From Lamprocystis purpurea DSM 4197 (GTDB lineage: Bacteria; Pseudomonadota; Gammaproteobacteria; Chromatiales; Chromatiaceae): DNA of 49,652 nucleotides. Below are positions 1 through 49,652 of the stretch, in pieces. Numbering within the stretch: the first letter of the stretch is position 1; each line of letters opens with the position of its first letter. The position numbers and the translations under genes were made by a program. The stretch is taken from contig NZ_KB902509.1 in the NCBI RefSeq assembly GCF_000379525.1, positions 70,814-120,465 of the forward strand, written 5' to 3'. The notes beneath the pieces are model-generated. The model saw only the letters and a program-made list of their open reading frames with translations. It was not told the origin of the DNA and searched no databases.

Positions 1-90
1 CCCGTCGCCCGCAAGCGGGCTCCTACGGGTTGGATTTTTCGCGGAAATCACCTTACGTTAGATTATGGAGCAACAAAAAGCCTTTATATT
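1..90. repeat. 90-bp terminal inverted copy (left end of window)
   Basis: Positions 1-90 are the reverse complement of 49546-49635 with two mismatches that I can count (positions 65 and 88). The outer part holds the REP-like palindrome GCCCGCAAGCGGGC. The inner part holds the motif CGGAAATCACCTTACG. The identity stops at base 90; in the right copy this is exactly where the IS4 element begins. The pair is best read as a dispersed repeat at which the assembly stopped, not as a transposon end. Confidence 0.85.
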
Positions 91-713
91 GACTCATGCT
101 CTTATCCTAGGGGCTAAGTCCGACAGGCTGCTAGGTCTCAGGAAAATGCTCCTCGTCCAGCCCTGTTTCATTCGCTGCGGCGATGACAGCAGACGGGTAA
201 ACATCGGCGATGGACTCCGCCACCATCGATTTCAGACTGGGATTTTCCTGCAAGAGTTACCGTGAAAGTCGCGCAACGACCCTGTGGGAGCGGCGTCCCG
301 CCGCGACGGGGCCGGGCGCGTAGCCCTACCGTTCGAGGTCACCGCGGCACCGCATCGCGGCGGGACGCCGCTCCCACGAGGGACACTCATCTTCCGGGGT
401 GGCTGATGTTCCTTCCATGGCCGTTAACCGGACCAGGGCCGCGCCGGCGCGATGTCGACCCGCTAGAGACGATAATCAAGGCCGCACTGGTCCATGGTGC
501 CTGGCATCGGCCCGACATGCACCTGGGTCAAAGTCTCAGCCAGGGACCTTGTTCTTGGCCGCATCAGGCAGGCAATCGTGCGCTACCGTACCGACACCAC
601 CTGGTCTTGCGGGTACACCGTGATGGTGTCCGTGATGTTTGGCATGGCGATGGAATGGCGCCCCCGACCATCACGGTTCTGTCCGACCTGTGTAACCTAT
701 GGAGGATGAGTCC
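91..713. other. Intergenic stretch without a convincing gene
   Basis: I see no supportable gene here. Several short frames are open on both strands, but none resembles a protein I know and they overlap one another. The stretch contains a paired REP-type palindrome (284-377). A good ribosome site (GGAGGA, 701-706) at its right edge belongs to the next gene. Confidence 0.55.
284..377. repeat. BIME-like paired REP palindrome
   Basis: Two 23-bp arms (284-306 and 355-377) are perfect reverse complements and start with GTGGGAGCGGCGTCCCG. They are separated by 48 bases. Each arm is itself partly palindromic (GGCGTCCCGCC). This is the layout of a bacterial interspersed mosaic element made of two REP units in opposite orientation. 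A closely related pair lies at 35703-35795. Confidence 0.8.
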
Positions 714-980
714 ATGTTTTCTTGGACAATCTTGATTTGGATCCTGATCGGCGCTTTCGCCGGTGTCGCTGGCCGTAAGCTGATTGGCGGGGACCCGCCT
801 TTCGGTATGATCGGAGACGTCATTCTCGGCATGGTCGGCGGTGCCTTGGGCGGCACGCTGGTCGCCCTGGCCGCGGACGCGGCGAGCTTTGTGTGGTTCG
901 TCGGCAGTGTCGTGACCGCTCTGCTCGGGGCCGCGCTGCTGATCTGGGTCGCCAGCTTCATCAAGCGTAAGCCCGTTTGA
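714..980 (+). CDS. GlsB/YeaQ/YmgE family stress-response membrane protein
   Basis: This is a small hydrophobic protein of 88 residues with about three membrane segments. It carries the Gly-rich pattern typical of the transglycosylase-associated/GlsB family (ILIGAFAGVAGRKL near the N-terminus, GDVILGMVGGALGG in the middle). Family members sit in the inner membrane and are induced by general or osmotic stress; no enzymatic reaction is established. I chose ATG 714 because GGAGGA at 701-706 is correctly spaced for it and because family members start MFSW-like. An in-frame ATG at 699 lies upstream of that ribosome site. The gene stands alone and points toward the convergent glucan synthase gene. 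Confidence 0.88.
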   Translation: MFSWTILIWILIGAFAGVAGRKLIGGDPPFGMIGDVILGMVGGALGGTLVALAADAASFVWFVGSVVTALLGAALLIWVASFIKRKPV

Positions 981-998
981 AGGTTGAAGGTTGAAGGT
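978..998. repeat. Three tandem copies of TGAAGGT
   Basis: Three head-to-tail copies of the heptamer TGAAGGT occupy 978-984, 985-991 and 992-998, overlapping the stop codon of the GlsB-type gene. No function is evident. Confidence 0.7.
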
Positions 999-1311
999 AA
1001 ACCGAGGTGAGGCGCTGATCGCTTGGGTGGCTTCGGAGCACCGGAGACCACCCACCATCGGCTCGGATGCCGATGCGACTGCAGTCGCACCGACTCGGAC
1101 GCAGGTACGACTGAAGTCGCACCTACACTGACCGGTATCCAAATTGTCGGAAATCGCCTTAGCCTTCGTAGGGTCGGGTTTGAATTCCGCCCCTACATAC
1201 GAATATTGCAGTTTACGTCTATTCAACCGGCTATCAACCGCTGCGCGGTCGTCGGTCCACCACCACGGACCACGGAGTCAGGTCGCGTCTGCGGAACAGA
1301 AAAGGATCCGC
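999..1311. other. Convergent intergenic region with palindromes
   Basis: This is the space between two convergent genes. It holds the palindrome GCGACTGCAGTCGC (about 1074-1087), a related GTACGACTGAAGTCGCACC unit and, at 1167-1196, a degenerate member of the CGTAGGGGCGGGTTT palindrome family. CGGAAATCGCCTTAG at about 1148 is shared with about 13800 and with both window ends. No gene is supported. Confidence 0.55.
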
Positions 1312-4300
1312 TCACGGCCGGCCGGAACCATCCTCAAGGCCCACCCGCACCTCGACCGCATGTTCCCGGCCGTCGTCCACCAACGCAATCGACAGGTCAT
1401 CACGCGCCGTGCCGTCGACGGTCACTCCCGGCTCGCCCTGCCCGGCGGAAAGCTGGATCACGACAATGTGGTAGAGCGTCTCGCGGTAGCGGTAGTGCAC
1501 GGTGAATCCAGGCCAATCCGCGGGGATGCAGGGCGTCAGATGCAGCGTGTCGACGTCCAGACGCAGCCCCAGGATCGATTCGAGGATCAAACGGTACATC
1601 CAGCCCGCCGAGCCGGTGTACCAGGTCCAGCCGCCGCGGCCGCCATGGGGTGAAACCGCATAGACATCGGCCGCGACCACATAGGGCTCCACCTTATAGG
1701 TCGCAATGGCGTCGGGTGATTGTCCATGATTGATCGGATTGATCATCGAGAACAACTCCCAGGTCCGCGCACGGTCGCCCAGGGCCGCGAAGGCCATGGC
1801 CGCCCAGATTGCCGCGTGGGTGTATTGCCCGCCATTCTCCCGTACGCCGGGGACATAGCCTTTGATATAGCCAGGGTCCAACGCGGAGGTGTCGAAGGGC
1901 GGGTCCAGCAATTGGATCAGCCCCAGGTCGCGACGCACCAGGTGTGCGTCCAAGGCTTCCATGCCCAGCCGGGCGCGCTGCGGATCGCCGGCCCCCGACA
2001 GCACTGACCAGCTTTGCGCAATGGAGTCGATCCGGCATTCCGGATTGACCGCGGACCCCAACGGCAGACCGTCATCGAAGTAGGCGCGTCGATACCAGCC
2101 GCCGTCCCAACCGTGCTGATCGAGGTTTTCGCGCACCTGCGCCGCCGCGCTGCGGCACTGTTCGACGAAGGCCGCGTCGCCTTGTTGGCTTGCGATCGCG
2201 CTGAAGCGCATCAGGACCTCATAGAGGAAGAAGCCCAACCAGATACTCTCGCCCCGGCCCTGAATGCCCACCAGGTTCATGCCGTCGTTCCAGTCGCCCG
2301 AGCCCATCAGCGGCAGGCCGTGCTCGCCGAAGCGCAGGCCGTGGATGATGGCGCGTACGCAGTGTTGGTAAAGGCTTACGGTTTCGTCTGAGCGGCCCGG
2401 CAGATCGTAGTAGGAGTCGTCTCCCGCATTGACATAACGTCCTTGCAGGAAGGCCATCGGTTCATTCAGCACAGCGGTATCGCCGGTGCTCTGGACATAG
2501 CGACAGGTCGCCAATGGCAGCCACAGGTAATCGTCCGAACAGCGGGTGCGCACCCCGCGGCCGGTCGGCGGATGCCACCAGTGCTGCACATCGCCTTCGG
2601 GGAACTGGCGGCTCGCGCAGAGCAGCAGTTGTTCGCGCAATAGGCCTGGTTCAGCATGGATCAGCGCCATCACGTCCTGAAGCTGGTCGCGGAAACCGAA
2701 GGCTCCACCCGACTGATAGAAGCCGCTGCGCGCCCACAGGCGGCAGGCCAGCGTTTGGTAGAGGAGCCAGCCATTGGCCAGGCAGTCGAGTGCCGGGTCG
2801 GGGGTTTCGATCTGCACGGCGGAGAGCCGGTGTCGCCATTGCTGCTGCACGGCCGCCAGCACGTCGCGCGCGGCAATCGCGCCGCGGCGGCTATTGACCG
2901 TGTTGCCGGGGTCATCCGCGCCGCGGCGATCAGCCACGCCGAGGCGGAACACGATCTCGTGCGTCTGCCCGTTGTTCAGTTCGAAATAGACCTGGAGTGC
3001 AGTGCAGGGGTCCAGGGCCGCACCAACCTTGCCTGACAGACTCGTGCGCGCCAGCGCGGCCGGACTGTGCAGTGACCCGTTGCGCCCGATGAATTCGGTG
3101 CGGTCGCCGGTCAGCGTCCGGGTCGCGTCGTCCACATCGAAGAAGCCGATCCGGTGGGCGAATTCGGTGTTGTATGGGTTGCGCGCGAACAGTGCACCAC
3201 TGACGGGGTCGATCTCAGTCACGATATAGGGCGTGGTCTTGGGTCGCAGGTCGCCCAGCACCCATTCCACGTAGCCGGTCGCGGAGAGCCGCCGCGTCTT
3301 GCCCGAGCGATTGCGCACCTTCAAGACCGTGAACTTGATGGGTGCGTTCGGCGCCACGTAGACCCACAATTCCGACTGGATGCCATCCTCGGTATGCTCG
3401 AAGCAGCTATAACCGAAGCCGTGTCGGGTGGTGTAGGGCGTGGTCCCGCGGCGGGGCAGCGGCGTAGGTGACCAGAACGCGCCGCTGTCTTCATCGCGCA
3501 GGTAAAAGGCTTCGCCGCTGCCGTCGCTCACCGGGTCATTGTGCCAGGGCGTGAGACGGAATTCGTGGGCGTTATCGCTCCAGGTGTAGGCCGCGCCGCT
3601 CTCCGAGACGATGGTCCCAAAGTGCGGGTTCGCCAGAACATTCACCCAGGGCGCGGGGGTCTCCTGAGTGGGTTTGGTGATGATGACGTATTCACGGCCG
3701 TCGGGGGCAAAGCCGCCCAGTCCGTTATCGAACAGGAGGGCCGGCCGGGCGTTGCCCGCCATGGCGGTCGCCGGTCGTGCGTCGGGCTGCTCTGGGGTGT
3801 CCCGCACCCAGGAATCGCTGTCGATCGGCCGCAGACGCGGCAAGCGTTTTTGCACGGGGGCGCGCCGATTGAGCTGTTCCGCGAGCGTCCCGCGGCTGTC
3901 GCTGAGGATGGCGCGTGCCACCGTTTGGAACAGGATACGGTCTTCGTTGGAGATTTGATCGGCCGGTCGAATGAAGATACCGCCGGGTCGATCCAGCACA
4001 TGGGCACCGACGCCCGCGGCAATCAGGCCCAGGATTTGTTCGTGGAGCTGCTGCCGGTAACCGGCGCGGTCCTCGTTCCAGATCATGAGATCCACGGTCA
4101 GCCCCTTCAGGCGCCAATACGCATGCGCCTGGACCAACTGATGGACGAGTTCGATGTTTTCCGGGTCGGTGATCTGCAACAGCACCAGCGGGACATCACC
4201 GGAGACCGCGTGGCTCCACAGTCCGGATTGCCCGCGGCGGTTCTGCATCAGCACGCTCGCCTCGGCGCGCAGTGCGTCGTTGGCGTAGAGAATCGAGCTT

Positions 4301-7300
4301 GCCAGGTGACAATAGAGCTGGGCGTCGGCCGCCGTGGCATTGAGTTGGCGCAGGACCACCTGGCTGTGGGTCCAGGCCAGGTCGAAACAGCGGTCCGCCA
4401 GCCGTTGATCCTGATACTTCGCGATCAACTGCAAGGCACTGTCGCGGGTGTCGCCGATGCCGCAGACCAGATCGAGTGTGGCCGCCTGATCGGGTTCCAG
4501 GGTCAGGCAGTAGCGGATGGCGACGATCGGGTCCAGCACGGAACCCGCGCTGCCGCCAAGCGGCCCCTTGGTACTCAGGGCCTGGGGTGCCGCGACCGTG
4601 TGACCGCGGCCGACGAAGCGCAGTCGGTCCGTTTCGAAGGACGGGGGTGCGCATTGCGCTCCGCGCACCACCATCAGGTGGAACATCCAGGGCGACTGTT
4701 CGTCATGAGAACGCGGTCGGCGGTTGCAGAGGATCGCCGGCAGCGGGCTCAGGACTTCGGTTTGCACGAACAGATTGCTGAATGCCGGGTGCAGCGCGTC
4801 CGCGGCGGCCGGGGCGAGCACGACCTCGGCGTAACTGGTGACCTCGATGACGCGGCGCGTGCGGGAGCGGTTGGTGATGCGCACCCGGCGCAGTTCGATG
4901 TCGTCCTCGGGCGAGAGGACGATCTCGGTATAGGACTCGATCTCCAGATCGCGGCGGCGAAACTCCGCGCGGCCTTCCGAGAAGATCGCCTCGAATTGAT
5001 CCGGCTGCTTGAGTGTCGGCTGATAGGTCGTCGACCAGAAGGTGCCGCGTGCCAGATCGCGGATGTAGCAGAAACTCCCCCAGTGGTCCCGCGTACTGTC
5101 CTCGCGCCAGCGAGTGACCGCCAGGTCCTGCCAGCGACTGTAGCCGCCACCGGCGTTGGTGAGCATGACATGGTAGCGGCCGTTCGAGAGCAACTGGACC
5201 TGGGGCAACCGGGTGTTGGGACTGGCGAAGACGCGCACCGGCGCCGCTGGAGTGCCGCCGGCAAGGCCGATGTCAGTGACATCGTCGCCGGTTTCGGAAC
5301 GGAAGGAGGGGGTCTGGGGAATGCGCTCCTGGAGCAACAGCACCGTGGCCTGGAACAAGGGTGCCGCGGTGAAGCGCCGCTGCATCGGACGGTTGAGCAG
5401 CAGATAGGCCAGCGATAGGAAGGTCATCCCCTGATGGTGCGCCATAAATGACCGCACCAGGGCGCGCGTCTGCCCGCGGGGCAGCCGGGAGGGGGTGAAG
5501 TCGACCGCCTCGTAAAGGCCGAACTTGCCGGCGAACCCGCTGGCCGCCAGGCGCTGCAGATTCACGCAGGCCGCCTCGGGGGCCACCATCAGCGCGAGCG
5601 CACTGGCATAGGGCGCAATGACCAAGTCCTCGGCCAGTCCGCGCTTGAGCCCCAGCCCCGGCACCCCGAAGGCGCGGTACTGGTAGTTGAAGTGGGCGTC
5701 GACGGCGTTGTAGCCGGATTCGGACACGCCCCAGGGCACGTTGCGTGCGCTCCCATAGGCGATCTGTCTCGCAACAGCCGCGCGATAGGTCTGGTCGAGG
5801 ATGGTGTTGTCGTACGTCGGCATCACCAGCAGCGGCATCAGGTACTCGAACATCGAACCGCTCCACGACAGGAGCGTCGGCTCGCCGGCCGCGCTGGTCA
5901 GCAGGCGCCCCAAGGCAAACCAGGATTCCTGCGGCAGTTGGCCTTGGGCGATGGCGACGAAACTGCCCAGGCGGGCCTCCGACGCGAGCAGGTCGTAGTA
6001 ACTGGCATCCAGCCGCCGATCGGTCACGTTGTAGCCGATCGCCAGCAGATGACGGGCCTCGTCGTACAGGAAGTCGTAATCCATGCGGGCCAGTTCCCCG
6101 GCTTGCAGCGTCAGGAGTTCGAGCGTGCTGATCCGCTCGCGGGCGCGGCGGCAGCCTTCCTGAAGCAGCGGGAGCGCCGCATCCCCATGTGCCGAGAGCG
6201 GGGCCGGTGCGCCGTCCTGAGGCGCGGCGCCGGCGGTGCTCGCGGCCAACGCGCGCAGGGTTGGGATGCCATTGAACGGCGGTGCGTCGGGAAGGTCGGT
6301 CGGCACGCTCGGCAGGCCGAGCCAGGGTGCCAGATACAGCAACTCATCCAGCAGGGCGCGGCAGTGTCCGGCCAGCGCCTGCCCCCAGTCGGTGGCGGCG
6401 TTGCCATCCAATCCGCCGGATACCGCGGCCTCGGCCATGATCGCCAAGGTCTCCAGGCACCGGTATGCCGTCGTCAGTGTCGTCGGCGGCGCCAGCGCAC
6501 AGGCGTCCAGGGATTGCCGAAACTGCATGAGCGGGGCGGGCAGGGCCGCCGGTAGCGCCTCGCACAGGCAGTGGAAACTGTCCCTGATGCCGTCCAGCCA
6601 GCGCGCGCTGAGGATCGGGTCATCGGCCAACGCGACCAGTCCCGGCTGCAAGGTCAACAGGTGGCCGGCGAGGTTGCCGCTGTCCACGGAAGAGATGTAG
6701 AGCGGGGCGAGCGGTTGCAGCGACTGGGTGTCGTACCAGTTGTAGAAGTGGCCGCGGTAGCGTGTCAGGTCCGCCATGGTGCCCAGCGCGTTGCCGGTGC
6801 GCTCGATGAGTCCGCCGGCGGGAAGGTAGCCGAAGTCGTAGGCGGCCAGGTTTGCCAGTAACGACAGGCCCATATTGGTCGGTGAGGTGCGATGCGCGAT
6901 CGTGACCGCCGGGTGCTCCTGGAAGTTATCCGGCGGCAGCCAATGATCCGCCGGGCCGACGAAGGTCTCAAAGAAAGACCAGGTTTTGCGACTGAGCAGA
7001 TGCAGGAAGCGGGTTTGGTCCGCACTCAACTGGGCGGGACGGCGCCGCAGGGGGCGGCTGATCCACCAGGCGACCGCCGGTGAGGCGAACCAGAGCAGTA
7101 AGAGCGGTCCGGCAGCGGTGAGGGCGGCCGGATTGACGGCCGCCAGGCCCAGTGCCGTGACCACGGCCAGTAGGGGGGCCACCCACATCTGGCGGTAGAA
7201 ACCAAAGAAACCCCGCCGGTGATGCGTGTCGCCCGAGGCGGTCCACTCCAGCAGTCGGCGGTGACTGACCTGCATCCGCCACAGCGAGCGGACCATGGCG

Positions 7301-10080
7301 TCCAGACCAACGAACGCCTCATAGGGGAGGCAGGCGATGGTGAAGAGCGCCTGCGTCAACTGCCGGCCGGCCGAGTGCAGCGCGGCGGCCAGGTGTTGGC
7401 GCCACCGCACATCTCCCGCTTTCTGCAGCCCGTTCAGTATCGATGTCAGCAACGCAGGAATCAGTGCAATGCCGAGCACCGCGAGGGTCCATAACCAGGC
7501 CGGAGACACCAGGGCCCAGCCCAGCACGAACAGCAGCGTGACCGCCGCGGGCACCAGACTGCGCCGCAGGTTGTCAAAGAGTTTCCAATGCGACAGTTTC
7601 GACAGCGGATTCTTGCGTTGGATGCCGTGGAGGCCGGGGACCCGCGGCAACAGCCAGCCCGCAATTTGCCAGTCCCCGCGCATCCAGCGGTAGCGCCGAC
7701 TCAGGTCCGCGCTGTAGCAGGCGGGATGCTCCTCGTATAGCTGCACGTCGGTGAGCAGGCCCGAGCGTGCGTAGCAGCCTTCCAGGAGGTCGTGGCTGAG
7801 GATTCGGTTCTCCGGCAGGCGCCCGGCCAGCGCCTGTTCAAAGGCCGCAACATCGTAAATGCCTTTCCCGATGAACGAGCCTTCCTGAAACCAATCCTGA
7901 TAGACGTCCGAGACGACTTGTGTATAGGGGTCGATGCCGGCGTCGCTTGCATAGAGCCGGGCGTAGCGCGACCGGTTGGCGCCGGGCAGGCTCGCTGCCA
8001 CGCGGGGTTGCAGGATGCCGTAGCCTTCGACGATGCGTTGGCGGTCCGCATCCCAGCGCGGGCGATTGAGCGGGTGCGTCATGGCGCCAACCAGTTCCAG
8101 CGCCGCGTCACGCGGGAGTTCGGTATCGGTGTCCAGCGTGATGACATAGCGGACGTTGGCGAGGATGGCGGTGTCGCCGACCACGCGCGCAAACGGGCTG
8201 ATCGCGCCCTCCGGCAGGAACTCAGGCGTACTGCCGCGCAGCAACGCGTTGAGATCGGACAGCTTGCCGCGTTTGCGTTCGTAACCCATCCAGACCCCCT
8301 CTTGCGGATTCCAGCACCGCGGGCGGTGGAACAGGAAGAAGGTGTCGCCGCTGACCCGCGGGTATTTCTCATTGAGCGCCGCGATCCGTTCAGCGGCCAA
8401 TTGCACCAGACCGGCGTCCTGCGGCAGCGTCTCGGCCGGCGCATCCCGCAGATCGGTCAGCAGACCGAAGTGCAGGCTGTCGTCCCGATTCGCCAGAAAG
8501 CGAACCTCCAGTGCCTCCACCAGGGTCTCGATAGTCGCGTCGCCGGTCAACATGGTCGGCGTCACGACCAGGGTGCGCGCCTCCACCGGAATGCCGCGGG
8601 ACAGGTCCATCCGCGGCAGCGGCTGCGGCGTCGCCAACAGGGTCGCAAACCAATTCACCAGCGCCATCGCCAACTGACTGGTGCCCAGCACCGCGGGTAC
8701 ACAGAGCAGTGCGAGCAGCCAGCCAGGCCAGTTGTCGGCTGCCGCCTGTGTCAGCAAGCTCACCGTGAAGAGTGCCGTCAAGACCAGGATCGCGCTCAGA
8801 TACAGGAACAAGGGGAAGCGCCGCCCCCGCCGTTGCAGGGCATCCGCCACACCCAGACGCGCCTGCGCCCGCCGTTCGAGCAGTGCCAAGCCGCGATCGA
8901 TCAGGAAATAACCGACGTGCGCCGACCGCGTGTCGCCGCCGGGCTGGCCGACGCGATCCTGCGCCAGCTCAAGCGCGTGGCGCGCCACCTCGGCCTCGGA
9001 GAGTCGGCTGTGCTTGGCGATGCGCTCCACCACGTGCCGGTAGCGGTCACGGGTGGCAAAGTCCATCCGGCCGTAGGTACCGCCCGGGTCCTCCCGTAGC
9101 GTCCATTCGACCACGCTCATGGTCTCCACGAACTCGCGCCAGTCCATGGCGCCGAGAAAGCGCAGACTGCCGATGCTGTTACTGATGGACACCTGGTCCG
9201 CGGCCTGTTGCTGATTCTCCACCTGAACCAATTGGTCGATGGTCAGGCTCGTGTCGGCCAGATGCTGCTCGATCCAGGTCAGCGGCAAGGCCAGGGCGGA
9301 ACTCTGGCCTTGCAGTCGGCGCGCGAACTCCGCCACAAAGGCGCTCGACATCGGCGGCTGCGACCGCGCCATATCCGCGATCACCAGGATGAGATTCTTC
9401 GGGTTACTCTCGGCCATGGCCACCATCTGATCGGCCCAACCATCGGCGAGGTTGTGGCCGGTTCGGCTGCCGGCGATGCGGGCCGCGACGCGGCGGAGAT
9501 TCTCGATCAGCGCGAGTCGCAGCATGATCGGAATCGCCCATAGTTCACCCAGCTTCAGTGGGGTGACGCTCTGGTAGGCCGCGACGAAGCGACTGAGATT
9601 CTCCGGGTCGACCCGGCCGTCGCCGTGCGCGATGATCTCCAGTGCGATGTCATAGACGCGCGGTAATCCGGCCGATGGGCCGTTGCGCAATCGCGGCAGT
9701 TCCCGGCTGTAGTCTTTGGGAAGATGCCGCCGGGCAGTACGAATCTGTTCGTCGATCAGATAGAAATTGTCGAGCAGCCATTCTCCCGCCGGGGCGATAC
9801 GGCGGTCTTGCTTCACGGCTTCCAACAACAGGGCACAGACATCGACCAGCGTCAGCTCATTCGCGTTGAGCCGCACCAGGAGCTGATCCGGAACATGGTG
9901 CGGAGCCAGCAGGTGGGCAGCAGCGAGACCCTTGCCGTGTTGCTCCATCTGGACCGCGCTGAATAACTCCGCGCGTAACGGCTGCTCGTCGCCGATATAG
10001 GTCTTGGCTAAACCATTGCCCAGGATCCGCATCCGTACCTGCAGCAGCGTTTCACGAATCGCTCGATGCCCGATGATCAC
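1312..10080 (-). CDS. ndvB: Cyclic beta-1,2-glucan synthase (NdvB/ChvB type)
   Basis: This giant inner-membrane enzyme of 2922 residues initiates, elongates, cyclises and trims cyclic beta-1,2-glucan from UDP-glucose. Visible parts in order: a helical N-terminal region; a membrane segment near residue 427; a GT84 transferase domain from about 500 with DTDTE near 648 and RWMRGDWQ near 798; membrane segments at about 840-880 and 967-1003; a glycoamylase-like (cyclisation) domain with GSMFEYLMP and PWGVSESGYN near 1405-1455; two beta-sandwich modules near 1615 and 2115; and a C-terminal GH94 phosphorylase-like domain with GDWNDGMN near 2590. The length matches rhizobial and Brucella enzymes (about 2800-2900 residues). 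The start is a GTG overlapping the stop of a 41-codon frame; a later in-frame ATG at residue 17 is possible. The product is probably exported as an osmoregulated periplasmic glucan. Confidence 0.93.
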   Translation of the reverse strand: MIIGHRAIRETLLQVRMRILGNGLAKTYIGDEQPLRAELFSAVQMEQHGKGLAAAHLLAPHHVPDQLLVRLNANELTLVDVCALLLEAVKQDRRIAPAGEWLLDNFYLIDEQIRTARRHLPKDYSRELPRLRNGPSAGLPRVYDIALEIIAHGDGRVDPENLSRFVAAYQSVTPLKLGELWAIPIMLRLALIENLRRVAARIAGSRTGHNLADGWADQMVAMAESNPKNLILVIADMARSQPPMSSAFVAEFARRLQGQSSALALPLTWIEQHLADTSLTIDQLVQVENQQQAADQVSISNSIGSLRFLGAMDWREFVETMSVVEWTLREDPGGTYGRMDFATRDRYRHVVERIAKHSRLSEAEVARHALELAQDRVGQPGGDTRSAHVGYFLIDRGLALLERRAQARLGVADALQRRGRRFPLFLYLSAILVLTALFTVSLLTQAAADNWPGWLLALLCVPAVLGTSQLAMALVNWFATLLATPQPLPRMDLSRGIPVEARTLVVTPTMLTGDATIETLVEALEVRFLANRDDSLHFGLLTDLRDAPAETLPQDAGLVQLAAERIAALNEKYPRVSGDTFFLFHRPRCWNPQEGVWMGYERKRGKLSDLNALLRGSTPEFLPEGAISPFARVVGDTAILANVRYVITLDTDTELPRDAALELVGAMTHPLNRPRWDADRQRIVEGYGILQPRVAASLPGANRSRYARLYASDAGIDPYTQVVSDVYQDWFQEGSFIGKGIYDVAAFEQALAGRLPENRILSHDLLEGCYARSGLLTDVQLYEEHPACYSADLSRRYRWMRGDWQIAGWLLPRVPGLHGIQRKNPLSKLSHWKLFDNLRRSLVPAAVTLLFVLGWALVSPAWLWTLAVLGIALIPALLTSILNGLQKAGDVRWRQHLAAALHSAGRQLTQALFTIACLPYEAFVGLDAMVRSLWRMQVSHRRLLEWTASGDTHHRRGFFGFYRQMWVAPLLAVVTALGLAAVNPAALTAAGPLLLLWFASPAVAWWISRPLRRRPAQLSADQTRFLHLLSRKTWSFFETFVGPADHWLPPDNFQEHPAVTIAHRTSPTNMGLSLLANLAAYDFGYLPAGGLIERTGNALGTMADLTRYRGHFYNWYDTQSLQPLAPLYISSVDSGNLAGHLLTLQPGLVALADDPILSARWLDGIRDSFHCLCEALPAALPAPLMQFRQSLDACALAPPTTLTTAYRCLETLAIMAEAAVSGGLDGNAATDWGQALAGHCRALLDELLYLAPWLGLPSVPTDLPDAPPFNGIPTLRALAASTAGAAPQDGAPAPLSAHGDAALPLLQEGCRRARERISTLELLTLQAGELARMDYDFLYDEARHLLAIGYNVTDRRLDASYYDLLASEARLGSFVAIAQGQLPQESWFALGRLLTSAAGEPTLLSWSGSMFEYLMPLLVMPTYDNTILDQTYRAAVARQIAYGSARNVPWGVSESGYNAVDAHFNYQYRAFGVPGLGLKRGLAEDLVIAPYASALALMVAPEAACVNLQRLAASGFAGKFGLYEAVDFTPSRLPRGQTRALVRSFMAHHQGMTFLSLAYLLLNRPMQRRFTAAPLFQATVLLLQERIPQTPSFRSETGDDVTDIGLAGGTPAAPVRVFASPNTRLPQVQLLSNGRYHVMLTNAGGGYSRWQDLAVTRWREDSTRDHWGSFCYIRDLARGTFWSTTYQPTLKQPDQFEAIFSEGRAEFRRRDLEIESYTEIVLSPEDDIELRRVRITNRSRTRRVIEVTSYAEVVLAPAAADALHPAFSNLFVQTEVLSPLPAILCNRRPRSHDEQSPWMFHLMVVRGAQCAPPSFETDRLRFVGRGHTVAAPQALSTKGPLGGSAGSVLDPIVAIRYCLTLEPDQAATLDLVCGIGDTRDSALQLIAKYQDQRLADRCFDLAWTHSQVVLRQLNATAADAQLYCHLASSILYANDALRAEASVLMQNRRGQSGLWSHAVSGDVPLVLLQITDPENIELVHQLVQAHAYWRLKGLTVDLMIWNEDRAGYRQQLHEQILGLIAAGVGAHVLDRPGGIFIRPADQISNEDRILFQTVARAILSDSRGTLAEQLNRRAPVQKRLPRLRPIDSDSWVRDTPEQPDARPATAMAGNARPALLFDNGLGGFAPDGREYVIITKPTQETPAPWVNVLANPHFGTIVSESGAAYTWSDNAHEFRLTPWHNDPVSDGSGEAFYLRDEDSGAFWSPTPLPRRGTTPYTTRHGFGYSCFEHTEDGIQSELWVYVAPNAPIKFTVLKVRNRSGKTRRLSATGYVEWVLGDLRPKTTPYIVTEIDPVSGALFARNPYNTEFAHRIGFFDVDDATRTLTGDRTEFIGRNGSLHSPAALARTSLSGKVGAALDPCTALQVYFELNNGQTHEIVFRLGVADRRGADDPGNTVNSRRGAIAARDVLAAVQQQWRHRLSAVQIETPDPALDCLANGWLLYQTLACRLWARSGFYQSGGAFGFRDQLQDVMALIHAEPGLLREQLLLCASRQFPEGDVQHWWHPPTGRGVRTRCSDDYLWLPLATCRYVQSTGDTAVLNEPMAFLQGRYVNAGDDSYYDLPGRSDETVSLYQHCVRAIIHGLRFGEHGLPLMGSGDWNDGMNLVGIQGRGESIWLGFFLYEVLMRFSAIASQQGDAAFVEQCRSAAAQVRENLDQHGWDGGWYRRAYFDDGLPLGSAVNPECRIDSIAQSWSVLSGAGDPQRARLGMEALDAHLVRRDLGLIQLLDPPFDTSALDPGYIKGYVPGVRENGGQYTHAAIWAAMAFAALGDRARTWELFSMINPINHGQSPDAIATYKVEPYVVAADVYAVSPHGGRGGWTWYTGSAGWMYRLILESILGLRLDVDTLHLTPCIPADWPGFTVHYRYRETLYHIVVIQLSAGQGEPGVTVDGTARDDLSIALVDDGREHAVEVRVGLEDGSGRP

Positions 10081-10202
10081 TTGACCTGAATCTCGTTGAT
10101 GACGGATACCACGCCCGCGGCCGTATTCGCCGCTTGTCCTTCCTCCGCGTCGGCGTATGACGATTCAAGCAACAGGGTCGCGAACTGGTTGAGTAACGGC
10201 AT
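10077..10202 (-). CDS. Possible 41-residue leader peptide overlapping ndvB start
   Basis: This short frame begins MPLLNQFATLLLESSYADAE and ends VINEIQVK. Its TGA stop overlaps the GTG start of the glucan synthase gene in the arrangement GTGA, which is typical of translational coupling. A GGAG sequence lies about ten bases upstream of its ATG. I do not recognise the peptide. It is acidic in the middle with a hydrophobic N-terminal stretch. It could be a coupled leader, a small protein or a chance frame. Confidence 0.4.
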   Translation of the reverse strand: MPLLNQFATLLLESSYADAEEGQAANTAAGVVSVINEIQVK

Positions 10203-10581
10203 GATGGGACTCCGGTTGAATGTCAGCCTTAGGGACGGTTCACTAATAGGTTAAACAAGTCCAATCAGGGACGCTACTTGTGTCGCCGTCGTATTCGTTG
10301 TCGTAATCGCAATCGTAAGCTTAATCGACTTGACGATCCCCACAAGGACGCGTTGCTCCTGCACGTGCCAATCGAACCCTTTCAAACCCTTGGCAGCCTT
10401 GCCCGCCCAAGTTGTGTAGCGAATCGAAACCCGAGAGACAGCGGGCTGCTCATGCCAAACGCGAATCGTTTATCCGATTACGACAACGACAACGCTTGTA
10501 TTGTTTGACGCCCCGCGGTCGGAGTTGGTGTTCCGGCCACGGGCGTCGCTGCCGCCAATCAAATCAATGGCGGATATCTGC
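10203..10581. other. Intergenic region upstream of ndvB, with inverted repeat motif
   Basis: No gene is supported in these 379 bases. The motif TCGTTGTCGTAATCG occurs at 10295-10309 and again inverted (CGATTACGACAACGA) at 10475-10489. A third copy is at 17908-17922. The region presumably contains the ndvB promoter, but I cannot point to convincing hexamers. Confidence 0.5.
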
Positions 10582-10872
10582 TCAGGCCTTGTAATGGGTC
10601 TGGAAGGTATGCACGGAATCCTTGAATGCCCCCCAGAATTTATCGGCCTCCACCTTGACCTGCTCCCAGGCCGTCTCGCTGGCTTCGCGCATCTCTTGGA
10701 GCTTCTTCTCGCCTTCCTCGCGCTTGACGCGCAACGCGCTGAGCTGCTCTTCATATTTTTCCTTGACGTCATCCTTGACTTCGTGCGCCTTCTCCTGCAA
10801 CGCATCGATTTCGACGCTCCATGCATCGAGCTGGGTCTTCATGGTTGCCACGTATTCGTCTTTGGTCGACAT
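10582..10872 (-). CDS. sll1863-like coiled-coil stress protein
   Basis: This is a 96-residue soluble, highly charged protein that is predicted to be almost entirely helical, with heptad-like spacing over residues 10-75 and a tail containing WEQVKVEADKFWGAFKD. The start MSTKDEYVATMKTQLDAW resembles the small sll1863-like stress proteins of cyanobacteria and proteobacteria, whose biochemical role is unknown. The gene lies between the glucan synthase and a group of small membrane-protein genes on the same strand, which fits an envelope-stress setting. Confidence 0.65.
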   Translation of the reverse strand: MSTKDEYVATMKTQLDAWSVEIDALQEKAHEVKDDVKEKYEEQLSALRVKREEGEKKLQEMREASETAWEQVKVEADKFWGAFKDSVHTFQTHYKA

Positions 10873-10945
10873 TGCATTTTACTCTGGTTACTGGTAGGTG
10901 ATCCGGCGCGATGCCGGGGTTTCGCTGGTCTTGCCGCGGTCGTTG

Positions 10946-11221
10946 CTAGCGGAGGAATCCCGGTGACTCCTGATACGACCTCCGCAGCACTTTACCGCGT
11001 GCAGAGAGTGCCGTCTGTTCGCCAGCACACGGATGCGCAAGCGCACTCAACAGCCCGTCTGCCGGGAATCCCGCCCGAGGAATGCGGCAGAGACCGCGGC
11101 ATTTTCCGACCGGACTCAGATCGCCATTCTGTATCTTTCCGGGATAACCGATTTCGGCCGACGAAAGTCCCCAGCCGGCAGCGATGATCAGTGCGACGGC
11201 TAAAATCTCGACTGCATTCAT
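10946..11221 (-). pseudogene. Decayed copy of the two-helix membrane protein at 12604-12822
   Basis: From ATG 11221 the first 30 or so residues (MNAVEILAVALIIAAGWGLS) match the start of the intact neighbour (MNALKIVAIALIIAGGMGLA), including a YPGK/YTKE junction. After about residue 38 the similarity is lost. The second membrane helix found in the neighbour is missing in every frame and the frame continues as an unrelated basic, Cys-containing tail. This looks like a duplicated gene that suffered a frameshift. A functional single-helix protein cannot be excluded. Confidence 0.5.
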
Positions 11222-11296
11222 CACTCGATTCCATCGTATGAACAACATTGTTCGACCCGCCATCACGGAAGCCTTGATCGTCATCCCGGCCAGCGG

Positions 11297-11355
11297 CGTG
11301 CGTCGTCAGGGCTTCCAGCCCTGACGGTGTCAGGCCAGGATGGCCTGACTACGCA
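11297..11355. repeat. 59-bp double-hairpin repeat, copy 1
   Basis: The unit starts GTGCGTCGTCAGG and ends CTGACTACGCAC. It contains two small hairpins, TCAGGGCTTCCAGCCCTGA and TCAGGCCAGGATGGCCTGA. The reverse complement of this unit, differing at only two positions, is at 38820-38878. It is a REP-like dispersed element. Confidence 0.85.
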
Positions 11356-11470
11356 CCCGGCGAGCCCAGGTGGCCGGAATCTTGATCGAGGCCATGGAGA
11401 CTCCGATGCCCGCCTGGCCCGATCCTGATCTGTCGTCTCTCGCGCTAGCCATGGTGGCGGGTCACCGGGC

Positions 11471-12544
11471 TCAGCCGGTCTCGAGCAAACTGCGCAGGTC
11501 GGCAATCGCGGCGTTCACCCGCGAGATGTAGGAGGCCATCACCAGCGAGTGGTTGCTCATTGGTCCGAATCCGGTGCCATTGAGGATGAGCGGACTCCAG
11601 ACGGTGTTCTGCGTATTCTGCAATTCGCGGTTGATCTGTTCCAGGGACACCAGAGCATTCTTATCCTTCAGCACGGGTTCAAAATCGAATCGCATCGCCT
11701 GCAGTGTGGCCAGCAGCGCCCAGGTATAGCCGCGTGCCTCGTAGAAAATGTCGTCGATCTTGAGCCACGGTGTCTTGGTGTTCGATTCCTGTGCGACCGG
11801 AGTCGACCGACGGGCGTTGGGGTCGCCGGCCAGATCCGTATTGAGACGCGCCTGGCCGACCGCATAAGAAAGGCGCTGGGCCAGACTTCCGAGCCGCTTC
11901 TCGACAACCAGCAGGTAAGCCGTCAGATTATCCGCACGCGCGAAGAACTGACCATCCTGTGCCTTCGCGTCGGTGAGTCGGTCGAAGTAGCGATGGAGTG
12001 CAGCAATGCCCTGGCGATACTCCGACTCGGTGGACGGCAGGATCCAGGAGTTCGCGTTGTAGTTGAACTGCGGCTGTGCGGTTTCCAGGTCGACATCTTC
12101 AACCGACTGGGATTGGGCGCGGCTGAAGTCGTTGCGCAGGGCGAGTGTGAGATCACGCAATTCGGTCAAGACACCGAATTCCCAATTCGGGATATTATCC
12201 AGATAGATACCTGGCGGACCGATGTCGTTGGACAGATAGCCGCCGGGTTTATCGAGCAAGGTCTCGGCGATGCCGAGAGCGGCAGCCGTGGTTGCGGTAC
12301 CCGGCACCAGCTTGCTGGAGTCGTTATTGACCAACGCCAGTCGTTCCTCAGTCACATTGAGCATATCCGGCGTTCGTGACCAGATGATGCCGAAGATGAG
12401 GATGATCACCGTCGCGGTGATCAGAAACAGACCAGTGGTCCACCAGAAACCTTTCTCTTGCCAGATTTTTGGATTGTAGTAGTTGGCGACATGGCCTATC
12501 TTGGCCTTGAAAGTCGGCTTTTTCGGGAATGCGAGATCATTCAT
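11471..12544 (-). CDS. DUF2333 family membrane-anchored protein
   Basis: The protein has 357 residues with one N-terminal membrane segment (FWWTTGLFLITATVIILIFG, about residues 32-51) and a large domain that should lie in the periplasm. The overall pattern agrees with the DUF2333 family of proteobacteria, whose function is not known. The start at 12544 is set by AGGAG seven bases upstream (12545-12565 region). An upstream extension to 12667 has no ribosome site and unlikely composition. The gene follows the two-helix and Thivi_2564-type genes on the same strand and may be co-transcribed with them. Confidence 0.75.
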   Translation of the reverse strand: MNDLAFPKKPTFKAKIGHVANYYNPKIWQEKGFWWTTGLFLITATVIILIFGIIWSRTPDMLNVTEERLALVNNDSSKLVPGTATTAAALGIAETLLDKPGGYLSNDIGPPGIYLDNIPNWEFGVLTELRDLTLALRNDFSRAQSQSVEDVDLETAQPQFNYNANSWILPSTESEYRQGIAALHRYFDRLTDAKAQDGQFFARADNLTAYLLVVEKRLGSLAQRLSYAVGQARLNTDLAGDPNARRSTPVAQESNTKTPWLKIDDIFYEARGYTWALLATLQAMRFDFEPVLKDKNALVSLEQINRELQNTQNTVWSPLILNGTGFGPMSNHSLVMASYISRVNAAIADLRSLLETG

Positions 12545-12603
12545 CGTGTTCTCCTGTAATCCCTCCCGAAGGAGGGAGCGGAAGTGCCCGTCGATGCGGG
12601 TCA

Positions 12604-12822
12604 CTAGCTGGTTTTCGGCACCAGCAGCAGGAGCATGCCAGCCGCCAATGCCGCCACACCGGCCCATACCGGAATATTCACGGTCTGCCGTTCTTGGACC
12701 GTCAGTTCAATCGGGCCGAGCTGTGCCTGCTGTGTCTCTTTCGTATAGCTGAAGCTGCCATAGGCAAGGCCCATACCACCGGCGATGATCAGGGCGATAG
12801 CGACGATCTTCAAAGCGTTCAT
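12604..12822 (-). CDS. Small two-helix membrane protein
   Basis: This 72-residue protein has two hydrophobic helices: residues 1-21 (MNALKIVAIALIIAGGMGLA) and about 50-68 (VWAGVAALAAGMLLLL). They flank a polar loop with the recognisable text LGPIELTVQERQTVNIP. Such proteins are common in proteobacteria next to other small membrane proteins, without a known function. The start at 12822 is fixed by GGAGG about ten bases upstream. A decayed copy is at 10946-11221. Confidence 0.72.
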   Translation of the reverse strand: MNALKIVAIALIIAGGMGLAYGSFSYTKETQQAQLGPIELTVQERQTVNIPVWAGVAALAAGMLLLLVPKTS

Positions 12823-12863
12823 CTGGAATGTTCCTCCGAGTTGGCTGTGATGTATGGGAACCA

Positions 12864-13052
12864 CTATCCGACGCGCAAATTGCCCAGCGAACCAAGCACC
12901 CCAAAGGCGGCCAGCAGCCACATGACGACAGCGATGACGACGACCACATTCAGGATCGTTTTGATCTTTCCATCCATTGGTACGTAGTTATTGATCAGCC
13001 AGAGGCCGACACCAACGACAACCAGGGTGATAATCAAAGAAATCAATGGCAT
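12864..13052 (-). CDS. Thivi_2564-type small membrane protein
   Basis: This is a 62-residue protein with two hydrophobic helices (LIITLVVVGVGLWLI and TILNVVVVIAVVMWLLAAFG) joined by NNYVPMDGKIK. The pattern of a valine-rich pair of helices around a VPMDGKIK-like turn is that of the family named after Thiocystis violascens Thivi_2564. The function is unknown. ATG 13052 has GGAG about seven bases upstream. The gene probably forms a unit with the two small genes downstream. Confidence 0.72.
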   Translation of the reverse strand: MPLISLIITLVVVGVGLWLINNYVPMDGKIKTILNVVVVIAVVMWLLAAFGVLGSLGNLRVG

Positions 13053-13369
13053 TTGTATTCTCCAGTCAGCTTGCATTGACCGCATCGACGCGTGGGAATT
13101 TTCTGTCGCGGAACGATGCGGGCCAGCGCTCGGAGGATCGAGCGATAATGCAGAATCTACGCGCGGCTGTCCCTGCCGGTCTGTACGCCATCGCACGTAG
13201 AACAGCACGCGGTCTATACTCTGAAAGGCCAACCCACCGTCCGCGGAGGCCCGCCAACCGGCCCGGCAACTCCACCAGTTCTTTTCACATGATGGCGTTG
13301 AAAGGTGCGGAGATCCGCATGCCACCCATCCCGGGCGTTGCGTCGGCCATCCGCACGCTGCTCCAGATC
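13053..13369. other. Intergenic region, no gene seen
   Basis: I see no gene supported by similarity or by a ribosome site in these 317 bases. The open frames here are extensions of neighbours or mutually overlapping shadows. Confidence 0.5.
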
Positions 13370-13579
13370 TCAGGCAGCGAACCCAAGCGTGCTTGGGGCA
13401 GCGTCGCGGCGGGCGCGCCACCGTGCCCAGATTTTTTCATGGAAGTGATACGCGACCGTGTTGACGGCCGGTTCCACGAGTGCCAAGGTGCCGCCCACGA
13501 CGATGTCTCCGGTCAGGGCGTAGGCGACACTGAAGGCCACGCTGAAGTGCATGAAGGCGAAGGACAAGGTCTTGGTCAT
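13370..13579 (-). CDS. DUF2061 family membrane protein
   Basis: This 69-residue protein shows the DUF2061 signature: an N-terminal K-T-LSFA helix, the centre YALTGDIVVGGTLALVEPAVNTVAYHFHEKIW and a basic tail. Family members are small inner-membrane proteins with two helices, of unknown role, sometimes found beside sulfur-assimilation genes. Here the gene is alone on its strand beside other small membrane proteins. Confidence 0.85.
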   Translation of the reverse strand: MTKTLSFAFMHFSVAFSVAYALTGDIVVGGTLALVEPAVNTVAYHFHEKIWARWRARRDAAPSTLGFAA

Positions 13580-13818
13580 GGCGGGCTACCCGTGCGCTGT
13601 TGGCGATGACCGAGATGATAATGATTCTCGATAATAACAAAAATGGATTGTTCTTACCAGAGTGATAGGTGGAGCCGATAGAGGGGTGCGGGTTACCGCC
13701 TGACCCGGTGGATTTCGCCAAGGGGTTCGTGAAAGCGTCGGCCTCCGGTCTCGTCGCCCCGGTCGCCGTAAGGTCGAACCGGTGTGGTACGAAGTGCTTC
13801 GGAAATCGCCTTAGCGCA

Positions 13819-14295
13819 TCACTTGCGCGTCTTTAGTCCTCGCCGGCGGCCCTGGTAGGCGGCGATCTGTTTGATGATGTCCTGAAAGGGCAGGGCGTCC
13901 AGCCCACCGAAACGGGCCAGCGCGGTGCGGACGGTGTCGCGGATATCGGCGATGCGCACGGGGACGGGTTGGTCCGGCGTCAGCGCCGCCTGGAGTCCGC
14001 GCAGGCCGCCGACCTGGATGCGCATGGCCTTGGCGTGAGGCAAGGCATCGGCGCCGGGCGTCGCGTCCGCGGCGATGGTCTTGAGGGTGAAGCGCGCCTG
14101 GCGCCGCAGGGTGGTCAGGAGTTCGCTGCAATCGGCCAGGGCCGCGTCCGCCCCGCAGCGGACGCCCTCGCGCTCGGCGATGCAGAACTTTTGTGCCAGC
14201 GAACAGGCGCCATTGTTGGTGAGGATGGTTTTTTCGAACACACAGGCCCTGGTGTTGACCGCTCGGTAGGTGTCGCGGAAGGCGTCATTGTCCAT
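13819..14295 (-). CDS. Conserved Cys-containing protein downstream of hslR
   Basis: This 158-residue soluble protein has five cysteines in its N-terminal part (about residues 18, 31, 38, 48 and 56, in contexts ACVFEKT, GACSLAQKFC, VRCGAD, LADC). The first segment is acidic and the rest helical with a basic C-terminus (YQGRRRGLKTRK). The cysteine spacing suggests a metal or iron-sulfur site, but I do not recognise the family. The gene starts 17 bases after hslR, so it is probably the third gene of grxC-hslR-this. ATG 14295 was chosen because the longer frame overlaps hslR entirely. Confidence 0.6.
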   Translation of the reverse strand: MDNDAFRDTYRAVNTRACVFEKTILTNNGACSLAQKFCIAEREGVRCGADAALADCSELLTTLRRQARFTLKTIAADATPGADALPHAKAMRIQVGGLRGLQAALTPDQPVPVRIADIRDTVRTALARFGGLDALPFQDIIKQIAAYQGRRRGLKTRK

Positions 14296-14312
14296 GGCGG
14301 TTCCGGCTTCCG

Positions 14313-14708
14313 CTAGTCCGCGCTGGTGAAGCGCTGGATCTGGCGCCGATCGCGCTTGGTGGGCCGCTCGCCCGTGGTATCGACAGGTCCCGCCTCGCGC
14401 CGCCGGCGCAGCAGGTCCTGGCGCCGCAGCACGCTGGACTCGTCCTCTCGGTACAGCAGCGCGGCCTCGCCGGCGGGGCGGCGTTGATTGCTGACCGCCA
14501 GCACCTCGAGGTCCCAGGCAAAGGTGTCTTTGTGGATGGAGAGCCGGGTGCCGGCACGGATGCCGTGTCCGGGCTTGGCGCGTTGGCCGTTGACCTGGAT
14601 TTTGCCGCCGGTGATGGCCTCCACCGCCAGGCGGCGCGTCTTGAAGAAGCGCGCGGCCCAGAGCCACTTGTCCAGGCGGACCTCGTCGGGTGGCGCGGCG
14701 CTGTTCAT
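14313..14708 (-). CDS. hslR: Ribosome-associated heat shock protein Hsp15
   Basis: This is a 131-residue S4-domain RNA-binding protein. The S4 motif occupies about residues 10-70 (VRLDKWLWAARFFKTR, then GGKIQVNGQRAKPG). A basic tail follows (RRQDLLRRRREAG). Hsp15 binds free 50S subunits that still carry a nascent chain and helps recycle them after heat stress. The ATG overlaps the stop of grxC by four bases (ATGA), so the two are translationally coupled. The length agrees with E. coli HslR (133 residues). Confidence 0.93.
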   Translation of the reverse strand: MNSAAPPDEVRLDKWLWAARFFKTRRLAVEAITGGKIQVNGQRAKPGHGIRAGTRLSIHKDTFAWDLEVLAVSNQRRPAGEAALLYREDESSVLRRQDLLRRRREAGPVDTTGERPTKRDRRQIQRFTSAD

Positions 14709-14959
14709 CGTCCGAGCAGCTGATCCAGTTCGCCCCGCGCATCCAGCCGGACCAGATCGTCATAGCCCCCCACGTGCCGGTCATCGATGAAGACCTGGGG
14801 AACCGTGCGGCGGCGGCTACGCTCGATCATGATCCGCAACTGGTCGCGGTCACGGTCGACCCGAATTTCGGCGAACTCGACCCCTTTGGCATGCAGCAGT
14901 TTCCGGGCGCGGGTGCAGTAGCTGCATAGCGCCTTGGCATACATCACGATCTGGGGCAT
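14705..14959 (-). CDS. grxC: Glutaredoxin (GrxC type)
   Basis: This is an 84-residue thioredoxin-fold oxidoreductase that uses glutathione to reduce disulfides. The active site is C-S-Y-C at residues 12-15, preceded by VMYAKALC. TVPQVFIDDRHVGGYDD (about residues 52-68) supplies the cis-proline and the glutathione-binding GG. The usual GrxC site is CPYC; here serine replaces proline. ATG 14959 starts the protein exactly where family members begin. The gene is divergent from pepN. Confidence 0.92.
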   Translation of the reverse strand: MPQIVMYAKALCSYCTRARKLLHAKGVEFAEIRVDRDRDQLRIMIERSRRRTVPQVFIDDRHVGGYDDLVRLDARGELDQLLGR

Positions 14960-15068
14960 CGAAGCGCTCCCTGTCGTTGCTTCTTGGTTGATGGTTCGTG
15001 GTTGCATGTTGAGCGGCCCGCGCCGGCATTTTGTCCTGAATCTTGAAATCTGGTTGCCGCGCCCGGAA

Positions 15069-15074
15069 TACAAT
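15069..15074 (+). promoter_or_regulatory. Possible -10 element upstream of pepN
   Basis: TACAAT lies 46 bases before the pepN start in the 160-base divergent space between grxC and pepN. The nearest -35-like hexamer, TTGAAA at 15043-15048, is 20 bases away, longer than the preferred 16-18, so the assignment is weak. Confidence 0.25.
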
Positions 15075-15119
15075 TGTCCCAAGGCAGACTGTCTCTGCCA
15101 AGGACCATACGAGTGCAGC

Positions 15120-17762
15120 ATGTATCGAGACGCCCCCCACCCGACCCGCCTGGAAGATTATCGCCCGCCGGAGTTTCTGATCGACCAGGTGGACCTGCAC
15201 TTCGACCTGGACCTGGATCTCACGCGGGTTGCGGCTGAGCTGACGATCCGCCGCAACCCGGCGGCGACCCGCGGCGACGGCAGCCTGACCCTGCAGGGTG
15301 AGCAGTTGGCGCTGGATCAGGTGGCCATCGACGGGCATCTCCTGACTCCGGCGGAATATCGGGTGGACACCGAGTCCCTGACCGTGCTGCGGGTGCCGGA
15401 TCGCTTCCGCCTGCTGACCCGGGTGCATATCCATCCGGCCCGGAATACCGCGCTGGAGGGACTTTACCAGTCCGGCGAGATGTTGTGTACCCAGTGCGAG
15501 GCGGAGGGCTTCCGGCGCATCACCTATTTTCTCGATCGGCCGGACGTGATGGCGCGCTATACCGTGACCATCGACGCGAACCGTGTTCGTTTTCCGGTGC
15601 TTCTGTCCAACGGGAATCCGCTCGAGGCGCGTGATCTCGAGGGCGGCCGGCATCGGGTCCGGTGGGAGGACCCGTTTCCGAAACCGAGTTATCTGTTTGC
15701 GCTCATCGCCGGTGAACTGGGCGTGGTCGAGGAGACCTTCACTACCGCGTCCGGCCGGTCGGTCGGTCTGCGCATTTATGTCGAGCCCCAGAATCTGGAC
15801 AAGTGCGATCACGCCATGCGTTCGCTCAAGAAGGCGATGCGCTGGGACGAGGAGCGCTACGGCCGTGAGTATGACCTCGATCTGTTCATGATCGTGGCGG
15901 TCAGTCATTTCAACATGGGGGCCATGGAGAATAAAGGGCTCAATGTCTTCAATGACAAGTTTGTCCTGGCGCGCCCGGAGACCGCGACCGATCAGGATTT
16001 CCTGGGTGTCGAGGGGGTCATTGCCCACGAGTATTTCCATAACTGGACGGGAAATCGGATTACCTGCCGCGATTGGTTTCAATTGAGTCTCAAAGAGGGC
16101 TTCACCGTCTTCCGCGATCAGGAGTTTTCGGCCGATATGGGCTCGCGGGGAGTCACGCGCATCAGTGACGTCCGCACCCTGCGTGCGGCGCAGTTTGCCG
16201 AGGACGGGGGTCCGATGGCCCACCCGGTACGACCGACGTCCTATATCGAGATCAACAATTTCTACACCTCGACGGTGTATGAGAAGGGCGCCGAGGTCGT
16301 GCGGATGCAAGCGACGCTGCTTGGCCCCGAGGTCTTTCGGCGGGCGACTGATCTTTACTTCGAGCGGCATGACGGTCAGGCGGTGACCACGGATGACTTC
16401 GTGACCTGCATGGAAGACGCGAGCGGTCGGGATCTCACGCAATTCCGGCGGTGGTACGCGCAGGCGGGAACGCCCCAATTGCGGGTGAAAGGGGAGTATG
16501 CCGCGGCGGACGGCAGCTATACGCTGACCGTGCGTCAACACACCCCGGCCACACCGGGTCAACCTCAAAAGGGGCCGCTGCACCTGCCGCTCGCGGTCGG
16601 ACTGCTGGGTCGCGACGGTGAGGCTTTGCCATTGCGTCTCGATGGCGAGGACGAAGCCGTCGCCACGCGCGGTACCCGGATACTGGAAGTCCGCGCCGCA
16701 CTGGAGCGGTTCCGTTTCGTCGGACTCCAAGAACGCCCGGTCCCCTCCTTGTTGCGTGGTTTCTCCGCCCCGGTCAAGCTGCAGTGTGACTTCACCGACG
16801 ACGACTTGCAGTTCCTCATGGCGCATGACACCGACGGTTTCGCCCGTTGGGATGCCGCCCAGAGCCTGATGCAGCGCATTCTGCTCGGCTTGGTGGCGAG
16901 CCCGCGTAAGTCGGTACCGACGGCCTTCTTTGCGGCATTTCGTGACACCTTGCTGGACGCCCGGGGCGAGCCGGCACTGCGTGCCGAAGTGTTGACTCTG
17001 CCTGGGGAGTCCTATCTGGCGGATCAGATGGCGGTCGTGGACGTCGACGGTATCCACCGGGCCGGCGAGTCGTTGCGCCGTCGCATCGGAGAAGAACTCG
17101 CTGCGGACCTGCTGTCTGTTTACACCGCCCAGGCGGAGTCCGGACCCTATGCCTTCACGCCGGCGGCCATCGGTCGGCGTGCTCTGAAAAATCTGACACT
17201 CTCCTATCTGATGGCGGCCGATGCGCCAAACGCCGTGACACTGTGCCGCGACCAATTCGCCGCCGCCCATAACATGACGGATGTGATGGCCGCGCTGCGG
17301 CTGCTGGTCGACCACGGCGGTGCCGCGGGAGAGGAGGCGCTGGCCGCTTTCTACGATCGCTGGTCCGCGCAGCCACTGGTCATCGACAAATGGTTCAGTA
17401 TCCAGGCGACCAGCAGCCGCGCGGATGTTCTGGAGCGCGTGGTGGGGTTGATGACGCACGCTGATTTCTCGATGCGCAATCCCAACCGGGTGCGCAGTCT
17501 CATCGGCGCCTTCTGTACCGCCAATCCGGTGCGCTTCCACGCCGCTGATGGGGCAGGTTACCGTTTTCTCGCTGACCGTATCCTCGAATTGGATCCGCTG
17601 AATCCGCAGATCGCCTCGCGACTGCTGAAATCGATGAGTCGCTGGCGGCGCTATGACCCGGCTCGTCAGGCCCTGATGCGCGCCGAGATCGCGCGTATCC
17701 TCGCGGTCGATGCGCTGTCGAAAGATGTCTATGAGGTGGCGGCAAAGACCTTGGAAGACTAG
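15120..17762 (+). CDS. pepN: Aminopeptidase N (M1 family)
   Basis: This zinc aminopeptidase removes N-terminal residues from peptides in the cytoplasm. The 880 residues match E. coli PepN (870). GAMENKG starts at about residue 266, HEYFH at 303-307 and the third zinc ligand is E326 (KEGFTVFRDQEF), giving the exact HExxH-x18-E spacing. The N-terminal beta domain begins at MYRDAPHPTRLEDYRPP, as in other PepN proteins, which fixes the start at 15120 although the frame is open further upstream. The gene is monocistronic and is followed by a palindromic repeat at 17813-17839 that could fold in the transcript. A long antisense frame covering it is a shadow. Confidence 0.96.
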   Translation: MYRDAPHPTRLEDYRPPEFLIDQVDLHFDLDLDLTRVAAELTIRRNPAATRGDGSLTLQGEQLALDQVAIDGHLLTPAEYRVDTESLTVLRVPDRFRLLTRVHIHPARNTALEGLYQSGEMLCTQCEAEGFRRITYFLDRPDVMARYTVTIDANRVRFPVLLSNGNPLEARDLEGGRHRVRWEDPFPKPSYLFALIAGELGVVEETFTTASGRSVGLRIYVEPQNLDKCDHAMRSLKKAMRWDEERYGREYDLDLFMIVAVSHFNMGAMENKGLNVFNDKFVLARPETATDQDFLGVEGVIAHEYFHNWTGNRITCRDWFQLSLKEGFTVFRDQEFSADMGSRGVTRISDVRTLRAAQFAEDGGPMAHPVRPTSYIEINNFYTSTVYEKGAEVVRMQATLLGPEVFRRATDLYFERHDGQAVTTDDFVTCMEDASGRDLTQFRRWYAQAGTPQLRVKGEYAAADGSYTLTVRQHTPATPGQPQKGPLHLPLAVGLLGRDGEALPLRLDGEDEAVATRGTRILEVRAALERFRFVGLQERPVPSLLRGFSAPVKLQCDFTDDDLQFLMAHDTDGFARWDAAQSLMQRILLGLVASPRKSVPTAFFAAFRDTLLDARGEPALRAEVLTLPGESYLADQMAVVDVDGIHRAGESLRRRIGEELAADLLSVYTAQAESGPYAFTPAAIGRRALKNLTLSYLMAADAPNAVTLCRDQFAAAHNMTDVMAALRLLVDHGGAAGEEALAAFYDRWSAQPLVIDKWFSIQATSSRADVLERVVGLMTHADFSMRNPNRVRSLIGAFCTANPVRFHAADGAGYRFLADRILELDPLNPQIASRLLKSMSRWRRYDPARQALMRAEIARILAVDALSKDVYEVAAKTLED

Positions 17763-17784
17763 CGAGCGGGTGAGGATGCGGTCT

Positions 17785-17878
17785 TATAGTATTCGGATGT
17801 GATAACCGGACGTAGGGGCGGGTTTCAAACCCGCCCCTAGACCAAGGGTCCGTCTGGATATCAGGTACGAAGGCTATA
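17785..17878. repeat. TAGGGGCGGGTTT palindromic repeat, copy 1
   Basis: The core 17813-17839 is a near-perfect palindrome (TAGGGGCGGGTTT facing AAACCCGCCCCTA). It is flanked by TTCGGATGTGATAACCGGACG on the left and by GTCTGGATATCAGGTACGAAGG on the right. The same core with the same flanks occurs twice at 33335-33487. It is a dispersed, hairpin-forming element. Its place directly after pepN means it may also act as a transcript end. Confidence 0.85.
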
Positions 17879-17907
17879 GCAACGCGTCAAGAACAAGCCA
17901 CGCTCAA

Positions 17908-17922
17908 TCGTTGTCGTAATCG
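17908..17922. repeat. TCGTTGTCGTAATCG motif
   Basis: This 15-base motif also occurs at 10295-10309 and, inverted, at 10475-10489. Here it sits 27 bases before the DUF29 start. It belongs to a simple repeat family made of CGTTGT/CGTAAT units. Confidence 0.6.
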
Positions 17923-17949
17923 TAAGTGAAAAGCTGTTTGGAGGCAGGC

Positions 17950-18393
17950 ATGACAGCGACGGCACGCTATGAAACAGATTTCCACGCGTGGGCGCTGCAC
18001 AGCGCCCGGCTGCTGCGTGAAGGCAAGCTGACTCAACTGGATGCCGAGCACATTGCCGAGGAATTGGAAGGCATGAGTGCGAGTGAACGTCGCGAGTTGC
18101 TGAACCGCTTGCAAGTGTTGCTCTTGCACCTGCTCAAGCACCAGTATCAGCCTGAGCGCCGCAGCAAGAGCTGGCGATTGACCATCAATCACCAACGCAC
18201 GGCCATCGAGCGTTTGTTGGAACAGTCGCCGAGTTTGAAGACCTTACTCAATGCTGATTCGCTCGTCAAGGTCTATGGTAAAGCGGTGCGCGATACGGTG
18301 ATTGAAACGGATCTGGAGCAGCATCTTTTTCCGGTGCTATGTCCCTATCGCCTTGAGCAAATCCTGGATGAGGAGTGGTTGCCGGAGTCTTGA
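17950..18393 (+). CDS. DUF29 family protein
   Basis: This 147-residue soluble helical protein has the DUF29 pattern: YETDFHAWALHSARLLREG at the N-terminus, then AEHIAEELEGMSASERREL, a helix with LLLHLLKHQYQPERRSKSW, and ending in a CPYRLEQILDEEWLP-like tail. DUF29 proteins are abundant, often multi-copy, in cyanobacteria and purple sulfur bacteria; their role is unknown. I chose ATG 17950 because GGAGGCA at 17939-17945 is well placed for it. The frame also has an upstream start at 17926. Confidence 0.88.
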   Translation: MTATARYETDFHAWALHSARLLREGKLTQLDAEHIAEELEGMSASERRELLNRLQVLLLHLLKHQYQPERRSKSWRLTINHQRTAIERLLEQSPSLKTLLNADSLVKVYGKAVRDTVIETDLEQHLFPVLCPYRLEQILDEEWLPES

Positions 18394-18555
18394 TCGCGGG
18401 GCCTGCACCCTCAATGCGGAAATTGCTCATGGAGAATTGGTCGCGCTGTTTCGAATCCTTGCGCGAGGGCATGTTCGCCTCAGCGGTAAAAGTCACCATT
18501 CCCGTGCATCCGATTGCACGACTTGTCCCGCACATCGGCGCAGGCCCTCGTCCCC

Positions 18556-19413
18556 ATGAAACATCTCCCCGCCTATCTTGCCGCCCTGGCGGTGGTCTGT
18601 GTCTGGTCCGGGTGGATCACCATCTCCCGTTACGGGGTGCAGACTGAGCTGCAACCCGCCGACATCACCCTGCTGCGCTATGTGACGGCGCTGATCGGGG
18701 TCTTGCCGCTGGTTTTGCGGCACGCGTGGCGGCGGTTTTCGATTGGTCAGTATCTGGTCGTCGGACTGGGCGTCGGGTTCCCCTACACACTGTTTTCTTT
18801 CTATGGACTCAAGGTCATCGGCGCGGCCCATGCCGGGGTTCTGGTCAACGGGCTGCTCCCGGTTTTCGGCGCGCTGGTGGCATGGCTCCTCTTTCACCAG
18901 ACGCTCTCGCCGATCCGCTATCTGGCGATCGGCATCATCTTTGCCGCCAATCTGATGATGGCCGGCGGCGCTACCTTTTCCGCCGCGCATGCGCTCGGAA
19001 TTCTGTATCTGCTGGCGGCGGCGCTATTCTATACGGGGCATATGACCGGTATACGACAATGGGGCTTCGGCTGGCGGGACGTGCTGGTCACGGTGCCGGT
19101 GGTCAATGTCCTGCTGTTTTTGCCGCTAATGGCCTTGTTTCCCACGGCGCTGACCCAGGCAGCGCCGGCGGATATCGCCATCCAGGCGCTGTACCAGGGA
19201 GTGATCGTCAATATCTTCGCGTTGATGTGTGTAGCCTACGCCATCAACCATCTCGGTACGATAACCGTCTCATTGTTTATGTCCTTTGTGCCGGTGACTA
19301 CCGCCATACTCGCCTGGGTACTGCTCGGCGAGGTCCTGAGCATCAATCAAATTGCCGGTATCGTCGGCTGTTCACTGGGGCTGATGCTGTACGCGCGGGG
19401 GCGCTGGTGGTGA
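18556..19413 (+). CDS. EamA/DMT family transporter
   Basis: This integral membrane protein of 285 residues has about ten hydrophobic helices arranged as two EamA repeats. The first ends near ALVAWLLFHQTLSPIRYLAIG, the second near AWVLLGEVLSINQIAGIVG, each with the typical E/Q-x-L-S loop. The family exports or takes up small metabolites such as amino acids; the substrate cannot be read from sequence. ATG 18556 puts the first helix at the N-terminus; the upstream extension is polar and unlikely. No operon partner is apparent. Confidence 0.88.
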   Translation: MKHLPAYLAALAVVCVWSGWITISRYGVQTELQPADITLLRYVTALIGVLPLVLRHAWRRFSIGQYLVVGLGVGFPYTLFSFYGLKVIGAAHAGVLVNGLLPVFGALVAWLLFHQTLSPIRYLAIGIIFAANLMMAGGATFSAAHALGILYLLAAALFYTGHMTGIRQWGFGWRDVLVTVPVVNVLLFLPLMALFPTALTQAAPADIAIQALYQGVIVNIFALMCVAYAINHLGTITVSLFMSFVPVTTAILAWVLLGEVLSINQIAGIVGCSLGLMLYARGRWW

Positions 19414-19521
19414 TTGCTGGGGCGACGGTGGAAGATTACGCTGACCAAATGATTCTCGCTGACGGAGATTTTGTCGCTTCCTGCTTCCAGACCTGACTCC
19501 ATCCCTTCCTTATCTTGCTCG

Positions 19522-20898
19522 CTAGACGGGCTTCCGGGCCAGGACCAGCCAGCCGGCGACCGGCTCGCCGCCCTCGCGGCGCGGTGACTTCTGCTCGATC
19601 TTGATGAGCGACAGACCCGCCGCCCCGAGTGCGGTCATTACATATCCCTCGGAATGGGCATAGCGTCCGTGATGGCACAACTGGTAATCGGTCGTCGCGT
19701 TCTCTGCGAGCGCCTCGAGCGTGAAGCACAGGTGACCCGCGGGGCGCAGTGTGCGGGCCGCGGCGCGCAACGCATCGTCGATTGCGCCGAAATAGATCAG
19801 GGCATCCGTGGATACGACCAGATCATAGCAATTCGGGTGCTCCTCCATAAAGGCGGTCAGTTCGGCCTGGTGTAGCGCGTCGTAGAGACTGCGCCGACGG
19901 GCCTGGCCCAGCATCCCGGAGGAGAGATCCACGCCCTCCAGCGTGGCCGCGTAGGGCCGCAGGAGGGCCGCGCACAGACCGGTCCCGCAGCCGGCGTCGA
20001 GCACCGCCAGGTCTGCGGCCGCGGCGCCGATGCAGGCGGCGACCATCTCGCCCGCCTGGGTCGGGGCAGCGTATTCGAGCGACGCCAAGCGCGAATCGAA
20101 GCTCTTGGAAAAGGTGTCGAAGACGGTTTGCACATAGGCATCGGATGCGCGCACCGGGACCCCGACACCGGTGCAGGCTGCCAGGAGGTGCGCCGGCTCG
20201 GGGTTGTCGGGTTCGATCGCGAGCCAGTCGCGGAAGACCCCGGCAGCCTTGTCGAGAAGCCCGAGCCGGATATAGGCCAGGCTCTGGATCCCGCGTGAAC
20301 GGGCGTCCTGCGGCCGGCGCTTGAGCACCTTATCGCTGTGCTCCAGGGCTTCCTCGCTCCGCCCGGTCTGGGCATAGACGCTGGAGAGCGTGATGCAGGC
20401 GTCGGTGAAGTCCGGTGCGATCTGGATGGCCCGCAGCAGGCATCGCTCGGCCTGCGCATAGAGGCCGAGCGCCTTCAACAGCACCGCGTAATTATGGAGC
20501 GTGTCGGGCCTGTCCCGATCCAGCGCGAGCGCGGCGCGATACTCGCGGTCCGCATCCGCGAAGCGCTCGTTTTCGAGCATCAGGTTACCGAGATTGTTGT
20601 GAAAGACCGCATGGTTGGGGACCAACTCGACGGAACGGCTCATGAGTCGCAGCGCCTCGTCGGTGCGTCCCTGGGCATGGGCGACCATCCCCAGAAAATG
20701 GAGCGCGTCCGGATGCTCGGGCACCAATTCGAGGACGCGCCCGTAGATCGTGGCGGCAGGCCCGAGTTCGCCGGCCTCATGCAGCGCGCTGGCCAGCCCC
20801 AGCGCTTCGCCCACGCTCAGTTCTTGGATCGGTTCTATTGTCGGCTGAGCCGCGGTCGGTTCCATCGGAGCCAGGCCTCGAGTTTGTGTTTGCACCAT
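19522..20898 (-). CDS. TPR-repeat class I SAM-dependent methyltransferase
   Basis: This is a 458-residue two-part protein. The first half (about 30-245) is a run of tetratricopeptide repeats (ALHFLGMVAHAQGRTDEALRL, FHNNLGNLMLENERFADADR and so on). The second half is a Rossmann methyltransferase with motif I VLDAGCGTGLC at about residue 295 and the following DLSSGMLGQAR. Such fusions occur in proteobacteria; their acceptors are unknown and may be proteins bound through the TPR part. The start may alternatively be the ATG at residue 12. The gene has no close neighbour on its strand. Confidence 0.85.
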   Translation of the reverse strand: MVQTQTRGLAPMEPTAAQPTIEPIQELSVGEALGLASALHEAGELGPAATIYGRVLELVPEHPDALHFLGMVAHAQGRTDEALRLMSRSVELVPNHAVFHNNLGNLMLENERFADADREYRAALALDRDRPDTLHNYAVLLKALGLYAQAERCLLRAIQIAPDFTDACITLSSVYAQTGRSEEALEHSDKVLKRRPQDARSRGIQSLAYIRLGLLDKAAGVFRDWLAIEPDNPEPAHLLAACTGVGVPVRASDAYVQTVFDTFSKSFDSRLASLEYAAPTQAGEMVAACIGAAAADLAVLDAGCGTGLCAALLRPYAATLEGVDLSSGMLGQARRRSLYDALHQAELTAFMEEHPNCYDLVVSTDALIYFGAIDDALRAAARTLRPAGHLCFTLEALAENATTDYQLCHHGRYAHSEGYVMTALGAAGLSLIKIEQKSPRREGGEPVAGWLVLARKPV

Positions 20899-20974
20899 AG
20901 GGTATCGGCGAGCGGCGGATAAAGGTCAGCCACGGACCCGCCGAAACTAAGATCAGGGACTCACGGGACATCGA

Positions 20975-21472
20975 TCATCGTTCCGGTCGGAACCGAGCTA
21001 ACGTCCGAAGCGTCCTTGGAACAGGTGCCCAATGCCCAAGGCGGAATGGATCCAACGCGCTAAAAAAAGTGCCCTGCATGTTTTGCGCCGCCCAAAAACT
21101 CGACGCACCGGAATACACACTCATGCAGATAAACACATTGGCGACATTACCCGCCACCCCGGCTACATTTAAGGGATTGTTGCCACCATGCCCGTGCATC
21201 AGATATGTCCAAAGCACCTGCCCGGCCGCGTTGATTTCGCACGCACAAATGGGAACGCAGCCCCCGGCGGCAAGTCGAGTAAATAGAGGAACCGTCGGGG
21301 GAGTGTAGATTATCCCGGTTTGAAACATGAAGTATTCCACGCCGTTTTGAATACTCTCTGGCGCGATCGATGGATAAACGGCGGGATAGCCTGGCAGATT
21401 GATCGGGACCGGCCCGCCTCTTGGAGTCACGGCACCAGCAACATTCAGAATTCTTCCGAAAGCATTTGCCAT
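20975..21472 (-). CDS. Hypothetical protein, 165 residues
   Basis: I do not recognise this protein. It starts MANAFGRILNVAGAVTPRGG, is rich in Gly, Ala, Asn and Pro, has a CVPICAC triple-cysteine cluster near the middle and HGHGGNNPLNVAG after it, and lacks a clear signal peptide or membrane helix. ATG 21472 has GAGAGG about eleven bases upstream. Its codon use looks less GC-rich than that of its neighbours. It lies about 700 bases downstream of clpV on the same strand, where T6SS loci often carry cargo genes, but nothing in the protein proves such a role. Confidence 0.5.
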   Translation of the reverse strand: MANAFGRILNVAGAVTPRGGPVPINLPGYPAVYPSIAPESIQNGVEYFMFQTGIIYTPPTVPLFTRLAAGGCVPICACEINAAGQVLWTYLMHGHGGNNPLNVAGVAGNVANVFICMSVYSGASSFWAAQNMQGTFFSALDPFRLGHWAPVPRTLRTLARFRPER

Positions 21473-21999
21473 CGCACGATAACCTCTCTTTTCCTGAAAA
21501 AAGGGTCGGTCAGGAGGGGTCACCAGGAGAGGGGTCCAGTAAAGAGGAAAGGAGTCAGAGCCTATTGTCTGCTCTTTTCCATACTTTTTCTAAACCTCTT
21601 CACCCCCGACACGCCGAGCAAAGATTCAAGACCCTGAAGTCTCGCCGAAGCAGCATCCGCCCGGCACCGGTTACCTACCGCCAATAAGATAACGCCCTTG
21701 AGTCTAGACGATGCCCGCATGTTTGCAAGGTAGGCTCCGAAACGAATGGCGCCAATTTATTCTAACAGACTGAAAATAATAGGGGCGAACCCGTACGAAT
21801 GGTAGGCTGAAGGTTGCGACACCCAACCCATCACCCCTGCGAGCCAGCCCCCATGCATCCTAACCAGCGCGCCGCGACGCAGCAATGTGTCCTCGATGAG
21901 GCCGGTCGGATCGACACCGGCGGATTCTTCAATTTGTTGACCGGCCCGCATCATCAGATATCGATAAACCAATTTGTGATCAAGAGTTGCGCAGTGCCT
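21473..21999. other. Low-coding stretch between the hypothetical gene and clpV
   Basis: This part is AT-richer and repetitive (for example GGAGGGGTCACCAGGAGAGG around 21514-21533). One minus-strand frame (21757-21972) continues, in the same frame across a TGA, from the small frame at 22000-22143, but it does not look like a known protein. No gene is supported. Confidence 0.45.
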
Positions 22000-22143
22000 T
22001 CACCAGCGCACGTGTGAGGGGCAGTTCTCGCATCGCCGAGCGATGAGCCTTTCGGCGGACTGGACCGCCTTGCGCTCCGAGCAGTCGATGGCCCGCTCAT
22101 TCCAAGCTTCCGCGATGCCCGCCCGGTCCGCGCCGGCACGCAT
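22000..22143 (-). CDS. Possible small protein downstream of clpV
   Basis: A 47-codon frame starts MRAGADRAGIAEAWNERAID and contains CENC near its end. It begins 23 bases after the clpV stop on the same strand and has protein-like codon use. There is no clear ribosome site. The frame stays open after its TGA for another 75 codons, so it may be the remains of a longer gene. The family is unknown. Confidence 0.3.
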   Translation of the reverse strand: MRAGADRAGIAEAWNERAIDCSERKAVQSAERLIARRCENCPSHVRW

Positions 22144-22166
22144 GGCAGCGAATGCGTAGGTGCGCT

Positions 22167-24908
22167 TCAACCGTCGAAATCGTAGGTGAACCCCGAGTCC
22201 GCTACCCCGATCGCAATCCGCAAAATCGCCTTTCCCTCCATGGTCCGATTCAGGATCTCCCGGCTGATTGCCGGCAGCACCGTATTGGTGAGAATGGCAT
22301 CCACCACCCGCGCCCCGCTTTCCACCTCGGCGCAGCGCTTGGCAATCAGATCCACCGCCGCCTCATTATAGCTCAGCACGGCGCGATGATTGTCGGCGAT
22401 CCGTCGCACGATGCGGTCGAGCTGGAGCCGGATGATAGTCCCCAGCATCTCATCACTCAGCGGGTAATAGGGAATGGTGACGATGCGGCCCAGGAGCGCC
22501 GGGGGGAAGGTCTTGAGCAGCGGGGTGCGCAGGGCTTGGGCCAGCCCTTCGACATCGGGCATCAGGTCCGGGTCCTTGCACATGCTCATGATCAAATCCG
22601 TGCCGGCGTTGCTGGTGAGCAGGATGACGGTGTTGTGGAAGTCGATATAACGGCCCTCGGCGTCTTCCATCCAGCCCTTGTCGAAGACCTGGAAGAAGAT
22701 CTCATGCACGTCGGGGTGGGCCTTCTCCACCTCGTCCAGCAGGACCACGCTATAGGGTTTGCGGCGGACGGCCTCGGTGAGGATGCCGCCTTCGCCATAG
22801 CCGACATAGCCGGGGGGTGCGCCCTTGAGGGTGGAGACCGAATGCGCCTCCTGGAACTCGCTCATATTGATGGTAATGATGTTCTGCTCGCCGCCATAGA
22901 GTGCCTCGGCGAGTGCGAGTCCGGTCTCGGTCTTGCCGACGCCGGAGGGGCCGGCGAGCATGAAAACGCCGATCGGCTTGTTGGGGTTGTCGAGCCGGGC
23001 GCGGGAGGTCTGGATGCGCGCGGCAATCATGTCCAGTGCGTGGCGTTGGCCGATGACCCGCTTGTTGAGTGTCTCGGCGAGGTTTAGCACGGCTTTCACC
23101 TCGTCCTTGACCATGCGGCCCACCGGGATGCCGGTCCAGTCGGCGACCACCGAGGCGACCGCCTGGGCGTCGACGCTGGGCAGGATCAGGGGGCGCTCGC
23201 CTTGCAGCGCGGCAAGTTCAGCCTGGAGTGCGGCCATCTTCTCCAGTGCGGCGGCGCGCTCGGCCTCGGTGAGCGGCGGCCCGGCCTCCGGGGCGGCGCC
23301 GGTCGCCGAACCGGCGGCTTGTTCAAGGGCGCTGCCGGTGCCTTCGACCGGGGCCGTGGTGCCCCGCAATTGGGCACGCAGTTCCAGGATTTGGTTGACC
23401 AGGGCCTGCTCCGACTCCCAGCGTGCCTTGAGCCCGGCCAGACGCTCTTGTTCGACGGCGAGCTTCTCGTTTGCTGCCTGGGCACGCTCGGCGGTGGCGA
23501 CACCGACGGCCGCCTCGCGGCCGATGATGTCCAGTTCCGTGGTCAGTCCTTCGATCCGGCGTCGGCAGTCTTCCACTTCGGGGGGCTCGGACGACTGGCT
23601 GATGGCGACCCTGGCGCAGGCGGTATCGAGCAGGCTGACCGCCTTGTCCGGGAGTTGGCGCGCCGGGATGTAGCGGTGTGAGAGTCGCACCGCCGACTCC
23701 AGACCTTCGTCCAGAAGCTGGACCTGGTGGTGTTTCTCAAGCGTCGAGGCGATGCCCCGGACCATGAGGATCGCTTTCTCCTCACTCGGCTCGTCGACCT
23801 GGACGACCTGGAAGCGGCGGGTGAGGGCCGGGTCCTTCTCGATATATTTCTTGTACTCGGCCCAGGTCGTGGCGGCGACGGTGCGCAGCGTTCCGCGGGC
23901 GAGCGCGGGTTTAAGCAGATTGGCGGCGTCGCCGGTGCCGGCGCTGCCGCCGGCGCCGATCAGGGTATGGGCCTCGTCAATGAAGAGGATGATCGGCTTG
24001 GGCGACGCCTGAACCTCCTCGATCACCTGGCGCAGCCGGTTCTCGAACTCGCCCTTCATGCCGGCGCCGGCCTGGAGCAGGCCGACGTCCAATGTCCGCA
24101 GCGACACCTCTTTGAGCGGTGGTGGCACGTCCCCGGCGGCGATGCGCAGGGCAAAGCCTTCGACCACCGCGGTCTTGCCGACGCCGGCCTCGCCGGTGAG
24201 GATGGGGTTGTTTTGGCGGCGGCGCATCAGGATGTCGATGAGCTGGCGGATCTCCTCGTCTCGTCCCACGATGGGGTCCAACTCTCCTTTGCGGGCGCGC
24301 TCGGTGAGATCCACCGAGAACTGCTTGAGTGCCTGCTGTTTGCCCATCTGGGCCGGGGCCATGGCGTCGCTCGCCTCACCCGGAGCGGCACCGCCGCCCA
24401 GGTGAAAGCCGTCGCTTGCGGCCATGCGCTCCTCCGGAGAGCCCGCGCAGATCTCGGCAAAGCTGTCGGTGAGTGCGTCCGCTTGCACCTTTTCGAATTG
24501 ACGGGAGATGCCGACCAAACTGCTGCGCAGCCCTTTGGTCTTGAGGATGCCCACCATCAGGTGTCCGGTACGCACCTGTGACTCGTTGAAGAGCAGGGTG
24601 GCGTAGGTCCAGGCGCGCTCGGCGGCTTCTTCCACGTCGGAGGACAGATCCGAGATGGAGCGGGAGCCCCGCGGCAGACGGTCGAGCGACTCGGTGAAGT
24701 CACGCGCCAGGCCTGCCGGGTCGAGTTGGAAGCGGCGGATGATCCGGTGCAGGTCCGAGTCCTGGCCTTGCAGAATCTGATTGAACCAGTGCACCAGTTC
24801 CACATAGGGGTTGCCGCGCATCTTGCAGAAGACCGTGGCGCTTTCGATCGCCTTATAGGCGAGCGGGTTGAGCTTTCCGAACAATGCCGCGCGGTTGATC
24901 TCGGACAT
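22167..24908 (-). CDS. clpV: T6SS sheath-recycling AAA+ ATPase ClpV (TssH)
   Basis: This 913-residue Clp/Hsp100 ATPase disassembles contracted TssB/TssC sheath. The N-domain (about 1-160) is followed by NBD1 with Walker A GEAGVGKT near residue 240 and [14 protein letters not shown] middle coiled-coil region follows at about 450-560. NBD2 has Walker [21 protein letters not shown] near 650 and [18 protein letters not shown]. The TETGLALAE text after Walker A and the absence of ClpB-specific ends mark it as ClpV. It is the last of nine collinear T6SS genes, 74 bases after tssG, as in the P. aeruginosa HSI-I locus. The expected vgrG does not follow. Confidence 0.95.
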
Positions 24909-24982
24909 GGGCTGGCTCCTGGAGCGTTGGGCTTAAACAGCGGTCATCGGTCCTCAGCGACCCTCGGTCCGCGTAGCGGACC

Positions 24983-26119
24983 CTACGGGCGCTGGGCATG
25001 CGGATCGAGCTTGAGATCGTCCCCGTCGCGGCCGAGTGCGCCGCTGCTGAGCCAGGTGGTCCAGCCCAGGCGGCTGCCGACACCGAGTCCCAATCGCGGG
25101 ATGTCGGATTGCGCCAGGACCGGGTTGAGATCCCATTCGAGCGCGTCGCCCGCATAGTTGCGGACCACGGCCTTGACGCGTGCCAGGGCCGTGCCGCCGG
25201 GCAGCAGGTCCAGATACGCGGGGAGCCGCAACGGCCCGACACGGACACGAAACTTGGATTGATGGTCCCAGACCCGCCCGCCCAGTGTCGTGGTCTGGCC
25301 CAACGCGGCATTGTCCGGCGTCTCTCCCAAGCGCAGCCGGCAGTTGTCGGGCAGCGTCAGCCAATGGCCGATCCACTCATCGATGCGCACCGGTAGACCC
25401 AGGAGGACGCCCAGGATGGACTGAAGCCCTTGGGCATGGCGCGTCTGGCAGGAGAGATGACCGGCGAAATGGCGCTTGGCCAGATCCGGCATGGCGTCGC
25501 GGTCGCGACAGGCGGGCAGGCCGGTCCCGCTCAGGGTCCCCAGATAGAAACCGAAGCGATCTTCGTGCGGACGGTCGAAACTGACCGCCGGCTGGGCCTG
25601 GGCCCAGGCCCGGTAGAGCAGGGTGAGCATCCGGTGATTGAATGTGTCGAGGAACCGCGCTAGGGTCGGATCGGCGGCGTGGCGTTGCCGCTCGCGCACA
25701 TACTCGGTGAGGTGCAGGGGCAGCGGGCCGTTGGGTCCGAGCAGACCCATGAAATAGACCAGCAGGCGCGGCGGCAGCCCGGCCGCGGATTGGTGCAGGG
25801 CGGCCAGTTCGGCTGGGGCAAAGCGCAGTGACGGCTGTTGTCCGAGGCGCACGGGGTCATCGGCGGCGCGCGGCGAGGCGCCGATCCGCGGACGATCCGG
25901 CTGGAGGCTGTCGAGCCGCCGCAAGGTGTGACAGAACCCGTGATTCCATGGCGCTTGGGCCAGGCCGGCCAGCAGTTCGGCGCGTTGACGCGCGTGCTCC
26001 CGTGCCGCCGGGTCGGGCGCGGTGACCGGTGCGGACGCTGTTTCAGTTGCCCGTTCGGTCGGCGGACCGCGGTCCGGTTCGCTCACAGAAGTGGACGGCG
26101 GCCGATGGTCGCTGGCCAT
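24983..26119 (-). CDS. tssG: T6SS baseplate subunit TssG
   Basis: This 378-residue protein has the TssG/ImpH/VasB pattern: a core starting near residue 58 (PWNHGFCHTLRRLDSL), then LRFAPAEL, PPRLLVYFMGLLGPNGPLPLHLTEYVRER and a C-terminal GRRVWDHQSKFRVRVGPL-like segment. TssG forms a wedge with TssF and TssE in the baseplate. A proline-rich N-terminal extension of about 50 residues precedes the core. The start overlaps the tssF stop by 37 bases; a start inside the extension is also possible. Confidence 0.93.
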   Translation of the reverse strand: MASDHRPPSTSVSEPDRGPPTERATETASAPVTAPDPAAREHARQRAELLAGLAQAPWNHGFCHTLRRLDSLQPDRPRIGASPRAADDPVRLGQQPSLRFAPAELAALHQSAAGLPPRLLVYFMGLLGPNGPLPLHLTEYVRERQRHAADPTLARFLDTFNHRMLTLLYRAWAQAQPAVSFDRPHEDRFGFYLGTLSGTGLPACRDRDAMPDLAKRHFAGHLSCQTRHAQGLQSILGVLLGLPVRIDEWIGHWLTLPDNCRLRLGETPDNAALGQTTTLGGRVWDHQSKFRVRVGPLRLPAYLDLLPGGTALARVKAVVRNYAGDALEWDLNPVLAQSDIPRLGLGVGSRLGWTTWLSSGALGRDGDDLKLDPHAQRP

Positions 26120-27972
26120 CGCATCAACTCCCCGCGGTCGGAACGCAGGACGGTCTCGGTGAAGCCGTTGATGGTGCAGTAGCGGGCAAAGAAGCGCTCC
26201 AGCACCGCCCCGAGCAGGAAGGCGCCGGTGCCTTCAAAGGCGGCTTCATCGCAATCCAGGGTGATCTCCAGCCCACGCGCATAGGTCACCGGGCGCACGC
26301 CCGGCAGGCGCCGGACGATGCCCTGGGATGAGACCCGGCGGATACCCTCCACCTGCTTGCGTCCTTCGGCGCTGGCAATCGCGCCGTACAGCGACAACAG
26401 TTCGCGTAGGGCCGCCGCGCCCGTGCCGCCGTCCGAGTCGGCGATCGACAGATAATTCAGCGACAAGTGATCGATCAGCCGCCAGGCGGTGTCCGCGTGG
26501 GCGTGGGATGGCCGGGGCTGGGTGGGTCCGGCGCGGACGCGCACCGCCCGCACCGGTGCACCGGATTCCATGTTGAAGTCGGTCTTGGCCGAGCCGATCG
26601 GCAGGTACAGCGGCAAGTCCCGATTGGTACAGAGCCCGGTCAACGCGAGCTGCCGCAACTCGGGGGACCAGGGGGCGTCCGCCGCATCCGTGAGGTTCAC
26701 GAATAACTCGCTGCCCACATAGCTGGAGCGAGGTCGTTGGTGTTGCGGGGTGGAGGATTGGCGACGCGGGACGCGCTGCACACTGTAGTAGGCCGGTCGT
26801 TCGTCCCCCGGACCCGGTGCGGCTGGAGCATAAAACGGCCGAAATTCCCGTGCGACGGTCGTACTCGATCCCAATCCGGTGACACTGTCCACCCGATAGA
26901 CCTCGAAATCCGTCGGCCGGGTGCGGTCCGGAACGACGTGGTAGTCGGGGCCCTGGTCGTTGATATGGATCCGATCGAAACGCTTGGGAAAGAGGTTGAT
27001 CGCCGGGGTGCAGTGGAGTGCGAAATTGGTGGCGTCCAACACACCATCCAGAGTCGGGGAGCGCTGGCTCAGAAGCAGGATCAGGTCGATTTCCGGAGCG
27101 TTGAGGCGCGCCACGGCGGGTCCCAAGTCGTCGATGGCGATGCTCAAAAAGCGCTGTGGAAAAGCGAAATATTCGTGGAGGTGGCGATACCCTTGGAATG
27201 ACGCCGGGGCACTGGGTAACAGTGCCTCGTGCTCAGCGAACCCCAGCGGGCTCAGCACGCTGGCCGGGAGGGTCTCGATCCAGGGCACCGGTCGGGCGGT
27301 CGGCTGCACCAGCACCCCGACCGTGTCGCCCAAAAGCTGAGCGTAGAGTTCGAAAGGTAAGCGGTCCGCCCCCTGCAGGAACAACACCAGTCTGAACCGC
27401 TCCGGTCGGCCGGGGGCCAACTGGGAGAAGGTCAGATTTCCGGTGGTGCGCAGGCGCAGCCGGATGCCGGCCTTGCTGCGCTTGAGCACGGCGAGGTCGG
27501 CGCGGGCGACGGGTCCGGTGTGGCTGAAATACTCGGCCGCGGTGATCTCCATCGGCCAGAGCCGCACCGCGTGGGCGGTCCGGTACTCGCACGGCGTCTG
27601 CTCACCTTTGCCGAGGTTGCCGCGCAGCACCGTGTCGCGCGGGACGTCGAACCCCTCGGCAAGTGACCCTTCGTCCAGGTCGGGTTGCAGCTCGACCACG
27701 GTCATCGACGGAGTCGGGGCCAGATAATGCGGATAGATGACTTCCAGCAGATGCTGGGTGAAGGTGGGAAACTCGGCATCGATCTTGAGTTGGACCCGTG
27801 CCGCGAGGAAGGCGAAACCTTCCAGCAGCCGCTCGACATAGGGGTCGGCGCACTCGAAGCTTTCGAGCCCGAGCCGCCCGGCGATCTTGGGGAATTCACG
27901 GGCGAACTCGCCGCCCATCTCGCGCATGAAGCGCAGTTCGCGGTTGTAGAATTCGAGCAGACGTGGGTCCAT
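26083..27972 (-). CDS. tssF: T6SS baseplate subunit TssF
   Basis: This 629-residue protein matches TssF/ImpG/VasA: MDPRLLEFYNRELRFMREMG at the N-terminus, the phrase PHYLAPTPSMTVVE near residue 95, and the C-terminal GLEITLDCDEAAFEGTGAF followed by FLLGAVLERFFARYCTINGF. In the assembled machine it contacts TssG, TssE and the spike. ATG 27972 begins at the family start, ten bases after tssE ends. Confidence 0.95.
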   Translation of the reverse strand: MDPRLLEFYNRELRFMREMGGEFAREFPKIAGRLGLESFECADPYVERLLEGFAFLAARVQLKIDAEFPTFTQHLLEVIYPHYLAPTPSMTVVELQPDLDEGSLAEGFDVPRDTVLRGNLGKGEQTPCEYRTAHAVRLWPMEITAAEYFSHTGPVARADLAVLKRSKAGIRLRLRTTGNLTFSQLAPGRPERFRLVLFLQGADRLPFELYAQLLGDTVGVLVQPTARPVPWIETLPASVLSPLGFAEHEALLPSAPASFQGYRHLHEYFAFPQRFLSIAIDDLGPAVARLNAPEIDLILLLSQRSPTLDGVLDATNFALHCTPAINLFPKRFDRIHINDQGPDYHVVPDRTRPTDFEVYRVDSVTGLGSSTTVAREFRPFYAPAAPGPGDERPAYYSVQRVPRRQSSTPQHQRPRSSYVGSELFVNLTDAADAPWSPELRQLALTGLCTNRDLPLYLPIGSAKTDFNMESGAPVRAVRVRAGPTQPRPSHAHADTAWRLIDHLSLNYLSIADSDGGTGAAALRELLSLYGAIASAEGRKQVEGIRRVSSQGIVRRLPGVRPVTYARGLEITLDCDEAAFEGTGAFLLGAVLERFFARYCTINGFTETVLRSDRGELMRWPATIGRRPLL

Positions 27973-27982
27973 GGTGCCCGCC

Positions 27983-28519
27983 TCAGCCGCCGTCGCTGAT
28001 GACCCGAATGTCACCGATGTCGAGGTCGATCTCGGTCTTGAGATAGAGCCGCAGCGGTACCGGCTGCGCCCACAGATCGCCCTCGATGAGGAAGGTCATG
28101 GCGTTATGGCTCATCTGCTGCTCGTTGACCTCCAGGCGGACTTTGAGCGTATGGCGCAGGATGCGCGGTTCGAAGTCGATGATCGCCTGGCGCAGGGTCC
28201 GTTCGAGTGCGCCGGCGTCGGTCCCCGACAGGGTCATGCCCGACAGGTCCGGCATGCCGAAGTTGAGAACCGAGTTGCTGACCTGGGGGTAGGCGTCGAG
28301 CGTCTGCCCAGCCGCCAGATTCGTGGTGTTGAGCAGCCACCCCAGATCGCGCAACACCGCCTCGCGCAGTCGGGTCTGCCCGAAGACGCGCTGCTCTCGC
28401 GACTCCTGTGTCTTTTCGGGCTCGAGGTCAGTGAGCCGGTCGAGCAGCGAGGGTTGCAGCCGTTCTTTGTGCGACAGCTCAGCCAAGGGTGCTGTCTGCG
28501 TCCGCGACGCCGTCGGCAT
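27983..28519 (-). CDS. tssE: T6SS baseplate subunit TssE (gp25-like)
   Basis: This 178-residue gp25/lysozyme-like protein starts the sheath on the baseplate. Recognisable parts are LQPSLLDRLTDLEP near the N-terminus, REAVLRDLGWLLNTTNL in the middle and RQAIIDFEPRILRHTLKV, the region with the conserved E-P-R motif. The frame overlaps the tagJ stop by 41 bases. An in-frame TTG at about 28486 would shorten the overlap to eight bases and may be the true start. Confidence 0.93.
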   Translation of the reverse strand: MPTASRTQTAPLAELSHKERLQPSLLDRLTDLEPEKTQESREQRVFGQTRLREAVLRDLGWLLNTTNLAAGQTLDAYPQVSNSVLNFGMPDLSGMTLSGTDAGALERTLRQAIIDFEPRILRHTLKVRLEVNEQQMSHNAMTFLIEGDLWAQPVPLRLYLKTEIDLDIGDIRVISDGG

Positions 28520-29315
28520 CCGCCGCGCCGGATGTCAAGACGATGGTGCGCACATCCAGCAGCGGATACTCCCCACCGTCGGTATAGAACATGCGTTGTC
28601 CCTGACCGAAATAGGTCTCGCCGGGTTGTTCCAGCCAGGCGGTCTTGCGGCCCAGGCGCAGCTCCGGGTCCGGCGAGGCCTCCGAGCCGGGGTAGCGCGT
28701 CGGGATCAGACCCACGGATTCGCCGCCGTTGGCCCAGGTAAAGTAGGCCGGGGTCCAGACCAGATCGCGCAGGTCTTCCGGTTTTTCGACACGGATCGTG
28801 TGGATCCGTTGGAAAGGAATCCAGTAATAGCGTCCGTTGACGATGGCCTCCAGCACCGGTCCCAGACGGGCGTCGCCGTCCATGATCCACTCGAAGGGTA
28901 CGCCGTCGATCGCTCCCGGTGTGCCCGGTGCGTCCGCCAGGGCACGTTCACGCACCTCTCTTGCCTGTTCGCCGGCGCCCTGCGCGTCCAGGCGCTGGGC
29001 TTCGATGAGGAGCGCGAACCAGGGATCCGGTTGGCCGAAGACCAGGGGTGAGCGCCGTCCGGCGAAAATTTCGCCGCGCAGCACCTCACAGTGCAGGGCT
29101 TCACGGTAGGTCTGGACCATGGCCAGGTTCGCGGCATCCAGTTCGCCGGCGACATTGAGCTGATTCAGCGCCCGCTCCCACTGTCCCGTGAGCGCCAGGA
29201 GTTGGAAGAGGAAGACGCGATAGCGCGCGTTTGCAGGTTCTTTGCGCACCTGCTCCTGAAGCTGACGCAAGGACGCGTCCGGGTCGCCCTCGCGCCACCG
29301 GTCTTCGGCTAGCAT
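28479..29315 (-). CDS. tagJ: T6SS accessory protein TagJ (ImpE family)
   Basis: This is a 278-residue ImpE-type protein: a helical TPR-like N-terminal half (SLRQLQEQVRKEPANARYRVFLFQLLALTGQWERALNQL) and a C-terminal half with GRYYWIPFQRIHTIRVEKPEDLRDLVWTPA. TagJ binds the TssB N-terminus and modulates ClpV-driven sheath disassembly in HSI-I-type systems. ATG 29315 was chosen as the family start; twelve codons upstream are open but have no ribosome site. Confidence 0.93.
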   Translation of the reverse strand: MLAEDRWREGDPDASLRQLQEQVRKEPANARYRVFLFQLLALTGQWERALNQLNVAGELDAANLAMVQTYREALHCEVLRGEIFAGRRSPLVFGQPDPWFALLIEAQRLDAQGAGEQAREVRERALADAPGTPGAIDGVPFEWIMDGDARLGPVLEAIVNGRYYWIPFQRIHTIRVEKPEDLRDLVWTPAYFTWANGGESVGLIPTRYPGSEASPDPELRLGRKTAWLEQPGETYFGQGQRMFYTDGGEYPLLDVRTIVLTSGAADADGVADADSTLG

Positions 29316-29423
29316 ACTGTTCTCTCCAGGCAGGTGCGGGGGCCAACCCATGACCCTGCGCGTTCGCGGAACCCCGCGAACGGCGGCACGGATCGGTACA
29401 CTGGGGCAGGCCGTGCCCCGCGG

Positions 29424-29909
29424 CTACTTCTTGAGGTTCTTCGCGATGTCCCAGCCGTACTTGATCGCGGCTTCCGCGGTGCCGTCCTGCTTCTGCGGTG
29501 TGTAGTCCACATCGACTTCGGCGAAGTTGAGGCTGATGTTCTCGGTCAGCAGATCCTGACCACCCGAGCCGCCCGTGCTGTAGGAGGTCACGATCACCTC
29601 GGTCATCTTGATCAACAGGTACTCCACGGGGCTGTCGCCGCCGGCCTTGCGTACGGTCAGCAGGCCCTCTTTGAACTGTTTCCCGCTTGAACAGTACATC
29701 ATCAGAACCGGTGATGACTTGTCGATATATTTGGTGATCGACAGGTCCTGAATCGAGACCTTGCCGGCACCACCACCGCCGCCAACGTGCATCGAGCCGG
29801 ACTGGCTCATGCCCCAGGACCAGGCAAGAACATCGATTTCTTCCGAGTGCTTGGAGTCTTGGGACTCGCCCTTGACGCCTTCGAGCTTGAGAAACATGTC
29901 GACAGCCAT
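29424..29909 (-). CDS. hcp: T6SS tube protein Hcp (TssD)
   Basis: This 161-residue protein forms hexameric rings that stack into the inner tube and also carries effectors. The sequence is strikingly close, from memory, to P. aeruginosa Hcp1: MAVDMFLKLEGVKGES, EEIDVLAWSWGMSQSGSMH, a run of five glycines, then GAGKVSIQDLSITKYIDKSS and STGGSGGQDLLTENISLNFA. Spaces of about 108 bases on both sides may allow separate control of this highly expressed gene. Confidence 0.97.
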   Translation of the reverse strand: MAVDMFLKLEGVKGESQDSKHSEEIDVLAWSWGMSQSGSMHVGGGGGAGKVSIQDLSITKYIDKSSPVLMMYCSSGKQFKEGLLTVRKAGGDSPVEYLLIKMTEVIVTSYSTGGSGGQDLLTENISLNFAEVDVDYTPQKQDGTAEAAIKYGWDIAKNLKK

Positions 29910-30017
29910 CTGTTCGCTCCTCTATCAGTTGCTTGATCGAACCGCGCACCCGCATGTCGCGGGTCCACCAACCGCCGAGCCGTCATCGCATCGTCCGAGC
30001 CGATGACGGTATTTTGC

Positions 30018-31520
30018 CTAACCGCCCTTCGCCGACGGCAGCTTGGAGACCAACCGCAGCGAAACGGTCAGGCCTTCGAGCTGGTAGTGCGGGCGCAGGA
30101 AGAACTTGGACGTGTAGTAACCTGGGTTTCCTTCCACTTCTTCGACCACGACCTCGGCCGCTGCCAGCGGACATTTGGCCTTGGTGTTTTCGCTCGAATG
30201 TGCCGGATCGCCATCCACATATTTGAGGATCCAGCTGTTGAGCCACCGCTGCATGTCCTCGCGTTCCTTGAAGGACCCGACCTTGTCCCGCACGATGCAC
30301 TTGAGATAGTGCGCAAAACGGCAGGTCGCGAACAGATAGGGAAGACGGGCCGCGAGGTTGGCATTGGCGGTGGCGTCCGGGTCGTCGTACTCGAAGGGCT
30401 TCTGCAGGGACTGCGCGCCGATGAAGGCGGCGAAGTCGGTGTTTTTCTTGTGCACGAGCGGCATGAAACCGTTCTTCGCCAGTTCGGCCTCGCGTCGATC
30501 GCTGATGGCGATCTCGGTCGGGCATTTCATATCGACACCGCCGTCATCCGTGGGGAACGTATGGCTGGGCAGCCCTTCCACCGCACCGCCGGACTCGATG
30601 CCGCGGATGCGCGAGCACCAACCGTATAGCTTGAAGGAGCGGTTGATGTTGACCGCCATGGCGTAGGCCGAATTTGCCCAAGTATACTTGCCGTGCTGTG
30701 CCCCCGCGGTGTCTTCCTCAAAGTCGAATTCATCCACCGGATTGGTCTTGGCCCCGTAGGGCAGGCGGGACAAAAAGCGCGGCATGGTCAAACCGATGTA
30801 GCGCGCATCGTCGGATTCGCGCAACGAGCGCCAGGCCGCGTAGTCCGGCGTCTGGAAGATCTTGGTCAGGTCGCGCGGATTGGCCAACTCCTGCCAACTG
30901 TCCATTTGCATGACAGTGGGCGAAGCGGCGGAGATGAAGGGGGCATGGATCGCCGCGGAGACCTTGGCGAGTTCCCCGAGCAGTTCCACATCGGGCGGGC
31001 TTTGGTCGAAATAGTAGTCGCCGACCAGACAGCCGAAGGGCTCGCCGCCGAACTGGCCATATTCCTCTTCATAGAGCTTCTTGAAGAGCGGGCTTTGATC
31101 CCAGGCGGTGCCTTTGAATTTCTTCAGGGTCTTGTGCACCTCCTGCTTGGAGATGTTCATGACCCGAATCTTCAACATCTCGTCCGTTTCGGTGTTATTG
31201 ATGAGATAGTGCAGGCCGCGCCAGCTTCCCTCGAGTCGCTGGAAATCGGCATGGTGCAGAATCAGGTTGACCTGCTCGGTGAGCTTCTGGTCGATCGCCG
31301 CAATCATCGATTCAATGGTGCGAACCGCATCGTCTGAAATGAGCGTGGTCTGAGCCAGCGCCTGGGAGGCGAGGGTGGCGACCGCGCCTTCGACGGCTTC
31401 GCGGGCGCGGTCGGTGCGGGGTTTGAATTCCTGATTGAGCAGCGAGGCGAAGCTGTCGACCTCGATGGTGCCGGTCTGGCCTTGCGCGCCGCCCGCGGTT
31501 TGGGTGTCGGTCTCAGCCAT
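30018..31520 (-). CDS. tssC: T6SS sheath large subunit TssC
   Basis: This 500-residue protein matches TssC/VipB: DSFASLLNQEFKPR near residue 27, the LEGSWRGLHYLINNTETDEMLKIRVMNISKQE block, the conserved GCLVGDYYFDQSPPDVELLGELAKV segment and the C-terminal YYTSKFFLRPHYQLEGLTVSLRLVSKLP. It forms the contractile sheath with TssB. ATG 31520 is four bases after the tssB stop, so the pair is tightly coupled. Confidence 0.97.
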   Translation of the reverse strand: MAETDTQTAGGAQGQTGTIEVDSFASLLNQEFKPRTDRAREAVEGAVATLASQALAQTTLISDDAVRTIESMIAAIDQKLTEQVNLILHHADFQRLEGSWRGLHYLINNTETDEMLKIRVMNISKQEVHKTLKKFKGTAWDQSPLFKKLYEEEYGQFGGEPFGCLVGDYYFDQSPPDVELLGELAKVSAAIHAPFISAASPTVMQMDSWQELANPRDLTKIFQTPDYAAWRSLRESDDARYIGLTMPRFLSRLPYGAKTNPVDEFDFEEDTAGAQHGKYTWANSAYAMAVNINRSFKLYGWCSRIRGIESGGAVEGLPSHTFPTDDGGVDMKCPTEIAISDRREAELAKNGFMPLVHKKNTDFAAFIGAQSLQKPFEYDDPDATANANLAARLPYLFATCRFAHYLKCIVRDKVGSFKEREDMQRWLNSWILKYVDGDPAHSSENTKAKCPLAAAEVVVEEVEGNPGYYTSKFFLRPHYQLEGLTVSLRLVSKLPSAKGG

Positions 31521-31524
31521 CGGG

Positions 31525-32064
31525 TCAACCCTCCGCCGTCGGCGGTGCGGATGCTGCGTCGCCGGCATCGGTCGGTTTGGGTGCGGCCGCCAGGGCCTGC
31601 AGCAAGGTCGGATCTTTCAGCACCTTGGCGATCAGTTCTTCGGCGCCGCTCTTGCCGTCCATATAGGTCAGCAGATTGGATAACTGACCGCGTGCCTGGA
31701 GGAGTTTGTTCAGTGAATCGACCTTGCGCGCCACCGCTGCCGGGGCGAAGTCCTCCATCGATTCGAAGGTCAGCTCCACGTTGAGATTGCCCTCGCCGGT
31801 CAGGGTATTTGGTACCTGGAAGGCGACGCGCGGCTTCATCGACTTGAGTCGCTCATCGAAGTTGTCGACATCGATCTCGAGCATCTTGCGATCCGCAACC
31901 GGCGGCAGGGCCTCCGCGGGTTTGCCTGACAGGTCAGCCAGGACGCCCATCACAAAGGGGAGTTGGACCTTCTTCTCGGCTCCGTAGAGTTCGACATCGT
32001 ACTCGATCTGCACCCGCGGAGCGCGATTGCGGGCGATGAACTTTTGACTGCTCTCTTTCGCCAC
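31525..32064 (-). CDS. tssB: T6SS sheath small subunit TssB
   Basis: This 179-residue protein matches TssB/VipA: SSQKFIARNRAPRVQIEYDVELYGAEKKVQLPFVMGVLADLSG, then MLEIDVDNFDERLKSMKPR, and the C-terminal helices with LLTYMDGKSGAEELIAKVL. It pairs with TssC in the sheath. The alanine/proline-rich tail (APKPTDAGDAASAPPTAEG) is not conserved. Confidence 0.96.
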   Translation of the reverse strand: MAKESSQKFIARNRAPRVQIEYDVELYGAEKKVQLPFVMGVLADLSGKPAEALPPVADRKMLEIDVDNFDERLKSMKPRVAFQVPNTLTGEGNLNVELTFESMEDFAPAAVARKVDSLNKLLQARGQLSNLLTYMDGKSGAEELIAKVLKDPTLLQALAAAPKPTDAGDAASAPPTAEG

Positions 32065-32134
32065 TGGGCTTCTCCTCTAAAGGTCGTCTAAAGGGGCGTG
32101 GTCACCGCGCGGGCAACCCGGTTTGTCGCGCTGG

Positions 32135-33178
32135 TTATGGCTTATCGGCGATCCCGCATACCTTCTCGATCTGCGGCAGAGCATCGGGAGCGAGATCACG
32201 TAAAATGTCCACGAAATTCCCGGTCGCCAGTCGCCGCGCCCGCTTGAGCAACAACGGCACCGGACTCGACGGCTCGCAACGTGAATAGTAGTCGCAAATG
32301 AGGTCGAGTGTGCGCACGACATCGTCGCGGTTGCCGATCTGCCCCGGGGCGCGCGCTGCCGGTGCCGCTGTGCCTGAGGCGGTCGGATCCTCGGGATTGA
32401 TCGGCGCCGGTGCCGCCGCCTCCGCGTCCGGCTGGCGAGGTGCCAAATGGGTTTGAAGAACGGCATGGATCTGCGTCAGCAGACCGGCGAGCGGCGTTAG
32501 ATCGGGAGTTTGCGAGGCGTCGACCTGTGCGGCCAGATCCTGGTTCAAAGCGCGCAACGTCGCACGGGCGGCGTCGGCGGCCGCGGTCACCGCGGCCAAT
32601 TCGGCGAGGTCACATTCCTGAAAAGCGCCGTCGATCGCGGTCCGGTCCAGCGGTTTGGTATTGGGACGGGCCTTGACGCGACCCTCCGCTACCTCAATGT
32701 CCCGCCAGGCGATCGGGCCGAATACGCGTGAGCGAATCAGGGGCGCAGCGCGTAGCTGGGACAGCAGGGTGTCCGGGTGGGCGAGATCCGCCACCACGTT
32801 CATCCGTTCCATCGGGTCATTATTGTCGCCGGCATCCAGTGCAGGGTAGAGATCCGCCCAGAAGCGGTCGACCAGTCCCCGCATGAGTTCAAGCCCGGCG
32901 TTCAGCCCCGGCAACCCGTCCTTCTCAAGCAAGCCGCGGGTGATCAGTACGGCAACCCGCAGGTTCTTTGAGCGCAGCATCAGGGCCTTACCCAAGGCCA
33001 GGACCTGCCGCCAGTCCGGCTCGCCGGCCGGCACCAGGGTGCCGCCCATCTGCTGCTCGGGAGTCCCGGTCGCCGCCTCGGTGAGGGCGCGAAAATCCGG
33101 ATCGTATTCCAGGTCTTCCCCCGCGGGTTGGGCCGCGGAGACCGCTCCAAGCAACGACTCGATGTCAATAGTGCTCAT
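32135..33178 (-). CDS. tssA: T6SS protein TssA (ImpA N-terminal domain)
   Basis: This 347-residue protein has the ImpA N-terminal domain (IESLLGAVSAAQPAGEDLEYDPDF, then VLALGKALMLRSKNLRVAVLITRGLLEKDGLPGL and GLVDRFWADLYPALD) and a short C-terminal helical domain ending PLLLKRARRLATGNFVDILRDLAPDALPQIEKV. It organises tail assembly. The short form with this C-terminus is that of HSI-I TssA1. It is the first gene of the nine-gene operon. Upstream, TACACT at 33252-33257 (minus strand) resembles a -10 box, but I see no matching -35. Confidence 0.94.
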   Translation of the reverse strand: MSTIDIESLLGAVSAAQPAGEDLEYDPDFRALTEAATGTPEQQMGGTLVPAGEPDWRQVLALGKALMLRSKNLRVAVLITRGLLEKDGLPGLNAGLELMRGLVDRFWADLYPALDAGDNNDPMERMNVVADLAHPDTLLSQLRAAPLIRSRVFGPIAWRDIEVAEGRVKARPNTKPLDRTAIDGAFQECDLAELAAVTAAADAARATLRALNQDLAAQVDASQTPDLTPLAGLLTQIHAVLQTHLAPRQPDAEAAAPAPINPEDPTASGTAAPAARAPGQIGNRDDVVRTLDLICDYYSRCEPSSPVPLLLKRARRLATGNFVDILRDLAPDALPQIEKVCGIADKP

Positions 33179-33334
33179 GTTCGGTATAGATGACCCCATT
33201 ACCGGTGCGGTAGTCGTAACATGACGCACCTGCCGTGTGTAATGCCGCTAAAGTGTAGCCGCAGTGACGCGGTTGTGCGTCCCCTGATGGCTGAACTGAT
33301 GCGCCGACTGTGACGTGTCGCTCATAGGGGTCAG

Positions 33335-33411
33335 GTATAGCATTCGGACGTGATAACCGGACGTAGGAGCGGGTTTCAAACCCGCCCCTACACCAAGGGT
33401 TTGTCTGGATA
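33335..33411. repeat. TAGGGGCGGGTTT palindromic repeat, copy 2
   Basis: The palindromic core is at 33364-33390 (TAGGAGCGGGTTT facing AAACCCGCCCCTA; one mismatch). The flanks ATTCGGACGTGATAACCGGA and GGGTTTGTCTGGATAT match those of copy 1 at 17785-17878. Confidence 0.85.
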
Positions 33412-33487
33412 TAGCCTTCGGACGTGATAACCGGACGTAGGGGCGGGTTTCAAACCCGCCCCTACACGAAGGTCTGTCTGGATATCA
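33412..33487. repeat. TAGGGGCGGGTTT palindromic repeat, copy 3
   Basis: The core 33438-33464 is a perfect 13-bp-arm palindrome around a single C. The flanks CTTCGGACGTGATAACCGGA and GTCTGTCTGGATATCAGGT match copy 1. It directly abuts copy 2 in the same orientation, forming a tandem pair. Confidence 0.85.
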
Positions 33488-33778
33488 GGTGCGAACGCTA
33501 CATCAGGTACTAAGGCTATACAGTGCCATCGACTGGGATAGTACGCTCCGATCCGGTGACGTTCAATCGCTCGGACGCGTAGGAAACCGCCTTGCCGACC
33601 TGTAGGAAGCGGCTTACCATCGCCGTCATGGTGTCCCGTGGCGTGCCGATCCTTGTCCTCGATAAGGCGATTTCCGTCAATCGCCTGAGGCCGCGCTGGG
33701 TCGTCCGCCGCGCTGATGCCGGGGTGGCCGGGGTTATGATCAATGCCCCCCAGGAACCAGACATCGCACCAGGCTCCC

Positions 33779-35161
33779 GTGACCAACAAGCAACAACTTG
33801 CCCGTGACCGCCTGGCCGGAGTGCTCGGACGCCAGGCGGCGGTCAGGGCCGCGGACCTGGCGCAGGCGCTGGGTGTCAGCGTGCCCACGCTGCACCGGCT
33901 GCTGCAAGAACGCGCCGAGCCGATTCTGGTTGCGGGTAAGGCGCGCCGGACCCGTTATGCCCTGCGGCGCGCCGTGCGCGGGGACCCAGGTGAGTACCCG
34001 CTCTATGCCGTCGATAGGTCGGGACTTGCGGTGCGGGTGGCCCGTCTGACAGCGGTTGCCCCGGCGGGGTGTTGGATGTCACTGGACGGGACGGACTGGC
34101 CGTTGGTCGACGAGGCGCGCGCGGGTTGGTGGGAGGGGCTGCCCTACCCGTTGTACGACATGCGCCCGCAGGGCTACCTGGGCCGTCAATTGGCGCGCGC
34201 GGTGCATCGCGCGTTGGCCGTGCCCGACAACCCCAACCATTGGAGCGATGACGACATCCTGTTCGCACTGAGCCGCATCGGGTCGGAGATGAGCGGCAAC
34301 CTGATACTGGGCGATGGCGCCTGCGAACGCTGGCAACAGGAGGGTCTGTTCGAGACCGAGCCCTTGTCCGAGCATGGGACGGCGGCCGCCTATGTGCAGT
34401 TGGCTGCGCAGGCCGTGGCCGCAGGGGTCCCGGGATCGAGCGCGGCCGGCGAGTTTCCCAAGTTTCCGGCCCGGCGCGAGCTGGCGGGCCGCCCGACGCC
34501 GCATGTCCTGGTCAAGTTCTCCGGCGCGGATGATTCGCCGGCGGTCCGGCGCTGGTCGGACCTGCTGGTATGCGAGCACTTGGCCTTGGAGTGCGCGCGT
34601 ACCCTGCCGCAGGTCGAGAGCGCCTATAGCCGCATTCTGATCCAAGGCGGTCGGACCTTTCTCGAAGTGGAACGATTCGACCGGCACGGCCCCCGGGGGC
34701 GCAGCCCGCTGTGCAGTCTGGAGACACTCAATGCCGCACTGCTCGGGATGGGCACCCAGGACTGGGCCCGCCTGGCCGACGGCCTGGCGGCGGCGAACCT
34801 GCTGGGGCCGGAGGATGTCGAGCGCATCCACCATCTGTGGTGGTTCGGGCGGCTGATCGCCAATACCGATATGCATCTGGGCAATCTCAGCTTCCGGCCG
34901 TCGCGCGGGCGCCTGAATCCGGCGCCCGTTTATGACATGTTGCCGATGTGTTATGCCCCGCTGCCGGGCGGGGAACTCCCCGTGCCCGAGTGGACAGCGC
35001 CGCTGCCGTTGCCTGGCCATCGGGACCATTGGCTGGTCGCCTGCCGGGCGGCGGTGCGCTTTTGGGATCAGGTCGCCGCGGATATGCGCATCGGGGCCGC
35101 CGTGCGCGGCTTGGGGCTTGCGCATGGTCAAGGGTTGCGTGAGTTGGCGGAGCGGGTCTAG
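33779..35161 (+). CDS. HipA-like kinase of the YjjJ type
   Basis: The protein has 460 residues from GTG 33779. An N-terminal winged helix (about 1-60: VRAADLAQALGVSVPTLHRLL) is fused to a HipA-type Ser/Thr kinase. The kinase part shows GYLGRQLARAV, then HVLVKFSG (ATP-binding lysine region), the catalytic loop IANTDMHLGNLSF and the metal-binding PVYDMLPM. E. coli YjjJ has the same fused layout, and such proteins act without a separate HipB because the DNA-binding part is built in. HipA kinases phosphorylate translation-linked targets; the substrate here is unknown. An ATG twelve codons upstream (33743) is the alternative start. There is no antitoxin gene beside it. Confidence 0.88.
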   Translation: MTNKQQLARDRLAGVLGRQAAVRAADLAQALGVSVPTLHRLLQERAEPILVAGKARRTRYALRRAVRGDPGEYPLYAVDRSGLAVRVARLTAVAPAGCWMSLDGTDWPLVDEARAGWWEGLPYPLYDMRPQGYLGRQLARAVHRALAVPDNPNHWSDDDILFALSRIGSEMSGNLILGDGACERWQQEGLFETEPLSEHGTAAAYVQLAAQAVAAGVPGSSAAGEFPKFPARRELAGRPTPHVLVKFSGADDSPAVRRWSDLLVCEHLALECARTLPQVESAYSRILIQGGRTFLEVERFDRHGPRGRSPLCSLETLNAALLGMGTQDWARLADGLAAANLLGPEDVERIHHLWWFGRLIANTDMHLGNLSFRPSRGRLNPAPVYDMLPMCYAPLPGGELPVPEWTAPLPLPGHRDHWLVACRAAVRFWDQVAADMRIGAAVRGLGLAHGQGLRELAERV

Positions 35162-35212
35162 CCGATTTCAGTCACCTCCTGTCCGGCCTCGCCCGCCTTC
35201 CGCGGCGCACCT

Positions 35213-35620
35213 TCAGTCGGTGTTGACGCTGACCATCCAGGAGACGCCGAACCGATCGGCGACCATGCCGAAACAGGGGGACCAGAAGGTCTTGGCCAGG
35301 GGCATCTGAACCTGCCCGCCATCCGACAACGCGTTGAATATCCGCTCTGCTTCGGCCGCGTCGGTGAACGCGAGCGAGAGTGAAAAACCTTGGAAAGCGG
35401 CTGGCCCGGTGCAGGCGCCATCGGAGGCCATCAGCCTGGCGCTGCCGATGCGAAAGTTGGCGTGCATCACGTTCTTCTCGGTCCCGGGCGAGCACATCTC
35501 GGGTTCTGGGCTTTCCTCGTACCGCAGGAGCATCGTCACCTCGGCACCGAGCGTCTGGCCGTAGAACGCGAGCGCCTCCTCGCAACGGCCCTCGAAGAAC
35601 AAATAGGGTTCGACGTTCAT
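35213..35620 (-). CDS. PhnB/YjdN-like VOC family protein
   Basis: This 135-residue glyoxalase-fold protein of the PhnB type starts MNVEPYLFFEGRCEEALAFY and ends in the family phrase FWSPCFGMVADRFGVSWMVS. Residues in between (VMHANFRIGSARLMASD) fit the first beta-alpha-beta-beta-beta unit. These proteins form dimers; no confirmed reaction is known for E. coli YjdN. The gene is isolated and is followed on the same strand by no partner. Confidence 0.9.
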   Translation of the reverse strand: MNVEPYLFFEGRCEEALAFYGQTLGAEVTMLLRYEESPEPEMCSPGTEKNVMHANFRIGSARLMASDGACTGPAAFQGFSLSLAFTDAAEAERIFNALSDGGQVQMPLAKTFWSPCFGMVADRFGVSWMVSVNTD

Positions 35621-35702
35621 ACTGATTTCCTCCGTCCGGATCGTTGGTGGTCTACTGCTGAATCATGCACGCGGTCTCGACGCACGGCAACTGTGTGGGC
35701 GT

Positions 35703-35795
35703 GTGGGAGCGGCCTCCGGCCGCGATGCGGTGCCGCGGCGAACCGCGATGTTCAGTATCCCGCGAAGCCTCATCGCGGCCGGAGGCCGCTCCCAC
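35703..35795. repeat. BIME-like paired REP palindrome
   Basis: Two 25-bp arms, 35703-35727 and 35771-35795, are perfect reverse complements and start GTGGGAGCGGCCTCCGGC. They are related to, but distinct from, the pair at 284-377 (CCTCCGG in place of CGTCCCG), so two REP subfamilies coexist. Confidence 0.82.
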
Positions 35796-35820
35796 GGTGC
35801 GGGCACAGGGGAACCGGGGG

Positions 35821-36606
35821 CTAAAGTCGGTTCTCCATGATCAGAAACCAGGGGCGTCGAGGCACCGGCTGTAAGCGGCCTTGGCCGTCCAGTTCGAGGG
35901 TCGTCCTGGATACTGAATTGCGGACGTTGCCGCCGATGACGTCCAGGGTCTGGCCGCTGCGGCTGACGGCCAGGTCACAATGCAGGTTGGCGCCCTCGAG
36001 CGCGCGCGCACTGGTGTAGCCGCCGATCGTCGCCGGGCGTGTGAAGCCCCGTGAGGCGCAGACCAGATCGCCCGGTCGGGGGCTGTAGTCCGCGATCCGC
36101 CGGGGAACGAACCAGCGGCCGGGAAAGTCGGCCTCGTCGATCATACTGGCCAGGTAGACCCAGTGCGCGGAATCGCGGCGGAACTGGGCTTCCGGGACAC
36201 CGGCGTTCTGCATGACAAAACTGAGAAAGGCGGCGGACCAGGGCTGTTTGCAATCCATCCCGTTCAACCCGCCTTTGCCGGCGGCACGCCAGTAAGCGGC
36301 GACCCGTTCGCTGCTGCTGGTATCGTCGTCCTCCCAGGTGCCGACATGCGGGATGCTCTCCTCGCTTCCCCGTAGCAACACGGTTTGACGATTGAAATAG
36401 TCCCACTCGCGGGTCGCGCGTGCGATGATCGATTGCCGCAGCGCCGGGTTGGCGCGCGGCGGTACGCCGATGCGGCGTCCGTTCCAGGTCCCGGCGTCAC
36501 CGCCGTCGGGCCGCTGGGGGGGGGCTCCGCAAGCAGCCAGGAGCAAACTGAAGACCAGGACCGCGGCCAGCTTGGGCCGGATCTGGGCGATGGTTGGGAT
36601 CGGCAC
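35821..36606 (-). CDS. DUF2272 lipoprotein
   Basis: This is a 261-residue exported protein. The N-terminal signal ends in the lipobox LLAACG (cysteine at about residue 26), so it is probably lipid-anchored. The DUF2272 domain covers about 50-255, with CKQPWSAAFLSFVMQNAG (candidate catalytic cysteine) and DSAHWVYLASM (histidine). This arrangement resembles NlpC/P60-like cysteine hydrolases, which would suggest action on cell-wall peptides; that is inference. The gene lies 84 bases downstream of a large secreted protein gene and is probably in one operon with it. Confidence 0.8.
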   Translation of the reverse strand: MPIPTIAQIRPKLAAVLVFSLLLAACGAPPQRPDGGDAGTWNGRRIGVPPRANPALRQSIIARATREWDYFNRQTVLLRGSEESIPHVGTWEDDDTSSSERVAAYWRAAGKGGLNGMDCKQPWSAAFLSFVMQNAGVPEAQFRRDSAHWVYLASMIDEADFPGRWFVPRRIADYSPRPGDLVCASRGFTRPATIGGYTSARALEGANLHCDLAVSRSGQTLDVIGGNVRNSVSRTTLELDGQGRLQPVPRRPWFLIMENRL

Positions 36607-36690
36607 GAGAAAACTCCTGTTGAGTAATGCCGAGACTTCGTGTGCGCTGAAGGACGCGGCAGGTGAAGCACCGGGCAGTGGCGGTGAACG

Positions 36691-38478
36691 CTAGCGCGGC
36701 GGCCGGCGGGCCTCCTGGAACCAGGGCCGGTACTCCTCCATCCGCGCCCGTTGCTCGGCGGGCGCCTGACGACGGCAGGTGGCATAGTCCGGGGTCTGGG
36801 GCGTTGCGCCCCAGCGCCGTTCGATGCAGTCGTTGGGGTTGTACGCGACCTCGAGCCCCGCGCGGCGGGCATAGATGTCACGCAGACTGAGCCGCCAGGG
36901 GCTGCCGTCACCGCGGGTGTAGTTGGTGAACTGCTCATCAAGGCGGCGGTCGTGGATCTGCGCGATCCGCGCGGCGGCGCCGGACGCGCTGTCACCGCGC
37001 AGGACATAGAGGTCCGGATAGCGGCGGATACGCTCGGGCAGTCCCGCCAGCACATTCATGGCGATCAACAGGCGCATGTCACGCGACGGGGTGGCAAAAT
37101 CCTCCCAGGGGCCGGTGGTCTCGAAGATGGCGGGGCCGCTGGGCATGGGGATGACGGTGCCGGGGTGGGCGCGCATGTAGGCCTCGCCCTTGTCCACCGA
37201 ATCCACACGGGTTTGCAGTTGCTCCATCAGGGCCGCCAGGGTGGACGCATAGGCGGCTTCCGGCGCGAGTCCGTCCGGGTTGATGAGCCGCTCCATCCGG
37301 GCGTAGAAGTCCGCGGGCGTGAGTCCCGCCTGCTCGGTTGAATAGGGCGGCAGGCCGTCGCGGCCGGTGAGCGCGTCGTTGGACAGCAGACGCGCGCCCC
37401 CCTGGGCGGTGCCGGTGCGCACCAGCGGCCGGAACTGCTTGAAGCCGGGGCCGGCGCTCGGCGTCTGGGCGAACAGGAAGGTGCCTTCCCAGAAGCGTTT
37501 GCGGGCGACCGAGTTGTCCGGCTGGGCGTCGACCGCGAGCAGCAGTCCCGGCTGTCCCGGCTGCTGCGCGATCCACTTGGTCAGGACCATGACGTGTCCG
37601 TAGGGGTCCGCGTAGACGGTTCCGGGCCAGAGCGCGGAACGCTCCAGCGGGACCGGGTAGAAGTCGGTCGACTCGTCGCGCAAGCCGGTGCGCCCGCTGC
37701 CCGAGTGGACCGTGTCCATGATCCGCCGCGTGACCCCGCCGAATGCTTTTGCCGATGCCGGCGCGCCGGTGAAAGCGCTATCGATCTTCGGACTTTCGCA
37801 GCGCGGCGCACCGTTGCGGCTGCCGCGGTTGCAGGGTCGATAGGCGATCGGCAGACCGAGCTTCCAGGCGAAATAGGCGCGCAGGAAATAGGGCAGGTCC
37901 GCGCAGTCCGGTTCGGCGGGCAGGCGGTTGTCCTCAGCCGTGCCGAGATAACCGTGCAGGAAATTACGCTCCGGGTCACGCAGTACCGGGGCGAGCGAGT
38001 CGAAACTCAGTGACTGTTCCGGCGGGCCGTCGAACAGGCGTTCGATCCACACGGCATAGAGGGCCTGGGTCGCCAGGTCCCAATCCCCGGTTCCCTGCTC
38101 CGCGGCACCGCCGCCGACCTTGATCTCGGCACAGGCGACACCCCGTCCGCCGCGCGTCGCCTCGACCCGATAGGTTCCGGTCTTGGGCCGAAACACACCG
38201 CCATGCAGCCCCCAGGGCGGTCCGCCGTAACGGACCCCGCGCAGGGTGGTTTGGCTGCCCGCCGGGTCAGTGACCAGGAGTTGATCCAAGGCCCCATCGG
38301 TCGCGACCGCCAGGACCTCGAACGGCTCCCCGGCCGCGGGCCGCAGCGGGGCGGTCCAGACCCGCGCCTGATCGCCTGGCCGGCAGGCGGTCGCCGCCGT
38401 GACCGGATCGGAGCACAGGAGACCGGTCGTCGCCAGGGTGACGGTCAACAGGGACAGGAAGAGTGAATGTGGTGACAT
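36691..38478 (-). CDS. Secreted protein with NlpC/P60-like Cys-His motifs
   Basis: This 595-residue protein has a signal peptide (about 1-30, MSPHSLFLSLLTVTLATTGL, cleavage likely after TAA). A short beta domain (about 35-130) is followed by a region with PDCADLPYFLRAYFAWKLGL (C192) and YGHVMVL (H296). A cysteine-Asp-Leu-Pro motif followed about 100 residues later by Gly-His is the pattern of papain-like NlpC/P60 hydrolases. The long C-terminal half is unrecognised. ATG 38478 is where the signal peptide starts; the longer frame upstream is Arg-rich and unlikely. With the downstream DUF2272 lipoprotein it may form an envelope pair. Confidence 0.65.
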   Translation of the reverse strand: MSPHSLFLSLLTVTLATTGLLCSDPVTAATACRPGDQARVWTAPLRPAAGEPFEVLAVATDGALDQLLVTDPAGSQTTLRGVRYGGPPWGLHGGVFRPKTGTYRVEATRGGRGVACAEIKVGGGAAEQGTGDWDLATQALYAVWIERLFDGPPEQSLSFDSLAPVLRDPERNFLHGYLGTAEDNRLPAEPDCADLPYFLRAYFAWKLGLPIAYRPCNRGSRNGAPRCESPKIDSAFTGAPASAKAFGGVTRRIMDTVHSGSGRTGLRDESTDFYPVPLERSALWPGTVYADPYGHVMVLTKWIAQQPGQPGLLLAVDAQPDNSVARKRFWEGTFLFAQTPSAGPGFKQFRPLVRTGTAQGGARLLSNDALTGRDGLPPYSTEQAGLTPADFYARMERLINPDGLAPEAAYASTLAALMEQLQTRVDSVDKGEAYMRAHPGTVIPMPSGPAIFETTGPWEDFATPSRDMRLLIAMNVLAGLPERIRRYPDLYVLRGDSASGAAARIAQIHDRRLDEQFTNYTRGDGSPWRLSLRDIYARRAGLEVAYNPNDCIERRWGATPQTPDYATCRRQAPAEQRARMEEYRPWFQEARRPPR

Positions 38479-38819
38479 CGCAACCAAGGGTGAGCCGTGC
38501 CAAGGTCTGGTGAGTGTATCCGGTCGGCGCCGCCGGTGCGACCGGGCGGGCGCGACAGTGGGGGCAATCGGCGAGGAGTCGGTCCGAGTTGTGGCAACGC
38601 GTCGCCAACGTTGGTGCAATAAATGATGGTAAATCACCTAAGCCAGACAACCACAACGGCTGCGGACCTGACCCCGCGGCGGGGATTGCGCAGATGTTCA
38701 AGGCAGCCGGCTAGGTCGGCGGGCAGGAGTCCTTCTGCGAGATCGTCGGTAGTCACCAGGCGTCGATGACCATTCGCCGCGCCTGAGCGGGCTCGCACCT
38801 CTGGTCGAGACGTCCCAGG
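38479..38819. other. Intergenic, no gene seen
   Basis: This 341-base stretch has only short frames in conflicting phases. CCTGACCCCGCGGC near 38668 also occurs in the RAYT debris near 40536. The stretch probably carries the promoter of the secreted-protein gene. Confidence 0.45.
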
Positions 38820-38878
38820 GTGCGTCGTCAGGCCATCCTGGCCTGACACCGTCAGGGCTGGAAGCCCTGACTACGCAC
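38820..38878. repeat. 59-bp double-hairpin repeat, copy 2
   Basis: This is the reverse complement of 11297-11355 with two differences near the ends. It holds the same two small hairpins in reverse order. It abuts the end of the chimeric toxin frame. Confidence 0.85.
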
Positions 38879-38879
38879 A

Positions 38880-39077
38880 TCAGGCGGCCCGCAACGGGGC
38901 AATGTCCTCGGCTGTCAGTGCGGGCGCGTCGACACTCGCGAGGACTGCATTGATGTCCGCGATCGTTATCTTTCCCGGTGCCGTGATTTCGATACCGATC
39001 GGTTTTCCCGCTTCGGTCTGGTGCCCGATCACCACGGACAGGATGTTGGTGTCGAGCAGGAACCTCAGTCGGTCCAA
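38880..39077 (-). pseudogene. Chimeric VapC (PIN) start fused to a DUF2283-like tail
   Basis: The first 16 residues (MDRLRFLLDTNILSVVIG) are the start of a PIN-domain toxin, including the first catalytic aspartate. The remainder (TEAGKPIGIEITAPGKITIA, then ALTAEDIAPLRAA) is not PIN; it resembles the end of DUF2283/YuzE-like proteins. The PIN domain should be about 130 residues, so the toxin is cut and joined to another gene's end. The frame starts at a TTG and overlaps the end of the upstream Phd gene by 13 bases, keeping the normal antitoxin-toxin order. A nuclease activity is very unlikely. Confidence 0.6.
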
Positions 39078-39346
39078 TCGAAGACCCTCCCCGGGGAGGG
39101 GTCGCGCCGCCCGTCGACCTCCTCAGGCGTCAAATCCGGCCAGTAGAAAGCGGCCTGGGTGCGCCAGTCGACAATGGCCTCCCACAGACCCGGCCGCGTC
39201 TGGTTGGGATGCATGGCGGCATAGTCAGACTCCGACATGAACACGGCCACCGATTTACCGTGGCGCGTGAGATGCACGACCTCTCCGCCCTCGACCCGAT
39301 GGATCAGGCCGGTCAGTCGGGTCTTGGCCACTGAGATCTCAGTCAT
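39065..39346 (-). CDS. Phd/YefM-type antitoxin
   Basis: This 93-residue protein has the Phd/YefM N-terminal DNA-binding fold (MTEISVAKTRLTGLIHRVEGGEVVHLTRHGKSVAVFMSESDYAAM). It is followed by a tail (LWEAIVDWRTQAAFYWPDLTPEEVD) that resembles VapB-linked tails seen with PIN toxins. The antitoxin binds its own promoter and would neutralise the toxin whose remnant overlaps its stop. GGAGGGTG lies about nine bases before the ATG. The antitoxin looks intact while its toxin is broken. Confidence 0.82.
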   Translation of the reverse strand: MTEISVAKTRLTGLIHRVEGGEVVHLTRHGKSVAVFMSESDYAAMHPNQTRPGLWEAIVDWRTQAAFYWPDLTPEEVDGRRDPSPGRVFDWTD

Positions 39347-39495
39347 TTGGAATCACCCTCCGCGGGCTAGGGCTGTGGTGCGATGACCACCGGCATGGTC
39401 ATCTTAGCCGGGCCGGCTCGGATCGAGAAGCCGGGTTGGCAGACCACTTGACAGGTGCTACTGTCCGCACCAACCAAGCCCAGCGACAGGCGTCC

Positions 39496-39765
39496 ATGCG
39501 CGTGAAATTCTCCGAAGACGTGGTCCCGTTAGCGGACCTCAAGGTCAATCCTGGTCGCGTGGTCCAGCACGCGGCCGAGGCCCATCGGCCCGTGCTGCTC
39601 ACCAGCCGAGGGCGCGGAGTCACCGTCATGCAGTCCGTGGCCGACTACGAGCAGGCCGCCGAGGAGCGCGCCTTCATGCGTGCCGTGGTTGCGGGATTGG
39701 CCGACTTGGACACGGGCCGCGAGGTCTCTCTCGCCGAGGCCAAGGCCAGATTCGGCGTGGCTTAG
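39496..39765 (+). CDS. Phd/YefM-type antitoxin
   Basis: This 89-residue protein starts MRVKFSEDVVPLADLKVNPG, followed by RPVLLTSRGRGVTVMQSVADYE, the Phd/YefM DNA-binding core. It ends in an acidic toxin-binding tail (LDTGREVSLAEAKARFG). ATG 39496 is preceded by ACAGG and is where the family starts. The ParE-like toxin begins four bases after its stop. Confidence 0.88.
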   Translation: MRVKFSEDVVPLADLKVNPGRVVQHAAEAHRPVLLTSRGRGVTVMQSVADYEQAAEERAFMRAVVAGLADLDTGREVSLAEAKARFGVA

Positions 39766-39769
39766 GGGC

Positions 39770-40306
39770 GTGGCTGTCGCCAGGATTCGCTTCGCCGAGT
39801 CCGCACTCGGCGACTTGACGGGCATCCAGGAGTGGTACGCCGACGAAGGGGTGCCGGAGGTTGGCGACCGGCTTGTCGCTGAAATCTTTGAACGCGTGGA
39901 GGTGCTCGCCGACCACCCGAGCATCGGGCGTATCGTTCCGGAGTTCGGCCAAACCTTCCTGCGCGAGTTGATCCACCCTCCTTTCCGGATCGTCTATCGC
40001 CTCGACGCGCAGCGCGTTCGTAGCGTTCGTGTGTGGCGGAGCGAACGGTTGTTGCGGCTGCCGGCATCGGCCAAGGCACAGCATGTACCCGTCTCGGCCG
40101 ACCCCGATTTGGCTTATCTCGCATCCGGCAACGATGCGGCAGTTTGGGGCGGGAGATCCGGGGGCGTTTTGTTTATCTGGCCGCAGCCTAAAGATACCGA
40201 ATTGAGTAAACTGTCCCCAGAATTCAGGCGTGACCCCGTGCTCCCGTGTAGACCCCGTTCAACTGCCGCATCCCTTTCGACAGGTTCGCATCCGGCGTTT
40301 CGATGA
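39770..40306 (+). CDS. ParE/RelE-type toxin with an abnormal C-terminal extension
   Basis: From GTG 39770 about 95 residues fit a ParE-family toxin: VARIRFAESALGDLTGIQEW, then VADHPSIGR-type and ELIHPPFRIVYRLDAQRVRSVRVWRSERLLRLP. ParE proteins poison gyrase. Normal proteins end right after RLLRLP, but here the frame runs on for about 80 residues (to 40306) through DNA that includes the GTAAACTGT motif flanking the RAYT remnant. The natural stop seems to have been replaced by mobile debris. Whether the extended toxin is active is unknown. Confidence 0.75.
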   Translation: MAVARIRFAESALGDLTGIQEWYADEGVPEVGDRLVAEIFERVEVLADHPSIGRIVPEFGQTFLRELIHPPFRIVYRLDAQRVRSVRVWRSERLLRLPASAKAQHVPVSADPDLAYLASGNDAAVWGGRSGGVLFIWPQPKDTELSKLSPEFRRDPVLPCRPRSTAASLSTGSHPAFR

Positions 40307-40496
40307 TGAAGTGGTAGTAATTGGTCATCTGGCAGCATCCGTGGCAACGCCAGTGGAAGTAGTCACAGACATCGCCGAACAGCCTCAGCCAAGCCTCGCG
40401 ATCAACATCCCGACGGTAGATCGGCTCGCGCCGATCACCGCGCGACGTAACGTGATACAGCCCGCCCGTCAACTCGATGCGTAGAGGTCTCGACAT
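40224..40496 (-). pseudogene. Truncated REP-associated tyrosine transposase (RAYT)
   Basis: This 90-codon remnant has the RAYT/Y1 start MSRPLRIELTGGLYHVTSRGDRRE, then WHGC-like text (HWRCHGCCQMTNYYHFIIETPD) and LSKGMRQLNGVYT. The HUH histidine pair, normally NHYH, is NYYH here, so one metal ligand is gone. The protein stops where the C-terminal half, about 100 or more residues, should follow. RAYTs are the enzymes that mobilise REP palindromes, which are frequent in this window. Motifs GTAAACTGTCC/ACC flank the remnant at 40207 and 40624. Confidence 0.85.
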
Positions 40497-40883
40497 GCCT
40501 TCGGTCTAATCGATCGGTGTCGTATTGCAAGACCTGACCCCGCGGCCTCTGACCCCGCGGCCTCTAAGACCTCGAAAGCGCGGACCGAAGAAAAGCGATC
40601 GCAGCAATCAATAAAGTGATTCAGTAAACTGTCACCGTAATTCGCTGTCACCGTAATTCGCAAGCAGAGTGGGTGATCGCCAGGCCTGGATTACGATCAC
40701 ATTCATTTTCAGCCGCTTACAGCGACCGCGGTTGTGTAACGTCCTGCTCCGCGGGAAGCACTGAATTGATCGTTTGTCCTGTGAGAGAACGGATGTACCC
40801 CGCGCTCCACTGCCCGAACACGCTAGCTATGAAGCACTGATTCGTAACGCGATTGCATGGTTTTCGTCATTTCCGAGCCAGGC
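40497..40883. other. Mobile-element debris between RAYT remnant and PLA2-like gene
   Basis: There is no gene here. It contains tandem CTGACCCCGCGGCCT units (about 40535-40563), the flanking GTAAACTGTCACCG motif and a 16-bp direct duplication at 40629-40660. Confidence 0.6.
40629..40660. repeat. Two tandem copies of CTGTCACCGTAATTCG
   Basis: Positions 40629-40644 and 40645-40660 are identical 16-base units. With GTAAACTGTCACC before them they form the right flank of the RAYT remnant; a related GTAAACTGTCCCC lies on its left flank at 40207. Confidence 0.8.
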
Positions 40884-41279
40884 TCAGCATCCACTCTCTC
40901 GCTGCGCATTACGAAACGAGTCACCGGCAAAGCGGGTCACGGCGGACTCGTAGGTGTTGGCTATCTCACGACACAGCTTCCTATGTGCCGCGTGCCAACG
41001 GCTTGTATAGGCGCGGTTGCAGGCTCCTCGCATCTCGGAGCCGAACACTCGGTCGCAATCCGCCTTGGCGGCACCACAGGTCTCGTAACAGCGGTCGTGG
41101 CTACGACACGCTGGCGTAAAATCCGCGTTGCCCCAGGTATCGCGCACCCATTGCTCGTTGCGACCGTTTCCGCACGCACCGGACGGCGTGATGCCGTCGA
41201 TGTCCGATTGGCCGCTCTCCATGGACCGGACCGTGGCGATGCAAGCCGCGTCCTTCAGCATCAGCGCTGGTAGTCGCAT
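40884..41279 (-). CDS. Phospholipase A2-like protein with leader (small protein 1)
   Basis: This 131-residue protein has two parts. Residues 1-33 form a leader-like segment, MRLPALMLKD at the start and DGITPS at 28-33. From residue 34 a Cys-rich domain begins with GACGNG and contains CRSHDRCYETC (H61, D62), the calcium-phospholipase A2 active-site motif, then KADCDRVFG and further cysteines; ten cysteines lie after the motif. PLA2 enzymes cleave the sn-2 ester of phospholipids. The usual calcium loop YGxxCGxGG is only partly seen (ACGNG), so activity is uncertain. GGAGGTGA before ATG 41279 is a near-perfect ribosome site. The gene lies downstream of the PatA/PatG-like protease with two other leader-bearing genes. 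Confidence 0.78.
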   Translation of the reverse strand: MRLPALMLKDAACIATVRSMESGQSDIDGITPSGACGNGRNEQWVRDTWGNADFTPACRSHDRCYETCGAAKADCDRVFGSEMRGACNRAYTSRWHAAHRKLCREIANTYESAVTRFAGDSFRNAQRESGC

Positions 41280-41363
41280 CAGATCACCTCCCTCTCGCTC
41301 TTGGTTGAATCTCGTGCGGCCGAAGGATGGCTCCGATCCCGCCCCCGGCAACATCACGCAGGC

Positions 41364-41388
41364 GCAGGACTCGTGCCCTGAGTCCTGC
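41364..41388. other. Intergenic hairpin between small proteins 1 and 2
   Basis: GCAGGACTC (41364-41372) and GAGTCCTGC (41380-41388) are perfect complements with a seven-base loop. There is no T-run on either side, so it is not a standard terminator. It could stabilise a processed transcript. Confidence 0.45.
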
Positions 41389-41448
41389 AATTTCTCCAGC
41401 GTTCTCGGGGAGTGACGCTGCGACGACACCGGCAGCGCTACAAACCCG

Positions 41449-41706
41449 CTAGCAACTGCCGAGGCAGGAAGCTTGTGCCCCGCCGCAGGCGGCGATGCAA
41501 CCGGCAAGCCCAGCCCCCGCCGTCGCAGCCGTGCAAGCCGAAACACAGGCGGCGGTCGCCCAATTGCACTTTGCCCGACACCCCTCGTTTGACCAGTTCT
41601 TCGGCTGCCACCACGCCTTCGAAGGCATGACCCCATCGCCACGGCGAAGGCCCATCGCGAATAGGCCGACGCCCGCCGCCATCCCGCCCTGTTCTGGAAG
41701 TCGCAT
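41449..41706 (-). CDS. Cys/Ala-rich small protein with leader (small protein 2)
   Basis: This 85-residue protein starts MRLPEQGGMAAGVGLFAMGL and carries DGVMPS at residues 24-29. After that come WWQPKNWSNEGC and a run of cysteines: C43, C47, C54, C58, C70, C74, C81 and C85, mostly in CxxxC pairs with Ala/Gly between (for example CIAACGGAQASCLGSC at the end). The CxxxC spacing suits a helical hairpin held by disulfides. I know no family for it. ATG 41706 has GAGGTGATC directly upstream. It may be a secreted, disulfide-rich peptide released by the neighbouring protease. Confidence 0.7.
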   Translation of the reverse strand: MRLPEQGGMAAGVGLFAMGLRRGDGVMPSKAWWQPKNWSNEGCRAKCNWATAACVSACTAATAGAGLAGCIAACGGAQASCLGSC

Positions 41707-41910
41707 CTTGATCACCTCGCTGTCTATGGTTGGATACCGAACTACCTCTTCACCCGGAAGCGGCGCCGTGCAAGCAGGCTCGCGAACACGCTTCGCAATT
41801 CTCATTGATCGACGCTCGCGAATACCTGGAGGCAAGCCCCGCACAGATCCGCGCGGAGCCGGCCTTATCGCTTACCGCCCGCGGGCTCCGCGTCCACTCG
41901 CCGGCGATTC

Positions 41911-42132
41911 TCATCCCCAGCGGCAGCGCTCCTCCTTGCAGCGCTCAACGCACTGGAGGTCGTCACCACAGAACCTGTAGCAATCCCCGCAGTGGACCGC
42001 AGCGACGCTCTCAATCGGATATTCCGGCTGGGATGGCGGATATTCCGGCAGCTGGGATGGTGTCAGCCCGTCCGCGCGGATCGCCGCATCGCAACGCCGA
42101 TCCGGGATCAAGTTGAGACTGGGTATGCGCAT
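41911..42132 (-). CDS. Cys-rich small protein with leader (small protein 3)
   Basis: This 73-residue protein starts MRIPSLNLIPDRRCDAAIRA and carries DGLTPS at residues 21-26. It continues with a proline-rich linker (QLPEYPPSQPEYP) and a charged Cys cluster: C48, C51, C55, C61, C65 and C70 (HCGDCYRFCGDDLQCVERCK). Six cysteines could form three disulfides or bind metal. The family is unknown. GAGGTGA lies six to seven bases before ATG 42132. The gene starts 25 bases after the protease gene and is surely co-transcribed with it. Confidence 0.7.
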   Translation of the reverse strand: MRIPSLNLIPDRRCDAAIRADGLTPSQLPEYPPSQPEYPIESVAAVHCGDCYRFCGDDLQCVERCKEERCRWG

Positions 42133-42157
42133 ATCGTTCACCTCTGACGATGGAATG

Positions 42158-44224
42158 CTAGAGGAACTTCGGCGTTCCGTAGCTGATCTCGCTGCTGCCG
42201 TCCAGGTACGGCTTCGGCGTGGACACGTCGATACGGAAGGTCTTGCAGTAATTCGCATTCCTGACGTTCTCAGTGTCGAAGTACGCGGCAGTAATCTCGT
42301 ACACGAGAGCACCCGGCTGGCGCGATTCTACTCGAACTGGCGCGTAGAGGCCTTTCAGGGCGATGCGGCGACCGTCGACCAGGTCGTCTAAAGCGAACTG
42401 AACCGCAACGCTCGCCAAGAAGTTGACGGCACGCGCCTCCGGGGTATCGCCCTTCGGATGGACGAACGCGTATAGGGCGGCGGCTGTCCTGCGGTACGCA
42501 GCGACGCGCTCTTCATCAGCCATGTTTAGCAGAGCTTTCTCTTCCAAGTCCTTGAGCACCGAGTCCAAATTCCAAGAGTCCGTAAGATCATACTCCGGGG
42601 TGAGGATCGGAACGGTTTGGCCGGTCTCGGCGAGCACCGCCATCTGCCCCGTCACGTATCCAGGAACGGCGAAGTGGTCTGGACGGTCCTTCTTGTTCAA
42701 CGGCGTATCGGCCTTGCCCAGCCGCAACTTGCGGTGTGCGTCGGCAAGTCCCTGCTGCTCCATGTAGTCGAAGACCAGGCTGGTCAGGTCCGTCGCGGCG
42801 GACAGCCCGGTGGGCTGGATCACATACTGCGGCACCCCCGCATATTCCAAGACCCAGTGAACGCGGGAGGCCTCTTGGAGGTTCAGCTCACCCGGCCCGG
42901 TGCCATCGGGGTTAACCCGGAAAAGATGCCGCATGAAGCATAAGTCATCCTGGATGACGGGCCGTTCTTCGCCCTTCATGCGACGACGAATGTCCTCCCT
43001 GCGCGCAATGGATGGGAAGTCGTAGGCGAGTGTCCCGACCGCGAACACGGGTTTGGCCGCCGCTGCGCCACCGCAAGAACAGCCCCCCGATGGCTGCACC
43101 CCGGACTGCCCGGCCCCTATCGTTATGAACGCGGGCGGCGCGCCGACCGCGGGCACCGGCGTCACGAGTTGGTCCGGCATTGCGGACACGCCAGCGGTCG
43201 GGGTGAGGAGATGGACTTCCGGTGGAGAAGACGCCGTCTCCGATGCGGTGGCGGTGGTGTCTGTGGTCATTGGGGGCAGTTCCTCCCGTAGCAGGGTCTC
43301 AACGGTACGTGAAATCGATAGCCTTCCGGCCAGGAGCTTGCGACAGTCGTTCGCGGCTTGGATGTCGCAACCTGTTGCAGAGCCGATGATCGCGCTACGC
43401 ACCGCGGCGGCGGACGGCTTGATTCCGCGCCGCAATTGCAGGCTCAGCAGAAGGGCGGCAATCCCGGCGACAATGGGCGCCGCATAGCTCGTGCCCGAGG
43501 CGATCGCGGTCCCCCGCGTGGGGCTGGCACCCAAGATGTTCTCGCCGACGGCCAAGACCCCCTGCGTCAGGTAGGCATCGCCCCAGTTGCTGAAGTCCAG
43601 GGGCTCGCCGTTCGGCCGCATTGCGCCGACGGCTAAGACCGAGGGGATCGCGCCGGGTACGTGAAGGCAGTTGCAGCCTTGGTTGCCCGCTGCGGCGACG
43701 ATCAGAACCTTGTCCTGATCGCAGTCGGCGATGGTGCGCGCGAGGACGGGGTGTGCCTCGCCGGATTGCGAGAATTGCCCGCCGCTGATGTTGATGACCA
43801 ACGCTTCGGCGTCGTGCTGGACGGCATAGTGCGTCGCGCGCTCGATCGCGGCAGCGAGGTGGACCTGCGAGCAGGGGATTACGCCCCCGGTCGCGTCGGA
43901 TTTGAAGACGGGAATCACGAGTCCCGAGCACCCGGGGGCGATCCCATGGACCGGGCCACCGTCCTGCCCGAAAACGATGCTCGCAATGTGCGTCGCGTGC
44001 TCGGCGGCGGCATCCGACGGCGAGAGGCCATCCTCCAAGACCTCAAGTCGCTTTCCGAGGAAGGCCGGATGGCTGGTGTCGACCGGACCGTCGATGATCG
44101 CCACGAATACCCTGCTATCTCCGCGTGTTTCCCCCCAAAGCTCACGCAATCCTACCAGCGCCGCCACGTCCATCGCGTGGTCAGGCGTGGCGGTCAACAC
44201 TGAAGCTGTCGAGAAGCGTTGCAT
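42158..44224 (-). CDS. PatA/PatG-like subtilisin (S8) maturation protease
   Basis: The protein has 688 residues. The S8 domain covers about 20-310 with catalytic D45 (VAIIDGPVDT), H76 (EHATHIASIVFG), oxyanion N181 (AAAGN) and S246 (SGTSYAAP). HATHIAS and the text INISGGQ, CLHVPGAIPSVLAVGAM and LDFSNWGD are those of the cyanobactin maturation protease family. A Pro/Thr linker (about 315-375) and a GCSCGG motif (381-386) follow, then a PatG-type C-terminal domain (392-688) beginning VFAVGTLAYDFPSIARRED. There is no signal peptide or membrane helix, so it is cytoplasmic. In cyanobactin pathways such proteases cut the precursor leader. ATG 44224 has no clear ribosome site; a start at residue 18 is possible. 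Three leader-bearing small genes follow. Confidence 0.88.
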   Translation of the reverse strand: MQRFSTASVLTATPDHAMDVAALVGLRELWGETRGDSRVFVAIIDGPVDTSHPAFLGKRLEVLEDGLSPSDAAAEHATHIASIVFGQDGGPVHGIAPGCSGLVIPVFKSDATGGVIPCSQVHLAAAIERATHYAVQHDAEALVINISGGQFSQSGEAHPVLARTIADCDQDKVLIVAAAGNQGCNCLHVPGAIPSVLAVGAMRPNGEPLDFSNWGDAYLTQGVLAVGENILGASPTRGTAIASGTSYAAPIVAGIAALLLSLQLRRGIKPSAAAVRSAIIGSATGCDIQAANDCRKLLAGRLSISRTVETLLREELPPMTTDTTATASETASSPPEVHLLTPTAGVSAMPDQLVTPVPAVGAPPAFITIGAGQSGVQPSGGCSCGGAAAAKPVFAVGTLAYDFPSIARREDIRRRMKGEERPVIQDDLCFMRHLFRVNPDGTGPGELNLQEASRVHWVLEYAGVPQYVIQPTGLSAATDLTSLVFDYMEQQGLADAHRKLRLGKADTPLNKKDRPDHFAVPGYVTGQMAVLAETGQTVPILTPEYDLTDSWNLDSVLKDLEEKALLNMADEERVAAYRRTAAALYAFVHPKGDTPEARAVNFLASVAVQFALDDLVDGRRIALKGLYAPVRVESRQPGALVYEITAAYFDTENVRNANYCKTFRIDVSTPKPYLDGSSEISYGTPKFL

Positions 44225-44359
44225 ATTTCGGTTACGTGCTGGATTAAGGATAGGGTCTCGATGGCAGCGCTTTTGCAGGTCGGTAGGGCCCGAGAGACGG
44301 CCACATCAAAACTTTTGCTTAACATAGCACTCGGTTTGGTAGTTGCACCCGACAGCCGA

Positions 44360-44391
44360 GCTAACATTTAGCGAAGAAAGTCCGAAGGAGG
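44360..44391 (+). repeat. Shared regulator leader DNA, copy 1
   Basis: GCTAACATTTAGCGAAGAAA followed by a CCGAAGGAG block precedes the truncated regulator at 44394. The same stretch, with changes, precedes the second fragment (44858-44888) and the intact regulator gene (complement of about 47516-47551). This shows that the three copies were duplicated together with their 5' ends. Confidence 0.65.
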
Positions 44392-44393
44392 CG

Positions 44394-44633
44394 ATGATGA
44401 TCCGAGCGATGCACGCAGATTACCCGTTGGACGACGCTGGCATCGACGGTCGGGAGATGCACAGCCCGGAGGCGGTGCAGTTCGACGTCTGGGAAGCCGT
44501 CCCGACGCTGAACTTGCAGCAATGCTGTGGAAAAGAGATGCGCGTGGAGCCAAAGGCCATGGAGTCGCTGGTGTATCTCGCTCGGCACGCGGGCACCGTC
44601 GTGTCCCGGAGGAAAAGGGGCAGGCTCAATTGA
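44394..44633 (+). pseudogene. Truncated winged-helix (CadC/OmpR-type) regulator, fragment 1
   Basis: From ATG 44394 (AAGGAGG at 44385-44391) the product starts MMIRAMHADYPLDDAG and reaches RVEPKAMESLVYLARHAGTVVSR. This is the first half of an OmpR/PhoB-type winged helix, closely like the intact copy at 45749-47515 (RLEPKVMEVLIFLIGRVGEVVPR). After VVSR the frame becomes unrelated and stops. The recognition helix, membrane segment and TPR part are absent. It points away from the protease gene and may be the remains of that operon's original regulator. Confidence 0.72.
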
Positions 44634-44971
44634 GGCACCCACCTAAGGCCCGCACAATACGAATTAGTCAGCCTCATACGGTACAAGCCCTCTCCTGGTT
44701 GCCCAGGCGTTTCCGTTCGAAGGAACTGTTCGGTCCAACTGGACCGGATTTAACTTCACCCCCTGTGCGTCGGCCATATTAGGTGCTTACAGATCGGCCA
44801 CTTGTCCGCGCAAGCGAAATACCCGCGGAGATTGGGCATCTCCACCCGAAGAAACCGGCTAACATTGGGCGAAGAACTGCCGAAGGAGCCGAAGATCACC
44901 CGAACGAAAGACGAAGAACGTGGTTCGGAGAACGTATCCGGGGCGGGTGCGGACGCGCCTGCCGTTGACCT
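44634..44971. other. Decayed region between regulator fragments
   Basis: There is no intact gene. Regulator-like leader DNA (44858-44888) starts a second copy, whose codons are then disrupted up to 44972. Confidence 0.5.
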
Positions 44972-45235
44972 GATTCGCGGCTGCGCCGGGCAGAGCAGAA
45001 GATTCGTCTTGAGCACAGGGTGATGGAGATCCTGGTCTTCCTCTATCGGCACGCTGGCGCGGTGGTGTTCCGCGATGAGCTGTTGGCGAAGGTCTCGCCC
45101 AGGGTCGCAGCCGGGGACGCTGCTGTGACCCAGGCTGTTTTCAAGCTGCGCAAGTCATTAGGCAACGATCAGCGGGCGCGGCGCGACATCCAGACGGCGC
45201 CCAAGCGTGGTTACCGCTTCGTTGGCCCGTCAATT
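44972..45235 (+). pseudogene. Winged-helix regulator fragment 2
   Basis: In one frame from 44972 the product reads DSRLRRAEQKIRLEHRVMEI, then FLYRHAGAVVFRDELLAKV and TQAVFKLRKSLGNDQRARRD up to KRGYRFVG: a full OmpR-type winged helix. An in-frame TGA lies just before it at 44966-44968, and there is no start codon with a ribosome site at the proper place. After KRGYRFVG the similarity ends. The domain that follows in the intact copy (membrane helix, TPR) is lost. Confidence 0.75.
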
Positions 45236-45239
45236 TGCC

Positions 45240-45747
45240 CTAAACGCGCACGGCTGCGCCAACCGATCGTCCTCGAGATTGGAACCGCAAACGCGTCTGG
45301 CTATGGCCCACGGCAGTGGCGGCAGCAATCGGCACCAGGGCATCGAAGGTGGCCTGCTGCGCCGGATCGAGAAAGGTATACCCGTTGGGATGGCCCTGCC
45401 GCTTGGCGTCGAGAATGCGCTCGCACTCATCGGTGCGGTCGTGGACCAGCAAATAGAACCGGGATGTACCCAGGGAGCCGGTGCCGACGCCCAGGCGGCG
45501 GGCGCAGTCGAGCATGCCTTTGCGGTTGGACTCAGCAGCCACTGAGTCCAGAAAGCGCCGCGGTAGAACGTGAATCGCGAGGCCGCCATGCGCAGGTACT
45601 CTGCCCAGCCCTCCGCGGGCAGGAGTTTCGCGTGCATGCATTGAGGGCCTCGATGGCTGCCGCGGCGCGTTCGCCTTCGGCGGGCACCTCCAGAGGGTCG
45701 TGCGCGGTTCCTGGTCTCCTGATCGTTGACCAGGCTGTATGGTTCAT
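45240..45747 (-). pseudogene. Frameshifted gene of unknown family
   Basis: Three consecutive minus-strand frames each hold protein-like text: DPLEVPAEGERAAAAIEALN (frame ending 45532), then AKLLPAEGWAEYLRMAASRF plus TFYRGAFWTQW, then AAESNRKGMLDCARRLGVGT, SRFYLLVHDRTDECERIL and GYTFLDPAQQATFDALVP. They join head to tail at about 45640 and 45540. This is how a single gene with two frameshifts looks. I do not recognise the family. Confidence 0.55.
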
Positions 45748-45748
45748 A

Positions 45749-47515
45749 TTATAGATTCAGCGAGCCCAACGCGGTTGTTAGGCGCTCGATCTGCTCGGCA
45801 TCGGTCATCGGATAGGTGTCGAGCCAGGTACGGATGCTGAAATCCGGTGCCAAGGTCCGGATCTCCTCGGTCTCCCACTCGGCGCCGTCGCGATCGCCGC
45901 TGTCCAGCAGCGTCGCGGCGAGATAGACGTGGGCTTCGAGATTGGCGGGATTGCGGGCGATGGCCTCATTGAGATTGATCCGCGCCTGCTCGTCATCGCT
46001 CAGAAAGAAATAGGCACGCCCAAGCAGCAGGAAGTAGAGATAACCGGCCGTGGGCTCCAGCCGCATCGCATTGCGCAGCAACGGGATCGATGCACTCGGC
46101 TCGCCGACGTAGGTCTTGATGCCGCCCTTCAGCGCATAGGCATCCGCAAAGCCTGGCGCTACGGCCAAGGCGCCATCCAGGTGAGACAACGCCTCGTCGT
46201 GGTGTCGACGTTGCGTGCTCACATAGCCGAGTACCCAGTGCGCCTCCGGCATTTGCGGGTCGATCTGCACCGCGGCCTTGGCCATGTCCTGCGCACGGCT
46301 GAGGGCCGCGGCACCATCCGCGGCCCACTGGTTACGATAGTCTGCCGCGTGGATCAGCGCGAGTCCGCCATAGGCCCGTGCGAAGGCGGCATCGAGCCTG
46401 ATCGCTTCCCGATACAGGTCCTTCGCCGTGTCGTTCGCATCCTCGGTGGGGACCAACAGCGCGGCCTTGGCCCGGAGAAATGCGTCGTACGCAGCCACCG
46501 AGCGACTGTAGCGACCAGCATCGCGCTCCAGCTTGGCCCGGCCGAGCTGGCTCGATAGGGCCGTCGCGACTTGAGCCTCGATCTCGTCGCGAATGGCGAA
46601 GAGGTCGCCAAAGGGTCGATAGTAGCGCTTGGACCACAGTTCCCGCCCGGTCGCTCCTTCCACCAACTGCACCTCGGCGGCGATCTGATCCTGCGTGCGT
46701 TGGACGGCACCGAAAACGCGAAACTCCGCGGCCGCGACCTCGTCCGCCGTGGCCGACCGCTGTGCGGCATCGACGCGAATCACGTCCAATTCCGAAATCC
46801 GTGACAGATCCATCGCCAACTCCGACGCAAGTCCACGCGCAAGGTAGCGCTGTTCCGGATGCTCGCCGAGCACGTCGAACGGCATGACCGCAACCGCCGG
46901 GCGGTGAGCTTGTGGTGGTTGCGTGGCGGCTGCGTTTGCAGGGGAGATCGCAACCGCGGTGACGGCCTCGACAACAGGCGGCGACGGCCCGGCACGGCGA
47001 TGCAGCGCGACCGCCACCACCAGCATGCAGCCGATCGCCGCGGTTGCAGTCGCCGGCCAGAGCCAGGCCCGCGTCCTTCCGGAATTCCTCTTCCCTGCTG
47101 GGAGTCGGGCCACTGGCAGGGTATCGCCGACAGCGTCCGGCGTGCCGATTCGCGCCACCAAGCGGTAGCCACGCTTCGCCACCGTCTCGATGTAGAGCGG
47201 TGCGCGCGCATCATCGCCGAGCGCCTTGCGCAGCTTGATCACCGCCTGTGTCAGCGCATCGTCCCCGACCACCACACCCTGCCACACCGTCGTCAGCAGA
47301 ACATCCCGGGGCACCACCTCGCCGACCCGCCCGATCAGGAAGATCAGCACTTCCATCACCTTGGGTTCCAGGCGAACCTGCTGCTCGCCCCGCCGCAGCA
47401 GGTTCAGCTGCGCCTCGACATACCAGTCCCCCAGCCGGATCAGACACATACCGGCCGTATCCGCGCTCCTGCCGAGAGCTTCCAGACCGCGATCATCGTT
47501 GTTCGTTCGGTTCAT
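45749..47515 (-). CDS. CadC-like winged-helix, membrane-anchored TPR regulator
   Basis: The protein has 588 residues. The OmpR-type winged helix (about 25-120) contains VRLEPKVMEVLIFL, DALTQAVIKLRKALGDDARA and AKRGYRLV. A single membrane helix (150-172, ending GCMLVVAVALHRR) follows. The next part starts with AVMPFDVLGEHPEQRYLARGLASEL and contains FAIRDEIEAQV, as in TolB-like/adenylate-cyclase-associated domains. TPR-like repeats (about 330-585) end the protein. Such one-component regulators sense something in the periplasm and act on DNA directly. ATG 47515 was chosen because the shared leader DNA of the two broken copies aligns just upstream. It is the only intact copy of three. Confidence 0.88.
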   Translation of the reverse strand: MNRTNNDDRGLEALGRSADTAGMCLIRLGDWYVEAQLNLLRRGEQQVRLEPKVMEVLIFLIGRVGEVVPRDVLLTTVWQGVVVGDDALTQAVIKLRKALGDDARAPLYIETVAKRGYRLVARIGTPDAVGDTLPVARLPAGKRNSGRTRAWLWPATATAAIGCMLVVAVALHRRAGPSPPVVEAVTAVAISPANAAATQPPQAHRPAVAVMPFDVLGEHPEQRYLARGLASELAMDLSRISELDVIRVDAAQRSATADEVAAAEFRVFGAVQRTQDQIAAEVQLVEGATGRELWSKRYYRPFGDLFAIRDEIEAQVATALSSQLGRAKLERDAGRYSRSVAAYDAFLRAKAALLVPTEDANDTAKDLYREAIRLDAAFARAYGGLALIHAADYRNQWAADGAAALSRAQDMAKAAVQIDPQMPEAHWVLGYVSTQRRHHDEALSHLDGALAVAPGFADAYALKGGIKTYVGEPSASIPLLRNAMRLEPTAGYLYFLLLGRAYFFLSDDEQARINLNEAIARNPANLEAHVYLAATLLDSGDRDGAEWETEEIRTLAPDFSIRTWLDTYPMTDAEQIERLTTALGSLNL

Positions 47516-47740
47516 CGGCGGCTCCAGCGGCGGTTCTTCGTCCAATCTTAGCCCGTTCGGCGGGCGGAGGCGGCTGGTCTTCCCCAACCTGTGGTTTGAG
47601 CAGCGAGACGCTGCGCGGGGCCTGCGCCCCGCGCCATGCGGCGGAGGGCAACAACAGGCGCCCGGGACAAACGGCACCGAGCAGTCCGAGTTTGACGTCG
47701 AACCACCCCGACCTTCGCTCCTCGACGGCGACCCTAAATT

Positions 47741-47866
47741 TCACCGGCAATCAGAAACGGCCGCTGTTGGCGTCGGCGTCGCCAAAAAGATGCTGCGCCG
47801 CTCATTGCCGCGTGCCGTCTCGTGATCCCGCGTGCCGGCGAACTCCAGCCGCAAAGGCCCGGCCAT
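47741..47866 (-). pseudogene. RAYT N-terminal remnant
   Basis: The product from ATG 47866 reads MAGPLRLEFAGTRDHETARG then NERRSIF, a clear match to the RAYT/Y1 transposase start (MARPLR-EFAGALYHVTARGNERR). After SIF the sequence is unrelated and stops within 15 codons. The first catalytic region is changed (RDHET in place of LYHVT). It lies next to the IS4 element. Confidence 0.7.
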
Positions 47867-48142
47867 GGTTTCACTCCCGCCATTTTTCACCGCGGCAAGC
47901 CTAGAACAAGGTCGGAGGGTGTGCAATGTGAGACCCCGTTTTTCTTAACTGAAGTTTCCTACTATTAATTAATGGGAAATACACAGTATGCAACGCGAAA
48001 AGCGATATACTTATCGCGTCTCCAACTAGTGGTAGCTAATATACGATATCAGCCGCTCAACGGCCTCGCTGAGGGCGCGGAATAGCGGCCTATTGCGATG
48101 ACATTTCAGCGACTTAAAGGTGAATGAGGACTCTGTTCAGGG

Positions 48143-48148
48143 TATAAT
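48143..48148 (+). promoter_or_regulatory. Likely -10 box of the IS transposase
   Basis: TATAAT, a perfect consensus, lies 48 bases before the transposase ATG. At 17-base spacing the upstream hexamer is GTGAAT, a weak -35. Confidence 0.45.
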
Positions 48149-48195
48149 CGAAGGTGCCTAAACCGTTGATTAAAAAATAAACGAGCCCGCATTCC

Positions 48196-49525
48196 ATGTC
48201 GATCTTACCCGCTCTTGCCGTGCAGTTCCAAGCCCTCTTTCCGGCGACCGCGCATGGCCAGCGGCGCAGTCGCTGGTTCATCCTGACGCTCCAGGCGATC
48301 CTGGTCCCGATCACCGCCTCGCGCACCTCCAACTTGTTGCGGGCGATTGCCACCTTGTTTGGCGTGGTGATCGCCCAGTCGCGGTACTACACCTTTATGG
48401 CGTCGGTGAAATTGCCCTGGAGGCGGGTCTGGGAGATGCTGTGGCGGGCCATCCCCGACCCGCTGACCGCGGGACGCTTGCTGCTGGCGCTGGATGATTC
48501 GCTCAACCCGAAGACGGGGCGCAAGGTGTTTGGCTGCCAGACCACCTTTGACCACGCGGCCAAGGCGAATCAGAGTCGGTATCCCTGGGCGCAGACCATT
48601 GTGACGGTGGTCCTGCTGAAGGTGATTCACGGCCGGTGGAGTGGCGTGCCGTTGGCCTTCGCGTTCTATTTACGCCGGATCACGCTGCGCGCTCACTGCA
48701 TTCGCGTGCGCGGCGACGCCGTGCGGTTTCAGACCAAGCTGGCCCAGGCGGTCGCGCTGATCGCGCGGATCGGGGCGGTCTTCCCCACCGTCCCGGTGCT
48801 GGTGGTGTGCGACAGTTGGTTCGGGGACAAGGGGTTGTTCAAGCCGTTACGGCAGGCGTTGGGACCGCGCGCGCAGTTGCTGTCGCGCCTGCGCACCAAT
48901 GCCGCATTGTATGATCTGCCGACCCCCACGCCCGGGCGCGGCGGGCGTCCGTGCACGTACGGCGAGCGCTTGGGCAACGCGGAGTCGTTGGCCACCACGC
49001 TGCGGCCGAGTGCGCAGGCGTATACGTTGAACCTGTATGGCACGCTGCGCACGGTCATGGCGGTCGACCGTGTGGTGATGCTCAAGACCCTGCGCTGCCG
49101 GGTGCGCGTGGTGTGGGTCTTCCGCACCACCCAATGGGTCGCCTTGGTCACCACGGACTTGGACCTCTCCGTCACGCAGATTATTGAATATTATGGCGCG
49201 CGCTGGAAAATTGAAGCCGGATTCCGAGAAATCAAGCAGGAGATCGGCAGTGCCGAGACGCAAACGCGCAACCCCGATGCCGTGACCAATCATCTGAATT
49301 TCTGCATGGCGGCGACCGCCATCACCTGGATCTACGGCGCGCATCTGGAGCACGCGCCGCCGCGCCGGTATTCGACCACCAAGCGCACCGAATATGCCTT
49401 CGCCGACCTGCGGCGTCGGCTCGCACAGGACCTCGGCGGGGAGGGTTTTGGTATTGATTGCGGGGGGGGCCAACAAACCGACGCAAAATCCCCTGATCGC
49501 CGCGGTGATGCGGCTCGTGGCTTAA
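48196..49525 (+). pseudogene. IS4-family transposase with a one-base frameshift
   Basis: The DDE residues are visible: D100/D101 (LLLALDDS), D206 (VVCDSWFGD) and E340 in YGARWKIEAGFREIKQEIG, the Y-2-R-3-E-6-K signature of IS4 transposases. A run of eight Gs at 49462-49469 shifts the frame. With seven Gs the protein would end PLIAAVMRLVA at TAA 49523-49525, inside the element. As given, the frame runs across the IS end to 49578 and picks up foreign residues. The extra G may be a mutation or a sequencing error. All catalytic residues lie before it, so partial activity is possible. Confidence 0.82.
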
Positions 49526-49545
49526 TTGAAAACAGGAAACTTCAG

Positions 49546-49635
49546 AACATAAAGGCTTTTTGTTGCTCCACAATCTAACGTAAGGTGATTTCCGCGAAAA
49601 ATCCAACCCGTAGGAGCCCGCTTGCGGGCGACGGG
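49546..49635. repeat. 90-bp inverted copy (right end of window)
   Basis: This is the reverse complement of positions 1-90 and includes the REP-like GCCCGCTTGCGGGC at about 49617-49630. It begins at the base after the IS4 right end. Seventeen further bases (49636-49652) are unique to this side. Confidence 0.85.
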
Positions 49636-49652
49636 TGGGGCACAATGACGCG

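Follow-up and report, generated by a model that had tools for sequence, protein, structure and literature searches.

The stretch of DNA analysed here (hereafter the window; 49,652 nucleotides) comes from the gammaproteobacterium Lamprocystis purpurea DSM 4197 and contains a gene for a PatA-type subtilase, P0001, followed on the same strand by three small genes. The features of this locus are given below in window coordinates.

45749..47518, minus strand: regulator with winged-helix (Trans_reg_C) and TPR domains, upstream on the same strand, linked to the cluster by position only
42158..44224, minus strand: P0001, PatA-type S8 protease with a C-terminal PatG-DUF-like domain, 688 aa, intact ORF
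43280..44158, minus strand: S8 protease domain of P0001, approximately residues 23-315, triad D45/H76/S246
43088..43105, minus strand: SGVQPS of P0001, residues 374-379, followed by GGCSCGG; predicted candidate self-cleavage site in a low-confidence linker
42179..43054, minus strand: C-terminal domain of P0001, approximately residues 391-682, PatG_D / PatG DUF (PF18047; Foldseek 4uvq)
41911..42132, minus strand: P0004, small precursor 1, 73 aa; leader through DGLTPS, 47-aa core, 6 Cys
42055..42132, minus strand: predicted leader of P0004, residues 1-26
41449..41706, minus strand: P0003, small precursor 2, 85 aa; leader through DGVMPS, 56-aa Ala/Gly/Cys-rich core, 8 Cys
41620..41706, minus strand: predicted leader of P0003, residues 1-29, with a hydrophobic stretch inside
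40884..41279, minus strand: P0005, small precursor 3, 131 aa; leader through DGITPS, 98-aa phospholipase A2 (PLA2)-like core, 8 Cys, His-Asp dyad
41181..41279, minus strand: predicted leader of P0005, residues 1-33

The complete S8 protease described in the first-pass annotation is borne out by the intact reading frame and by the triad D45, H76 and S246, which is invariant, together with the oxyanion residue N181, in an alignment of 49 proteases. The proposed search with the family models returned a strong match to TIGR03895 (E 1.4e-99), whose 334.5 bits lie under the curated cut-off of 421. The PatG-type C-terminal domain is recognised by PF18047 (PatG_D; 34.3 bits, cut-off 27), while PF18065 (PatG_C; 20.2 bits) falls below its cut-off of 25.9, and Foldseek matches the domain to 4uvq with an E of 2.4e-16 and a TM-score, normalised by target, of 0.84. 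The function of the C-terminal domain of PatA and PatG is recorded as unknown in PMC4259220. The nearest structures to P0001 by fold match are those of PatA/PagA, and the protein scores 286 bits against PatA/PagA vs 142 bits against the PatG macrocyclase; the original 'PatA/PatG-like' label can be narrowed to the PatA/PagA side. The PADLOC subtilase models also match the S8 domain (PDLC03014, E 1.4e-15; IetS, E 5.1e-8), as might be expected of an effector protease, anti-phage (IetS-type) or otherwise, with accessory small genes; however, the PatA/PagA matches are far stronger, and we find this explanation hardly credible. In the predicted structure of P0001, residues 319-386, between the two domains, have a pLDDT below 50.

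All three small reading frames are intact, each has an AGGTGA ribosome-site-like stretch upstream, and their products share an MR[LI]P start and a DG[ILV]xPS motif within residues 21-33, in agreement with the earlier description of three same-strand genes with a common N-terminus. When a profile made from all three full proteins is searched against their own genome at E <= 10, it matches only those three. Their C-terminal ends are RESGC, CLGSC and CRWG. In the searched loci neither the P0003 core nor the P0004 core has a significant relative; homology between the P0003 core and the Cys/Ala-rich cores at L063, L079, L088 and L111 was rejected as not significant (sequence E 0.084, domain E 0.42). 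According to PMC10885120, PatA-like enzymes make their cut after G(L/V)E(A/P)S, and the motif of all three window precursors resembles this site, Glu excepted. A small ORF of a classical Gloeothece cluster, a precursor by its look, has GGGVTPS.

The first-pass annotation spoke of three Cys-rich substrates, which agrees with the counts of 6, 8 and 8 Cys, but the third is not an unclassified Cys-rich peptide: judged by its sequence, P0005 looks like a phospholipase A2-like protein and is a putative enzyme. It resembles secretory PLA2s in exceeding the gathering cut-off of Pfam PLA2G12 (36 bits, cut-off 34) and in its CxxHDxC dyad (H61, D62), which is kept in L084 11213-11593 and L071 8895-9269; it differs from them in having a PatA-type leader as its pro-region and in scoring below the cut-off of the prokaryotic PLA2 model PF09056 (20.3 bits, cut-off 29.4). 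The homologue at L084, a Desulfobulbaceae locus whose protease is of the same kind as P0001, is identical to P0005 at 60 of 98 core positions, ungapped, from the first residue past xPS; the leaders of these two proteins alone gave no BLAST match. At L071 (Planctomycetota) a third copy is positioned after VVAS. This cargo is rare, with matches at 1e-6 in 2 of 397 other genomes of a phylum sample. The single-sequence structure model of P0005 is poor (pLDDT 44), and a PDB sequence search returned no PLA2 (best E 0.18). A short PLA2-like ORF at L084 11599-11925 was not counted as PLA2 because it scores 30.3 against the gathering cut-off of 34 and the catalytic His is absent; L095 14843-15337 was also set aside, with PLA2-family matches below cut-off only.

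A scan with the single protease sequence found no close relatives of P0001, so an alignment of seven proteases was used as the query and gave 240 relatives. P0001 forms a very long branch (1.9) in the protease tree, and a full-length relative was found in none of the seven congeners searched. We examined 86 loci, including 80 genome loci that were the top scorers among the 240 relatives, many of them MAG contigs; 67 of the 86 carry no cyanobactin tailoring marker (YcaO, PatF or SagB-type), and the assignment of the marker proteins was verified. Homologous proteases regularly lacking small leader-type genes had been named beforehand as evidence that would speak against the first-pass reading; leader-bearing small ORFs lie beside the protease in 59 of the 67 marker-less loci, across at least 12 phyla. 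Two of the eight loci without a leader ORF end at contig ends, and nine of the 59 positive loci, including the window, have no leader-profile match.

The two ORF patterns used for these comparisons were designed after such proteins had been seen, with the counts elsewhere serving as the control. The first, M.?[LIVF]P and [GN][ILVMA]x[PA]S at a spacing of 14-45, occurs in 35 of the 4054 ORFs that lie close to a PatA-type protease and on its strand (24 loci), vs 1 of 24088 in the rest of these 86 loci. Three of the 35 come from the window, and at least one other, the L136 ORF, is a fragment of ThiF. The second, a ribosome-site-like box with an M.[LIM]P start, matches 87 of 2421 ORFs near the protease vs 9 of 25721 elsewhere. 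A leader profile of 16 positions, derived from the relatives, reaches 10 bits or more in 140 ORFs from 63 of the 86 loci, 136 of them on the protease strand, and in no shuffled ORF. Many relatives' leaders start [LI]PxQxxPVxR; none of the window leaders reaches 10 bits, and they retain just MR[LI]P and the cut motif, without the QxxPVxR part. Similar leaders sit on unrelated cores, and leaders are modular and separable from cores. Among Cys-bearing parsed cores the Cys count is even in 44 of 47; of the 77 parsed cores, 30 are free of Cys, and another 34 precursors on the list have no motif by the regex used. The description of the substrates as 'disulfide-rich' therefore suits the window but holds for only some of the family, and one window cargo is enzyme-like.

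In 69 of 82 proteases, vs a shuffle mean of 25.9, the linker that joins the two domains contains [ILVM]xP[SA], and the motif has a Cys within 12 in 46 of 82 vs 6.1 on shuffling. This precursor-like motif predicts self-cleavage; the title of PDB entry 3zxx describes the PatA protease domain as 'self-cleaved'.

Taken together, the fold, the PatA-like motif, the lack of YcaO and the recurrence support the earlier proposal that a PatA/PatG-like protease removes the leaders in a setting other than a classical cyanobactin cluster. We consider it probable that the window encodes a YcaO-less PatA system in which the convertase frees three cores from their leaders by cutting past DG[ILV]xPS. The PatA-type enzyme would recognise short leaders starting MR[LI]P and cut after DG[ILV]xPS, releasing a 98-residue PLA2-like core, a 56-residue core with 8 Cys and a 47-residue core with 6 Cys. 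Maturation would consist of proteolysis, probably with disulfide formation, and would involve neither heterocycle nor macrocycle; the site of action may be cytoplasmic. The protease would probably also cut its own linker at SGVQPS, splitting the catalytic from the C-terminal domain. Some secretory PLA2s of animals carry propeptides, and the leader would most likely act in a similar way, holding the cores inactive or addressed until cut. That the products act antagonistically or lytically is a guess.

We measured leader hydrophobicity as the best 11-residue Kyte-Doolittle mean over 77 parsed leaders (median 0.43). The leaders of P0003 (1.88) and P0005 (1.48) are the two most hydrophobic, the ThiF fragment aside, and that of P0004 reaches 0.33. 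The value for P0003 makes a weak signal peptide possible for this protein, and L047, a PLA2-like homologue (hydrophobicity 3.11), has by eye a Sec-like signal peptide start, implying that the PLA2-like core can be exported by other means. These observations would suit independent secreted proteins with odd signal peptides beside an unrelated protease. We judge this quite unlikely, since the P0004 leader has no hydrophobic stretch and the median leader is scarcely more hydrophobic, similar leaders on unrelated cores adjoin the protease at the 59 loci above, and a similar motif lies inside the protease's own linker.

Compatible with cleavage by the PatA-type convertase is the possibility that the leader serves chiefly to direct the protein to an unlinked exporter or other destination, with the cut coupled to export as in double-glycine systems. 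The modular leaders are in keeping with this, as is the finding that, apart from an ABC ATPase in 8 of the 86 loci, no recurring exporter family was recognised beside the proteases; no exporter is tied to the clusters in this analysis, however, and we regard this role as rather doubtful. Class II and similar bacteriocins combine a small leader and several precursors per cluster with a double-glycine C39 peptidase-exporter. The window system shares with them the small leaders and multiple precursors, and its relatives have Cys-rich or amphipathic cores, whereas the linked protease here is a subtilase of the PatA type whose site is GxxPS-type.

A YcaO heterocyclase is found in many, though not all, cyanobactin clusters. 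The first-pass annotation had reported none in the window, and this holds genome-wide (0 PF02624 matches). The genome has no second PatG_D protein that could be a PatG macrocyclase, the sole one being the PatA-type P0001, so the locus is not a classical cyanobactin cluster, as first stated. The PatB and PatC models (TIGR04220, TIGR04447) have no match among the four window proteins scanned, and an AYDG-type C-terminal recognition sequence is absent from all three precursors. The likeness to cyanobactin systems lies in the PatA-type S8 and PatG-DUF domains, in the LPxQxxPVxR-like leader start of the relatives, for which 7 of 86 scanned proteins match the PirE precursor model TIGR04446 (best E 3e-4), and in the G[ILV]x[PA]S-type site. 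The differences, besides the missing enzymes, are cores of 47-98 residues without a C-terminal signature and a gammaproteobacterial host, of the same class as a Thiotrichaceae record.

The 18 genome-contig loci with tailoring markers are all cyanobacterial. In the protease tree 17 of them share one supported branch with L042, a plasmid locus, and four rows that lack markers, and the window lies outside it; the exception, L066, has a SagB-type marker only. Classical cyanobactin proteases are, in this tree, one branch inside a wider family. A decayed classical cluster that has lost heterocyclase, PatG and core would account for the membership of the protease in the cyanobactin family, its long branch and the divergent window leaders, but we consider such decay very improbable, given the position of the window outside the marker branch, the long cores, one of them PLA2-like, with no cyanobactin-type signature, and the intact state of the protease and three small ORFs.

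The cluster of the window is instead a member of a widespread, apparently undescribed family without the usual cyanobactin chemistry; our literature search, with most subscription papers and preprints outside its reach, returned no description of YcaO-less PatA systems. We are evenly divided on a wider proposal, in which PatA-type proteases would be primarily self-processing convertases of a pan-bacterial platform that matures mini-proteins bearing leaders, some with venom-like folds (PLA2, Kunitz). Classical cyanobactin biosynthesis would then be a derived branch, confined to cyanobacteria, in which heterocyclase, prenyltransferase and macrocyclase were added, and the window would be a divergent member with a zymogen-like phospholipase A2 as its main cargo.

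The new elements here are the PLA2-like cargo, the recurrence of the protease and leader-ORF arrangement, and the linker motif. Some relatives are annotated 'cyanobactin maturation protease', although most of the loci have no tailoring marker, and small ORFs adjoining several such proteases are unannotated or 'hypothetical'. If our reading is true, the readable cut site would let mature products be predicted in many of the 240 relatives, and the family would suggest how cyanobactins may have arisen and give a way into the study of the PatA/PatG C-terminal domain. With this system one could also test directly how a PLA2-like protein might be kept inactive in a bacterium. Type VI secretion (T6SS) genes lie at approximately 22-33 kb of the window; a link to the cluster was set aside because the arrangement of protease and leader ORFs recurs across many phyla.

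The cluster consists of a PatA-type S8 protease and three small ORFs behind it, with the following genes around them:

42158-44224 (-), protease ORF, 688 residues
41911-42132 (-), small ORF, precursor 1
41449-41706 (-), small ORF, precursor 2
40884-41279 (-), small ORF, precursor 3
39065-39346 (-), 39436-39765 (+), 40224-40496 (-) and 48196-49578 (+), together two genes for Phd/YefM antitoxins, a piece of an IS200-like transposase and a DDE transposase

The first-pass annotation described a common N-terminus with a divergent remainder, and this is borne out: the three small proteins share the start MR[LI]P and a DG[ILV]xPS motif (residues 21-26, 24-29 and 28-33) and differ beyond it, ending in RESGC, CLGSC and CRWG. 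The cores, the parts after the motif, hold 8, 8 and 6 Cys, the core with 6 being that of precursor 1, and the whole proteins 9, 8 and 7 in the same order, because two of the three leaders carry one Cys. An AGGTGA stretch lies 5' of the ATG of each small ORF; no box of this type precedes the protease ORF. Most likely, the protease would cut the leaders after DG[ILV]xPS, and this predicted cleavage would free or activate the cores. Two (+)-strand pieces, 44343-44633 and 45020-45754, have the look of incomplete copies of the winged-helix regulator encoded at 45749-47518; of the two pieces, 45020-45754 alone has a Pfam match (Trans_reg_C).

PatA-like enzymes are described in PMC10885120 as cutting after G(L/V)E(A/P)S, with which the window motif agrees except for the Glu. 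GGGVTPS occurs in a small ORF of a classical Gloeothece cluster, annotated as hypothetical and a precursor by its look. According to a 2015 review (PMC4663559), every active cyanobactin cluster encodes B, C, the precursor E and the two proteases A and G; such clusters were at that date known only from cyanobacteria. The window's own genome (211 contigs, 100% complete per its record) has no YcaO match anywhere and a single PatG_D protein, which upholds the earlier view that this is not a classical cyanobactin cluster. We found no account, in the literature searched, of systems pairing a PatA-type protease with leader-tagged small proteins without YcaO.

Genome contigs were scanned with seven PatA-like proteins, and the 80 best-scoring of the 240 relatives found were retained. 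With L100 and the identical L054 counted as one, these loci, six obtained separately and the window make up the 86 analysed. Tailoring markers (YcaO/TOMM cyclase, SagB/ThcOx oxidase or PatF prenyltransferase) were called by BLAST to proteins whose family had been confirmed; they were present in 19 of these 86 loci and absent from 67. Small leader frames recur beside homologous proteases, as the first-pass annotation had proposed to check: at least one adjoins the protease in 59 of the 67 marker-less loci, 50 of them through the leader profile, a 16-position model from relatives' leaders. None was found in L075, L101, L102, L116, L118, L130, L136 and L137; L075 and L102 stop at a contig edge. 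Genome contigs, many of them MAG contigs, supply 53 of the 59 positive loci, spanning 12 phyla by record names (31/53 cyanobacterial); the marker-bearing genome-contig loci are all cyanobacterial (18/18). A leucine carboxyl methyltransferase-like gene occurs in 9/86 loci (L058, L059, L064, L068, L077, L081, L085, L090, L129) and a patatin-like phospholipase gene in 7/86, partly the same ones; several loci with either gene have Cys-free cores.

At 10 bits or more the leader profile matched 140 ORFs in 63/86 loci, 136 of them on the protease strand, and no shuffled ORFs; strand and shuffles serve as the controls because the profile came from these same loci. The expression M.?[LIVF]P plus motif matched 35/4054 ORFs near a protease (one, in L136, a ThiF fragment) versus 1/24088 elsewhere, and a ribosome-site box with M.[LIM]P matched 87/2421 versus 9/25721. 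The window leaders fall below the profile threshold and are more like the M[KR][LIM]P-starting variant of L041, L061, L069, L073, L074 and L086. Their hydrophobicity counts against the leader reading: the best 11-residue Kyte-Doolittle means are 1.88, 1.48 and 0.33 for precursors 2, 3 and 1, with a median of 0.43 for 77 parsed leaders and 3.11 for a Sec-like start at L047. Precursor 2 may carry a weak signal peptide, since only the ThiF fragment exceeds it among the parsed leaders.

Of 129 candidate precursors listed, 86 were scanned against families: PLA2G12 was matched by two, Kunitz_BPTI by one, DUF5840 by two, PatB (TIGR04220) by eight and PirE-type TIGR04446 by seven (best E 3e-4). Cys were counted in the 77 parsed precursors that remained of the 129 once 18 PatB-like or identical entries and 34 lacking the motif by regex had been set aside; 30 cores are Cys-free, and 44 of the 47 Cys-bearing cores have an even number, the exceptions being the ThiF fragment, a misread site (L093) and the Kunitz protein (seven Cys). 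PatB-matching proteins picked by eye (L058 11852-12085, L059 12523-12756, L068 11994-12230) begin MK[TL]PxQSLPVxR, like precursors, which may bear on PatB's role. Cargoes recognized at other loci include:

L065 13622-13900 (+), Kunitz/BPTI domain fused to leader MNLPIQ...GILPS, Bacteroidetes MAG, E 2.6e-15
L084 11213-11593, PLA2-like homologue beside a PatA-type protease, Desulfobulbaceae, 51.4 bits to PLA2G12
L071 8895-9269, PLA2-like homologue beside a PatA-type protease, Pirellula, 46.2 bits to PLA2G12

The L084 and L071 homologues came from a search for longer leader ORFs. Precursor 3 itself reaches 36 bits to PLA2G12 (cut-off 34), and all three proteins keep CxxHDxC. The cores of precursor 3 and the L084 homologue are identical at 60/98 positions, ungapped, from the first residue past xPS, and their leaders gave no BLAST match when compared alone; the conserved unit thus starts at the predicted cut. 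In a PLA2-like homologue from another context (L047), the Sec-like start, judged by eye, replaces the leader. A profile of the three proteins (1e-6) found the window's own genome and two more among 398 of its phylum. With these scarce matches, and with the window, L084 and L071 as instances, this is a rare PLA2-like cargo beside a PatA-type protease in three phyla.

The protease is predicted to cleave itself at a similar motif. The inter-domain linker contains [ILVM]xP[SA] in 69/82 proteases versus a shuffle mean of 25.9, and with a Cys at most 12 residues away in 46/82 versus 6.1. In the window protease the linker reads SGVQPSGGCSCGG, within a low-confidence stretch of the structure model; the title of PDB 3zxx refers to a self-cleaved protease domain of PatA. 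DGLSPS, matching the substrate motif, also occurs at residues 65-70 (44015-44032 (-)), shortly before the catalytic His76, and is either a chance match or a second self-site.

A tree of 82 proteases (quick search, SH-aLRT as the only support, drawn with a midpoint root) unites 18 of the 19 marker-bearing rows with four marker-less ones in a single group of 22 rows (support 100); the marker-bearing row outside it, L066, has a SagB-type marker only. A derived position of the classical cyanobactin proteases is suggested, not proven, by these sequences. The window protease sits on a very long branch joined to L084 with weak support (60), a pairing that may reflect long-branch attraction. Among 369 genomes of the class, five matched the window protease at 1e-20, and only its own and a Thiotrichaceae genome (G089, source of L054/L100) over both domains; a full-length relative is absent from all seven congeners searched. 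Acquisition of the cluster by transfer is likely, we infer, because transposase genes flank it on both sides. The window also holds type VI secretion genes, a ClpB/ClpV-like ATPase and a VipB-type sheath (22167-24908, 30018-31568 (-)), the sheath gene lying about 9 kb from the protease cluster.
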